From Pilaira anomala (lineage: Eukaryota > Mucoromycota > Mucoromycetes > Mucorales > Mucoraceae): a stretch of 64,000 nucleotides of DNA. This document shows positions 1 to 64,000 of this stretch, piece after piece (within the stretch, counting starts at the first letter, position 1; every line of letters starts with the position of its first letter). Location: NCBI GenBank assembly GCA_025716855.1, contig JAIXMQ010000008.1, positions 682,001-746,000 on the forward strand. Reading direction: 5' to 3'. A program made the translations under genes and the position numbers. The notes beneath the pieces were generated by a model, which saw nothing but the letters and a program-made list of their open reading frames with translations, was not told where the DNA came from and made no database searches.

Positions 1-832
1 GCTACTAATATTCCCATGATTGATTGAACTGGTCAGTCTGTAACGTGGTCAAACACCTGTTGTAAAAATTAGAAAGAACAAACATCTTTTGTAAAAATCA
101 GAGTCATATTTTGTAAATATGCTTTTACATTTTTTTTTCATAGATCAGAGAACTTGTAGAAATCTTATAGGAATGAGGTTAATAATATGAGCAGAAGTGT
201 CGATATTAACTGTAAAAATAATTTTAAACTAACATGCATGGTTATTTTTTTATATGTAAGTGGGTTGTGTTGAGTGAAGAATAAGTATGCTATATTTATA
301 CATTTTTAACATACAACCAAAAGAATTAAAATAATTATGTTTACCGATTTCCATTATCGCACATAAATAACTACACGTAATGAATTATGAAATAATTAAA
401 TATTGTTATCTATCATTTCATAATAATAGTAATGGTAATTTAATTGTTTGACAAGACAATAAATTCATAAATGCATAATCTTAATCTATATCGAATAATT
501 TTAACATAATTTTCAACTAACATTGAGTCTGTATTATTAGAATTATTGCCAAGAGCAATTCTAGTTGTTCGTGAAAAGCACGGACCATTTTATGTGCACA
601 TGACAACTCAGGGTCTATTACAAACGGAGATAGAATGAAAAAAAAGAATCTCTTTCACTTGACATTTTACCTTCCCCTCTTTTGTTCCAAAGTACATGAG
701 CATAACTTAAATGATAAACAAATGAAGTCATCAATGTATATGACTGCTTTCTTTTTAGCGTGTTTCAAAGGCCTGTTTTTTTCTCGCACGCTGTTTTCTT
801 TTTCTTTAAACAACCCATTACTTAACTGAACA
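1..832. other. AT-rich stretch without a convincing gene
   Basis: Strongly AT-rich DNA. Short ORFs exist (for example 635-829) but show no family resemblance and no coherent exon structure. I see no RNA gene or repeat here beyond short A/T runs. Confidence 0.5.
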
Positions 833-1709
833 ATGTCAAGAACAAGACCTGAAACTCCTGAACTCACGCTTCAATACGCCACAGACGATCCCGACTCCGA
901 CTACACTATCATAATAAGAAAAGCCGGCTTTTGGCCACGTAAAAGTGGACGAGAGAGAGAGAGAGACGAGGAGCCATTGAAGATGCAAACGTATCAAGGT
1001 GATTATATATACATATATGATAAATATGTTAATAAGTAAACGTTAAGTTTATTGAAAGTCTTAAAAATTAATATTAGATTTTTATTTGCGAGGAAAAAGA
1101 GGATGTATTTATACTAAAATAAAAGAGTGGAAAAAAGTCTGGTTCTTTGACAGTAGAAGCGATTTTGAATTTCATGAATATTCAGATGGAGCTTTGAGAT
1201 ACTGGGATATAAATTATTAATCAGAAATAAAGTATATGTCAGATAGAAGGTGGAACCATCCTCTAAATAGTAGTCAATGATAAAGATATATATCTGGTAT
1301 ATATCAATATATATTATTAAAACATTATAATTTATCTGACAATTTTTTTTTTTATATACATGTAGTAGAGGAGAAAGAAGAAGAGGAAGATATTGAGACG
1401 GTTGAGGAAGTAGATGATGATTTAGCTACAGTAAAGCAAGAAGAAGTAGAGAGTAAAATTGAAGAAGAAAGCGAAGACGAAGAACCAATGAAGCACGAAG
1501 ATATTGATGTAGACGAACTTGAGGAAGAAAAAATAGATGAAGAAGCTTACAATGAAATACTTGTAGCTTTAACACCTGAGGAAATAGAACATGTGTGTAG
1601 AGAAAGCATCGCATGCTATTATTCCTGGGGAAATGGATATTATCCAAGTGAAGAACCACTTGAGCATATTGTTCGTCGTTACGTAGTTAAATTACGAAAA
1701 ACCCCTTGA
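833..1709 (+). CDS. acidic protein of unknown function, two exons
   Basis: I do not recognise this protein. Exons 833..998 and 1366..1709 join in frame (GT at 999, TAG ending at 1365, phase 1) to give 169 aa; the 367-nt intron is long for this window. Exon 1 has a Pro/Asp-rich start and an Arg/Glu stretch. Exon 2 begins with a long Glu/Asp block, then a folded-looking tail with aromatic residues (CYYSWGNGYY) and a basic end. The open frame across the acidic block and the phase-matched splice support a real gene. It lies beside a broken helicase and several retroelements, so it may belong to a mobile-element gene set. The start ATG at 833 is the first in frame and could be wrong if another exon lies upstream. 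Confidence 0.5.
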
Positions 1710-1870
1710 ATAAGAAGATATGACACTTCCACTCCTTTCAGATCATAATGCAATTTATTGATATTTATTTGACATCTATTTACTACCAAGACAAGTATGC
1801 CCCACACTCCTTATCATGCAAATTTATCATGCACCAAAATTTCATGCAGTAGATTTGAATTTATATGGTG

Positions 1871-2563
1871 TTGCCACAACCTACAGTAAACATTTTCTTC
1901 CGTACTGTACTTCAACCCTTAAAACAATGGAGCACACCACAAGAATTACTTTCGTTTATGATCAATGACTACATAACTAATTTCAATGTTAAAGACGGTC
2001 GTTGATCTAAACCATTCGTTGTTTTCTGCAGTCGTGTTGATTTTTCTCTAACGTTGTATCAAATATTTCTTGATCTGGTCAAAGATTTATTTACCGAAGA
2101 AGTATCTATTACGGCAGCAAATCGTATCAAGGGTGTACGGGCGCAAGTCCAGAGTACCGAATGGAACTCAAATTTTCTTCAAGACCCAAATGCGTACTCA
2201 ATTGAGTGCGACGTGTTGATCGTAACCGACGTTTTACAAACTGGTCATAGTCTTGACTGTCACTTTACCACCAGCTATGATATACTTTTCAATAATATTC
2301 TTTCTTTTAGGGAAGAATTGCAATTCATCTCACGGCTGATATACTTGGACAGGACTGACGTTTGTCAGTTTAAGCATGCTTGGATTGAAAAGGCCGTAAG
2401 TAATCGTAGCATTGCAAGTATTTCGAAGATCACCGCTTCACTTGCATCCTTAATGAACGAAAACGGAAGCTCGTCGAATACAGGATTGATTAGTTCAATC
2501 ATTGCTGCTGTAAACGGTGAAATAGCCGATACAGGAAAATCGGCACGATTTCTTATGGGCTAA
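1871..2563 (+). pseudogene. C-terminal half of a helicase resembling the origin-binding (UL9-like) type, broken
   Basis: One reading frame, interrupted by a TGA near 2008, reads like a superfamily 2 helicase C-terminal domain. It has a KPFVVFCSRVDFSL segment (as in motif IV), a CDVLIVTDVLQTGHSLDCHF segment (motif V region) and a QFISRL segment where motif VI (Q..GR.R) is expected. The order and spacing resemble replication-origin-binding-protein helicases found repeatedly in Mucoromycota genomes; the family call is inference from pattern. I could not find a Walker A motif upstream, so the N-terminal half is missing or unrecognisable. The intact stretch 2054-2563 is 169 aa. It neighbours another broken ORF and a LINE insertion. 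Confidence 0.4.
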
Positions 2564-2681
2564 TGAATATAAACTTCTATCTGGCATCACTACGTCACAA
2601 AGCCTTAAAGTTGGCATTTACAAGCCTTAATGCCATAACTTAGCTTTTGGCGTCACCACATTATAATTCTGGTAGACTGGC

Positions 2682-3434
2682 GTGAGATTTAAGCCTAGGT
2701 GTTCGTCAATTTCAAAAATTGACATAACTTATGATTCAAGTATTCACTCCCACACCATTTACACTTCCTCTTGGGTACAGAATAAAATTAAGAATTTTTC
2801 AGAAGGAAAAGGTGCCCAGACAATCCGTACAATGATGCAAGGACTAAACACTGAATCTACTTTGGACGTGGCAGGCCTGTTAGATGAATTGCAGTACGTG
2901 AACGTTAATGAATTGATTACAACTCACCTTAAAAGCAGCACAAGTTCGCTTCAAGAAAGGGTTAAATGTTCAGAAAATCCGACTGATTCGTTTAATGTTG
3001 TAACCAACATTCTTAAGCTTTCCTCGTTTATTTCAACTTCTTCAATATCAAATTCACTTCAACCTTTTTACTGTTTTTTGTATTATCTTGATTATCGATT
3101 ATATGTCTTAAACCCCAATGATGCAACTAAATCAAGATATTGGTTAATATGTGATGGATATAAAACGGATGATCACTCTCACCAAGTAAAAGTTAGAATG
3201 GTTCAAATGATAAACAGAATTGTAAATCGTCTGTCAGGAAGTCAATGGATATATGCTATCCAAGATGATAGATTCAACACAACTCTGACTTCTTTAAAAG
3301 TATTTGAAATTATTATTAAACAAGCAGGAGATGACAAGACATATGAACTTATTTTCGGTAAAAACAACAATTTTAATTCCGATTATACAAACTACACGTC
3401 TACTCAGGTAAGAAGAAGTTGTCGGTATACCTAA
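2682..3434 (+). pseudogene. unidentified 250-aa ORF, possible continuation of the helicase-like gene
   Basis: The open frame shows coding character (varied composition, no low-complexity) but I recognise no domain. It begins with a GTG-type start after 120 nt of degenerate sequence following the helicase-like ORF, in the same orientation. It ends at a donor-like site (CAG followed by GTAAGA near 3408), a few tens of bases before LINE sequence begins. I infer that it was part of the same multi-exon gene as the upstream helicase fragment and was cut by the LINE. A stand-alone gene is also possible. Confidence 0.35.
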
Positions 3435-3524
3435 TAACATATTAAACATTGTTTCTAACCACTTCTTTTCTTCCCGAGTTCACATTAATATTAATGGCCA
3501 CATCACTGACTAGCATCTCATGGA

Positions 3525-4139
3525 TTGCGTCAAGGTGACCCTCTTAGCCCTTTACTCTTTAACATTGCTTTCGACCCCTTTCTTCGACTTGTTTCCCAAG
3601 ACCTCCCCTTTCAAGGCTTCCCCTTTTCTCTTCCACTGCCTTTGCTTTCTCCATCACCTATACCGCCTCCAATCAAGATTCTTGCATATGCTGATGATGC
3701 TCTCGTCCTATTGAACACTCAATCTAACTTCGTCCGTCTACAATACCACCTTCTTCAAACATACTGCCAAGCTTCCAATACTAAACTTAACATTACCGAA
3801 ACCGAAGCATTTCCTCTTTCTGGAATAGCTGACCCTCAATGGAAATCTTTCCTTCAGCCCTACAATATCTCACAGTGGTTTGATCATAAATCTTTTTCAC
3901 CTTTACGTTACTTAGGTTATCCCGCCTTCTTTTCCACCTCACAAAAAACAGTCTTCTTTGACAAGTTACTTCAAACCATTACCACTTCTTGTCAAATCCA
4001 CTCACAACGTCAACTGTTCATTCGTGGACGTGTAACTGTTCTTAACACTTTGATCCTATCTCGTTTATGGCATGTCCTACGGCTCTTTCCTCTGACTAAG
4101 CAGCAACTTGCAAAACTAAAAAGTATGTATCATATCTAA
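3525..4139 (+). pseudogene. LINE reverse transcriptase fragment
   Basis: The fragment opens with RQGDPLSPLLFNIAFDPFLR, the conserved motif before the catalytic palm, and carries the ILAYADDALVL active site (YADD). The thumb-like region follows (RGRVTVLNTLILSRLWHV). The endonuclease and N-terminal fingers are absent and the frame breaks after about 204 aa, so this copy cannot be autonomous. Its product would have reverse-transcribed the LINE RNA at a nicked target. Confidence 0.8.
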
Positions 4140-5362
4140 TTTTATTAACCAATCTTGCCGGCCCTCTATCCTAACCCGTAATATTTTTTTTACCTTTTTC
4201 TTCCTTTTTCTCCTCTTTAGATTCACTGCTCTGTCGCTCCTACTCCGGTGTCAATATCAATTTACCAACTAGTCTCTGTCTCCCGGTTTCTGAATCTATT
4301 CAAATTCACAATATCCTACCAGCCCATCCCCCTCAAGTCCTCTACACACCTAATCCCCCCGCTTCTTTTCCAGCCCTATCTTCAAACGTAAACTTTTTAC
4401 CTCTCACATCTTCACCCCCGAACCCCTCACTACTCATCTTCGTTACCGCTATTTTAACCGCACTGAACTACAAACTCACTCTGGCATCTCAAAATCCATT
4501 ATCACTTCACTCCGTGTAAAAAATAGTCCGCGCAAAACCCTTTATTACTAAACATTTCCATCAAGTTACTACTAATATTTCATCTCCCTGTAGATCTTAC
4601 TCCTTTTCTCAAATATATTCTTCATATCCGTCAAACTTCCACCTTCCCCACTGAACTCTCAGATATACAAAAACTCTGTCTCCCCTCCACCTTTACCTTA
4701 CTTCAACACACACTTACTCACCCGTTTCCTTGCCCTTGTCACTCCATAAACACCGCCACTATCGACTCCAGACCTGTCTTCCTACTATCCCTAAAACGTC
4801 TTGGAACGCTTCTGGTCTTACTCGATACCTCTTAAGTCACGTACTATCTGTTACCGCATTATCCACCACAAAATTCCTCACTGGGGCATCATGCATCATA
4901 TTCTGCCTCTTAAAGTCACATCCAACATTTGTACTCGTTGCTCCAGCCATCCAATTCCATTTTTCTACCTCTTTTTCGACTTGTTTAACCATTGCCAACC
5001 TGGACTCACTTCCAACCGATTCTCTTTCCTCCACCGAATGATTCAGCTGACACTTTCTATCTGATATCTTCACCTCTCTGCAAAATATTTCCAACAAAAA
5101 TCTTCCTCACCGAAAAAAGAACTCAAACACTCAATTCGAATCACTGTCTTCTATCCAAATAATTCTCTGTATCGTTCAAGCCATCTGGTCTGCTCACTGG
5201 ACTTTATCTTTCACGATACACCTTTCCACCACTCTAACATCACTCGTGCTGCCACCAAACTTATCCAACAACTAGAAGCTGAAAAAGCTCTGACCACCAA
5301 CTCCTAACTGCATCCATAAAACTCATATTTTCTTCTCATTTACGTTCTCTCGAGTCGTCCAC

Positions 5363-5417
<55 letters not shown>

Positions 5418-5509
5418 CATACCCCCCCGCCCCTTTTTAGATAGATTTAATTCCTTTTTTTTTTATTTTTCTAAAAACCGTCCCTGCGACGTGTATAAAT
5501 AAATTAACT

Positions 5510-5546
5510 GAAGCAATCTCCGATTGCTTCCCTACAAAAAAAAAAA
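5510..5546 (+). other. 3' terminal hairpin and A tail of LINE copy 1
   Basis: A perfect 9-bp stem, GAAGCAATC / GATTGCTTC, with a TCC loop lies at 5510-5530. It is followed by the 5-nt spacer CCTAC and an A run. The other two LINE copies have the same layout with different stem sequences. Confidence 0.7.
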
Positions 5547-5552
5547 TACCAA

Positions 5553-5710
5553 TCATCGTGTCACATTGACCCATGTTCCTGGTGTAGTTAAAATAGAATA
5601 ACCAGAACCTGTCAATGTTAACGGATAATCCATGTTACTATTTACCGGATCAGTATTACTGGACGATAGTATATAGAACTTAGTAGAACGAATGTTTATT
5701 AGTAATCGGT
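5553..5710 (-). pseudogene. possible C-terminal exon of an unidentified gene
   Basis: On the minus strand an open frame of about 50 codons ends in TGA at 5553-5555 and reads as ordinary protein, with a Ser/Thr/Gly-rich C-terminus (TGSGYSILTTPGTWVNVTR). No start, acceptor or upstream exon is clear, and an in-frame stop lies just upstream. It abuts the LINE 1 tail, so it may be the remnant of a gene cut by that insertion. Confidence 0.25.
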
Positions 5711-5887
5711 GGATAATAGATTAAGTGGTAGTGACCGTGTATATGTGAATATGTGAGTGAAGTATTATATGAACATGTCTGGTCACATCACTTTTCTTTT
5801 TTCCCATTAGTTGAAATGAACATTATAGAAAATATCAATAATCCAATTTTACTCTTACTTGCACAATCTCATTTCTATCTAATATAA

Positions 5888-5930
<43 letters not shown>

Positions 5931-6294
5931 CAAAAGGTAAATTGAAGAAATATGAAAAAATCCCATTAAATATAGACCATCAAAGGATCAGAAAAACTTA
6001 TCCTCAACAATGTAATTCTGTCGATTTTTCTATGATGTGGTAAAAAATACTTTAACTTTTTTTTTTTTAGTTTAATAAACTATCTTTATATTTCTTTTAT
6101 CTTTTTTTTTTTAGTTTGTTAAGTAGTTCTTTGTATGAGACTATAACTGGTGTTGTAGTTCAACTATATAGTATTTTTACTTACAGATTTAATCTTTTTA
6201 TAGTAGAAGTGTCATATTTTTAAGGTACACCTCCACCTCTGGGAAAAAGGGTTATTTTACTGCTTAACTTTACTTACGAAAAAATGAATATATA

Positions 6295-6712
6295 CTGGGT
6301 TTCCCACCATTTTTTCAAAAAATTGAGTGTAATTTTTCAAAAAACGCTGCACTATTTTTTCAAAAAACTCGGACTATTTTTTCAAAAAGGGCTAAGATTT
6401 TTAAAAAAAAAAAACTGCCCTTATTTTTCTAATAAAAATTAAAACCATGTGTGATCTTTTGACTCCTCGAATTTTGGAATCGGTTATAAATGTAACTTTA
6501 CAAGATTGCCGTGGATGGATCCTCCATTCTGTTAGTTTTTTCCCTCGCTGTCTTGCAATGGAAAAAATGCTTTAAACTTTTGAATAAAATTAAATTTTTT
6601 TTTTAAAAAATCTGTGCCTTTTTGAAAAAATAGTCTGAGTTTTTTGAAAAAATAGTGCAGCGTTTTTTGAAAAATTACACTCAATTTTTTGAAAAAATGG
6701 TGGGAAATCCAG
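6295..6712. mobile_element. 418-bp MITE with terminal inverted repeats, TA-flanked
   Basis: The element is flanked by TA (6293-6294 and 6713-6714). It starts CTGGGTTTCCCACC and ends in the reverse complement of CTGGATTTCCCACC. The inverted repeats run about 105 bp (to about 6400 and from about 6605) with few mismatches. Each arm contains about four copies of a TTTTTTCAAAAAA unit spaced roughly 24 bp apart. The centre has no ORF. This fits a non-autonomous Tc1/mariner-type element. Its ends resemble those of the Fanzor-bearing element at 10923-13961. Confidence 0.75.
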
Positions 6713-6729
6713 TATATCTGTAATTATTT
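6713..6729. repeat. target-site duplication of LINE copy 3, tail side
   Basis: TATATCTGTAATTATTT here matches 7923-7939 exactly. The last bases overlap the T run of the tail. Confidence 0.8.
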
Positions 6730-7922
6730 TTTTTGTATGGGATCCGAGGATCCGGTTTTATTTTAAGTCCTTTAAAAGTCACGATGAGGGGATTAAAAGA
6801 CTATAACATTTACAAGGGGAGAAAAAAAAAAGGTTTTTAGGGTTGGGAAAATAAAATAATAAAGAAAATAACTTGAAAAGAAAGAAAAGAAAAAAAAGAA
6901 TCTTCATACAAACCCCCATTACTTTCATTCCGAGTCGGCAAGTTGTAGTTCAGAGTCAAGACGAGATAGTTGTTTAAAGATAGTGTTGCAAATTATGTGA
7001 GGCAGGAAAGGTGTGTTGTCAAAAATGAAACGCCAGTGAGCTGACCATATACTTTGAATTGTACAAGCAAAAATCTGATAAGTGCATAAGTCAGGAAAAA
7101 GAGCGATTGAGCCGTCTCGTTGAAAATAATCGGGAAGGGAGAATGAGAGAACCTGTGGCCAAAAGGAGGATATGGTTTGAGGGATATCGATAGGAGAGAT
7201 ATAGGTGTGATAAATTTCTGTCCATATGGATGCTTTAAGCGGACAGAAAAATAAAAAGTGATCAGTGGTTTCGTCAGTAGGTACAGAAGATGAACAAAGG
7301 GGGCAAGATGGTGAAGGGTGGGAGTCAGGGATAAATCGGTGAAGAATAGACTTGGTGGGTAACTTGTTATTCAACGTGCGATACCAGATTGTTCTAGCAT
7401 GGAGAGGGATTTTAAGTTGCCAAAAGCTGCACCATTTAATGGATTGGAATACCAAGGAAGGGGTAGTAGGGGCAATTATCACCTTAAAATACTTTATGGA
7501 ATTAATGGGAAGAGTGGAAGTGACCAAGCCAGTTCGGATGATTTGAAGTTCATGGTTGAAATGAAATATATCAGACGCTAAGAGTTTTTTGGCACCAGGG
7601 TAATCTCGGAGCAATTGTTGAGGAGGAATAAAAGTAACGAAGGCAGGATGAGATTCTGGAAGAAAATGAGCAATAATATCTGTAAAAGGGAGAGTGAGAC
7701 AAGTGGATATGTTGATGTGACAACGATCAAAAGATCGAGGTAACAAATCAACTGTGCGAAAAAATTTTGTAAATATATTACTAAATTGAAGGTTATTACC
7801 AGCTAGAGCATGAGAGGCCCAAGGAGAGGATCGGCAAGTACTAAAAATAAGAGAGAATTGATATGTAGGGAATTGTGGTGATGAATATATCCAATGAAAA
7901 ACATAGCGAAGGGTGGAGTAGC
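6727..7922 (-). mobile_element. 5'-truncated LINE retrotransposon, copy 3 (minus strand)
   Basis: Read on the minus strand, it encodes the LINE C-terminus including the zf-RVT-like block (ARTIWYRTLNNKLPTKSILH ... CPLCSS ... DHLFFFCPLKASIW, 6925-7746). It ends in a hairpin (6740-6753), the 5-nt spacer CATAC and an A tail (T run 6727-6734 on the plus strand). It is flanked by a 17-bp target-site duplication (6713-6729 and 7923-7939). Because that duplication includes the TA of the MITE next to it, this LINE inserted after the MITE. Confidence 0.85.
6735..6753 (-). other. 3' terminal hairpin of LINE copy 3
   Basis: On the minus strand GGATC pairs with GATCC across a short loop (6740-6753). The spacer CATAC (6735-6739) follows, then the A tail. 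Confidence 0.6.
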
Positions 7923-7939
7923 TATATCTGTAATTATTT
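7923..7939. repeat. target-site duplication of LINE copy 3, 5' side
   Basis: Exact 17-bp match to 6713-6729. It marks the truncated 5' end of the LINE. Confidence 0.8.
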
Positions 7940-9321
7940 ATTTACACATATGAAAAAACACCTCCTTCCTAAAGACGAAAAAAAAAAGGCTATATATTTG
8001 CACTGGAGGTGTATTTGGCGTTGTATGAAAAAAAATTTAAAATTACAACGTCATAAATTTGTATTGGAGATGTTTTTAGAGGTGTACCAAGAATTAACCT
8101 TCTTTTATCTATCGAAAATGCTTTCTCGTGATTATGCAATGTGTTTACTGTTTGGACTTGAATTTAATCCTGAAAATGTAATAAAAGCAAGAGAAAAATT
8201 AGTAAAATATGGCGACCTTGAAGTTTGTTTCGAAACATCTGTAAAAAGCCCCATCTTAGTTCCAATCAACCGAATTCCTTATGACCCTTTTACCTGTAAG
8301 AGGTATATTCAAGCAGCTCCCAGAATTAGTGAAGTCGAGAATAGCATCCAACTTTGTAAGTAATTTAGAGTCTTTTTTTAAGAGCAATTACTAATACCCA
8401 AAATATAGGCAGCGACTCGCAAATTGCGCCATTTGTGAATGCAATTTTTGGAATTGATATGCAAGCCTACCCAGATTATGAAAAACAACGTATTTGTGCA
8501 GAGGATATCTTTAGAATCGTGAAATTGTATACAAAAAAATTTGAATCGGAATCTGATTTTATGCAATGGTGTAAAGGAAAGGTGAATTATACTCAAGTAT
8601 CATTTTCAAGAAAGAGAAAAGAATCAGGAAGCACACCTAGAATGAGAGAGTTATACGTTTTGAAATCAGAATTACATAGTAGTCTTATTACAATTAATTT
8701 TTATGAGCGTTTACGTACTTACTTTTTCTTTCTGTTGTAGAAAACGTTGTAAAGAACATTGTTACAAAATTGTCTTATTTTCAAAAACACATGGAAAACC
8801 TGAAAAAAGACTTCATATTAGTTGGATATGTGCGAAAGTCAGTTAAATCAGCACAGTATCGGGTCAAGAATATTCAGAGCATGGTTAATAGTTTATATTC
8901 AAGATCGAATGTGGATAAATGTTTTGTTTCTTACTCTTCAGATGCCAATAGCGATATCACCACAAGAGACTTTAGAGATAATATCAAAACACTAGAAAAG
9001 ATACAAAATGTTCATGGCAATACTCAAAGTATATATATTATATGTATATTTCCATTAAGTATTAATTTTGATAAATCCACTCTTTATTTTAGAAATGATT
9101 AATTTTATCTCCTCGTCAAAACAAAAAGTTTGCATAGTCATCATAGACTATGCTGGTCTCTCTACTGACCCAGTAAACATTCAACAATTCATAATGTAAT
9201 TCTTTTTAAAGATTAAAGCTCTTGATAAGTGCTTATTACGTTTGTTTTTTATAGGGATAACGATGCAATTGAGAAAATAATAATTGACTGTTTCCCATAT
9301 ACTTGCGATGCAATAGAATTT

Positions 9322-9336
9322 GAAAGAAGCCATATA
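9322..9336. repeat. target-site duplication of LINE copy 2, 5' side
   Basis: GAAAGAAGCCATATA matches 10185-10199 exactly. It encodes ERSHI in the interrupted gene. Confidence 0.9.
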
Positions 9337-10184
9337 AGCTCGTTTTGCTGGCTTAAGTACACATCCATATGTTCCGGTCACTCATGATATAAGCGATGCA
9401 CAACCGTTTATAGACTCCTGTCCCATACTGACATCACAAAGACAATTCTCATCTAAATTATTCCGCCTTATGTGTACTTCAGTCCCTGCTCTTCCTCCTC
9501 GCCTGATAACTGAAAGAAATGGCTGTCCTTTTGGAAGTTTCCCATTCTTCATATGGCGCGGAATGTATGGTACCGCCTGTTATCGAATAAATTGGCTTGT
9601 CGGTCAACTTTGAATCGATTCATCCCGATGGTTATCTCTACTCCTTTTTGTGTTGTGTGTTCTCTATCACTTTGTCTACGAATGCCCTTTAAAACTTATG
9701 GTATGGCAGGAACTATGGCCGTCCTTTTTCGATGTTCCTTTTTCAATAGACCGACTCAAACAAGCTCTTTTTGATCTGAATTTTCCTCCTGTATCCACAG
9801 TCAATAATCTTCCACCGTCGGTATGTATCGGTCATACTCTTTTAGCTATATGGCGCTCACACTTCAACTTTGTATTTAACGAACAACCTTTTCTTCCCTC
9901 TGTGGTGATAACTCAAACACGGTCTATGTTATTGACTTCCTCTCGCGAAAAGATGGTCCAGTTAGGACAAACTCCTTTCCCTCTTCCTCATTTCTCCATT
10001 GAACTTTAGCAATTACAAGCCTTTTTGTTGATACTCTAAACAAAACTTACTCTTTCTACACCCAAAAAAAAAAAAAAAAAAAAAAATTCAAAAACCCCTC
10101 CAAACCTTCAAAAACATTTAATGTGACTTTAATTTCTCACTAATAAAATATCAGAGTCGCTCTGCGAGCTCCTTATAAAAAAAA
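9337..10184 (+). mobile_element. 5'-truncated LINE retrotransposon, copy 2
   Basis: It carries only the LINE C-terminus (ARNVWYRLLSNKLACRSTLN, CVVCSL, then IGHTLLAIWRSHFNFVF), an internal A tract (about 10064-10086), a hairpin and an A tail (10177-10184). It is bracketed by a perfect 15-bp target-site duplication (9322-9336 and 10185-10199). It sits inside the last coding exon of the serine-recombinase-like gene. Confidence 0.9.
10154..10176 (+). other. 3' terminal hairpin of LINE copy 2
   Basis: GAGTCGC pairs with GCGA-G-CTC (4 bp, one bulged G, 3 bp) around a TCT loop at 10154-10171. The spacer CTTAT follows, then the A tail. Confidence 0.6.
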
Positions 10185-10199
10185 GAAAGAAGCCATATA
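10185..10199. repeat. target-site duplication of LINE copy 2, 3' side
   Basis: Exact 15-bp copy of 9322-9336, directly after the A tail. Host coding sequence resumes at 10200. Confidence 0.9.
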
Positions 10200-10519
10200 C
10201 TCGATAATGTCAAGACATTATCGCTCTTTAATTGTAGAGAAACGCCACACCAAAGATCAAAAACATAATTGTTTTAAACTTTATAACCGCTAAATTTACC
10301 TCCCAATTGATCCACACCCTTCTATTTATGTTAACATCTCCATTTTATTTTAATGAGCTGAATGTAACAAGTACTTCTCAATTTTAGCATGTATTAAGTA
10401 ATAAATTGTGATAGACATTGGCTGTTGTTTTTTATTATATTAAATTCAACACTATAACTTTAGTAAACTTCTCGTTTTAAACCTTTCCTGAGAATCATTA
10501 ATTTTATTTGTCATTTTTT

Positions 10520-10715
10520 GGCTTATATCTCTTATAGAGATGAGATTCAGCAAAAATCCTAAAAAGTGGAACAAGTGCTGGTTTTAAAGGACTAGTTTCA
10601 TAGCAAACATCTAATTCCTTTTCATAATCAATTTTTTCAAAAGTTCAGTGGCTATTTTGTCGCTAAATTCTTTGCCATAAAGCATACATATTGCTTCCTC
10701 TCGTGTTATTTTCAT
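10520..10715 (-). pseudogene. relic second copy of the serine-recombinase-like gene (exon 1)
   Basis: On the minus strand, MKITREEAICMLYGKEF begins at 10715. After a frameshift the reading continues with CYETSPLKPALVPLFRI and YKRY. This matches the N-terminal exon of the gene at 8118 (LSRDYAMCLLFGLEF, CFETSVKSPILVPINRI, CKRY) in order and spacing. Only this exon is visible, so it is a decayed fragment of the same family in the opposite orientation. It supports the chosen start of the larger gene. Confidence 0.55.
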
Positions 10716-10839
10716 TTCTTCAAAAATTCAATCGAGTACATATTTGATTGCAAATTAACCTCCAACTAACTTTTAATTCAGCTGCTGCAATTATTAGTCA
10801 AACTGTATAACATTTAGAATTCTTGGTACGTCCCAACAA

Positions 10840-10870
<31 letters not shown>

Positions 10871-10922
10871 GTAAATTAAAAAAAATAAAATATTAGTCGT
10901 ACGTCGATGAGTGGTTGTAATA

Positions 10923-11093
10923 CAGGGTTTCCCACTATTTTTGGGAAATTAATGGGAAAAAAATTTAAAAGTTAATAAAACCAAGTTTGAAAGTTGATGG
11001 AATAAATTTTGAATATAAATTAAATAAAGTTTGAAAAAATTAGTTAGTAATGTGATTCTTACATAGACGTTTTAACGCTTTACCTGTATCGAG
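10923..11093. repeat. left terminal inverted repeat of the Fanzor element
   Basis: It matches the reverse complement of about 13793-13961, starting CAGGGTTTCCCAC and ending near CTTTACCTG. Differences are scattered substitutions and short A/T indels. Confidence 0.7.
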
Positions 11094-11123
11094 GTTTTCC
11101 AAAGCGATAACTTAGGAGGATAA

Positions 11124-13339
11124 TTATTGTTGAAGACGAGTTTTTTTTTCTCCCAGTTTGATTGAGTCATAGTTTTTTCTTTTGATTGAGTCTTTTTGAC
11201 TTCTCAAGAATATTGCAGGTTTCTGGGATGTATTCCTTAAGCTAGTTACGATCTTCCTAAAATTTAATACAGCAGCAAGATCCCTGTTCCATAGTCGATA
11301 CTTTATATTCTCTTGATCCTTTTCAGTTAATGCCTGTTTCTCCAAACAGTTTTGATTTAAGCATCTAAACACAAGTTACTTAAACCTTTCATTGATATAA
11401 AATATGTAAGAAATACCTTAAAAGCCCATGGCATGTTACTTTGGATTAGTCGAACGTCGGTATGGCCTTGGATTAATACATTCTTTAAAAGTTGCTAGCT
11501 TGTTTTCACAAGAAGGACAGATACTAGAAGTTTTGAACTCATCCAAAAGATTAACTTTAAACCCTTCTTTTCCTATAAGCTATTTCTTAATCTGTTTCCT
11601 TTAATGGGTTCGTGAAACCTTGTGCGGGAAGCAGACCAATTTCCCAAAATTAAGATACAATCCTTTCCAAACTTTTTTCTGATGTTTTTTGCTAAATAAA
11701 CGTTTGGTTGATTGAATTTTATTGATATGGGCACTGAGCTTCATCTTTCTAAAGGGGATTAAGTCTTTCTTTCTCTTATCCTTCTCTACATCTTCATTTG
11801 AATAGTATCCTTGCATCTTAGCAAGAAGTAACTTCAGTTCTAATCTTTAAGTATTCAACAAATGCTTCCTTCTTTACTGTGAGTGGCGAGCACTTGCTGA
11901 GTTTGCCCTCGCAATCTTGAATGTCTTTTGGTTTCAACTGTTGTTGCCGCAGCTTTTTAAATTTTGTTGATTTTGTTTCCTTTGCTTTTTGATTTCTCGT
12001 GTATTTACCTGTAAATTGTTTTGTTATTGACTGTGCTATCTTCGTGCATACAATAAATTAGATCACGTAGACCAGGATCAATGAATACACATTTTCCATT
12101 TGTATATCGTAGTTCCTCGTTGGATATTTGTTCAATATATTTGAGTTCTTCATCTTCCACTAAACTGGCCTTGGTATTACTTGTACCACCTTTAGACGTG
12201 TCGAAATTTTGTTTTATAACAGAAATACCTATGCCATCTGTCATTATAGTTCCTCTGAACTTCATGGAGCTGTTTAGGCCTTGATCTTTGAAAGGTTTTG
12301 AAGATAAATTTAGGACTTTTCTCCAGATATACCCTTTATCCAATTTGCTTCTTTGGGAATTTTTTAATATATGATTGTTCAATATCACAGTATCAATAGT
12401 CATATATGACGGAATAAAAGTCTTTCTTACAGGGAAGCATTGGAATAATTTGTACTTGTTAGCCTCGCATATCTCTGCTACTTTAAAATAAGCAAGTAAG
12501 TGTTTTCCTGGATTTGCAACAGCATCATAATAAATGGACTCTTTTTTAAACTTGTAAGTTTCAGGATAAACAGAAAATATGTCCTTAATACAGTTGATAA
12601 TAGCCTTTTGATCTTGGAGTTCTTTTGGGATTCGGCTGATATCTCTTGTTGAAATAGCCTGTTTAAGTTGTGTAGCAGGTTCTAGAATGTTACTTGGCTT
12701 TAGTTTCCTCTTTTGAGTAGCCTTGCTTTTTCAAATCGCTAGTCAATTGTGAGATACGTTGTTTCAGTCCAATCAGTTTATTGACAACCATTCTCAGCTT
12801 ATTTCCAAAATCTTTAGTGATTGCATTAGTACAAGCAGTTTGTATTTTTGTAGCTTCATATGAGGCTATTTGTTGAGCAGAGGGTAGTTTGATTGGCGTG
12901 AATGATGAATCTCTACAATACGATGCTTTATACTTGTTTATCATCTCTCTATATGCCTTTACTTTGCCCGATAGTCTACTAACATTCACAGTTTTACTGT
13001 CTAAAAGTGATTATAGGAACACTTCCTTGTAAAAACCTTGGACTGCATACTCTTCTAAATTAAGATTAAGCTCTTGGATAAATATGTATCTTGTAAACGA
13101 ATACTTATGGGTAACAATAATATGAACGTCATGAACGTGTTTCTTCAAAATAGAAAGATATCGAGGTTTCCATCCTATTCCAGTAATTGAAGACTTTACT
13201 GTCATAACCTTTTTACCATTATTATCAGTGTTTATTGATAATTAATGTATTCACCTGTGAAAATAAATGTGAGCAAAATAATACATTTAAACCCGTTAGA
13301 AATACTTACAGAGGTATATTGTTCAACGGATCCCTCCAT
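11124..13339 (-). pseudogene. Fanzor (eukaryotic TnpB-like, OMEGA) nuclease, decayed
   Basis: Minus-strand blocks follow Fanzor order: an N-terminal region (GIGWKPRYLSILKKHVHDVH, near 13170), a helical region (12690-12989), a RuvC-I-like FIDPGLRD near 12080, KYTRNQKAKETKS near 12000, a PFRKMKLSAHINKIQSTKR block near 11740, LLDEFKTSSICPSC near 11510 (first zinc-finger pair), CLNQNC near 11350 (second pair) and WNRDLAAVLNF near 11280 (RuvC-III Asp). Intact members are RNA-guided DNA nucleases. This copy is disabled by an in-frame TAA at 13011-13013 (or a 36-nt frame-preserving intron), frameshifts near 12700, 12010 and 11830, and further stops near 11600 and 11450. A short first exon may begin at 13339. 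The family call rests on recognised motifs, not a search. Confidence 0.7.
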
Positions 13340-13560
13340 TTTTACTCAAGGGAGAAATTGTTAAGAAAGAGGAAAGAACAAAGAAGAAGGATTTTGACAG
13401 CATTTATCAAACTGGTTATTGGCTTTTGGGACTGGCAAAAAAAAAAAAAAAAAAAACTTGTTTGTATTTTACAACGTAAGCAATTACACTAATTAACCAG
13501 TGCATGGTGATGCATCTCGTATCTTATTTTTGAATACCATATTTTTTCAATTATTTTATA

Positions 13561-13790
13561 AAAATAAGAGAAAGAAAGACTTAATCCCCTTTAGAAAGAT
13601 GAAGCTCAGTGCCCATATCAATGAAATTCAATCAACCAAACGTTTATCAAAAAACATCAGAAAAAAGTTTGGAAAGGATTGTATCTTAATTTTAAGAAAC
13701 TGGCGATATTCTTGAGAAGTCAAAAAAAAAAAAAAAAAAAACTCAATCCATAGAAAAAACTATGATCCGATTAAACTGGGGAAAAAAACA
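13561..13790 (+). pseudogene. inverted, internally deleted second copy of the Fanzor C-terminal region
   Basis: The plus-strand reading KRKKDLIPFRKMKLSAHINE followed by QSTKRL and FGKDCILILRNW repeats the minus-strand Fanzor segment at about 11640-11780. It then jumps to sequence matching the extreme C-terminus (about 11150-11220), so the zinc-finger region is missing. In this copy the FGKD segment is better preserved than in the main copy. It makes the element a partial fold-back. Confidence 0.7.
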
Positions 13791-13792
13791 GG

Positions 13793-13961
13793 TAAAGCCT
13801 TAAAACGTTTAAGAATTACATTACTAACTAACTTTTTCAAACTTTGTTTAATTTATTTATTCTCAAAATTTATTCCATCAACTTTCAAACTTGGTTTTAT
13901 TAACTTTTAAATTTTTTCCCATTAACTTCCATATTGATTCCCAAAATAGTGGGAAACCCTG
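13793..13961. repeat. right terminal inverted repeat of the Fanzor element
   Basis: Inverted partner of 10923-11093. Homology continues inward, with gaps, to about 13561 because the right arm also holds a fragment of the coding region. Confidence 0.7.
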
Positions 13962-14131
13962 TATGTAATGTCCGGCTAAAACAATTACTCTTGTGTCCGG
14001 CAATAACCTATAAGTATTTAATTTAAAAAAATACAGAATTAGGTGACCAATTGAACCCATCGTACGTGATTATACGGTCAATTTTATAAAAACTATTTTT
14101 CGCCTTCCTTTATTTTCTTTTTCTTTTGATC

Positions 14132-14930
14132 ATGTTCAAAAACACATTTCAAGTAAGTTTTAAACCATAAGAAAGCATGAAATTAAAAAAAAAAAAAAAA
14201 AAAAAAAAACTCACCTTTTATTACTAGTCAGGATTTCTTTCTATTTTATATAGTTTAGGGTAAGCATAAACCCAAATACACAACGCAAAAACTACTAATT
14301 GTTTATTTTAATCCATTTGCTCTATGATAGAACTGACCCTTTACAACTTTGGTCAAGCCATACACCACAGAATGATCCTGATGCACATGTAGAAACAGTA
14401 GCTGATGATCTCATCAGTTCCACTGTCATTGAACTCGTCTCACCCAACCTTTCCAATACATATATTACCTGTCCAGCTCAAGCCAATCGAACGCTTGGAA
14501 TTAAACTTCCTTTTCTTGTATTAATAGTCAAGAACTTAAATAAATATTTCTCGTTTGAAATCGAAGTATTGGATGATAAAGAACAAACACGTAGATTTAG
14601 AGCTTCTAATTATCAGGCAAGTTGTTTTTTTTTTTTTTTTTTTTTTGGTTAAACGTTCGAGGAAATTAGATATTCATTTTGAAAATAGATGACAACACGA
14701 GTTAAACCTTATATCACAACGATGCCAATGCGATTAGATGCAGGTTGGAATCAAGTAGTGGTAAATTTGAATGATTATGTAAAAAGAGGATATGGTACAA
14801 ATTATAGTGAGACATGTCGTGTTACTGTGCATGCCAATTGTAGAATACGTAGAATTTATTTTACGGATAGATTATATAGTGAAGATGAATTACCAGCTGA
14901 ATTCAAGTTGTTTTTACCCGTAAGTTTTCG

Positions 14931-14961
<31 letters not shown>

Positions 14962-15019
14962 TGTCTATAAGAATAAATTTTTTCTAATTTTTTTTAATCT
15001 GTAGATTGACAAGGTTTAA
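14132..15019 (+). CDS. CFAP20: CFAP20 / BUG22 family protein
   Basis: Five exons (14132..14152, 14228..14259, 14331..14616, 14689..14919, 15005..15019) give 194 aa, close to the 193 aa of animal CFAP20. The protein is strongly CFAP20-like throughout: [18 protein letters not shown] at the start, [49 protein letters not shown], then [20 protein letters not shown] and PAEFKLFLP. In other eukaryotes it is an inner-junction protein of ciliary doublet microtubules and also occurs in lineages without motile cilia. The first exon is only 21 nt and the third intron has a GC-AG boundary (CAG followed by GCAAGT). The start is fixed by the family N-terminus. The gene is convergent with the NME6-like gene, and the last exon overlaps it by 26 nt. 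Confidence 0.95.
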
Positions 15020-15291
15020 AATAATCTGGGAAGAAGAATTCAATCTCTTGCTTTGCTGACATATCCGAATCTAGACAGAAATTTGTGTATATATGTACAT
15101 GTGTGTTAGTAAGAATAAAAGAGAGAAACAGAGAGGGGGAAAGAAATGTTTAACTTTATTTTTTTTTTACCTGAACCATGGAATGAATTTCTTGTATCAG
15201 TTAATCCATATAAAGCTCTTAAAGTCTCTGGTTGATTAATACGAGCACTATAGAGAATATAATTTTTTAGTATCCAAGCAAAAAATCAATC

Positions 15292-15372
<81 letters not shown>

Positions 15373-15684
15373 CCGAACAGGATGAGTAGGACCAATTAAT
15401 CCACGCCAATCTTTAATAGCATTTGGAGAAGATAAAATTAAGGCCTTAAAAGGACCACTTGTCATGTATCCACATAATCGATGATAAAAGAATTTTCCTT
15501 CATGTTCTGCATAAAATCGACTTGCGTCTGTTTCTGTCCAAAGTACATTACGTTCTTTTACAATTTTTAAATCTTTATTTAAAATGGCTTGTTTAATCTT
15601 GGCTGGTAAAGCTGCATTTGCACAAATGTCTGGTTTCAATAAAGCTAATGTAAGTTGTGGTTTGAAAATCTGTTTGACAGACAT
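14994..15684 (-). CDS. nucleoside diphosphate kinase, NME6-like
   Basis: Three exons on the minus strand (15684..15374, 15247..15171, 15070..14994) encode 154 aa. Family signatures are LTLALLKPD near the N-terminus, SGPFKALIL, GPTHPVR, LRALYGLTDTRNSFHGSDS with the catalytic His of the NHGSDS-type loop, and a C-terminal [10 protein letters not shown] typical of the NME6 subgroup. The enzyme would transfer phosphate from ATP to NDPs through a His intermediate; NME6 relatives are often mitochondrial. Intron 1 contains a 77-nt T run. The 3' end overlaps the convergent CFAP20 coding exon by 26 nt. Confidence 0.88.
15293..15369. repeat. 77-nt T homopolymer inside an intron
   Basis: An uninterrupted T run (A run on the coding strand) lies between the donor and acceptor of NME6-like intron 1. 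Its exact length is likely variable or uncertain in assembly. Confidence 0.9.
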
Positions 15685-15788
15685 GATAATAATTGAAAAA
15701 AAAAAAATTAAGATATAATTGAGGGGCAAGGGGTTGAAATAAATATATATATATTCATATATAAAAAACTGTACTTTAAAAAAAAAAA

Positions 15789-16864
15789 TTAAACAGCAGC
15801 AATGGTTGTGATTGAACTAGTTGTACTAAGTGTAGTAATAGTAGTAGTAGTATTAGGCTCTTCTTCAGTTAATTCATGATATCCTTTTGATTTATATCTA
15901 TTTTGTTCAATTGCACTTCCAACCCGCCTTAATAAACTACCAGGAGTTAATGAACCTCTCCGTTCACCTATTTCTTCAATTGATACTACTACATCCTGTT
16001 GTTTTGTATGATCAAAAGGTAAAAACATATCATCCATTTCTAATAGTTCCTTCATTGATTCGTTTCTGGATTCAGTCTTTTTATGAGCACGAAGTGGAGC
16101 TTCTTCAAATAATAATTCTTCTAATTCATGTACAGCATCAAAATTAGATTGATTGTTCTACATCAGAAAGTTATATATTAGTCTTTTTTGTTTAAATATG
16201 TATATTGTTATTAGAAGCTTCTTCTTACGTTGGGTATAAAGGGTGGAATCGCGGTTTTATTTTCTAATGCTTCCCAATCTAATCCTTGGAACCAAGCATG
16301 TGATTTTAGTTTTTCAAAGCCTTGTGTACCGTAACCTAAACGTTGTTTAGGTGATTTTGTCAATAACTAATATAGAAAGTGGAATGTTAATTTGATGTAA
16401 TAATAACTTTTTTTTTTTAATTATTATTTACTCCATTCAGCACTTGAATACATTCATCAGAGACTCGAATATCTGTTGGTATCTCTAATTCATCTTTTGT
16501 AATAGCATCAGATAATTCATCATTTGTTTTACCATTAAATGGTCGCTATTATATTATATTATTTGTTTATTAGAAAAAGAAGTATTAATACCATCAACTC
16601 AATTATACCTTTCCAAATAATAATTCAAACATGGTAACACCTAAGCTCCACCAATCTACTTGAGTTGTATAACGCCTCTTTAATAAGATCTCAGGTGCCA
16701 TATAAATCAAACTACCGGCACGATTTTGTTTATATGGATTTTGTTCGGTAAATTGTGTGGCTATATTGAAATCACTAAGATGAGCGTGTCCATTTGAGTC
16801 TAGTAAAACATTATCAGGTTTAATGTCACTGATAAGAAGATTTAGTATAAATGTATGTAATTAA

Positions 16865-16897
<33 letters not shown>

Positions 16898-17408
16898 AAG
16901 TTTACCGGTGAATAATAAATTGGGTATGAAGGTAGTGTATAGAAAGTATAAGATCAGCAATATAATATCTAACTTGTAACTCATTAAATAAACCTAATCG
17001 ATCTAGATGAAATCTCAAGTCACCGCCCAACATTAAATCTAGTACCATAAATAAATTTTCATCATCATGAAATGCATATCTTAAATTGACAATTAATGGG
17101 TGCTCGATTCGTTCCAGTATCTTTCTCTCGGTTAGGATATTACTGGTTGCTTTTAATTCGATACATTTTGATTTACTGATGTATTTTAAGGCATATTCAA
17201 TTAGATCGCTCTTGTGTTGAACTATTCGTACTTTACCAAACGCTCCTTTGCCAATCACTCTTAACAGATAAAAGTGATTCAATTCAGCTATTGTTGTATA
17301 TGTTAGCCAGGGAGAAAAAAAACCCATTGTAATTCTGATCTTTTTTTTTTTTTGTTTACCTGGGCCAGTAAAATCAATCTCTTCATGTTTACAACAAGAA
17401 GATCCCAT
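15789..17408 (-). CDS. AGC-type serine/threonine kinase of the STK32 (YANK) group
   Basis: Six minus-strand exons (17408..17360, 17287..16906, 16828..16609, 16545..16432, 16366..16229, 16157..15789) give 423 aa. It starts MGSSCCKHEE, a likely N-myristoylation (Gly2) and palmitoylation (Cys5/6) signal for membrane anchoring. Kinase motifs are GKGAFGKV, YALKYI (VAIK-type Lys), IIHRDIKPDN, SDFNIA (DFN rather than DFG, usual in the YANK group), APE, and an AGC extension ending in a NFDAVHELEELL motif. Close similarity to animal STK32 runs through LMLGGDLRFHLDRLG. The tail is Ser/Thr-rich. Substrates are unknown. The start is set by the MGSSCC motif; the frame is open upstream but reads as low-complexity. 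Confidence 0.92.
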
Positions 17409-17599
17409 ACTGTTTAATAATAAACTTTTAAAAAAAAAATTAAAAATTAAAAAGAAAGAGAGAGACAATATAATTCACCAGGAGTTGCAATTTTTTATAT
17501 TAAAAAAAAAAAACACATGTGACGTATTTTTTTTTTTTTTTTTTTTCCACCAAAAAATATAAACTACTTGTTAAAATTAAATTTATTACTATGCTATAA

Positions 17600-18898
17600 T
17601 TAAGATCTACGGAAAGTTCTTCCACTAAAATAAAATAAAATATGAGTTATCCATTAGAAGAAAAAATAAAAAAAAATAAAAATAAAAATAAAAATCTATT
17701 TACCTAGCTGTCTTCTTTTCGGCATTCGTAATTTCTGGTTTAGCTCTGTTCAATACCTTCAAGAAATCACGAACACGAGCTCTCATACGTGTATGCATAT
17801 ATGCTTTGGAACATTTAATATGATAATGAAGGTAATCACGGAAAATTTGAATACGAGAAATTGTTTCTTCACGCATATCACCCATTGTAAAATGGTTAGG
17901 GAACAAAACTAAAAAGAAATTACATTTTAATATCTGTGATCATTTTCGTCACCATCTTTTTTTTTTTTTTTTTACTTACCAAATGTAACGTAACTAATAT
18001 CATCACTGTCTTTTAAATTTAAATGACGAAGTTCCATAGGTGGTTCACGAATAGAATACAAGACTTGAGGTGCATTTTGTAAAGCAGGTACACGACGACG
18101 AGCATCCACAAATTCCTTTCAAGATATATGTTAAAATTCCCAATTTGCAAAGAAAATATCATTTGTTCATAGGTTACCTGTAAGAATACTTTGCCGAAAA
18201 TCTTGTCTGTTTCGTCCTTAAATGTTGTACTGAAAATAACGGTAATACGATCAAAGTTAGACTTGATATAAATTGCTTCTTCTGCACGATAATGAACGGC
18301 CATCAATTCAGATTTAATTTCAGTCTTTTGTTCCTTTTCACATTGTTCCTGCTCAGCAAACGCTCTTTCAAAAGGTGCAGCCAACAAATTACGTTTCAAA
18401 AGAGATACTTTACGAATAATTTCATCCCTTGCCTCTAATATAACAAAAAAAAAAAGAAACGGCGTTATTGAGATGAGAATAAAACAAGGCAGTTTTTTTT
18501 TTTTTTTTTTTAGAAAAAAAAAGGGAGGGGGGGATTTTACCGGCATCGGGAGATACTTGTTCTAAATCAATAGAAAGAGTGACATCATAACCTTGTTCAG
18601 GTGTCTCTAAAAGTAACTGACCATACTCGCGTTGTAAAACTTCTTTTGCACCGTGACGAAAGAGTTCAGCAGCGCAAGCCCAACCAAGTGAGATATGAAT
18701 GACTGTCTTGGATTCAGGTGTAGAAATACGATAAGTAACTCCATCAAAATCAGCTACCGTCATATCAATCGGTTCAAACTTTTCTCTGTACTTTTGTTAA
18801 TGGTCTTCATTGAATTTTAAAAGTTCATCTACTTACTCTTTAAGTCTAGCTTCCAAAGTATTTTTGATAATAACGTTATGGTAGTCTAATAAAATCAT
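17600..18898 (-). CDS. ARPC2: Arp2/3 complex subunit 2 (p34-Arc)
   Basis: Six minus-strand exons (18898..18837, 18785..18541, 18434..18178, 18115..17980, 17908..17704, 17624..17600) give 309 aa against about 300 in animals. Diagnostic segments are [19 protein letters not shown] at the start, [57 protein letters not shown], and [20 protein letters not shown] with [14 protein letters not shown] near the C-terminus. Together with ARPC4 it forms the core that holds Arp2 and Arp3 and contacts the mother filament during branched actin nucleation. All introns are phase-consistent. The last exon is only 25 nt. Confidence 0.95.
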
Positions 18899-21548
18899 GG
18901 TTTATGTCGTATATATGTTATGCTAACTAAAAAAAAAAAAAAAGAAAAGAAAAACAAAAAGTATACAAAGTTGAGATAAAAAAAAAAATTAGTTTGCGCT
19001 GACGTACTTTGAATCCTCATCATTGAAGAATTGGGAATATTCTCATTCATGAAACGTTAATTTTTATAAAGTTTATATCGACATGATGGTATAAAAAAGA
19101 AATCCTTTTAATGATATGAATATAATTCAAAAGTAAAACTAATTGAATATCTTACTAAAAACAGTTTATACCATAACTTTTTTTTTTTTTTTTTAACAGT
19201 GCTTTTAACAATAACATGTCACATGATTTGTGTCCTTTGTGAACAACAGATTTTAGAATTATTTAATCGACACTTTTTTTCTTTTTTTTTTTTTCAATAA
19301 CAAAACGCGAATTACATTGTCTGTAACCTTTTAATCTCGTATTTGATTACCTTTGTTATTCTGATAGGATATTGTACCAAAAAATGAATAATTTTGAAAC
19401 TTGCATAATACACTTTGGTCTCTGTCTTACAAAGATATAGTTACTCGGATGTTCACTCCATGCGACGATACTGGAAACTCAAGCTCTATTGTTTCAATAC
19501 CATGCTAGGTCTGTGACGCCCTTAGATGTTCTAGGTTGCTATTGATACAGTCAGAAAAAAGGAGGTTTTTTTTTTTTTTTTTTTTCTTTGATGATTATGT
19601 TATCTCTTTATTACTTTTAATGAATAACCACACTCAATGACAGCTTCACCAGGTTTGATTTCGAAGTCCGTGATCTCTATATCACTCCCGAATAATTCCC
19701 AAAGAAGAACTTCAAACAGTTTTTCCATAGGCATTGATTTCAAAACCTCATGGGCCCTTTAATTCCGTAGATTTTTTTTTTTTTTTTTTTTTTTTTGGAT
19801 AGTGATGACTTTCTTCTCGCTGCTCCTGTTCCTTCTTCAGGTATTTTTTTGGGGTTGTTACACCGCATGAATGCTAAGGTTGAGTCTCTTGCTAGCTCTT
19901 TCTCAAAGATGGTGCTGAATGGAAGGGCTGTCCAAAAAAAAAAAATGACTCTGTGGAAGAATGCATGAAAAATCTTTGAACTCTCTGGGTTTAACACAAC
20001 CATGTCTGGTTATTTCCTGTACAATCTTGTTGTCCTTTTTTTTTTCAAGTAGGCTCATTTTAGTAAGAAGTAACTACTCAGCTTACTATTTCCAGAGTTG
20101 AAGCAATTGATCCAAGCATGTAATTCAATTTTTTTTTTTAAAAGTAATATCAGACTGTAGACCCAGTTTCTTTGAAGTTGACTTTTTATTTTTTATTTAG
20201 CCTTTATGTGTTGTAAGAGTGGGATAATGATTTTGCATATTGATTCTCTTACATGTGATCGTGCCATATTTTCACAGAACACTTTAAATATTTCTACTGT
20301 TCTTGTAACCCACTCATTTGATTAGTAGAGGTCGTATAATAACATGTTATATCTCGTGCGATTGAGATTCGTACTACAGTGGTGTAATAGACCTACTAAT
20401 AACCAGCCTACACAACAACAAGAGATCATTATTGATCATTAGATATCCGCTGGTTCGATTAAAGTTACTTTATTGTTATTGTTTACTTGGTAATCTTTTT
20501 TTTTTGTTGGTCGGTTTCTTTGGCAATTTGGGGTTTTCCCATCAGGGTATTGACGCTTCCGTTTTTTTTTTTTTTTAATTATTAAACTGATACTGGGGCT
20601 GTTCACGGTAATAAAACTGGCGAGGCGTATATGTAAATGCTCCGGATCCGCTGTTATTATACCCATTAATGAAGAACCTGTTTGTGATGATGCCGGTTTA
20701 AATAATGATCCGTAACATAATGAAAATGATGACGTTACTTATGGGGGTAACTATAGTTTTGAATCTTCCTGAGAAGTGCTGGAGCCGGGTCGAATCAAAC
20801 CTAACTGATTTAGCGTTCGCTTCAACTTAAATTATTAAATTGCTTGAACCTTTGTCCATTCTATTCTTTTAATAGGTAAGCTCGCTCGACAAACTACAGG
20901 TGGCTTTTAATCACACATTTATATATTTGAGGTTTATTTCCTTGTATGGAGATTGCTATACAGGTAGCTTTATCGAATAAAGTTTTACTTAAGACAATAC
21001 CTGCCTTAGAAAAATTCAATGTATTCTCCCAAAATGGAGATAGGTATTCTCATTTTCCGCCAATTAACAATGTATATCTAGTAAAAAAAAATTTTTTAAA
21101 TGATTTGTATTATAAAATCCTTTTCCTGTTGATAAATCTCTTGCTGGGCTGTCATCAAATTTACTACAGACTTGAATTTAATAGCTCTAGGTTTTTTTTT
21201 TTTCTTTATTACCTTTGATATTTCTTGCAGACTAATAGTTAGTATAATTTCTATAGACTAATTTGATGCATTCACTATCACTTTTATCTGCTCCAAAAGG
21301 TGTAAAATGCAATCTTCTCGACAGTTTTTCTGAGCAGGTTCATTTCCAGGAACGGGCACAGCGCTCATTCAAAATTGCACAATACGTCACAGGACAGAAA
21401 AAAGTTCTCCAAAAAATAAAGTATACACAAAAGTGAGTATATTTCACGTGCCAGTTATAGAGAGTATGGCGGTATAAAATAAATAAATAAATAAAATCTA
21501 TTTTTTTTTCTCTCTCTTTTTCTTTTTTTTTTTTAAAAAAAAACAACA
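18899..21548. other. 2.6-kb region without a clear gene; relic coding pieces
   Basis: AT-rich with repeated T runs. Short minus-strand coding pieces lie at 19605-20666 (listed separately). The plus ORF at 20946-21218 has no supporting features. No intact gene or RNA gene is visible. Confidence 0.5.
19605..20666 (-). pseudogene. relic of an unidentified gene, possibly mobile-element derived
   Basis: Three minus-strand segments read as protein. 20666-20439 has DPEHLHIRLASFI then a basic Lys/Arg block. 20003-19800 has WTALPFSTIFEKELARDST and a basic tail. 19760-19605 has PMEKLFEVLLWELFGSDIEI and ITDFEIKPGEAVIECGYSLK before a stop. Stops, frameshifts and A runs separate them. I do not recognise the family. 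The last segment is the best preserved and could be a short C-terminal exon. Confidence 0.3.
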
Positions 21549-22046
21549 ATGGGAGACTTAGGTAAGCTTAGATAAACAAGGCACTGACGATTTTAATAAA
21601 TAAATAAAGTGAAAAAAGCCAATCAAATAGGAAGTTCACTTCAACGAGTGCCTATAGGATATTGGGCATTGATTCCAGTGATACTTCAAGCGATATTTCG
21701 TAAAAGAGGAGGATACCTTCAACGTAATTTAGTTTCACTTGTATGTTTAATGGTTTCAGCCATGTATGGTATGGCGGCATCCATTACATTACCTATCTTT
21801 GGTAAATCACACTTGATTAATTGGACAGTGGGTCGATTCCATAAGGCTATCAATCGTCAATTCTTGGGTATTGATGCTATTGTGGAAGGAGAAGAAAATT
21901 TGGCAAAACATGGTCAATCTGCCATCTATGTATGTAATCATCAAACTTTAATAGATATTATCTTTATGGGTTCCATCTTTCCCAAAAGTACTTCTGTCGT
22001 TTCAAAAAAAGCTATAAAGTATTACCCAATTCTAGGATGGTTCAGT

Positions 22047-22095
<49 letters not shown>

Positions 22096-22638
22096 AAAAG
22101 GGATTTAACTTTAAAAATTTTATCTTTATTTTTTTTTTTAAAAAGTGATCCTTAGTAAATCCATCTTTTTGGATCGTACAAATCGTGAAGGAGCTATTAA
22201 ACAAGCACGTCAAGCAGCCGAAGATATTCATCGTAAAAAGACCAGTGTATTTATTTTTCCAGAAGGTACTCGTAGTGGAGTTGATAAAGTGGATTTATTA
22301 CCATTTAAAAAAGGAGCTTTTTATATGGCAACACAAGCTAAAGTACCTATTATTCCCATTGTCGTTGCAAATTATAAAGAAATTTATGATCCAAAAAAGA
22401 AACATTTTGGTCACGGCACGATCAAGATCCGAAGTAAGTTTTTTATTACTCCTTTTTTTTTCTTCTGTAAACTAAGCATCGGCTAATTATTTCTCAAGTT
22501 TTGCCTGCCATTGAAACAAAGGATATTGATGAAGATTCGGCTTCTATTGATAAATTATCAAACCAAGTTAGAGATCAAATGTTAACAACTCTTTTAGAAA
22601 TTTCAAAACTTCCTGCAGAAGATCAAAAAACAAAATAA
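21549..22638 (+). CDS. 1-acyl-sn-glycerol-3-phosphate acyltransferase (LPAAT, PlsC family)
   Basis: Exons 21549..21561, 21610..22044, 22146..22433 and 22499..22638 give 291 aa. The enzyme would acylate lysophosphatidic acid to phosphatidic acid at the ER in glycerolipid synthesis. Visible motifs are NHQTLID (the NHxxxxD acyltransferase motif), KKAIKYYPILGWF, FLDRTNR (motif II), FPEGTRS (motif III) and VPIIPIVVANY (motif IV). A hydrophobic N-terminus with two likely membrane segments (about residues 17-30 and 40-65) precedes the catalytic block. The tiny 13-nt first exon (MGDL) supplies the only good ATG; without it the next frame would start at GTG. Intron 2 starts GTAAG and runs straight into a GT microsatellite. 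Confidence 0.92.
22047..22093. repeat. (GT)n microsatellite directly at a splice donor
   Basis: About 23 GT units follow the GTAAG donor of LPAAT intron 2. Confidence 0.9.
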
Positions 22639-23638
22639 ATAATAGATCAACAATTGGGGCGGATTCACAAATAAGGGATTGTATTACCGTCTTGTTAATG
22701 CAAAACATAAACCTTCGTTTCTTTTTGTATGATATATAAATAATATCAATCATGGCATTATATTAATAATTTTAAATGATGAAAATTCGGATTGACATAT
22801 GATAAAGACCTGATTCGTAAAAGTGATTATATGAAAGTATATGTGATTATACGTGATTGATATTAACGTGAAAAAAAAACTGTTATTTTTACTTTTGTGA
22901 GATTTACTTATTAGCTCTATAACCTCCTGTCAGTAATATTTGACAGGCCAAATGTACAATATAATGCTCTCTCTTTTTATTATTTCTATCGTTATAATTT
23001 AATGTATACCGAACCGGGTGCCCTGACTGGGTTTTTAGGTTTTTTTTTTGGGGGGGGGAATCTTATCTTCCGCAGCATAAAGCCGTATACAAAGCTTGAT
23101 TATACAAAAAGCATATTCAGAATATTTACCTTTTATATTCTTTACCAAGGGATAAAATAGTAAAGAGAGAGAGAAAAGAGTAACACGGAATTAATGATAT
23201 TCTGTTATGTAATTATAGGCAATTATTTTTCCTAATAAAGTAAAAAAAAAAAAAAAACTGTTTTGCCCCTTAGAATTATATCTCTCCTTTGCTCTTAAAG
23301 AAGAAGAAAGAAAAAAAAAATTACTGTGCAGTTCAAATTTGAATTTCTCTTTCAATTTGTCAAAAAGAGAGAGAATTAACTATAATAGTGCTTAATGGTC
23401 TTTTAAATTTTAATAATCAGTGTACGCGTTTATTGGATAGCTTGGTTGTAATATAAAAAAAGATCGTTTTTTTTATTAAAAAGGGATCTACAAACAAAAA
23501 CAAGAAGAAAAAAAAAAAAAAAAAAAAAGAGGCTTTTTTAGGTTGTTTATATTTTCACTCCTTCTTTCTCTCTTTTTCTTTTCTCTCTCTCTCTCTCTCT
23601 CTCTCTCGCTCTCTTTTATATTTTTATCTCTTTTTATC
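22639..23638. other. 1-kb intergenic region
   Basis: AT-rich, with a G run at 23051-23058 and a CT microsatellite (about 23584-23607) just upstream of the next gene. I see no gene. Confidence 0.5.
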
Positions 23639-25092
23639 ATGTCAAGTCTACTGGATACACATCGTTGGCGAAGAATGGGCTGGCCCCGGATTGCAATGTA
23701 TATTGTATTTATTTTATTCATAGTTCATCTCATGAATTCCTTTCTCATCTCTCCCACTACGACACATATAACCAACACCACCAACACCAACACCAACACC
23801 ACCACCACCACCACCACCACAACAACAACAACAACCACAGAAAATTTACAAGAATTCGTACTTGATTTCCCTTGGTATAAAGCCCAAGGACATCCAAGAC
23901 TGGATAGTTTACAAGATCCAAAATATACTACAACCGGATTAAGTACAACGGAAAGAATGAAATTAACAACGGATCAAGTGCTAAAGGCAAGAGAATTAGC
24001 ACAAGCCCAATTTAAATACATTGAAGGTATTCCAGGATCCATTTTTGATCGAAACACACGTACCGCCAATCAATTTCGTTCCTTGGTCAATTGTTGGACA
24101 ACCGGACAATGGATACAAGTACCTTCACGTCAAAGTCTTTTACCTCATTTTCAAGACCCATTGTATGGTTCCTGTGATCGCAAGTATTATAAAAAGAATA
24201 GTAAAGGTCAAAGAGAGGCTGTAAAGTATATTTGGAGATCAGATTGTGATCCAAATATCGATTTGGATGGTGAGAATTGGTGTAGAGTTTTGAATGGAAG
24301 ACATCTTTTACTTGTGGGTGATTTAGTACAGTATCAGTTACATGAATTATTTTTAGATGCTTTGAGAGATGGACCTACTGTCTGTTTTGGTGAACTCAAT
24401 TGTAAAGGTAAAAAAAAAAAAAAAAAAAAAAAATAACGACCATAACCATCATCATCATCATCATCATCATAACCTTCTCCTCCTCCTTCTCAGAGCACAC
24501 ATTATGTACAGCACCTTTTGTAGATACGCGACTAAGATATCTTCGAAACGATCTCCTTTCTACAAATAGAAAACCAGACACAAACCAGGGTCATCCAAAA
24601 GCTGATATAATCGAATGGCCATTTACGAGTGCCACTACTTTACGTAATTTCCCTATTTTGATCCTGAACCGAGCACCCGTGATTGAAAGTGATGAAGAAT
24701 TTATCAAGGGATTGATTGAGACATTACGTACGATAAGAAAGGCAAATCCAAGTTCATTAATTCTCTATCGATCCACGGGGATTGGACATCCATTTTGTGA
24801 TGATGCGACAGAACCCTTAGAAGCACCTTTAAGTGATCAAGAATTAAAGTCTTTGCCTTTTGGTTGGAGTGAGGTCTCACGTCGTAACGCGATTGCACGT
24901 GTGATTGTTGAAGCAGCAGGTGGTGTATTTATTGATTTGGCTGCCCTGACTGATTTGAGACCGGATGGACATGTAGGTGGTCAAGATTGTATGAGGTATT
25001 GTATGCCTGGACCATTGGATAGCTGGGCTCAAATATTGTATCAAGTCTTTTTAGGCTTAGAAGGACAATTGCCTTCTTCTGCCTCCGCTTAA
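23639..25092 (+). CDS. PC-esterase-like (TBL/CAS1-type) type II membrane protein, catalytic residues substituted
   Basis: Two exons (23639..24407, 24494..25092) give 455 aa. A short cytoplasmic N-terminus precedes a single membrane segment (about residues 18-37), then an Asn/Thr-rich stalk and a luminal domain. The domain has the PC-esterase layout: a first block LLLVGDLVQYQLHELF where active members have GDS, and a C-terminal GGQDCMRYCMPGPLDSW where active members have D-C-x-H-W-C-x-P-G. Both the catalytic Ser (Leu here) and His (Arg here) are replaced. Active relatives O-acetylate polysaccharides in the Golgi. This one may be a non-catalytic paralogue, or could use other residues. The ATG at 23639 is preferred over 23543 because the upstream frame is a translated CT repeat. 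Confidence 0.8.
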
Positions 25093-25251
25093 CGAAAAAA
25101 AAAAAAAAAAAAAAAAAAAAACACGTGTAAATAAAAAGTTTTTTTTTATTTTTATGTATCTAAAATATTTTTGATGTTATGAAAAAAAAAAAACAGGGGA
25201 ATTAATGTAGAGAAATTAAGTAATAAGTAAAATGTTTTCTTTCTTTTTTTT

Positions 25252-25911
25252 TTAAATCTTCTTGGTCTTGGGTTTAATTTTTTGAGTCTCCTTTTGTTGA
25301 TTCATTTTACGAGCAGCAGCTTTCTTGGCTTGATAGGTAATACGGTAAAAGTTAATGAATAAGACAAGGTAAGAAGATAAAAGAGCACAACCGAATAAAG
25401 CAGAAGTTTCAGTACCAGCACAACTTCCCATGTTGGGAAGATGAGGCCAGTAAGTATAAGCGAAATAAGTATAAGTACAGAAATAAATTACAACAAGATC
25501 GATAATGAATTGAGTAATTTGAAGTGTAGTCAAATACTTTTTCCACCAAATCTTGGCTCCAGCTGCAGTACGGAAATAATAATAGTACATAAATACATGA
25601 ACAGTCAAGTTAAGTGTAATAGGAACCCATGACTACAATTATTATACAGTTGTTGTTTAGTAAGATTTTTTTTTATATCCCCGAAATCCCGACAACAACA
25701 TCATTGCCCTGTCTTTTTTTTTTTTTTTTTCATGTGAAAATTACTTACAACTGAAGTTCTACCATTAAGTTGAGTGAAACAAAGGACCATGGTTAAAGAG
25801 TGATGATAATAATGAAGGAATTCTAACAGTAATAATAATAAAAGAACGTTAATATTCTACACCTTATATAACAAACAGGTACACAACTTCAAAACACATA
25901 AACAAATAAAC

Positions 25912-25942
<31 letters not shown>

Positions 25943-26518
25943 ACTTACCCAAATTCTTCTTTTTCAATACTAAAAAGATAGTATCAATAAGTTCCCAATA
26001 CTTTACGAGATAATTAAGATAATAAAGTAATTCTAAAGGTTGAGTCCAAGTATCATCAGCACAGATGGCAGACAATAAACCATGACGGTAAAAAATGGGG
26101 AAAATTTGTTCGACCATCAAGACAAGAAGGATGAAAGAAGCAGCAGTTAATAAAAAGTTGTGAATCATAAAAGGTACTTTAAGCTTGAAAGCAGGTACAT
26201 TGGTCATAAGGTAACGACCACCAAAGATGACAATGAAGTAAGTAATACAGGTCATGGTGACTACATTTTAAAAAGATGATGATGATGATGATGATGAGAA
26301 TTCAAAAATAAAAAATAAAAAACGCGTTTTCGAGTATATATATATATATATAAAAACTTACCTTCATTGACAGTAGAGAGAGGGGTAACAGAAGGAATAT
26401 ACTCAAACTTGGAAGCAGGTGTACCTACAATGGCTTCATATGCCTTTTCAAAATAAGGATAAAGTGGTAACCCGAAAGGTGTCTCGGGTGTAAAATGAAG
26501 ACTCTTTAAATGCTCCAT
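25252..26518 (-). CDS. ELO-family very-long-chain fatty acid elongase
   Basis: Four minus-strand exons (26518..26362, 26260..25949, 25822..25749, 25632..25252) give 307 aa, normal for ELO proteins. Signatures are the histidine box LHYYHHS split around an intron, KYWELIDTIFLVLKKKNL before it, NLTVHVFMYYYYF, and QITQFIIDL after it. About seven hydrophobic segments are visible. The enzyme condenses malonyl-CoA with acyl-CoA in the ER membrane. The C-terminus is Lys-rich (KKAAARKMNQ, ending PKTKKI), consistent with ER retention. Substrate chain length cannot be read from sequence. Confidence 0.93.
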
Positions 26519-27488
26519 TTGTATGTGTGTGTGTGTGTGTTTTTTTTGCAGAAAAAGAGAAGAAAAAAAAAAAAAAAAAGGGTAAAATGGTTTTGAAATG
26601 GGATGTCAGATTTTTATATGAAAATTTTTTTATGATTATAAAGTCAGAAAGCGGTAGGACCAAATAGTTTCCTGATTGATTCTTGGTCATAACAAATATT
26701 ATTATTTCTGTACAGTACTCCGTGTCGTGTCTTTTATTACATGTGCTTTTTTATTTTTATTTTTTTTTTTTTTTACAGCCCAATTATTCTTCAGTCAGCC
26801 ACACAACTAATGTTTAGTTGTTTTCCTCCTCCTCCCCTCCCGAAAACATTTTACGTCGTGCGACGTCCTTATTATAAATAATGTACTGTAGTATAGAATA
26901 ATCATTTGGCAGGTAGGACATAATATACATCAATTTACTTCCTAAATTGTTTATTATGTATACCTTTCGACGATCAAAAAATTACATTTCGGTAATAAGG
27001 AACACCAGCTCGTTTTTTTTTATATATATATATATTTTTGTATCACAATACATTACGTGTTTAAAAATATTCATGAAAATCAAGTATAATATAAATTTAT
27101 TATGAAATAAAAAAAGCACTTTTTTTTTTCGGTCTTATTTGTTCCGGTTTATTAGTTTTCTTTCATGAGAAAATCATGCTTAACGCCAGTTCTTGGGTTT
27201 GTGAAACAAATATAGACGTTTCTTTTTGATTTTGACATCAATTTCCTTTCTCTCTGAACAATCCTGGATAATTGTTATGAAACAAAGTAATTTTTTTTTT
27301 TATCAGAGAGAGAGCTTTGCCGTTGGTTTTGTTTTATATTCTAGGTATTTCGTCAGGGCAAAAACTCTTTTTTTTTTTTAACACCCCTCTCTCTTTTTTT
27401 CGATTCAGATCTGGTAAAAAAAAAAATGACGACAGAAATGTAACCATGGAGTTTCTATTTTACCATATTTTTAATTAATTTTCTCTAT

Positions 27489-27528
<40 letters not shown>

Positions 27529-28453
27529 GTACTTTTTTTATTTTTCTAAACTGTTTATTTTACTGCATCATAATAAACATGCAGGTACACTTTAAACAAT
27601 AAAAAGATCGTCAGAGAGAGGTGATTACGTTGTAAAAAAAAAGACACTTTCTCTCTCCCGTTTGATATCTACTCATCTTTACGGAGTAAATATAGTAAAT
27701 ATATAGTTCTACGGGTAAAAAATAGATTCTACATATCTCATTTTTATATATTAGAGAGATCTTTAAAAAATAAAAATAAAATAACAGTAATAGATTTTTT
27801 TTTTTTTAGCGGAATCTCTAATCATATTTCTTTCGTCGTACCGTACAAGCATAATCTGTGGTTACTATACCAAAATTCAACTCAGAATATTGTTGGCGTG
27901 TGTTAGTATAAATCAATACAAACCTGCCAAATTGTGTATCCTATTGCTGTCTGAATTCAGGGAAAGTCGGAACGATACTACACGCAACGATTTGTTTTAA
28001 ATATTTTTATTAACTAGACGATTCTAAAAAAAAAAAAATTATATTGTACATATATTTTCTCATTTTTTTTTTTTTTTTTTGGTGAGCCTGTTTCATCTTT
28101 TACCTAATATTGCTGACATTCCATCAATTCAGTGGTGTTCTTTCATTTTAGAATATTACAGTTGGCTCCAAAGTTATAAAAGTAATCCAAAGTTGCTTTT
28201 TAACTAGTTTACAAAAAAGCATTCCTTTTTTTTTCGGTTAATTGAAGTCACTGTAGTAAATCTTTTCTTTTCTATTCGCATAAATTCCTTTTATGCGAAT
28301 CTTTTAACACTCACAACAGACGCTGTGAGATAAATTTATTGCCAAAACTGTAATCCAAAACATAAAAGTCACGCGTTGTTCTTTGCGCATCACGTAATGC
28401 TCGTGTGGTGTGAGTCTAAATTTGTAAAATAAAACTTTGAGTTCAATCATGGT

Positions 28454-28484
<31 letters not shown>

Positions 28485-28794
28485 GGTTAAAAGTGTACAT
28501 ATATACACTCCACAAAAAGATCAGAACCATCTCATCTTTTTTTTACATTTTGAAAAAAAAAAAGCTTCTAATTGGATTGGTCCTGAAGAATAAAAAATAA
28601 TGACGATTAGTAGTAGTTTATTTCAAAACTTATAAAAAAAGAGTGAATGTAGACATGTGATTATAAATATGTATTTGTTAAATGGCTCTTTTTTTTTTTT
28701 TTTATTGTGAAAAATACGTTATTATGCTGCTTTACCCTATTTGGTAGGAACAAACAAAGGAGTGAAATGGAATTATCGTCATAGACTAGACTAA
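26519..28794. other. 2.3-kb intergenic region without a visible gene
   Basis: AT-rich with many T runs, a TG repeat just upstream of the elongase start, and a TC microsatellite near 27487-27522. Six-frame reading gives no coherent coding segment. Confidence 0.5.
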
Positions 28795-29625
28795 TTATTT
28801 CAAGATGATATCAGAATGAACAGAGAATTCACTATTATCTTTTGTAGAGGTCTTTGGGACAGCATGCAAGTACTTGAAGGTGTATTTATTCATTTTATGA
28901 TGATTGTATTTTGATGAGCAGAGACCTAATACGTTTTTCTTATCAGATCGAGCACCATGATGATCACCACCTCTTGTTCTGACCTTTCCATTTATTTCCG
29001 TACCAGGAGCAGCAGCAGCAGCAGCAGCAGGTGGTTTCATTAGAAGACCTTTCGTAGTCATCACCTTATAATACCCCTCACCATAATTATTATCTACAGT
29101 CTTCAAGCCTCGAAAACGTCTTAAACGAGAAAGTCGATTCGCTCTTCTACTATTTGATTTTGATACTTCTAAAAGATCAATATCATCCTCGTCATCTTCA
29201 TAATCATCATCATCATTTTCTTCTTCTTTTTGTATTGTTGATACATCTTTCCATTTATCTTTGTTTACCCAAACTGATGTTACTACTGTACGTTGTTTAG
29301 GTTGTAATTCAGCAGCATTCTTTTCTGTTACTTCCGAATACAGTACTTCCTTCTTTTCGAATTCGGTATTTAACCATTCATCGTCTTCTTCTAAAGGTAC
29401 TAGGATATGTCGGTTCTCGTCATCTTCTGTTACCTCTTTTCTTTGTAAAAGTTCCCAATTATCACCGTCTAACTGAGTCGCATGCACTGCGGAAGAAGAT
29501 AATAGAGTAGGAAATTCAATACTGTTATCAAGCCATTCTACGTATATTTCTACGTCGGATGAAGAATGATTGTTGACTTGCTCGGCAAATGCTATAGGAA
29601 AGTCTTGTTGTATACTGCTGGTCAT
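28795..29625 (-). CDS. orphan protein, tandem paralogue A
   Basis: Single-exon ORF of 276 aa from ATG at 29625. I recognise no domain. The N-terminal third holds conserved blocks shared with the paralogue at 30005-30835: DFPIAFAE, YVEWLDN, EFPTL, WELLQRKE, HILVPLE. Then come a Glu/Asp-rich stretch (about residues 145-165), an Arg-rich segment (RRANRLSRLRRFRGLKTVD), an Ala repeat and a basic C-terminus. It looks largely disordered. WELL resembles a W-x-x-L Atg8-binding motif, but that is speculation. The frame is open above 29625 but reads as low-complexity. Confidence 0.75.
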   Translation of the reverse strand: MTSSIQQDFPIAFAEQVNNHSSSDVEIYVEWLDNSIEFPTLLSSSAVHATQLDGDNWELLQRKEVTEDDENRHILVPLEEDDEWLNTEFEKKEVLYSEVTEKNAAELQPKQRTVVTSVWVNKDKWKDVSTIQKEEENDDDDYEDDEDDIDLLEVSKSNSRRANRLSRLRRFRGLKTVDNNYGEGYYKVMTTKGLLMKPPAAAAAAAPGTEINGKVRTRGGDHHGARSDKKNVLGLCSSKYNHHKMNKYTFKYLHAVPKTSTKDNSEFSVHSDIILK

Positions 29626-30004
29626 AATGTATATTATAGAATGAGAAATGTTGGTATTTACAAAAGATAAGAAAGGAGAGAGAGAAAAAAAAAAAAAAAA
29701 AAAAGAGGGTGTGACCATTAGCTATTTATCAACCATTGTTGACTGTCGTTCCTGGTTCACACCTCACTTACACGTCTTGTGATCAGTGACCTATTTATCT
29801 CTCACAATGCATAATTAAATACCAACTTGACCTTTTTTTTTTTTTATAGTAATATTTAAACAGTCTTTTTTATTTATTTATTTTATAAAGGCATTATTGT
29901 ATAAATATTATTTTACAGATGAATGGAAAGAGTGAATTAAAATACACGTTTAAATTGAGAGAGGGGGATGCTAAAAATGTAAAGGGGTATTTTTTTTTTT
30001 TTTT

Positions 30005-30835
30005 TTACTTGCTGGTAATTTTTGAAAGAGCAGAAAATTCACAGTTATCAGGTACCATTGCTTGTCTAAAAGCAGGACGTTGAGTATACTTGTAAGCGTA
30101 TTCCTTCACATTATGAGTAAATCTTGAAGAGTATCTGAGTACAGCTGGTTTGCTCAATATCTTTGAGTTATCAAAGATATCAAAGTATTTACTAATCATC
30201 ATTTGTTCTTCAATGTCCAAACAGGATGGTTTCTTTTCATAAGGAACCCACGTAATATTGGTATTACCGAACCGTGTGGTGGCTAATCGAACAATACCTT
30301 CCACATGAATATCTACAGTTCTCAAGTCATGAAGTTTGCGTCTGCTGGCCATTCTATTTGATCTTCTACTTTGAAGCTTTCTGTATGTGATTAATTCATC
30401 GCCTAAATCAGGTTGATCCTCTTCCAAGTCTACTTGGGTTTTGGGTTGTTCCTTTTTCTTGATATCGATATTTGGCCAAAGTGGTTGAATGATGCGTTTT
30501 GTTGGTTTTAATTCAGCATGTTTTTCAGCTACATTAGCATAGAGTTCTTTGGAGCCTGGAGTGCTAAGCTTGGACCAACAAGCATCGCCCTCAACAGGGA
30601 CAAGAGTATGTTCATCCTCCTCCTCATTCATTTCTTTTCGTTGAAGTAATTCCCAAGCACCACCCGTGAGATTATGATCATTGGTTGTGGATAAAGATGG
30701 AAATTCGGAATTGTTATCAAACCATTCAACGTAGAATACAGTATCATCGTTTACTTCATCAGAGGTCTCCTTAATTTCTGCAAATCCAACAGGAAAGTCT
30801 TCTTCTCGTTGGTTTAAAGCGGTAGTGGTTAACAT
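30005..30835 (-). CDS. orphan protein, tandem paralogue B
   Basis: Single-exon ORF, also exactly 276 aa, in tandem and same orientation as 28795-29625 with 379 nt between them. Shared blocks in the same order are DFPVGFAE, FYVEWFDNNSEFPSL, AWELLQRKEM, HTLVPVE, an ELYANVAEKHAELKP segment (ELQP in paralogue A), the Arg-rich RRSNRMASRRKLHDLRTVD, and a C-terminus ending NCEFSALSK (NSEFSVHS in A). The Asp/Glu run of A is reduced here. Function is unknown. The pair arose by local duplication followed by considerable divergence. Confidence 0.8.
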   Translation of the reverse strand: MLTTTALNQREEDFPVGFAEIKETSDEVNDDTVFYVEWFDNNSEFPSLSTTNDHNLTGGAWELLQRKEMNEEEDEHTLVPVEGDACWSKLSTPGSKELYANVAEKHAELKPTKRIIQPLWPNIDIKKKEQPKTQVDLEEDQPDLGDELITYRKLQSRRSNRMASRRKLHDLRTVDIHVEGIVRLATTRFGNTNITWVPYEKKPSCLDIEEQMMISKYFDIFDNSKILSKPAVLRYSSRFTHNVKEYAYKYTQRPAFRQAMVPDNCEFSALSKITSK

Positions 30836-31711
30836 TTGTTAATAAAAAGAAAAAGCTTTGTATAAGATGATTTTATAATTTCATTTTGATTGAAAATTAA
30901 GCTCGTTTTATATAAACTTTTTTTTTTTTTTTTTTGGGTGAAATTACTGCGGTTTCTTGGATTAGAGAAAACCGCAGCAAAAATTTGAACATTCCCCTTT
31001 TTTGTTATTTCACACCTTTGCATGAACAAAAAAAAATAATTTCAAATGCCGTTTTTTTTTGTGTCACTTATCAATTTGGTGGTGACGAGACGTTTTTATT
31101 TGTGGAAAAAATATTTACAAGGTTGGCCAATGCTTACAAGTTTTGACTATGTTGCGCAGTAAAAAAAAAAAAAAGAATGTTGTTTAACACGGACATTCAT
31201 TTAAAGTTATTCTTGGAAATTTCAAATGTTTGTAAGTATCACTGCTAAGAAAAAATCGTCGTCCTTTTTTTATTACACCTTTAGTAGAGACAATACACAC
31301 TCAACTGCTGCTCCTCTTCTGGGAGAAATATCTTTTCATTTCGTACATATAGCCATGCTACTCAAAAAAAAAAAAAAAAGAGAGAGATACTTATAATAAT
31401 AAAACAAACCAAATTATTTTGTGCTCTGTCAATATAAAAAGAGCTAAATTTTAACCATTGTTAACTAAATCAAACAAACGAACAAACAAAAAAATTCCTT
31501 GGACAATACCCGTATAACACTTGTTATTATAAAAAAGATCAATGTTTCATTTTATGGAGTTTATTTATATAAGCAAATGTATATAGTTATTTTCGGAAAA
31601 CTTGTTGTTGTCCTTTACTATAATCGCCACTCCCTTTTATAATCCTGTACATCTTCTGTATACCCTTACTTTATGTTATTTTACTTCAATCTCGTGTTAG
31701 TATTGCATTTA

Positions 31712-31746
<35 letters not shown>

Positions 31747-32295
31747 TTAAGCCCAAGGAAAAACTGTTTAACACAGGCACAATTCAGATTATCATAAGAC
31801 GTTTTTTTTTTAAAAAAAAAAAAATTATCCACCTCGTTAAAAAAAAAAAAAGAGAGGAATAATATTAATAGATTATAATGCATACATACAAGTTCTAGAA
31901 TTCAAAAAATGACTGGCACATGCGTGCTTTAATGACGCTCAATGTTCGTATTACCATTTACATAGTTTAGAGCTTTTTTAGACTGTTAAAAAACACCAAT
32001 AATTGAGAGTTAAATATGGAAATACCGTATAAATTCACTTCGGGTAAAGTAATGGACTTGTCCTTAATGGGCGGATGAATAAAAAAAAAACCCCCCATGA
32101 GTCCATACATATCATCTCTCTCCCCCCCCCCCCCTCCTTTTCCTTTCCCCCACATATACAATTGATTACTAAGACACTCATAAAGAGTATTATAATATGT
32201 ATACGTATAAAAAAAAAATAAAAGCATGACTTGGAACAGAGAAAGTATGAAATGCATTTATTAAAATATAGGGTGACAGTATGATTGGGAGATAA

Positions 32296-32327
<32 letters not shown>

Positions 32328-32340
32328 GGGGGAACGTGAT
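30836..32340. other. 1.5-kb intergenic region
   Basis: AT-rich with A/T runs (a T run at about 31712-31745) and a C run near 32104-32118. No gene is supported. Confidence 0.5.
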
Positions 32341-33041
32341 TTATGATTTGTTTCTTAAGCTAGCTCTTTGAGCGTTAAAACCAGTTGGTTCTTGCATTTT
32401 ATTGATGAGCGAGAATAGTCGGTCATCTTCAAACTCTCTTCTTGGTTTTCTCGCATCTTGATTTGCCATTCTTCTGTTTGTTTGTCTGTCAATTTTTGAG
32501 AATATTTGAAATAGATATAAGTCTCGTTCTTTCATAGGTGATAATTCAAATCTTTGTTCGTCGAATTCAGCACTGGTCTCAAATAAAGAAGCAGATTTTG
32601 CAACTAATTCGTTTATATCCCTTTTTAACTGTTCTGAATTCGAAACCCATTCCTAGAAAAGAAAAAGAAGTTTTTTTTTTTTTTTTTTAAGTATTTACAT
32701 TACACGCCCACATATATACACACACTATTACTTACTTGATCTTGTAATCGCCTTCTGTTCATACGATCCATTAATACACCTAACGAAGACATGTCAAGCT
32801 CTCTTTGTAATTTGACGCTTGGGCTCACGATTTGATTATCAAACGTAGTTTTAGCAGCTTTCTGAATTTGTTCTATTAAGCCATATAACGCTTCTCTTAA
32901 GGTAACATCAGCCTCTTTTGATTTCGGGTCATTTTCATCGACAGCTAGTGATAATAACATCAAGTCTAAATTACTATGTAATTTTCTATCATCTTCGCTT
33001 TTTTCTAGCAGTTCGATATAAGAAGAATTCTCTCGTGCCAT
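32341..33041 (-). CDS. 205-aa helical protein, unidentified (possible kinetochore-type coiled-coil)
   Basis: Two minus-strand exons (33041..32736, 32652..32341), phase 0 junction. The protein is charged and largely helical, with heptad-like stretches around residues 35-75 and 90-130 (ELDMSSLGVLMDRMNRRRLQ, then EWVSNSEQLKRDINELVAKS). The C-terminus is basic. The size and layout would suit a small complex subunit such as Mis14/NSL1, but I see no diagnostic motif, so this is only a guess. ATG 33041 (MARENSSY) is preferred; another in-frame ATG lies at 33098. Confidence 0.65.
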
Positions 33042-33197
33042 CTTCTTTCTATCCGAAAAACACGATACAAACGGAAAGCTATTGTGTACAGTCAACATTT
33101 TTAAAAAAAAAAAATTTAATTATATATATGTAAAAGTGTAAAAAAGAGAGTTGAAACGAAACAAAAGAAGGGATGTAATTCTTTTTAACAACTCGAA

Positions 33198-33232
<35 letters not shown>

Positions 33233-35466
33233 AGGGACTACTAGAGCCAATTGATATTATCTTTGCATTAGACGTTAAAATCACAAAAATGCTTTGTGAG
33301 TATATACATAAAAGTCTATACATTTTTTTTTTGACACTGTCTTTTATACCCAATTAAATTCATACTACATAAACTCGTATATATTCACTAGTTAACTTTA
33401 AGGGTGCGCACTAAGATTTTCTTCTCTTTTTTTTTTTACGTAAGCATATTGTACATTTGCGATAACTATGTAAACCAATTAGCCTAAAATGAAAGAGATA
33501 AAGAGAGAGAGAGAGAGAGAGAGAGAGAAACGCATGAAAAGAGGCAATATACCATTTATCAAATACTTTATATTGGTTTTAAATAATTTTTTTATATCAA
33601 ACGCACTCAAAAATTTGGAAGAAAAGAAGTACATACATAACTAAAAAAAAAAAAAACAATCCACCTTTAAGAAACAGAGACACTCACATCTCCTTTGATA
33701 AATCCCGAGAAAACTTTATACCTTCATAAGGGCGACACAGTATCCGAACAGATTTTTAATATTATGATTATTAAGCATCCTCATGATACATGATCCGGCT
33801 TTTTATTTATTTTTTGTTAATAAAAAAAAATATATATATATATATATATTATAAAGTGAGTATTACTCTGATTTACGATAAACTCTTAACAAAACATGCT
33901 TTATTACACACTAAATATTATACGTCTAGAGCAATCGATGCATTATTAAGTTCATTCTCATCTTGCATGACTCACAGCTGCAGCTTCCAATTTTTTTTTT
34001 TTTTTTTTTGAATATCAGCTTATATTATACCATTAATGCAACACAGCACACTTAAAAACCGTTTTAACTTTTAAAAGCAGAAGGCGATAAAAGTTCCTTT
34101 TTTACATATTGCACCCATATTCTATAATTCTACAAAAAGAAATCGTTGAGAAATCCTTGTATTCATCTAGAACCAACAAAAAGTTATTTTAGAGAGAGAG
34201 AAAGAGAAAACAAACAAACAAGATTGCCAAAAAGGTTATTTATCCATCTGATATATTATATAGATCGCTCTTTTTGTATTTAGCATATATTAGGTTTTTA
34301 ATTAGCAGTTAGACTTGTGGGTGTAACCTATTACTGTGTGGGAGATTTGATTGGCATTTTGCTGAGTCTCTTTTATTATAAAAATGCCAATTTTAGTCTC
34401 AATGTATTTAACTGGTGTGTGAAACGCCAATGAGAAAATTGAAAAAGACATTGAAAAAAGTCAATCATTGTGCTCCCTGACAAATTTTGTAATTTTTAAA
34501 GTATCACAAGATATCAAGCTCTTTTTTTTTTGTTAGGCACAGTATATTTGTCTCTACTAACCCCTATTTGACATTTAGTTTGAAAATATAAGCTTTTTTT
34601 TTTCGCAACCAGTCACCAAATTGCTGAATAGACTGAGGCTTTGAATTATAAGGTTCGGATCTCTATATTTATCCATGCGCTAACTCCTTTCAAATGACAA
34701 CAACAAAAAAAAAACTCTAAAAAAAGATGAATCCGTAAATCAAAAAGGAGAGAAAGAGAGAGTGTGAGTGTGTGAGAATGAGTGTGAGTGTGAGTGTGTG
34801 TGTGTGTGTGTGCGAAAGAGAGTAAAGAAAGATCCCAGGCTCGATCAGTGTGATACGAATCGAATATCCTTTTTTTTTTTAAAAAAAAAATGTCAAGCAT
34901 AGACTTATACTTGACTTTCATTGGCTCTTCCAAGATTTCTTCATGTCAAAAAGATTTATTAGAAGGATTTGTCCAGATTTACAAAAATTCAAAACCCTGC
35001 ATTAAAAAACCAAAAAAAAAAAGAAAAAAAAAAACCCTTTTTTTTTTATCATTTTGTATCAAGTATATCTTTATTAATTACTTACAAGTATATAAACTAA
35101 TATAAACAAAAACAATTTTCTTTTTTTATTTTAGAAAAAAAAAAAATTAACCTGACAGAAACTCATACATTATCAAAACCAAGAGAATGGTTATGTGAGT
35201 GTAACGCTTGACGCCGACTAAATAAAATCTAAAGAACGGTCAAGCTGGAACGCTCTTCTTTTGGAGGTTACCTAGAAGGTGCCAGAAAGAAAAAAAAAAT
35301 CCTTTATTTTACAAGTTCTTTTAGAGAAGGTAAAACATTTTTTTTTATTTTTTTTTTTATTTTTGAAAAATCTATATTTAAAATAGAATATTCTTACACG
35401 CTTCAGAATATTTATAAGCACCTTAAAAAAAAAGGGAGAATATAATATGGTGAAACTTAACGGAAG

Positions 35467-35503
<37 letters not shown>

Positions 35504-35989
35504 ATATATTATTAATTTAAAGTATTGGGAGTTAGTTTATATAAACAAGTAGTATTTTTTTATTTAAAAAAAAAAAAAAGACCAATTAGGTCAGTTCAAT
35601 GTTATATTAATTGATGTGTGTGTGAGAGTGAGAGAGCGAAAGGGCATTTTACATGCCGAGCGTTAACTGATCTAAATTTGGGAATTTTATGTTAGACAGT
35701 TATTAATTTTTTTAATAAAAAAAAACATCACTAATCAAACCTTTTTTTTAATATTTGCTGTGTATCAAACACGTACGCAACCTATAAATGGAAAGACAAA
35801 AGCAATGGCTTGCTTTTCGTGCAGATATTAGAGAGACATGAAACAAACCATAATTTTAAAAAAAAAAGGTTGAGCACCAATGAATACCAAAATGCAATAT
35901 AAAGAACAAGTATTTTTGTTTCTTTTTACATGCATTTTTTTTTTAAAAGTGAGGCATGTAACCCGATGCGTATTAAAGCCCAGTTAGTT

Positions 35990-36024
<35 letters not shown>

Positions 36025-36142
36025 AAAAAAAAATATTTTCACTCTTTTGAGACCTTTCTTTTTTTCCTTCTTTTTTTTTTTCTTTCTCTTTCTTTTCTTT
36101 TCTTTATACTCTTTATATACATATACATATCTTAAAATTATA
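33042..36142. other. 3.1-kb intergenic region without a visible gene
   Basis: AT-rich. It contains an AG microsatellite near 33506-33529, a TA repeat near 33830-33850, a TG repeat near 34767-34811 and several long A runs (for example 35470-35500). Six-frame reading shows only short non-coherent ORFs. Confidence 0.5.
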
Positions 36143-37562
36143 ATGCGACGCTCCAAATCCGGACATGAAAGAAAGAGCAGTCGTCGGCGTTCTTGGTTTA
36201 ACGGCAATAATATTTTCACCATGTTTTCTTCAGCACCGCCTTCTCCCGACCGAAAAATAATTGAAGACCCTAGTTTAGTATTGGCTAAAAGACAATCATT
36301 GACACCTATTGAGCGACCTAAATTAAAATCAACCTTTTCAACCATGTTATCTATGGCCACTAAGAAACAACAACATCGACGTGAGCCATCTAATTTGACT
36401 CAGGACTCTCAATCGTCCATTTTTGATTATGCTTCGTCTTTAAGGAGAAGTAGTAGCAGAAGTGACACTACCACCCTATCCGATTTAGATCACCGAAACA
36501 ACGAAAATAATAACAATAATACTTATTTTCAAAAGTCTCAACAAAGACAATTGTTGAAATCCGATGAAGAAGAAGCCGATCGAATTCAGTTGAAAAACGA
36601 TCTTGTTAAATTAGCTTTTGAAGGGTAAAGAAGAACTTTTTTTTTTTTATCAATTAATTATATTTAATAATCTATCTTTTTTTTTTTTTTTTTTTTTTTA
36701 GAGAGTTTTCTTTACCTTTTGACTATAAAGATTTAAAAAGCGGACGTATTCTGGATGTTGGCTGTGGACCTGGATCTTGGTGCATTGATTTATCCCAAAA
36801 ATACCCTAGAATTGAAGTGATTGGGGTCGATAGTGACGATATGTTTCCACCACAACATAATTTACCCAACAATTGTCAATTACGTGTCTGTAATGTGTTG
36901 AATGGATTAAAGGAGTTCCCTGAAGCCAGTTTTGATGTAATTCACATTCGATTTATGGTTTTATCTCTTAATACACAAGAATACCTTCAAGTCGTAAAAG
37001 ATTGTTGGCGACTTTTGAAACCAGGTGGATATATTGAAATATTAGAAACCGATTTAACAGTGTATTCACCAGGTCCAACCACAAACCGATTAAACCAAGA
37101 GAGTAAGTATATATTATTTTTATGAATAGAAAATTTTAAACTAAAAAAAAAAATATTTTATCAGTGCTTGAGGTGGCGACAAGTAGAGGATTATCACCTA
37201 GGGAACAAGCAATTGATTTAAGCACATTAATACCAAAAGAAGGTATAAATCGACAAGTGAAATACCGATCTATACCTATTGGAACTTGGGGAGGACGGAT
37301 AGGTGTATTATGTCGTGACGACATGATTAATATGTTGACCAAGTTTCAACCTGCAGTATACGCCTATTATGGTAAACCCGAAGAAGATAAGAAATCTTTT
37401 GATTTAGAGATAGCGATCATCATGAAGGAAATGGAACAATATAAAAGTTTTAGTAACTATTACTTTTATACTGCACAAAAACCACAAACAGAACAAGTTA
37501 CAATATTACCATCTTTGAAAAGAAATGATACCTCTTTTTCATTGAATCCAAAATCATTTTAA
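36143..37562 (+). CDS. class I SAM-dependent methyltransferase
   Basis: Exons 36143..36624, 36702..37102 and 37165..37562 give 426 aa. Residues 1 to about 160 are Ser/Arg-rich, low-complexity and likely disordered. The catalytic domain has motif I ILDVGCGPGSW, an acidic motif II end (VIGVDSDDMFPP), SFDVIHIRF (motif IV region) and LLKPGGYIEILE (motif V/VI). This arrangement is common in fungal methyltransferases of the LaeA/UMTA-like group, which include regulators and small-molecule enzymes, so the substrate cannot be assigned. The ATG at 36143 (MRRSKSGHERK) follows an A-rich leader. Confidence 0.88.
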
Positions 37563-40500
37563 TTACTTACTTACCCTAATATCCTTAATTTACACCTTAT
37601 ATATATATTTCTTAATACAACACACACACACACACACCTTGCTTCTTAAGACCATGTATAGTACTTCAGTATAATGGTGCTTTCATATCACTTTTTTTTT
37701 AATACTGGTCTCTTTATTATATTTCAATTCTATATATTGCTTTTATTGTATCATAGTGAAATAAAATAAACTTTATTATTTAATACATGTTCTTCTATGT
37801 ATGACTATCACACTTGAAGGGCGTCAAAATTCTCGTAAGTGCCAAATTTCCAATAAACTCCTAACAGCCAAGAGTTGTTTGATAAATTAATATAGTGTTC
37901 TAATACTCCTCATATTGTTATGAAGTTTACAAAGACAACCAAATACTCTTTTTTTTCTCTGTTAAATGGACATTACAAGTCGATTTTCTCTTGATGAAAC
38001 AGCTTTTTTGGGTTCAGACCTTTTTTTTTTTTTTTAATTATTTGCTGTTTTTGTTTGCATATGCTAATACATTAAGAAGGTTTCTTTATAAATGAACTCT
38101 GGTAAATTGGATGCTTTAAAATATTTGAGTAAAAATGTAAGAAAAACTTTTTCACATTTCCCAACCTAAACTTGTTATAGAGACCACATTGGAAATTGAA
38201 TTCAAACTTGAATTGGAACACCTTTTGAACATCAATTGAAACACACCATGAACCTCAAAGTTAACACTTTCTGGAATTAATATAGAGCGTTTTATTTAAA
38301 CTGTGCGATGGACGTGTAATTGTGTATGAATTGTTGTAACTGATTGTTACGTCGGCGATGGTTAAATATTGCCATATTTTTACACAGTCAAGACAATGTT
38401 AGTAGGTGGGACAGACTTGTGATAAACACTATGGAACAGTTGCTTGTTACTTTTTATCCTACTACATGGATATGTAACCTGTCAAAGAGAACATGTGAGG
38501 CATCTACTGTCAAAAAAAAAAAGTGTCATTTTACCATACCTTTTATAATTGCTTTTTACCTTCACCAACGGGATATAGAGATAGCAACCTTGCATTAATC
38601 TACATGGAAAAAAGAAATAAATTATGCCTCTTTGCCATATACAAAAGGCACACGAAGGACAGTTTGCTAGCCTACATTTAATATACCCTGAAGAGCGTAT
38701 CCGAAAGATGTTATATGCTCTGGAACAGTTGATTGTTAATCTTATACCTGCCATGCAATTTATATAAAAAGGCTATTGGAAAAAATAAACGAGAAAGTCT
38801 TTGTTTTTCAAGTTGTTAGCTACAAGCACAAATGTGTTACCTTGTTGCTCATCAAGAAAACTTTTAGGGATATTGATATTTACAATCGTTCTTTCTAAAG
38901 ACACTGTTTTGCGTTATAAAAGAATCAAGTGGTTTTAAACAAGTTAGAAAAATTTAAATCATTACTTTTCAAACAAAACACTCTTGGTGTGCTTCTAGAC
39001 ATTCACGAGCCTCGTTTAAACGACGTTCGACGAACAAAATTTTTTTTTTCTCCATTTATGTACACACCCAAAGTTACCATTATAAACAGATAATAAAAAT
39101 AAAAAACCGGTTGGACTGAATTTTGTGGTTATAGTCCAACATTTCATTTTTGCCTTTTTGATGGTAACAGAAACAAAATCTAGAATCATCACCTTTTTGT
39201 GGACTTTAATTGTGAAGTATTTATTTATTGTACTAATAAGAGGCTGTTTTAAAGCAGTAGACCAGACTTTGATAATTTCTTCATCGTTGTTTCTTTTTTT
39301 TTTCTCACGATCCAAAACATAGTCATCTTCATCTGTTTTCGTGAGTACACTTGATAGTTTTTGGATTTTTGTTTAAGGGACTCCATATACGCGAATTCTT
39401 CGTTATTTAACCATAATGTAATTGCTATTATTGTTTCTGTGAGGGAAAACTGTTGTGATTCATTTTAAATAGGAAGAAGTTAGTTACTGCGGCATTTGTT
39501 GAATTCCTTGATAAAAGAAATTGTTACGGTATTATTTTAGCAAAAATGTACTACTTTTATTAAACAATTGTATGTATGTCATACCAATTATCATAAACTG
39601 GAAGTTACATTTTTTTGGTTCATCCTGACGTTCGAACGGCGGCTCGTGAATGTCTTCCTATCTTTGGTATCTTTCTATTCTTCGTATCCTTCTGTGTATA
39701 TCACTTCAAAGTACAGCTGAAGAAACGAACAACAGAGGTGAAACTGTCAATAGCTGAAAGCATCTTATCCAACAGCAACAGACGGCTAGCAGAACCAACT
39801 TCTTTCAGCAACAACAAAAACAATGGTATAACATGATGACAGCTTGCATCTTCACTCAATAGTAAGTAGCAGTAGGCTATAATTAACATCATCTTTTATC
39901 AGGAGAAGTGTCGATTTATCATCAGCAAAATCATCATCGCCGCAGTAACAGTGAGCCTATGTTAGAGAAGCTATTATATCTATACTGGAAAATGCGTTAG
40001 TTGCGTAGATAAAACGAGCTACACATGCTTGATGGCTTTTGATTTTTTTTTTTAAAAAAAAAACATACCTTTTAGCCTTTTTGTTATTTACGCTTCTCAA
40101 AAATAAAATAATACATAATTTTTTCCTCACAACCAGGTTCTTACTTCACTAATAGTTATTCACTCTTCGGTTTAATTGTTATTCTTTTCTAAAATCTTTA
40201 TTGTATTTAGTTACACTACTGCTCAAAGTTATCTTCTTTAATAAGAATTCATGATTGAAATAAACTCGGTGCTTGAAGTTTATCTTGTGGGTGATCAACC
40301 ATCACACACTCACGTCACTATCATCATGTGGTACAGTATGGCACTTGGGTTGATGTATTGTACATGCTGTCAATAAGTCCAAAAGAAGTAGTTTTAAGAT
40401 ATACGTAATGTTTTTTTTTCCCCAGTTAGAATCAAATTTTGGGATTTTTGTATGAACATCCGTTTTTTTTTTTTTTTTTTTTTTTTTTAATTGCCCTTGT

Positions 40501-40712
40501 CTTGATATGAAAATATAAGTAAACCTATAATCAAAAGTAAAAAAAGACCTTTTTGCAAAGTAAAGTTGACACAGATTCTCTTTACTTTAATCAATCTCCT
40601 TTTTTTTTTTTTTTTTTTTTTTGTTATTTGTGTTTGCTTTTACGTCATGTATTAATGCTAAAAGCCAAAAGGAAATAAATCTCATTGGCTTAAGACCGGT
40701 TACACAAACCCA

Positions 40713-40760
<48 letters not shown>

Positions 40761-40841
40761 ACGAGTATTTAAGACAACGTCAAGAAATAAAGCAATAAAA
40801 AACGGCTTTCTTTTCTTTCTTCTATATCTTTTTTCTTTTTC
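37563..40841. other. 3.3-kb intergenic region; possible short relic
   Basis: AT-rich. A 47-codon plus-strand frame at about 38624-38766 (HIQKAHEGQFASLHLIYPEE then ALEQLIVNLIPAMQ) has coding-like composition but no context. A similar MEQLLV segment occurs near 38430, so both may be remnants of one repeated gene. No intact gene is supported. Confidence 0.45.
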
Positions 40842-42920
40842 ATGCCTGAAAATACACAAACACCTCTATTAGGTAAAAAGCCGCCTGTTAGTAGACCCAA
40901 GAATCAAAGAAGAAGATCTTCTTTTGAAGCGTCTACTTATAACAGTGCAGGAAGAGCATTAAGTTATACCAAAAAGAAACAAGTATTGGATGAAGATTCA
41001 AATATACCAGGATTAAACTTGTTACAAATGTTGTGTTTAACCGTTTGTATGGCAGGTGTACAGTTTACTTGTAAGTTGTTATTATTGTTATTATTATTTT
41101 ATTTTTGGCCCTGACATCATTATTATTTCATTTCACTTTGTTTAATAGGGACTGTTGAATTATCGTAAGTACACACATATATATACAACACTTTTTTTAA
41201 TGTTCATCCTTAACATTTTTTTTTCTTTTTTTTTAGTTATGGAACTCCTTATCTTTTATCTCTTGATTTATCAAAGGAATTGACAGCTTTAGTATGGTTA
41301 GCAGGTCCTTTATCCGGTTTATTAGTTCAACCTGTAAGTTATTATTATTATTATTATTATTACTTTTGCGCCATCGAACTTACATAAAAAAAAAAAAAAT
41401 ACTAGTTGATTGGTGCTTTTAGTGATAAATGTACATCTAGTCTCGGTAAAAGAAGACCATTTATTATTTCAGCCGGTGCACTTACTTGTATCTCTATGGT
41501 GGGTGTAGCCTATGCTAAAGAAATCGGACATACCTTTGCACAATTCTTTCACGATGAACCTGATGTCATTCAACGTGTGGTAAGTTACACTGAAAAGTAA
41601 TGGTGGGACATTGAAATTGAATGTAATACTAAAAAAAAAAAAAAAAAAACGTAATCATTTTTTATTTATATAGGCTCACGATAATGCTATTATTGTTGCA
41701 GTTGCATCTTTTTACTTTTTAGACTTTACATTAAATGCAGTACAAGCTATCTGTCGTGCTTTGATTCTTGATATTCCTCCACTTTGGCAACAAGATGATG
41801 CAAATGCATGGAGTGCCCGTATGAGTAATTTAGCTATGGTGATTGGATATTTTGTTGGATTTGTTGATCTTGTAAAGTATTTACCTTGGATTGGAAATTC
41901 TCAAGTCAAAGTGTTTTGTATTGTGGCAATCATTGTGTTTGTCGTTACGTTAGCTATTACGTGTGTGACAACCAAGGAGAAGGTGAATGATAAAAAGGAG
42001 GATTTAGATGCTAACCAGTAAGTTATATATATATATATATTATGGGAGGGATGATATCATTCTAATGTATATAATATTAACTTTTTTTTTTTGTATTAAA
42101 TAGACCTTGGTATAGTACTTTCTTCTATATCTGGAGAGCATTTAGATTTTTACCAAAACCTATTCAAACATTATGTAACACCCAATTCTTTGCTTGGATG
42201 GGTTGGTTCCCATTCTTGTTTTATAGTACACAATGGGTTTCAGATATTTACTTTGCTACACATCTCAAGACAGAACCTGAAATGCCAATTGATTGGGCAG
42301 AAGGTACTCGTGCAGGTTCATTTGCTTTACTCTGTTACTCTATTATTTCTGTTTTAGCCGGTTTAGTTATTCCTGCATTAGCCAATCAGTTCAAACATGT
42401 CAAGGCATTTAGTCTCTTAAATATCTATACCTTATCTCATTTAACGGTTGCTATTGCCTTAATCTCGGCTTACTTTGTTCGTTCAGTGACATGGGCTACA
42501 GTGATCTTGGCTATCATGGGTATCCCATGGGCTATTGTACTTTGGATTCCATTCTCTCTTGTAGGTGAATACGTAAGTTATGAAGATGAAAAGAGACAGA
42601 CCGCTATCCAATCTACCACTACTGGTGCCCCTAGTTATGCATCGATTGTTGCCGTTGGATCAAGTAATGAAGAAGAAAGACAGGAATCCAATGATGAATT
42701 TGATGCGGGTATGATCTTGGGTGTTCATAACATGTATATCGTATTCCCTCAATTTGCTGTAGCTATCGTTTCTTCTTTTATTTTCGCTGCTGCAGATGCT
42801 ATCAAGGATGGAGATAAGGATAAAGACATGTCAAGTGTGACACCTGTCTTGGTCTTTGGTGGTTTAATGGCTTTAATTGCTGCTGCCTTTAGTAGATACA
42901 TTGTTCGTGTCATCACATGA
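40842..42920 (+). CDS. sugar:cation symporter of the GPH/SUT group (major facilitator)
   Basis: Six exons (40842..41070, 41149..41164, 41237..41333, 41406..41579, 41674..42017, 42104..42920) give 558 aa with about 12 hydrophobic segments. Typical segments are WTVELSYGTPYLLSLDLSK, VWLAGPLSGLLVQPLIGAFS, DKCTSSLGKRRPF (the MFS loop motif with a KRRPF end), and QAICRALILDIPP. The family includes plant sucrose transporters and fungal alpha-glucoside:proton symporters; the exact sugar is not inferable. Exon 2 is only 16 nt, but it supplies the WTVELS residues conserved in the family. The cytoplasmic N-terminus is basic and Ser-rich. Confidence 0.92.
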
Positions 42921-42964
42921 TAAAGTAAAGTCACAATGAAATAATTCCATAAAATATAATATCC

Positions 42965-42995
<31 letters not shown>

Positions 42996-43054
42996 GATTC
43001 CCCTTTTCTTCTTTTCATTAATAATAAAAAAATAATATACTTTATATAATATAT

Positions 43055-43738
43055 ATGGCAGATAAAAAATATTTTGTATTTGCTGAAAGAGCGAAAGCAC
43101 TTCATATCGCTTCAACTTGTGGACTCAGTATTATTTCTGAATTAAGAATACTTACTGGGTATCAAATTTATATTGTAGAGCAGTGGTAAAATTAAAAGAA
43201 AAAAAAAAAAAAAAAAAAAAAGGGTTTTCTCTCTTAAAAAAATAGTTTTTTTTTAGGGTTTGCGATCGTAAAATAACTTCGAATATAGTCAATGTATTCA
43301 CTGGAGACGATAGTCATATTGTACACAAGTAAAAGAATACGATTACAAGTATTGTATGTTCTAATAAGTCTTCTGTTTTTTTTTTTTTTTAGATTTTAGT
43401 TGCTGTCATTGGTATTTCAACAGCACAATTACAACATCCTCGACCTGAAATTCAAGCACTTTTAAACTTGAATTCCAAATTGAAATTAAAACAAGTAATT
43501 TTTTTTTTATATATCTTTATCATTTCCAATTTGTAAAATTGATCATTTTATATAAAAAGACACCTTTAGGAGATATTCAATTGACAGATTTAAATGAATT
43601 ACCTTTTGATATGGATACAGTGTTAATACCAGATGGAGATTATGATCGTTGGATACATCAAGCATATGTGAATATCAATTTGAGACGAACGAATTGTACA
43701 GGTAGAAGTTCACTTAATCTTCAACCACCAAAGTAAGA

Positions 43739-43774
<36 letters not shown>

Positions 43775-45769
43775 TTGATTCAACTTTTTTGATTGATTTA
43801 TATTTTATTTATATAGTCCTGCATCTGAAGAAAAGTTTCGATCATTATATAAAATTGCAGATACAGTAAATTTTCAAGATGCAGTGATATTACTTGTGAG
43901 TCTTGTACAGATTGCATTGTATTTATTCAAGTTGTTGGATAAAGATTATATTGATGGACTTATATGTAATGAGACCACAAATGCGTTATGGATATTTTAT
44001 ACAAAGTATAATCCAATCAAGACAACCGAAGTAAGTTGATTTATTCGGTATTCAATCCCTTTTTTTATTCATAAAAAGAGTCATTTTTAGTTTACATTAA
44101 AAGAACCATGGATGGAACCTCATTTATTAGCTGCGATTATATCTAAACTCTTGATGTGTCGAAATAAACTTCAAGATTATAGTTTTACAGTAAAGTATTT
44201 ATATATTTATACATGTTTTTCTTTTTGACAGCACAAAAAAAAAAAAGACTAACTATTTTTTTTTTTTTATCATAAAAGACATTGAAAGACCCTTTTACAG
44301 ATTATGATAACTTTCGTGTAGATATTGGAGACTATCAACGCTATAAAAACATTCGAGCAACGAAATTCATTGATTTGGAAACCCTTAGTAAATTAAACGA
44401 ACATTCGTTTAGTCAACTCAAGGTGAAGAAAGTGATTAAATCGAAATTAGATGATATGACGGGTATCACAAATTCACCATTATTTAACGAAACTTCTGAC
44501 CCAGAAGTATTTAGACATCATGCGACGATTGATAGTTTACGTGCGATCTGGAGACCGAGATTAAGAGGAGGTGGAGGTGGTGGTGGAGGCACAACATCTC
44601 CTAATAGTCAATCGGATTCTTATCAACAACAACAAAGTGAATTAATTCATAGGATTAAAGGTGTCTCCAGATCAAGTGGAGCTGCATTAAGTAGAGTTGC
44701 GGGTTCAATTCCTTGGATTACTACGACCGAGAATAAAAAACAACAACAACAACAACAACAATCGATTCAGTCACCTACCGAGACAGAATATGCGTCTGCA
44801 ATCGATGATCTTTCTAGAGTATCATCCCTTCCTTCACGAAAACAATCCCCTTTATCGATTCAAACGAGCAGTCAACATTCATCTGATAATAATTCAGATG
44901 CGCTATCCGTTACACAAAGTATCTCACCAGGTCATTTAGATCAAGATATTCCATCCTATGTTCAGGCTGTACCTCCTACACCTACCACGCCACTTCTTTT
45001 ACCCAAATTACGATTATCAAAATCATCTAATACCAATCATCAACAATTTATCTATAGTAAAGAACAAAGTGATTTTATACCCTTAGTAGTAACTCCTGAA
45101 CAAAAAGGATCTAGTACATCAAGACATGCGAGAACTGTATCCGATAGTATCTTGTTGGATCCTGTGTTTATGAATTCATTAGCAGTCATGGATCATGCAA
45201 CAACAGATTCACTTCAAGTACCCATCAAAGAAAAGCAACCGATAGTGCAAAGATTACACAAGACTTCTTCCTTGATGGAAATTGAACAAAGAAGACCCAC
45301 GGCCACAATGGATATCAAGACCTACATGATGTACGAGAAACTAGTCCAACAACAACATCTTTTACAACAAAAGTATCAGGAGATGAAACAAGTAGCGGAC
45401 GTGTACGAAAAGACGGCGATGGATTTAAAGGAGACATATGAATCTCGATTGAAACAATTTGAACAAGTACAGAATGAATCAAGAGATGTAATGGAAGATC
45501 AGAATGTGACAGAAAGAAGGTTAAAGGAAGTAGAAGATAATAGTGCGAAACTTCATTATGAGTTGAAAGTATTGAATGAGAATCTAAAGGATATTGAGGA
45601 TAATGTTGGCACATTTTATGGGAAGGTTGGGTTGTTGGAGAGAAGAATGGATGATTCTCAACAGAGTATAACTACCATGTTGATCATTGGAAATTACTTG
45701 AATCATTATTGGGTTAAAGTACGTGAATGGATACAATGGTTAAGTACTGAAGAAGAGGAGGTCGGGTAA
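43055..45769 (+). CDS. STB6-like (SIN3-binding protein family) protein
   Basis: Seven exons (43055..43185, 43257..43320, 43393..43494, 43560..43732, 43817..44030, 44091..44189, 44279..45769) give 757 aa. The N-terminal STB6-like domain shows FVFAERAKALHIAS, TGYQIYIVEQWVCDRKI, FTGDDSHI, TPLGDIQLTDLNELPFDMDT, PDGDYD and the N-L-R-R-T-N-C-T-G-R-S segment. The long last exon encodes a Gly repeat, Gln repeats, Ser/Thr-rich disordered sequence, a coiled coil (about residues 600-690) and a hydrophobic C-terminal patch. Yeast STB6/STB2 bind Sin3; a similar role here is inference. The second donor (GTACAC at 43321) is weak; the better-looking GTAAAA 9 nt downstream would break the frame. Confidence 0.82.
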
Positions 45770-46122
45770 AAACAGAGTATATTAACTACTTTAGTGAAAA
45801 TAAATAAAATTTACTCCCTTTTATCAATTTCCTACTACTGTTGATCTTTCTTACGATTTGACTTGAATATTGGTGGTGGTGGTGGTGGTGGTGGTGGGGG
45901 GGGAGTAATGAAAGTGGATAACACATGAATAAACCCCCCCCCCCCCCGTCAAGGAGCAAACTACTACATTGTATGCCGAATCAATGTCAAAATTTATGGG
46001 CAATCCCGCAACCTATTAAAATTGCGGGGTTGTGAAACGATAAATACGTTCTCTTTTAACTCTTTTTTGCAACTCGAAACAATTTTTTTTTTGTTTTTTA
46101 ATGCTTCAACATTAGAGAACAG
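45770..46122. other. short intergenic region with GGT and C repeats
   Basis: A (GGT)n run with a G tract at about 45872-45903 and a C run near 45934-45947. No gene is visible. Confidence 0.6.
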
Positions 46123-46499
46123 ATGCTTAAACTTGTTGGTATAGTTTTAGCATTTGTGTTGGGTTACCTGACAGCTTCTAATAAACTACTTACATACTTA
46201 TTACAAGAGGTAGAAGGGGTTTTTTTTTTTTTTTTTTTTTTTATAAGATGAAAGAAAACTGACGAAATATAAAATAGAAAGTCGTCTTGTATGTCATGTT
46301 GGGACTTACTGCATGTTTTTTAGTGATATTAATTCCATTAGAAAGACTAGCAGAGGCAGAATCTGTTCAGGTAAAAAAAAAAAAAAAGTATAATAAATGA
46401 TAATAATAGAATGATTTTTAAATGTTTTTAATTTAGCACCCATTATTATCTATGCGTACATCAGCTCGTGAACATTTACAACGTAGAGGTAGTTTTTAG
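46123..46499 (+). CDS. 80-aa protein with two predicted membrane helices
   Basis: Three exons (46123..46209, 46278..46370, 46437..46499) with GT-AG boundaries, all phase 0, join to an 80-aa protein. It has a hydrophobic helix at about residues 2-18 (LVGIVLAFVLGYLTA), a short loop, and a second helix at about 33-48 (LYVMLGLTACFLVILIP). The tail ends RRGSF, which fits a basophilic kinase (PKA-like) site. I do not recognise the family. Compact size, three matched splice pairs and a hydrophobic profile that appears only after splicing support a real gene. Confidence 0.6.
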
Positions 46500-46725
46500 A
46501 TTTTTATAAAAAAATAAAATAAAAAGGAGATGAAACTTTTATTTATTTTTGTGTGTGTGTGTGTGTGTGTTTTTGTTATGAAAAAATGATAAATAAAGAA
46601 ATGATTTACAAAAAAAGAGAGAGAAAGGGAGAGAGAAAGGGAGAGAGAGAGAGAGATACCGGGAAAGAATATACAAAAAATGAAAAAAAAAGGAAAGCAA
46701 AAAAAAAACGTTCTTTTTTTTTTTT

Positions 46726-47387
46726 TTAGTTTGCTAAAACTAAACCTTTTTGTTTCTCTTGCGTATCCTTTTTAGCTAAGGGAGAAGGAGTATGATGATT
46801 TTGATTTTTAATCAAAGTAGATTCAGGACTATTAGGAGGTGAAATGCGAATGGGAGTAGATGTTCTGGGTTGAATATATTGCAACAGTGGAGAACTATTG
46901 GGACTTGCGGGAGCAGTAATTGGTGCAGGATTGGGATCCATTTTAAGTGTAATACGTCCACGAGAACGGTCTTCGAACAAAGTCATAATATTACCATGGT
47001 CACCAACTCGATAAGAAACTGAGAATGGGTCAATCCATAAAACAAAATCACGAGGTAAATGAGCATGAATCATACTTGGTTGAACAGATGCTTGAATGGA
47101 AGCTATTATATAAATATAGATGAGTATATTTGTTTTTTTTTTGTTACAGCATAATAAAATTATTATTTTTTACCATTAGTCAAGATTGGGTCAAGTTGTC
47201 CGTTAAAATTGGAAAGTGCTCGATATCCGTTACCACGATAAGGTTGCTGAGGGTCCCAGTGTTCTTGGAAACGAACCTTGAGTAACTCTGTCAATCTTTC
47301 CTTAAAAGTATTGACAATGTCTTGATCTACTTTAGACTGTAACAGTCTTCCAAGGAATTCCACTGCTTGTGCTATTTCAATATGCAT
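46726..47387 (-). CDS. BTG/Tob family anti-proliferative protein
   Basis: Two minus-strand exons (47387..47174, 47102..46726) give 196 aa. The BTG domain fills residues 1 to about 115: MHIEIAQAVEFLGRLLQSK at the start, ELLKVRFQEHWDPQQPYRGN (box A, with the HW-P motif), then LPRDFVLWIDPFSVSYRVGD (box B). Animal BTG/Tob proteins bind the CAF1 deadenylase and promote mRNA decay. The C-terminal 80 residues are Pro/Ser-rich and disordered, and I see no PAM2 motif like those of Tob. Confidence 0.93.
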
Positions 47388-47965
47388 ATTGTTGTTGTTT
47401 ACTGGTTAAATAATAATAAAAAAAGTGTTTAAAAGCGAAAAAAAAAAGGAAGGAGACTTAATGCGTTTTTTTTTTTATTATATATAAATATATATATTGT
47501 TTTTTTTTTTTTTAGTTTTTTTTTTTAGTTTTTTTTTTTTAGGTTTTTTTTTTATGCTTTTTTTTGTAGTATAATAAAAAAAAGATAAAAAGGAATTTTG
47601 TATTTAGAAAAAAAAGAGGATTACTTTCTATTCGATTTTTCTTTTTAAAAAAAAAAAGTTAGTGTTTCGCTCGTTAAAATAAATAATTAAAAAAGATCAG
47701 TTGTAAAGGTTTGATTTGTTGTTATAAGATCTCTCTTTATAAACCTATTTGTAGAACACACAGTAAAAAAAAAAAAAAAAAAAAAAAATTACTCCTTATT
47801 ATTACATTTTAGATCTTTCAATTACTTTAGTATCAAACTGAAGGGGGAGGAGAAAACAAAAGAATTCTTTTAGGCTTAAAAATGGATGAATTACAGTTTG
47901 ATTGGACCGTGCACAATATCCAATTAAAGTACATGATTGAACCCGTCACGTTCTTCTTCATTTTA
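47388..47965. other. intergenic region rich in T runs
   Basis: It contains several tandem T-run blocks separated by AG or AGG (47497-47560) and a long A run (about 47765-47788). No gene is visible. It ends at the left terminus of the composite transposon. Confidence 0.6.
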
Positions 47966-48289
47966 CTGGATTTTTCAGCAAATTTGGCGGAACATTTTGA
48001 AAATTATGGCAGTCATTTTTATTTTTTATTGGCAAGAGTCATTTGTAAAAGTTAGAAGGGAAAACTATGGTTACTTGGTTACTGCCATTTAATTTAAACC
48101 TTTTGCCAAAATGATGCCGCAAGAAAAAAAAATTAAAGTGTCACGCTTTTAAATAAAACAGTGTCGTATGTTTTTAGAAAAGAGTATCGCACAATTTAGG
48201 AAAATAGTGTCGCACTCCTTAAAAAAACAGTGTCGTGCTTTTCAAAAAAAAAAAAATATTTCGCAGGCCATCCTATCTAATAAACAATT

Positions 48290-49392
48290 ATGTATGCAAG
48301 GCAGTTATCAAAATGTCTAGTGGAATAGCGTTCAAACCCTTCAAAAGATGACTGGGCAACTTGGTTGCTAGCATCTACAATTATTTGAGGAATAGTATCT
48401 TTTTTAAGTACAAACTCTCTTTTCACACACTACTCTTAACAACAGACAAAAATTGTTCTATTGGGTTGAGTTCTGGAGAGTAAGGTGGCAAGTAAATGCA
48501 CTTGTAGCCGCGCTCTTCAACCATCTTGCCAATTATTTTACCTGTATGTATGGGCGCATTATCCATGATCAGATAATGTCCCTTTCATTTCAGGAAATTT
48601 GTCCATCTCAGCAAGAACGTCCTTAATAAAAAATTGACATAGTGATTGGTTACCGTGCCCTTTGTTTGCTGCTTTCTGTCATCGGCTAGCTTTCTTTTCT
48701 TTGAAAGGTACCATGGGCTTTCTCAGGCTGATTTTAATCAAGCCTTTATCAGAAATGGCACCCAAGATAGAAATTGAATTGGCTCTCGCAGTTAATACTT
48801 TGACTTTAGCAGCCTCCCCTTTCGGTGCCCCAGCCTTGAGTCCTTCTCAGGGTTTGCATTGAACCATGACTTATCGATGAAAACACTGTTGCTCATATAG
48901 TCAACGCCCAACTCTATCACCATTTCCACCCATTCTTTTCTTGTTTGGATTTTCTCTGAGGCGTTTCTTTCTACAAGCTCCAATTGAACCTTTTTAATGG
49001 TGAAAGTCCATAAGTCAGCTTTATAACGGTAGGGCGTTTTTTTTTGAAATGCTCAAGTCCTTGAAGCTAATAGTCATCTGATCCATCAACTAATCTATGG
49101 TGGCAGTGGGATACTTGTAATAGAAGTCAGACACTAAGCTTTTGGTCGCCTCTGCTAGTTCTCCTTCAGGTTCAATAATTCTTGGGCGGCCTATAGTCTT
49201 GAACAATGAGTCCAGGTCCTCTTTCCAAGTCTTGTACCATTTCTGTAGAGTTCTAGGCTCCAACTTGAGCTCTAAGACCACAGCTCTTGCACTGTTCCTA
49301 GGATGAATATCAACTAAGTGAACAGCATGGGCTTTAGTCTCGTTACTGATGCGATTGCCTTTAATGCGTTTTTGTTTTGTTTTGTGCGACAC
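48290..49392 (-). pseudogene. Tc1/mariner-type transposase, left copy, disabled
   Basis: From ATG at 49392 it reads an HTH region (NETKAHAVHLVDIHPRNSAR and LEPRTLQKWYKTW), then an amber TAG after TATID. In the same frame a DDE catalytic core follows: VFIDKSWFNANP (first Asp), LIMDNAPIHTG (second Asp) and YLPPYSPELNPIEQF (third acidic residue). It also has a frameshift after RLGHRKGRL and a one-base indel near 49035 not present in the right copy. Beyond 48449 its C-terminus differs from the right copy (EFVLKKDTIPQIIVDASNQV, FEGFERYSTRHFDNC). Subterminal repeats containing GTGTCGCAC or GTGTCGTA flank it near 48160-48240 and 49384-49418, probably its original ends. Confidence 0.8.
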
Positions 49393-49795
49393 TCTTTTCT
49401 AAAAACATACAACACTGTTTTTAATTTGCGCTAAAAAGAAAAACTATCTTTTCATCTTCATCCCTACAGAACGGTACTGTAACCATGACAAAAGAAGTGA
49501 AGCAGTTCATTACCCAGCAAAAGAAAGTTTTTATAAAGATAAATAAAGCAGCATTAGATGACATAAACAAAGTGAGTATTGATTGTCATTTAGCTTTGTC
49601 TACATGGCTATTATTAACTAGATTGTTCTTTTGTAGGAGCTGGACAAAAGTACTAGCAAAAAAAGAAGCAACAAAAGAAAAGTACAATGTTTATTGCATC
49701 GCATTCAAAGTACTATTTTACGCGTTATTTACGATATTGTTTGTAATAGAAACATGTTGTAAAGAGCAACACCGCGAAAAAAAGAAAGGTTTGAC
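48449..49795. repeat. left inverted arm of the composite element
   Basis: It pairs with 54650-55995. Paired coordinates sum to 104445, or 104444 beyond a one-base indel near 49035, so the arms are essentially collinear along their length. Both arms share the same disabling mutations. Confidence 0.85.
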
Positions 49796-51413
49796 GCAAA
49801 AAATTATTCACATCTTTTTTGATACCTTTCATAAGCATATATATTTCTTTTCGTTAGGTTATTGCAGCCAATAACCCCGCAGTTTTATTCTTAAAGCAAT
49901 ACCAAGAGGATAATGAAGGCAAGAAAGCCAAGTACTTTCAAAAGTATGTAAATATCTACATTTTTTATTTGAATGGGTATGCTTACCTATTTTTTTTTAT
50001 CAGTATTACCAAGAATTACATAATTGACACAACCGATACAAGCAAAGGTTCACAAGCAAGTTTTTTTTCAAATGATTTGAAAAAATATTTGAAAGACGTT
50101 TGTCAAAATAAGTCTTTTGTCAATACTTCACCTAACAGCATTGGTATCATTGAAGCCTTTGAAAAAAAAGTAAGCTTAATATTATTGTATATTTATTTCC
50201 ATCGTAAGAATAACTCAATCCATTCACAAAATAGAGCAGTTCTTTCTCTGTGGGTCATATGAAAAAATTTCTAAAGTCTTTATACTTTCCGAAAAACAGT
50301 CAACAGCGATATTACTTTAATATTTACAAGCATATGTAAGTATTTTTAGCAGGATTTTATATAATACCCTTTCTTCTAACACGTCTTGTAGCATTGAAAT
50401 GCATGTATACAAGCAGTATTTGTTCAAGCCGCAAAGCGTCAAACTGTATTCTGAGCAAGATTTTATTGTGAAGTTTTGGTCCTATGTATTTGAGGAAGTG
50501 TTTAGTAATAGTGGGCTGTACCTCCACTGGTAAGTTAAAGTTGATGACTATCGAAAGCATAACTATTAAATTATAAAACCCGACTTTAATTAGGGGGGAT
50601 ACAAAGCCTAAGAAAGCTAAGAAGGAAAACACTGATATGAAAATTGACTTGCGCGTTCTGTACTCAATGAATACGAAGCAATCTGATTTGTCCGTTGGTG
50701 AGTTTGCCAAAAAAGCGATTCCCAGCAAGTTGTACAATGACAAGTTAAAGGAAGTTCTTATTTCAAAATTTCATTTGAATACCCTCCTTCTCTCTGGTCT
50801 TCCGCATGCAACAACATTTGTTCCGTTGGTCCAAATAATGGGATTTAACTGCCAACTGTATGTTCTTAGACATGTCGAAGACTTTTATGTTTTAGAAAGC
50901 GTCGACTCAATCTCATTCCCAACAACGCATCAAGACATCAAAGAGAACCGCATCAAAAAGTTAATCACCTGTTTAGAAACTGCTAAGGTAACACCCCCGG
51001 CTTCTGAACTATAATTGAATGTTTGTTCATCATGTTTATTTTCATAGAATTTATGCCTGGAGCTGAAAACGGCTATCAAAAACAACAGTTTGAAGACAAC
51101 AACAAGCAAAATGGCAAACATTCTCGGTGATAAAGAACAAGCAAAAAATAGATCGGACATCCGTTCCATGGTTTGGCCTAGCGATAGCGAAAATGAAGAA
51201 GACGAGGATGAGGAAGACGGAGAAGACGAAGAAGATACCGACGAAGAAGATGAAGACGACGGTAGAACAGATGAAGACGACGGTAGAACAGATGAAGATG
51301 ACGATGAAGCAGAGGGTGACGACGAGGCAGATGGCCGATGTGATGAAGACAGATATAATGATGACAAAGACGAAGTTGAAGAAGGTAGTGAGAAAGAAGA
51401 AAAGCTTGAATAA
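49485..51413 (+). CDS. cargo gene: multi-exon protein with acidic tail, unknown family
   Basis: About eight exons. The last three are firm: 50392..50529, 50594..50987, 51048..51413. Earlier ones are approximate: 49485..49571, 49638 to about 49790, 49860 to about 49943, 50004 to about 50169, plus a small one near 50300. Exon 2 may contain a stop, so the 5' part could be broken. The core (EQDFIVKFWSYVFEEVFS, LYLHWGDT, KIDLRVLY, SVGEFAKKA, KLYNDKLKEVLISKFHLN, VPLVQIMGFNCQLYVL) resembles what I believe is a large mucoralean multicopy family. The D...GExxK spacing is reminiscent of PD-(D/E)xK nucleases, which is inference only. The last exon ends in about 80 residues of mostly Asp/Glu. It starts 92 nt from the divergent transposase ATG. 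Confidence 0.6.
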
Positions 51414-51479
51414 GGGAAGCCTGAAGAAGAGAAAAATAACAAAAGCGACTGAAATGTTTTAAATACCATATCCATACTC

Positions 51480-53091
51480 AAAATGAGAAACTTGAAGTAA
51501 ATAATAATAATATGTTAATTGACTAATAAATAAAAAACTACAGTACATAATAGCAAACTCTTTCAAAAACAACAAATTTCTTGGTAGTAAGAATGTTCGT
51601 CGTTAACGGTTCTAAATAGAAATATGTAGGCCAATAGCTTGGAGTTTGTTGACAAGAGCAGACTCATGCCAGTCTACTTGGTTTGTTGATTTGACATTTC
51701 AGAATTTGAGCAAAAGGTTGGTGGTCACATTTTACGACTGCATTTATGTATCTAACAGAAAGAAAGACGAGAGACTCTTCTGTCTCATGTACGTGCTGTG
51801 ATATATCAGGTATGAAAGAAAATAAAGTAAACAGTAAAAACTACTTTTTAACAATATTTCAAGTTTTATTAAGAATAAGCAAGAAAGAATATAAAATTCT
51901 ATAATATTGCAAACAGAAAGCCTGCACCATTGCTTGAAGGTTATGTTCTGCCTGTGCGTTCACCCGAATTTTCAACTTCTGAAAACACCTTTGGTAAGTA
52001 TGAGTTTCAGCTTTAGCGGGCCCATATCTTTGTTTTTGAAAAAAGCAGGATCACAAACAATACATAAGCTTCCCAAGAGCAAGTCGCATCACTTACCAAA
52101 TCACAACCAAAACACCTCGATGAAACGCCAAGTAAGTATCATGGGGGAAGCAGTATCTTTGATAGATCTATTAGTAAAAATTGATTCTTAATGGCCGGTC
52201 AAGGGCTTAATTTGTATTTAATATTGGTGGTCATCTCGATCCTCTTGATAATCAGCATTCAAACAGCATTGGTGCGTGAATCTAACAAATTTGTCATCAC
52301 TTATTTAGAGTGCATTTCAGTACAGGTATCACACTGGTGAGTTAAACACGCCCCAAGTTGTCGCATATGTAAGTTTTTATAACAGGATTTAATATAATAA
52401 CCTTTTACCTTTTTTCTAACGCGCTATGTAGCATTGACATGCATTTATACAAGTATTTGTTCAAGCCGATTTATTTATATGGAGACAGCTGTTAGCTCTC
52501 GAATTTCATTAGGTGACTTTGAAAATAAAGCACCATGTTTGTTTTTTGGTTTTAAAAAGCATGATTATGCGCCTGGTATTTATTTTAGTTGTATAATTTA
52601 ATAGCACACATCCGTAAGAACAACTTTACAAGATACAATCTCGCACTTATTTGTTTTTTTTTCGGGTGAGCGTTTGCACATTTAATAACTGCAGCTTTGA
52701 AAAATAGAACATCCCTTGGAAGCACATGTCTTCTCATACCGGAATAGTAACATCAAGAAGGCCAATATGGATCTGATACTTTAGACCACCACATGGGCGC
52801 CGGTGCTTCACGCAAATATACTTCGGCAAACCATCGCAACTTACTTCATCATCCAGATCCTAGTAACTTTACTGTTTCTAGATACAACTCGATGCTACTA
52901 CTTTATTTTCGCGACACCAATAAGCATAAGTGGTGATTTTCCTTAACCTTCGATAATAGCTTCAGTATGATTGAACAAAGCCATTTTCAAGTGTCTTATA
53001 TAAGAACTGAAGCCGCTATGATATTGCAGTTGGTAGAGCAATCGAAACAGATACAACGCTCCAACGGTTTAAGCTGATTCAAGTAAATCGT
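51480..53091. other. degenerate cargo region between the acidic gene and the tandem repeats
   Basis: Holds decayed duplicates of the cargo family. 52380-52470 repeats the intron-exon segment at 50345-50440 (same intron end and a CATTGA.ATGCATTTATACAA-type exon start). 52990-53080 reads AAMILQLVEQSKQIQRSNG. A short frame at 52191-52337 has a membrane-like stretch (LYLILVVISILLISI) but no support. No intact gene. Confidence 0.5.
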
Positions 53092-53132
53092 GTTGTATCA
53101 AAGCCGGCCTACTACACACTATAGTAGACACC

Positions 53133-53345
53133 ATGTCTAGCGGCGTTTCGCGAAAAGACCATCATCTTTTAGAAGCTACCGACTTTGACACAAACGTAGG
53201 TGCAGCATACTGTACAAGAATGAGCGCACTAAACGTAACGTTTAACATCAATCTAGACCTTCTGCTTGGTATTAAGCTCCTGTCAATGGCCACAGAACTT
53301 AAACAAATACGCCCATTTTCGCAGTATGCTTGGATTACAACATGA
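53133..53345 (+). CDS. tandem-repeat ORF, copy 1 (70 aa)
   Basis: From ATG: MSSGVSRKDHHLLEATDFDT, then YCTRMSALNVTFNINLDLLL and a C-terminus with FSQYAWIT before TGA. In copies 2-4 the frame is open upstream through CIKADLLHTIVDTM to a TTTAG acceptor-like site, so this is probably the last coding exon of a larger protein rather than a separate gene. It is helical and amphipathic, with no known domain. I infer it derives from the C-terminal exon of the neighbouring cargo family. Confidence 0.5.
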   Translation: MSSGVSRKDHHLLEATDFDTNVGAAYCTRMSALNVTFNINLDLLLGIKLLSMATELKQIRPFSQYAWITT

Positions 53346-53501
53346 AACGCGATAAGTCTAATAGATGTGTTATAAATTTTTAGTTAAGAACTTGCGTATT
53401 TGCTATGTTCTTTTATCTCAGTACTTATCTTTTATCCCCTTTAGCTTGAGAACGTTTCCCGTTGTATCAAAGCCGACCTACTACACACTATAGTAGACAC
53501 C

Positions 53502-53714
53502 ATGTCTAGCGGCGTTTCGCGAAAAGACCATCATCTTTTAGAAGCTACCGACTTTGACACAAACGTAGGTGCAGCATACTGTACAAGAATGAGCGCACTA
53601 AACGTAACGTTTAACATCAATCTAGACCTTCTGCTTGGTATTAAGTTCCTGTCAATGGCCACAGAACTTAAACAAATACGCTCATTTTCGCAGTATGCTT
53701 GGATTACAGCATGA
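53502..53714 (+). CDS. tandem-repeat ORF, copy 2 (70 aa)
   Basis: Same as copy 1 except GIKFLSM (Phe for Leu), a Ser in place of Pro before FSQYAW, and a final Ala. The upstream open extension starts after CCCTTTAG near 53446. Confidence 0.5.
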   Translation: MSSGVSRKDHHLLEATDFDTNVGAAYCTRMSALNVTFNINLDLLLGIKFLSMATELKQIRSFSQYAWITA

Positions 53715-53870
53715 AACGCGATAAGTCTAATAGATATGCTATAAATGTTTAGTTAAGAACTTGCGTATTTGCTATGTTCTTTTATCTCAGTACTTATCTT
53801 TTATCCCCTTTAGCTTGAGAACGTTTCCCGTTGTATCAAAGCCGACCTACTACACACTATAGTAGACACC

Positions 53871-54083
53871 ATGTCTAGCGGCGTTTCGCGAAAAGACCAT
53901 CATCTTTTAGAAGCTACCGACTTTGACACAAACGTAGGTGCAGCATACTGTACAAGAATGAGCGCACTAAACGTAACGTTTAACATCAATCTAGACCTTC
54001 TGCTTGGTATTAAGCTCCTGTCAATGGCCACAGAACTTAAACAAATACGCCCATTTTCGCAGTATGCTTGGATTACAGCATGA
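53871..54083 (+). CDS. tandem-repeat ORF, copy 3 (70 aa)
   Basis: Identical to copy 1 except for a final Ala instead of Thr. The upstream extension is intact. Confidence 0.5.
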   Translation: MSSGVSRKDHHLLEATDFDTNVGAAYCTRMSALNVTFNINLDLLLGIKLLSMATELKQIRPFSQYAWITA

Positions 54084-54239
54084 AACGCGATAAGTCTAAT
54101 AGATATGCTATAAATGTTTAGTTGATAACTTGCGTATTTGCTATGTTCTTTTATCTCAGTACTTATCTTTTATCCCCTTTAGCTTGAGAACGTTTCCCGT
54201 TGCATCAAAGCCGACCTACTACACACTATAGTAGACACC

Positions 54240-54452
54240 ATGTCTAGCGGCGTTTCGCGAAAAGACCATCATCTTTTAGAAGCTACCGACTTTGACACAA
54301 ACGTAGGTGCAGCATACTGTACAAGAATGAGCGCACTAAACGTAACGTTTAACATCAATCTAGACCTTCTGCTTGGTATTAAGCTCCTGTCAATGGCCAC
54401 AGAACTTAAACAAATACGCTCATTTTCGCAGTATGCTTGGATCACATTCTAA
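54240..54452 (+). CDS. tandem-repeat ORF, copy 4 (70 aa)
   Basis: Nearly identical to the others; it ends WITF before TAA and has Ser before FSQYAW. Similarity to the unit stops at the stop codon, marking the end of the array. Confidence 0.5.
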   Translation: MSSGVSRKDHHLLEATDFDTNVGAAYCTRMSALNVTFNINLDLLLGIKLLSMATELKQIRSFSQYAWITF

Positions 54453-54609
54453 AGATTAAAATTGTGGTTCAATTAATAAATGCTGTTGGTGAATTTTGTT
54501 GATAAGCGCTTACTTTATCTCCTTTTACTTTCCAACAATGGATGGCGTTGGCGTCTGCTTCGATCTCTCTACTGAAGTTTAATTAAAAAACATTAAAGAT
54601 ATTCCAGAA

Positions 54610-54960
54610 TTACAAAACCAGGATGAAGCTACGCAGAAAAAAGTTTTGTGTCAAACCTTTCTTTTTTTCGCGGTGTTGCTCTTTACAACATGTTTCTATT
54701 ACAAACAATATCGTAAATAACGCGTAAAATAGTACTTTGAATGCGATGCAATAAACATTGTACTTTTCTTTTGTTGCTTCTTTTTTTGCTAGTACTTTTG
54801 TCCAGCTCCTACAAAAGAACAATCTAGTTAATAATAGCCATGTAGACAAAGCTAAATGACAATCAATACTCACTTTGTTTATGTCATCTAATGCTGCTTT
54901 ATTTATCTTTATAAAAACTTTCTTTTGCTGGGTAATGAACTGCTTCACTTCTTTTGTCAT
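54610..54960 (-). pseudogene. inverted copy of the cargo gene 5' exons
   Basis: On the minus strand it repeats the first two exons of the gene at 49485 (MTKEVKQFITQQKKVFIKIN, then the same donor and acceptor) and stops at the arm boundary near 54650. The rest of the gene is absent on this side, so it is a truncated duplicate created with the inverted arm. Confidence 0.8.
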
Positions 54961-55995
54961 GGTTACAGTACCGTTCTGTAGGGATGAAGATGAAAAGATA
55001 GTTTTTCTTTTTAGCGCAAATTAAAAACAGTGTTGTATGTTTTTAGAAAAGAGTGTCGCACAAAACAAAACAAAAACGCATTAAAGGCAATCGCATCAGT
55101 AACGAGACTAAAGCCCATGCTGTTCACTTAGTTGATATTCATCCTAGGAACAGTGCAAGAGCTGTGGTCTTAGAGCTCAAGTTGGAGCCTAGAACTCTAC
55201 AGAAATGGTACAAGACTTGGAAAGAGGACCTGGACTCATTGTTCAAGACTATAGGCCGCCCAAGAATTATTGAACCTGAAGGAGAACTAGCAGAGGCGAC
55301 CAAAAGCTTAGTGTCTGACTTCTATTACAAGTATCCCACTGCCACCATAGATTAGTTGATGGATCAGATGACTATTAGCTTCAAGGACTTGAGCATTTCA
55401 AAAAGAACGCCCTACTGTTATAAAGCTGACTTATGGACTTTCACCATTAAAAAGGTTCAATTGGAGCTTGTAGAAAGAAACGCCTCAGAGAAAATCCAAA
55501 CAAGAAAAGAATGGGTGGAAATGGTGATAGAGTTGGGCGTTGACTATATGAGCAACAGTGTTTTCATCGATAAGTCATGGTTCAATGCAAACCCTGAGAA
55601 GGACTCAAGGCTGGGGCACCGAAAGGGGAGGCTGCTAAAGTCAAAGTATTAACTGCGAGAGCCAATTCAATTTCTATCTTGGGTGCCATTTCTGATAAAG
55701 GCTTGATTAAAATCAGCCTGAGAAAGCCCATGGTACCTTTCAAAGAAAAGAAAGCTAGCCGATGACAGAAAGCAGCAAACAAAGGGCACGGTAACCAATC
55801 ACTATGTCAATTTTTTATTAAGGACGTTCTTGCTGAGATGGACAAATTTCCTGAAATGAAAGGGACATTATCTGATCATGGATAATGCGCCCATACATAC
55901 AGGTAAAATAATTGGCGAGATGGTTGAAGAGCGCGGCTACAAGTGCATTTACTTGCCACCTTACTCTCCAGAACTCAACCCAATAGAACAATTTT
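54650..55995. repeat. right inverted arm of the composite element
   Basis: Inverted copy of 48449-49795. Identity stops abruptly at both ends. Confidence 0.85.
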
Positions 55996-56231
55996 GGTCC
56001 AAGGTAAAGTTTGGCGTTAAAAGAGCACCTTTAGACACTGGTGACACCTTGACTCCACGTATTATGGGATTATGCTCTAAATTCACTCAAGAAGTTTGTA
56101 TTGGATGGATAAAACACTCAGTAAGCTTCTTTCAAAGTTGTTTGAACTTAGAAAAAAAAACCTTTAACAATTCCTGCCAAATATACCTCGTCTGTATTGC
56201 CATTTTTGGCCAAGATTACTGCCAAATTTAG
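55053..56231 (+). pseudogene. Tc1/mariner-type transposase, right copy, disabled
   Basis: Same HTH and DDE core as the left copy, with the same amber TAG (55353-55355) and the same frameshift after RLGHRKGRL near 55590. After the arm ends near 55995 the C-terminus switches to SKVKFGVKRAPLDTGDTLTP then FTQEVCIGWIKHSVSFFQSC, a different Tc1-type ending. The sequence then runs into subterminal repeats and the CCAG terminus. The protein would have cut and pasted the element at TA sites; both copies are inactive as read. Confidence 0.8.
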
Positions 56232-56517
56232 TAAAAATTTTCTGCCAATAAAAAATAAAATGTTTCCGCCAAATTTGCTGAAAAATCCAGTATTATAAAC
56301 ATTTAATTGTATGAAGTGAATGTTTTTGTATTCAAAAAAAATAGTCTCACGGTATTTGATTTGTGTGCTATTGGCTTAGGTTACAATAGTATTACTTTTT
56401 CGTGTTTACAATAAATAAAGAAAGAATACAACAAACTTTAAACCTGTTGATATTTCTCCGCTTTTTTTTTTTTTTTTTTTAATGGTGGTGTGACTTCAAT
56501 ACACAAATGGTGTATAC

Positions 56518-56555
<38 letters not shown>

Positions 56556-56581
56556 GTGACCCTATAGTATATACACACACA

Positions 56582-57958
56582 ATGTCAGAAAAGAGTTACA
56601 TGACAAACTATGACCCTATAAAGTCATTTGTTAATTTAAACCTTGTCAATCTCAACACACACGAAACTATTTGGAAAAATGTTATTGATTCACACCCATT
56701 CAATCAAGCAGTAAGAAAAGAAATAAGTTATTCAAAAACTACTTGTTAATCTCTTATTTTCTTTTTAGCTTACTGTGTTTTTACCCACATGTTCAATTAA
56801 TTTAGCAAACCAATACTTGAATATGTCTTTAGGGACTTATTATCAAGTAGAAGCACCACTTAGTATCTTGTTGGAACCTTCATTTTTTGATTTATATTTC
56901 AAGTCTGGTAAAAATATGTCAAATGAAAGTTTTTTCTTTTTCTTATTTTGACAGGTTTCCCTTTATAGATCAATATCAAGTTATGATGCATAGTCTGGAA
57001 ACCAACTTGAATTCAGATAATGTAGTTGTATTAAATCCAGATGGTAAATTATACCTTAGTTTAATCAAGGACACGTATGAAAAGTTTGGTATTGAGGGTA
57101 TCAAAAGAACCAAAGCAGATGTCAAGCATGATAAACATATTGTCGTGATTGATCTTAAAGGTCCACATTTTAAACCAAATAGTAAACAATTTAATCGACT
57201 TCAATGGTGTTTAGAAAATACTTTGACAACTACATTTAAAATGGTATTTTGTGTTACAGATTCATGTAAGTTTTTACATTAGGAATATATATAACACAAA
57301 GAATTCTAATATGTATATATATATAAAAGTGACAGGAACTACTGTAGATATGCAATGCCCAGTTGGTACAAAAAGTATTGTAAAGCTGGAGATGGAAGCC
57401 GAGATGGAAACATTAACAGATATTAATATACCAAGTTTTCAACATTTGATAAAAGATATCAATCAAACACCCACAGAAAATTGGGATAATGAAGCAATGG
57501 AAGCAATTGAATGGCTTGGATTAGCTCATTTAAAAGCAAATAGAATTAAAAGATCAAAAAAGGAATTAAACCCTTTTATTTCTGTTTATCAAACTCCTCA
57601 CGATTTGATAAATAGTCAAACAGGTACATTAGTTAAATGGAAAGGTTTTATTCCTACAAGTGTGATTCAAAATACAATGACCAATATTAGGTAAAGATGA
57701 AAAAAAAAAACAAAAACTTGATTTTTCCATGTATTTTTTTTTTACTTACTTTACTGATAAAGAAAAATGATGGCATCTGGTGTCACATCTGAATGGACAT
57801 CTCTCACTGTTTGGGGGTACAAAGACTCACCTTTTACTTGGAACAAGATGCAACATTATCATTATTTCAATGGAGAAAATGATTATACATTTTTATTATT
57901 ACCAAAAACACAATCCGCTTATGTATATCAATTGTATGGTTCTCATCATACAAAGTAA
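56582..57958 (+). CDS. RPP40: RNase P/MRP subunit RPP40-like
   Basis: Five exons: 56582..56710, 56769 to about 56902 (or 56907), 56955..57265, 57330..57690 and 57763..57958. The Rpp40 family pattern is present: LTVFLPTCSINLAN, LGTYYQVEAPLSILLEPSF, VVVLNPDGKLYLSLIKDTYE (the conserved LxPDGxLxLxLxKDTYE block), VVIDLKGPHFKPNSKQFNRL and QWCLE. RPP40 is a protein subunit of nuclear RNase P and RNase MRP, which process pre-tRNA and pre-rRNA. The exon 2/3 junction is odd: the good GTAAAA donor at 56908 breaks the frame, while the in-frame alternative donor GTCTGG is non-consensus. The gene ends 16 nt from the convergent CDGSH gene. Confidence 0.85.
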
Positions 57959-57974
57959 AATAAAAGAAATTTAT

Positions 57975-58620
57975 TTATTTGTATAATCGATACTTGATTG
58001 CTGCGCTAACTAAAACAAACGCAATAGATAAGCCAGCTACGACATTAGCTACCTTTTGCTTACGTTGAGCTTGAGCAATTTCATCCTTGAGTTTACTATT
58101 GGCCTTTAATAAGAATTCATTGTACTTCTTAATCCCTTCTTCTTTACGATGAGTTCCATCACAAAAGCCTTGTTCGTTGTGCGTGTATTTACATCCACAC
58201 AAGAAATAAGTCTTTGCTTCATCTACTGTAATCTTTTTTGGCTTGAATACACCAGCGGCACGATGCTAAAAAAAAAAAAAAATGAGTCACATGTACTTTT
58301 ATTTGTTTCCATATTGTGTCAACTTACAGATCCATCACAAAAGGGTTGGTTCTTGGATTCACCACAAGTACACCTAATATAAATAATGTAATAAATATAA
58401 AGAAAGAAAGAAAAAAAAAAGAATGTAAACAAACTCAAGATGTTACCAATAATAATCCTATTGAATACACAAATAAAAAAATATCAATGCACAAAGAATT
58501 CATTTGACTTTATTTGTTCTAATAAACTAATTTTACCTTTCCAGGTACAAGGTCAACCTTGTATGGCTTGGCTTGAACAAATACAGGTTCAATGGGCTTA
58601 TTCTCACTGGAGCTTGACAT
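57975..58620 (-). CDS. double-CDGSH iron-sulfur domain protein with C-terminal membrane anchor
   Basis: Four minus-strand exons (58620..58537, 58457..58447, 58373..58328, 58265..57975) give 143 aa. The two CDGSH-type motifs are CTCGESKNQPFCDGSH and CGCKYTHNEQGFCDGTH, each with the C-x-C-x(2,3)-S/T-x(3)-P/G-x-C-D-G-x-H layout that binds a 2Fe-2S cluster. A helical Lys-rich segment and one membrane helix (VVAGLSIAFVLVSAAI) follow, so it is tail-anchored. Tandem motifs recall CISD3, which is a soluble mitochondrial protein, whereas CISD1/2 have an N-terminal anchor. Exon 2 is an 11-nt microexon (GATTATTATTG) that restores the conserved GKxYxWC segment; without it the frame is lost. Confidence 0.88.
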
Positions 58621-58969
58621 TTTGTTATTTTTTTTTTTTAATAAATTTCTTTTAATGTAAGGGGGGGGGGGGGCAGAAATTTATAATAATAATAAAAAAA
58701 AGATATAAAGAGAAAAAAGTTTCTTCTTCTTTAAATCCTCCTAACACTTTTTTTTTTTTTTTTTTTTTTTAAGAGTAACACAATCGTAGTCGAAAGCTCG
58801 GTCCAAACTTATTTACACCACAAATAGACACAACAAAAACGGAAACTGAATCAGTGCCAATCAAACCACTACAACACATTTTGACGTCTGTTCTATAAAA
58901 ATATAAAAAAAATAAGGACCATAAAATTCTATCTGTCAATTTCTTTCTAAAAAAAAAAAAAAAGTCTTT
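58621..58969. promoter_or_regulatory. divergent intergenic region between the CDGSH gene and PDI
   Basis: The two start codons are 349 nt apart and face away from each other, so both promoters must lie here. It contains a G run near 58660-58673 and a T run near 58749-58770. I see no defined regulatory motif. Confidence 0.5.
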
Positions 58970-59362
58970 ATGGTGAAAAAAACGATTCTTTGGTCCGCTA
59001 TTACGGCCGTGTTTACAAGTGCAGTCTATGCTTCCAATGTGCTTCAATTGAGCAACACAAAAGAGTTTGATGAAGCGATTCAAAGTAACAAACTCATGTT
59101 GATCAACTTTTATACCACGCCATGTTCAGACTGTGAACCTGTTACTCCTGAATTTGAAAAGGCGGCAGAAAGCTTAAAGGCGGATAATATTGTTTTGGCA
59201 CAACTAGATTGTTCTACCAATAATGAAGTATGTAATCGATATACTTTATTAGGTTACCCTACTATTCAAATCTTTCGTCAAGGTCGCCCTAGTGATTTGT
59301 TTCCTCATGAACGTACTTCAGAAAGAATCATTCAATTTATGAAAAAGTGAGTTCTTCTTTAA

Positions 59363-59411
<49 letters not shown>

Positions 59412-60545
59412 TTCTTTTGGTCTTCTTAACTTTATTTATCCCCTTTTTACAGACATTTGGTACCTGAATTAAGTTTGTTACATAGTCAAGAAGATTTAGA
59501 AAAGTTTAAAAAGGAAGAATCTATCTTGGCAGTAGCTTATTTAGACCCTGCAGATGAACTGCATCTTTCACAATGGAAAGAATTATCCGGTAACTTAATT
59601 GATGATTTCGCGTTTGGGTACGTGACAGATAAATCATTGGCATCCACTGAAGGCGTGACGGAGTTCCCAACGTACACGATCTATAAACGCTTTGATGAAC
59701 TCAAGAACGTACAATCAGGGCACTTTGAACAAGCACAACTTGAAGACTTTATCAAGTTAAATGCAGTACCTCTATTAGAACCGATTCGACCTGAGACATT
59801 CATGGATTATATTGACGCGAATCGATCTCTTGTTTACTTGTTCTCAAATTCGGAAGAAATGAAACGAGATCTTCATAACGTGTTCTTTCCTTTAGCGATC
59901 AAGAATAAAGGTAAATTCTCATTTGTTCATATTGACGCCAATGAGTTTGTTTCACAAGCCGATTTCTTGGCTTTACAACCTGGCCAATGGCCTGCGATGG
60001 CGATTCATAACTTTAACACGGGTGCACGGTACCCATTTTCACAAACCAATGACTTGAAAGATCTCCAAAAGATTGAAAGCTTTTTAGAAGATGTATATCA
60101 AGCCAAGATCGAACCTACATTGAGATCCCAAGACTATCATGGAGAACAAGATGCGGTGAAAGTAGTGGTTGGAAACGATTTTGAAAAGATTGTGTTGGAT
60201 AAAAGTAAAGACGTATTTATAGAGATTTATGCACCTTGGTGTGGTCACTGTAAACGATTAGCGCCTATTTGGAAACAATTGGGACAGGTGATGGAGGATT
60301 ATGAAGGAGAGAAGAAACATGGGATTTTGATCGCTAAAATGGATGGTACGGTCAATGATATTCCTCCTGCTGCTGGATTTCAAGTAAAAGGGTATCCTAC
60401 CATTAAGTTCTTTAAGGCAGATACAAATACCATGGTGGATTATACTGGTCAACGTACTTTACCCGATTTTATCAAGTTCTTGAAAGAACATTCTTCCAGA
60501 CAAACGTTTAACCTGGACGCTAGTCGTTTCCATGACGAACTTTAA
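58970..60545 (+). CDS. protein disulfide isomerase, HDEL-tailed
   Basis: Two exons (58970..59346, 59453..60545) give 489 aa. An N-terminal signal peptide (about residues 1-21, cleaved near VYAS) and a C-terminal HDEL place it in the ER lumen. The C-terminal a' domain has the catalytic APWCGHCKRLAP site and the cis-Pro in GYPTIKFF. The N-terminal a domain keeps the thioredoxin fold pattern (LINFYTTPCSDCEPVTPEFE and GYPTIQIFRQG) but has CSDC instead of CGHC. The middle looks like the b and b' domains. It would form and rearrange disulfides in secreted proteins; with CSDC the first site probably has altered redox properties. Confidence 0.95.
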
Positions 60546-60674
60546 ATATTCTATATATGGCAACAAGAGGCTATGACGACATGGTTACCCGCCCAATTTT
60601 TTTTTGCATATATAAAAATAAAACCTTTTTTTTTTTTTTTTGTTTACTTTTTTTATACATAATTTAAAAAAAAA

Positions 60675-60959
60675 ATGCCTAGTTTGACAAATAATAAACC
60701 TTTAACACCTGCAGCACCAAACGATATGTCGGTTGTAGAATCTTATGCTCGTATTGATGAATTCATCAACAAGAACCCAACAGTTCAATCATTCAAGGTC
60801 GAAGACGATAACCACGGTATGGGTATGCTCTCTACAGTTGGAACAAGTCAAAAGCAAGCAATCAATATGAGACTTGACCAATCTACCATTCGTCATTACT
60901 TGGTTAATAATGGCTTTTCATTTACAAATGACTCTATCTGTTCAAGAGCAACAAATTAA
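60675..60959 (+). CDS. 94-aa orphan protein
   Basis: Single-exon ORF with ATG after an A run (favourable yeast-like context). The protein is polar with no membrane segment (MPSLTNNKPLTPAAPNDMSV, SYARIDEFINKNPTVQSFKV). I recognise no family. Its composition and position between two real genes with its own AT-rich leader make it plausible. A longer multi-exon form is possible but I see no clear donor. Confidence 0.6.
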   Translation: MPSLTNNKPLTPAAPNDMSVVESYARIDEFINKNPTVQSFKVEDDNHGMGMLSTVGTSQKQAINMRLDQSTIRHYLVNNGFSFTNDSICSRATN

Positions 60960-61085
60960 AATAATAAATAAATATATATATAATAGTTTTTTTTATAATA
61001 ATAATAAAGAGAGAGAGAGAGAGAATGAATTTACAAATGCTTTGAATAATGTTATTAAAAAAAAAAAAGGGTTTTTTTTTTGTTT

Positions 61086-62260
61086 TTAACTGGCCATGGA
61101 TAATTTTGTATTAAGTGCTTGTGCTAAATTTTGAATATCTTCATCTTCGACTCTTGTATCATATTCATCTTCTTGAATATATGAAACGAGACGAGACATC
61201 GATTGACCTAACCCGTGTGTCATTTCTGGACCTTTAAAAAAAAAATATGTATGAGTAACCATAAAGTGGTGGTTGTGTCAAAAGAAAGAAAGAAAGAAAA
61301 AACTTACCACATTCGGTAATTCCAACTTGATTATAAGCTAATAAAGCCCAAAGTAAATGCATGACATTTTTAGCAATACCACGATGGAATCCCATGCCTA
61401 TACCAACGCCTCTTCCTTCTTCTTCTAATCTTTCGGCACCCCAAGTGACGAGAGCTAGCGTATCTGATTTATCCATAAATTGATATCGATCATCATCTTC
61501 AGGCATGTCTTTATCATGATGATGTTGTAGTAAACGTTGTCTACGTCTTGTAATACTATGGGTGATTGCATTTGTGTAGACTACAATGCGAGTCATTAAT
61601 TCCAGACTCTTTAAGAGTAATTCAGAATAAAGTGTGTTACAGATAATGAGAGTATATTGATGAAAGATGGAAGGTGCCATAGGTAGGGGTGTCAGGAATT
61701 CAGTTAGATTATCATGTTCTATTACAGTTTGATGACTTGTATCAATTGAACACGAAAGAAATGTATTTAATAATCGTGTTGTCTCTAATAAAACTCGAGC
61801 GTCATTCTCGCTCCATAATATAGATCGACATAATTTTAATATATCCATATCGTCTAGCAGTAAAGGTCCAATTCCACTTTCCCAGTGACAGGCTAAATTA
61901 GCTAATGTCCCCATGGCTAATTCTCTGGTTCGGATTCTACTTGTCATTGTCACTACCTACAAAGATAAAAAAAAAAAAAAAAAAAAAAAAAAAGGGTATT
62001 ATGAAACTTTTTTTTTTTCTGTAGTTTTAACTTGTGTATTTTTATATTACCTTTATTAACACTCGATGAAATTGTGCTTTTGTTAATGCAGAGGCGTAAT
62101 CTTGTACTGTACAAACATCCCAAGCTGCACATAAGGAACGTTCAAAAGGTGTATCATCGTCTACATTAGTTGAACTTATGGAATCTATTGAATTGTTAAC
62201 AACTTCATCCAATATCCTCTTCATTATAGGTGCAACAACTGTCAAATCGTTTGAATCCAT
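61086..62260 (-). CDS. SAAL1-like armadillo-type protein
   Basis: Three minus-strand exons (62260..62051, 61956..61308, 61231..61086) give 334 aa. The first 110 residues match the SAAL1 pattern: ERSLCAAWDVCTVQDYASAL, then RTRELAMGTLANLACHWESG and DDARVLLETTRLLNTFLS-type helices. The rest is helical repeat-like with an acidic insert (DMPEDDDRY) and an acidic C-terminus. Animal SAAL1 is linked to cell proliferation; no biochemical role can be inferred. The start at 62260 (MDSNDLTVV) is the first ATG after a low-complexity leader. Confidence 0.65.
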
Positions 62261-62329
62261 TAATTTTATGTTGAATAAAAAAAAACAAGAAAAAGTATAT
62301 GTTTGTAAAAAGAAGAAGAAAGAAAATAA

Positions 62330-62360
<31 letters not shown>

Positions 62361-62411
62361 AAAAGAGTCTGGACCAGAAAAAAAAAAAAATTTAAAGAAA
62401 AAGAAAAAAAA

Positions 62412-64000
62412 TTATGCAAGGCCTGCTTGTTTTATAATAGCAGATAATCGTTTATAATCAGCTAATAAGACAGTAACATCGCCAATAGTTAATTCTTCTA
62501 CTGATTTAGTTTCCAAGAATTTCATAATAGGACCATCAATGACGGGTGTCTAATAATAATAATAAAAAGGTAATATAAATATAAGGAGTACAGTTATAAA
62601 GTTTTTATATATATATTACCTTGCTGTTTGTTTTCACATTACGATGATTATTTCTACCTTCCATAAAACTAGGTAAAGAAGAGGTAGTTGAATCTGAATG
62701 AATAGAAGATGGCTTGGTCGTCATTTCCTTTAATTCAGATAAACCTTCTTTGATCATGGGCTGTGCAGCATCACTGACTTTTCTTACTCGATTTACTAAA
62801 CCAGTGACAGTCTTGTTGTTTTCTAATTCTTGTGTATTTCTTTGCCAAAATTTACCAATACCATCAAATACTTTATACGATCCATCCACTACATCAGATA
62901 CTATTCTTAATCCACTTTGTTTCGATGGTTCAATTAATTTAGTGGCATTTAAATCTGTAATATGACTATATTTATATTATATTATTAGTAGAAGAAAATA
63001 TTTTTATATTATTATTATTATTTACCTGTACACTCTATCAGCAGATAGACCTAATCCAACTAAATTTGTAGTTTCTAAAAATGATACCGAGGCCATCTTT
63101 TTTCTTGATATTAGTAAAACATTTTCTTTAATATATATATTAAAATATATGGATTACCATATTTGTCAAGCAATAACTTGCTTGCCCAGATAATTCTTCT
63201 GCTCTTCTATACCTTTGAATGAATTTCAAGTTTGATAAAAAATTGGTTGGATTTGACTTTACGATCGTAAATATTAATATGGGTAACAAGATATCCGCAT
63301 TCACACTTGAAAGTTCAGACAATTCCGGTTCTTCTACAGTGGACATGGCTTGCTTCATTTCTTGTACTACTTCAGCATCGGTATCCAATGTTTGATTTCG
63401 TTTAGCGAATTCCTCAATTGCATGAACGATGATTTCATGCGTTTTTACCAAGGTATTTAATTTCTCTTTTGCACCCATAATAGTATTGAGTTGTTGTAAT
63501 TGACTACCAGCTAATTTAACGATTTCATTCATCTTTTCAATCTCGTGAGGTTGTAAAAGTACACCCAAGTGTTGTAAGCTTAAATCTAATAAATTTAATG
63601 CGGCAATACGAGATTCAAGTGCTTCATCTTGCATTGCTTCATCTCCATCTGGATTTGTAAATAATTCATCGTAGAGTTGGTTACAAATATAGGTTTCAAT
63701 CACATCTAAACGATCCTTTTCAACACCTTCGTCACGTAAATCCTCTATAAAATCCAAAAATTTATTACTCGCTGCTTCTGTATTTCTAGGTGGATTCTTT
63801 TTATACAACTTGATAAATCTATGTGTGGAACAATGTGTTAGCTTATTTTTTTTCTTTTTTTCTCGTAATTAAACACACTTTACTCGTCTGCTTTATCGCT
63901 ACAGGTATCTTGTGAAGAATCAATGGATTTCACATTTTTTGACTTTGTCTCTATCCATTCGGTTACTTCCTTTTTTGAAAGAGGTCTTTGAATCAGCATA
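62412..64000 (-). CDS. VPS9-domain Rab5-type GEF, 5' end outside the window
   Basis: Minus-strand exons: 63884 to beyond the window edge, 63818..63158, 63096..63026, 62965..62620, 62549..62412. That is at least 443 aa, with the upstream part missing or starting at the ATG at 63999. The VPS9 core is clear: DADEAMQ-like acidic helix, LDLSLQHLGV, then VNADILLPILIFTIVKSNP, NFLSNLKFIQRYR and ELSGQASYCLTNM followed across an intron by ASVSFLETTNL. VPS9 domains activate Rab5/Vps21 GTPases in endosome fusion. The C-terminal 150 residues are helical with no recognised ubiquitin-binding CUE domain. The small ORFs at 62605-62889 and 63140-63808 are exons of this one gene. Confidence 0.82.

Follow-up and report, generated by a model that had tools for sequence, protein, structure and literature searches.

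Tc1/mariner elements usually measure 1-2 kb, contain a single gene, and carry no cargo, so a unit in Pilaira anomala with Tc1/mariner-type ends 8.3 kb apart raises the question of how such an element could come to enclose two inverted transposase copies and a gene cargo. We examined this unit within a window of 64 kb (the whole stretch of DNA analyzed, to which the coordinates below refer unless a locus is named) and conclude that it is probably a non-autonomous, nested, chimeric Tc1/mariner-type element built by repair copying. Two transposase families, here called A and B, contribute to it. The sequence shows matching B-type ends, an A terminus shortly inward of the left one, and a right arm that repeats the left in inverted orientation and continues into a B tail.

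Table 1. Coordinates of the features that make up the 8.3-kb unit.
Feature	Position	Strand	Remarks
Outer (B-type) shell, left end: terminal repeat and TGGC-type subterminal repeats	47966..48094	+	TA precedes
Family A left end: TA, then AACCTTTTGCCAAAATGATGCCGCAAG and subterminal repeats	48095..48194	+	1 mismatch to terminus TACACCTTTTGCCAAAATGAT
Left copy of family A Tc1-type transposase gene	48334..49398	-	dead (stops and frameshifts)
Left inverted arm (donor): most of A transposase, A inner repeat, intergenic stretch, cargo exons 1-2, part of intron 2	48445..49809	.	
Inner inverted copy of A subterminal repeat	49382..49421	-	40 bp, 95%; outermost A terminus absent here
Cargo gene, 8 exons, 460 aa, open	49485..51413	+	hand-made gene model
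Cargo exons	49485-49571, 49637-49681, 49858-49943, 50004-50169, 50235-50335, 50392-50529, 50594-50987, 51048-51413	+	
Second cargo-gene copy, fragment	52363..52468	+	82% to 50330-50431
Tandem array of 369-bp units, three complete and the fourth 248 bp long	53092..54446	+	open frame of 89-90 aa each
Right inverted arm, copy of 48445-49809	54636..55999	.	cargo exons 1-2 on minus strand, ATG at 54960
Right copy of A transposase, up to FWS codons	55047..55999	+	dead
B-type transposase C-terminal 52-55 codons	56000..56160	+	joined to A copy within ATTTTGGTC
Outer (B-type) shell, right end	56161..56290	-	TA follows

The outermost ends of the unit fall at 47966 and 56290, in the intergenic region between BTG and Rpp40, confirming the TA-flanked termini proposed in the first-pass annotation. 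CTGGATTTTTCAGC occupies 47966-47979 on the forward strand and its complement 56277-56290, with TA adjoining each, which is the arrangement of inverted repeats next to TA found at Tc1/mariner termini. TA is seen beside both ends, while the target-site duplication itself is readable only from an empty site. The left and right ends share a 27-bp ungapped match, and beyond their first 26 bp they display weak similarity (score 40 versus at most 37 among 200 shuffles). Both contain TGGC-type repeats, at offsets of 21, 44, and 66 on the left and 21, 45, 68, 91, and 113 on the right. With up to three mismatches allowed, the 25-mer terminus TACTGGATTTTTCAGCAAATTTGGC occurs at two places only in the 34.25-Mb genome, the ends of this unit, and its reversed control gives zero matches. 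Related B-type ends, among them TATTGTATTTTTCAGCAATTTTG, number 31 in the genome at up to three mismatches, compared to one in the reversed control. The 8.3-kb unit is single-copy in the genome and thus shows no sign of having moved as a whole. Rfam at gathering thresholds returns nothing in the window.

Assignment to the Tc1/mariner superfamily, also made from the letters alone, is borne out by these ends and by a DDE_3 domain (PF13358) in both transposase copies. The copies exceed the DDE_3 cut-off with scores of 65.0 and 70.2, and the match in the right copy extends over 55860-56231 (E 1.5e-18). Stops and frameshifts in both leave the unit with no functional transposase of its own, so it is non-autonomous. 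The right arm switches from A to B nucleotides within ATTTTGGTC, at nine shared bases, and the residues of its tail (SKVKFGVKR...TLTPRIM...GWIKHSVSFF) match those of the B-type transposases at C131, C2, and C28. The B-type copies read are about 1.7 kb long, and all five of the others examined have open transposase frames. Given these open frames and the 31 B-type ends, mobility in trans is possible: the ends could be mobilized by B-type transposases supplied from other genomic loci. An inverted A-family right terminus is absent from the window at up to five mismatches. Together with the A-B chimerism of the right arm, this speaks against the earlier idea of a composite of two complete elements, of which the palindromic plan and the gene cargo survive.

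The inverted arms, first estimated at about 1.35 kb, align over 1357 bp (48445-49801 versus 55999-54644) at 99.56% identity and form the only inverted pair longer than 150 bp when the 64-kb window is compared with itself. They flank the 8-exon gene and the 369-bp tandem array. Their coordinates had been described as mirroring each other almost perfectly, but 479 bp separate the left end from the start of the left arm, and 291 bp lie between the right arm and the right end. The arms therefore do not reach the termini as those of foldback or long-TIR elements do, and the flanks outside them are dissimilar apart from the short terminal repeat. Since cargo exons 1-2 are conserved in proteins of Mucor circinelloides and Rhizopus arrhizus, they are native to the gene that begins in the left arm; their presence in the right arm marks the latter as the later copy. 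Both arms contain the same in-frame TAG, indicating that copying (or homogenizing) of the arms postdates inactivation.

An assembly artefact, in which a fold-back or chimeric join created the palindrome, is most improbable. The assembly does contain several long palindromes, one of which (C190) surrounds an ordinary host gene. The arms of the present unit, however, differ by substitutions, the 4.8-kb spacer between them has itself as its sole full match in the genome, and the right-hand breakpoint sits in homologous transposase codons inside matched terminal repeats.

We propose that the B transposase gene broke and that the oppositely oriented A transposase served as the template for its repair. 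Copying would start at the conserved LNPIE-FW motif and proceed for 1.36 kb, through the A gene and as far as the second intron of the cargo gene, before joining elsewhere. The repair copy would have taken the place of the first part of the B gene as well as of the A right end, producing the palindrome; this order of events is reconstructed from a single locus. A similar arm would also result if two old copies underwent gene conversion repeatedly.

Two separate insertions that merely lie near each other and were homogenized later by gene conversion would be a very unlikely source of this arrangement. In a palindrome at C1, all 15 substitutions fall in the outer 37% of the arm, and this clustering suggests that arms in this genome can be homogenized. 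Against such a history, the arm takes in the first two cargo exons and terminates within an intron of that gene, and the whole is enclosed by matching ends that are found nowhere else.

The multi-exon gene reported between the arms is open, and all of its introns in our model are GT-AG. Its family is present in several Mucorales. At C168, a family member is fused in frame to a B-like Tc1 DDE_3 transposase tail, and a predicted protein of Rhizopus delemar likewise joins the cargo to a DDE_3 tail. At C175 and C193, cargo-family genes are preceded by an A-like terminus. In the stretches read, C168 has no left partner of its right-hand terminus, and C175 and C193 have no right-hand A end. Across 160 codons, the window and C168 copies differ with a pS of 0.82 (saturated) and a pN of 0.19. 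Of 30 cargo-family places, five have a listed DDE_3 match no more than 3 kb away, the window locus being one of them, where 0.87 are expected under uniform placement; the test thus counts the query's own locus. These 30 come from 35 genome-search rows, the remaining five being second exons of loci already counted. Genome searches identified no parent copy of the cargo.

The cargo family occurs in several Mucorales and adjoins Tc1 sequence at multiple loci. The cargo thus hardly resembles a host gene captured by chance and would instead belong to a Mucorales gene family and be carried by the element. The fusion at C168 and the shared orientation point to its arrival with B, and C175 and C193 point to its arrival with A. 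AlphaFold modeling of the Mucor P0001 cargo protein with nine sequences gave a mean pLDDT of 37.9, too poor for a fold search. A conserved D..E..K pattern in the cargo protein gave a nuclease-like impression, and we make no such claim.

The tandem array downstream has a period of 369 bp, and the four units originally noted correspond to four starts (53092, 53461, 53830, and 54199), the fourth copy being partial and tracking the others only to 54446. In this genome, matches to the array protein are limited to its own four copies; a relative is a hypothetical protein of Parasitella parasitica, and others lie on further contigs. We see no relation between the array and the cargo family.

Other mirror-image transposase pairs in the genome bear on a further explanation, that inverted copies and their cargo normally move as one palindromic element, of which the window holds an old, damaged copy. 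Our DDE_3 survey covers the 150 matches listed out of 197. Among these, 28 adjacent pairs have members within 20 kb of each other (20 inverted, 8 direct), and the ten pairs with near-equal scores are all inverted, at a cut of 0.8 bit that was set after the list was viewed. The C2 pair passes this cut yet consists of two different families, leaving nine pairs; only C194 among them was read in sequence, and the likeness of the others is taken from their equal scores. C194 displays a like plan and a related cargo exon that is 47% identical. Its 250-aa ORF was considered as a homolog of the window cargo and rejected by profile comparison. Pairs at C4 (57.9-63.2k) and C113 (494.2-499.4k) agree in spacing and share a 1.2-kb spacer piece that is ~100% identical, part of which is also carried at C127. 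The C190 palindrome, with arms of at least 7.48 kb, was set aside as another element of this kind since it encloses what we take to be a class I myosin gene (gene content at C1 and C190 was read from frames by eye).

These pairs speak for an element that moves as a palindrome, but several features of the window unit do not fit. Its outer ends are B-type around A arms, no right A terminus was found in the window, its arms stop short of the ends, and the scores of its own pair are unequal. Moreover, transposition as a unit is putative at C4 and C113, and the cargo frame at C113 is broken. We therefore regard this explanation as unlikely for the window. A more general version can be offered tentatively, with considerable doubt: Mucorales may hold a distinct class of elements, in which twin mirror transposases around multi-exon cargo families are kept alike by inter-arm copying and multiply as units of several kb, and the window element would be a degenerate chimera of that class. 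Our caution reflects that most pair likeness comes from scores and that, of the five second-cargo places close to DDE_3, three represent copies of a single element.

The chimeric unit favored here resembles the DDE_3-bearing Tc1/mariner elements of Mucorales in its TA-flanked inverted ends, DDE_3 domain, and subterminal repeats, but differs from them in its 8.3-kb length, in enclosing two dead transposases of a single family within ends that belong to a different one, and in its gene cargo. The published account of plant Pack-Mariner elements (PMC8903248) describes them as non-autonomous, TA-flanked, mostly low-copy, and carrying gene sequence between mariner-type ends. The window unit is likewise non-autonomous and TA-flanked, with gene cargo between mariner-type ends; compared to those elements, it is fungal, its gene is complete and spliced, and it also contains inverted arms and remnants of transposases. 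Pack-TYPE elements are defined by a captured gene and no transposase, and here dead transposase copies accompany the cargo and TIRs. Composite and foldback composite elements (Tn type, Ising TE; PMC6431247) also have element copies on both sides of a cargo, whereas the arms of the window unit lack both ends and the outer ends belong to another family. A word-based search of the open-licence literature found no description of an element of this kind.

If mirror transposase pairs in a fungal genome do surround specific gene families, the Tc1/mariner superfamily would also build larger gene carriers, and repair copying between opposed transposase genes would be a concrete route to palindromic elements. 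Such elements could account for some of the uncharacterized multi-copy gene families of Mucorales.

Judged from its sequence, the window element is a real, nested and chimeric Tc1/mariner-type element that is non-autonomous and carries an intact passenger gene. Both of its termini carry CTGGATTTTTCAGC with TA flanks, and the inverted arms, multi-exon gene and tandem array described by the first-pass annotation are all present. A 25-mer comprising TA and this end matches only the two window sites in the 34.25-Mb genome at up to three mismatches, while its reversed control gives no match at the same threshold. The left and right ends match over 27 bp, and both contain TGGC-type repeats at a spacing of ~22–23 bp in nearly equal register; paired subterminal repeats are the usual transposase-binding features. 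Past the first 26 bp, the similarity exceeds that of shuffled sequence by a slight margin (score 40 versus a maximum of 37, n = 200). Of the two Tc1-type families involved, A and B-type, the outer ends belong to the latter, whose 23-mer has 31 genome matches at up to three mismatches versus one for its reversed control. Some of these are paired ~0.4 kb apart, and inverted pairs with this spacing on four contigs are probably miniature elements.

Positions of the window element, its surroundings and related features (C numbers denote contigs of the same genome)
Feature	Location	Strand	Remark
BTG-family gene	46726-47405	minus	one flank of window element
Window element	47966..56290		8.3 kb
A terminus	48095		129 bp inside left outer end
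Left arm	48445-49809		
Cargo gene	49485-51413	plus	8 exons, 460 aa
Tandem units	53092-54446		89-aa frame
Right arm	54636-55999		
Rpp40 gene	matches from 56851	plus	other flank of window element
Nested inverted pairs	10944-13930		around broken gene
Miniature elements (probable)	C156:239557-239961; C158:7175-7601; C168:15675-16067; C200:46231-46635		inverted B-type end pairs
Copy of C4 piece	C113:496186-497383		~100% identity
C1 palindrome	C1:306075-320596		14.5 kb
C57 element	C57:61003-65642		4.6 kb
C190 arms	C190:86502-93981 and 100757-108234		

The arms are 99.56% identical over 1357 bp, and a wider 1365-bp alignment contains nine differences, four of them substitutions at the alignment edges. 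The proposed mirror symmetry is only partial: beyond the inverted arms, 479 bp are left over on the left side and 291 bp on the right, and these are unlike each other. Transposase pieces in both arms derive from family A, copies of which elsewhere in the genome start with TACACCTTTTGCCAAAATGAT; the A-terminus 25-mer has 20 genome matches at up to three mismatches and its reversed control none. The A terminus near the left outer end has a single mismatch to the 21-mer. The right-arm transposase follows A through the FWS codons and B-type beyond, switching within ATTTTGGTC, which is common to A (C193) and B-type (C131) copies. Because the right arm is an A/B-type chimera, and no inverted A terminus occurs elsewhere in the window at up to five mismatches, reading it as a composite of two complete elements is not supported. 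Given the switch and the B-type outer ends, the shell probably began as a B-type element whose transposase was read rightwards. Open transposase frames of 432–475 aa are present in all five B-type copies examined, those on C2 and C28 being identical, and the single copy scanned contains DDE_3, the Tc1/mariner transposase domain (Pfam PF13358).

Cargo exons 1 and 2, both conserved in Mucor and Rhizopus, lie inside the left arm and are continuous with the remaining gene, while the right arm contains the same exons and ends within intron 2, identifying the left arm as the apparent donor and the right arm as the copy. An in-frame TAG is common to the two arms, and both transposase copies are otherwise broken too, indicating that inactivation preceded either the copying or an evening-out of the arms. 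The simplest mechanism, suggested by this one locus, would be repair copying from one transposase gene into another that faces the opposite way, entered through homology and left at an unrelated site.

The cargo frame is open through all eight exons. Relatives of its protein come from Mucor circinelloides (57%, covering 74% of the query) and Rhizopus arrhizus (51%, covering 83%), then from Benjaminiella, Spinellus and Apophysomyces, which makes a Mucorales fungus the likeliest host. Comparison with the C168 relative over 160 codons gives a saturated pS of 0.82 versus a pN of 0.19, which argues that the family has experienced protein-level constraint. The C168 copy is itself broken by one stop and one frameshift; its last exon is in frame with a B-like DDE_3 tail. 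Subterminal repeats come next, then a TACAGTG-type end whose left partner was not found in the stretch read. In a predicted Rhizopus delemar protein, too, a cargo segment is linked to a DDE_3 tail, although this may be a gene-prediction fusion. Copies on C175 and C193 share an upstream segment starting near an A-like terminus, with no right end in the stretch read. Exon-level matches to the later part of the cargo number 35 in the genome. Five of 30 cargo places, one of them the window locus that supplied the query, have a listed DDE_3 match no more than 3 kb away versus 0.87 expected, and the number is still five within 5 kb versus 1.39. Both expectations assume uniform placement; clustering of mobile elements would raise them.

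The tandem-unit frame shares 75% identity with a Parasitella parasitica hypothetical protein and 96% (over 78%) with a contig-derived protein; no further match was found in this genome.

Mirror-image transposase pairs recur across the genome. Among the 150 DDE_3 matches listed out of 197, 28 adjacent pairs lie within 20 kb, 20 inverted and eight direct. All ten adjacent pairs whose scores differ by at most 0.8 bit are inverted, leaving nine once the C2 pair, which joins two families, is dropped; sequence was read for C194, and likeness at the others is taken from the equal scores. With 65.0 and 70.2 bits, the window pair falls outside this set. C194 is a 6.5-kb palindrome with both transposase copies nearly open. 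A 1.2-kb piece lying between the C4 pair, with sequence of a second cargo gene in it, recurs at ~100% identity on C113 and, over 1087 bases, at C127, and transposase-to-cargo spacings agree (2210 and 3068 on C4; 2166 and 3051 on C113). C4 and C113 are unlikely to be allelic, because C113 has an extra DDE_3 match 15 kb leftward and C4 has none among the matches listed. The first exon of this second cargo, broken in frame in C113, matches eight places, five with a DDE_3 match at a distance of up to 3 kb versus 0.22 expected; three of the five (C4, C113 and C127) are copies of one element, query included, and the others are C194 and C159.

Inverted arms above 300 bp occur in three of 15 merged homology-fetched stretches (C190, C194 and C1:302k) and are absent from C193:602k, C168, C145, C131, both C2 places, C57:440k, C165, C112, C28, C1:1119k and C150. 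The C190 arms, at least 7.48 kb long since they reach the left edge of the fetched stretch, are 99.3% identical and enclose an apparent host gene, by eye a class I myosin gene; palindromes in this genome are therefore not limited to transposons. The C1 palindrome has 6.15-kb arms with A-family termini at the arm ends; all 15 substitutions are confined to the outer 37% of arm length, with some of the five indels further in, as expected from patchy homogenisation or mixed age. A systematic assembly fault could still underlie these structures, the window element included, although the spacers, the arm differences and the breakpoint at homologous codons speak against it.

Separately, the C57 element combines two good A-family ends with a different gene-like frame. 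None of the transposase pieces tried matched it, and an inverted duplication in its interior (~400 bp, 92.6%) includes minisatellite sequence. Elsewhere in the window, two nested inverted pairs of ~145 bp (90–94%) surround a broken gene, part of which one pair duplicates; its frames resemble a TnpB/Fanzor-type nuclease (FIDPGLRDL, CPSCENK, WNRDLAAVLNF), and for two of them Pfam yielded nothing above cut-off.

The interest of the window element lies in the recurrence of mirror-image transposase pairs, some of them around cargo genes, as candidate mobile units.
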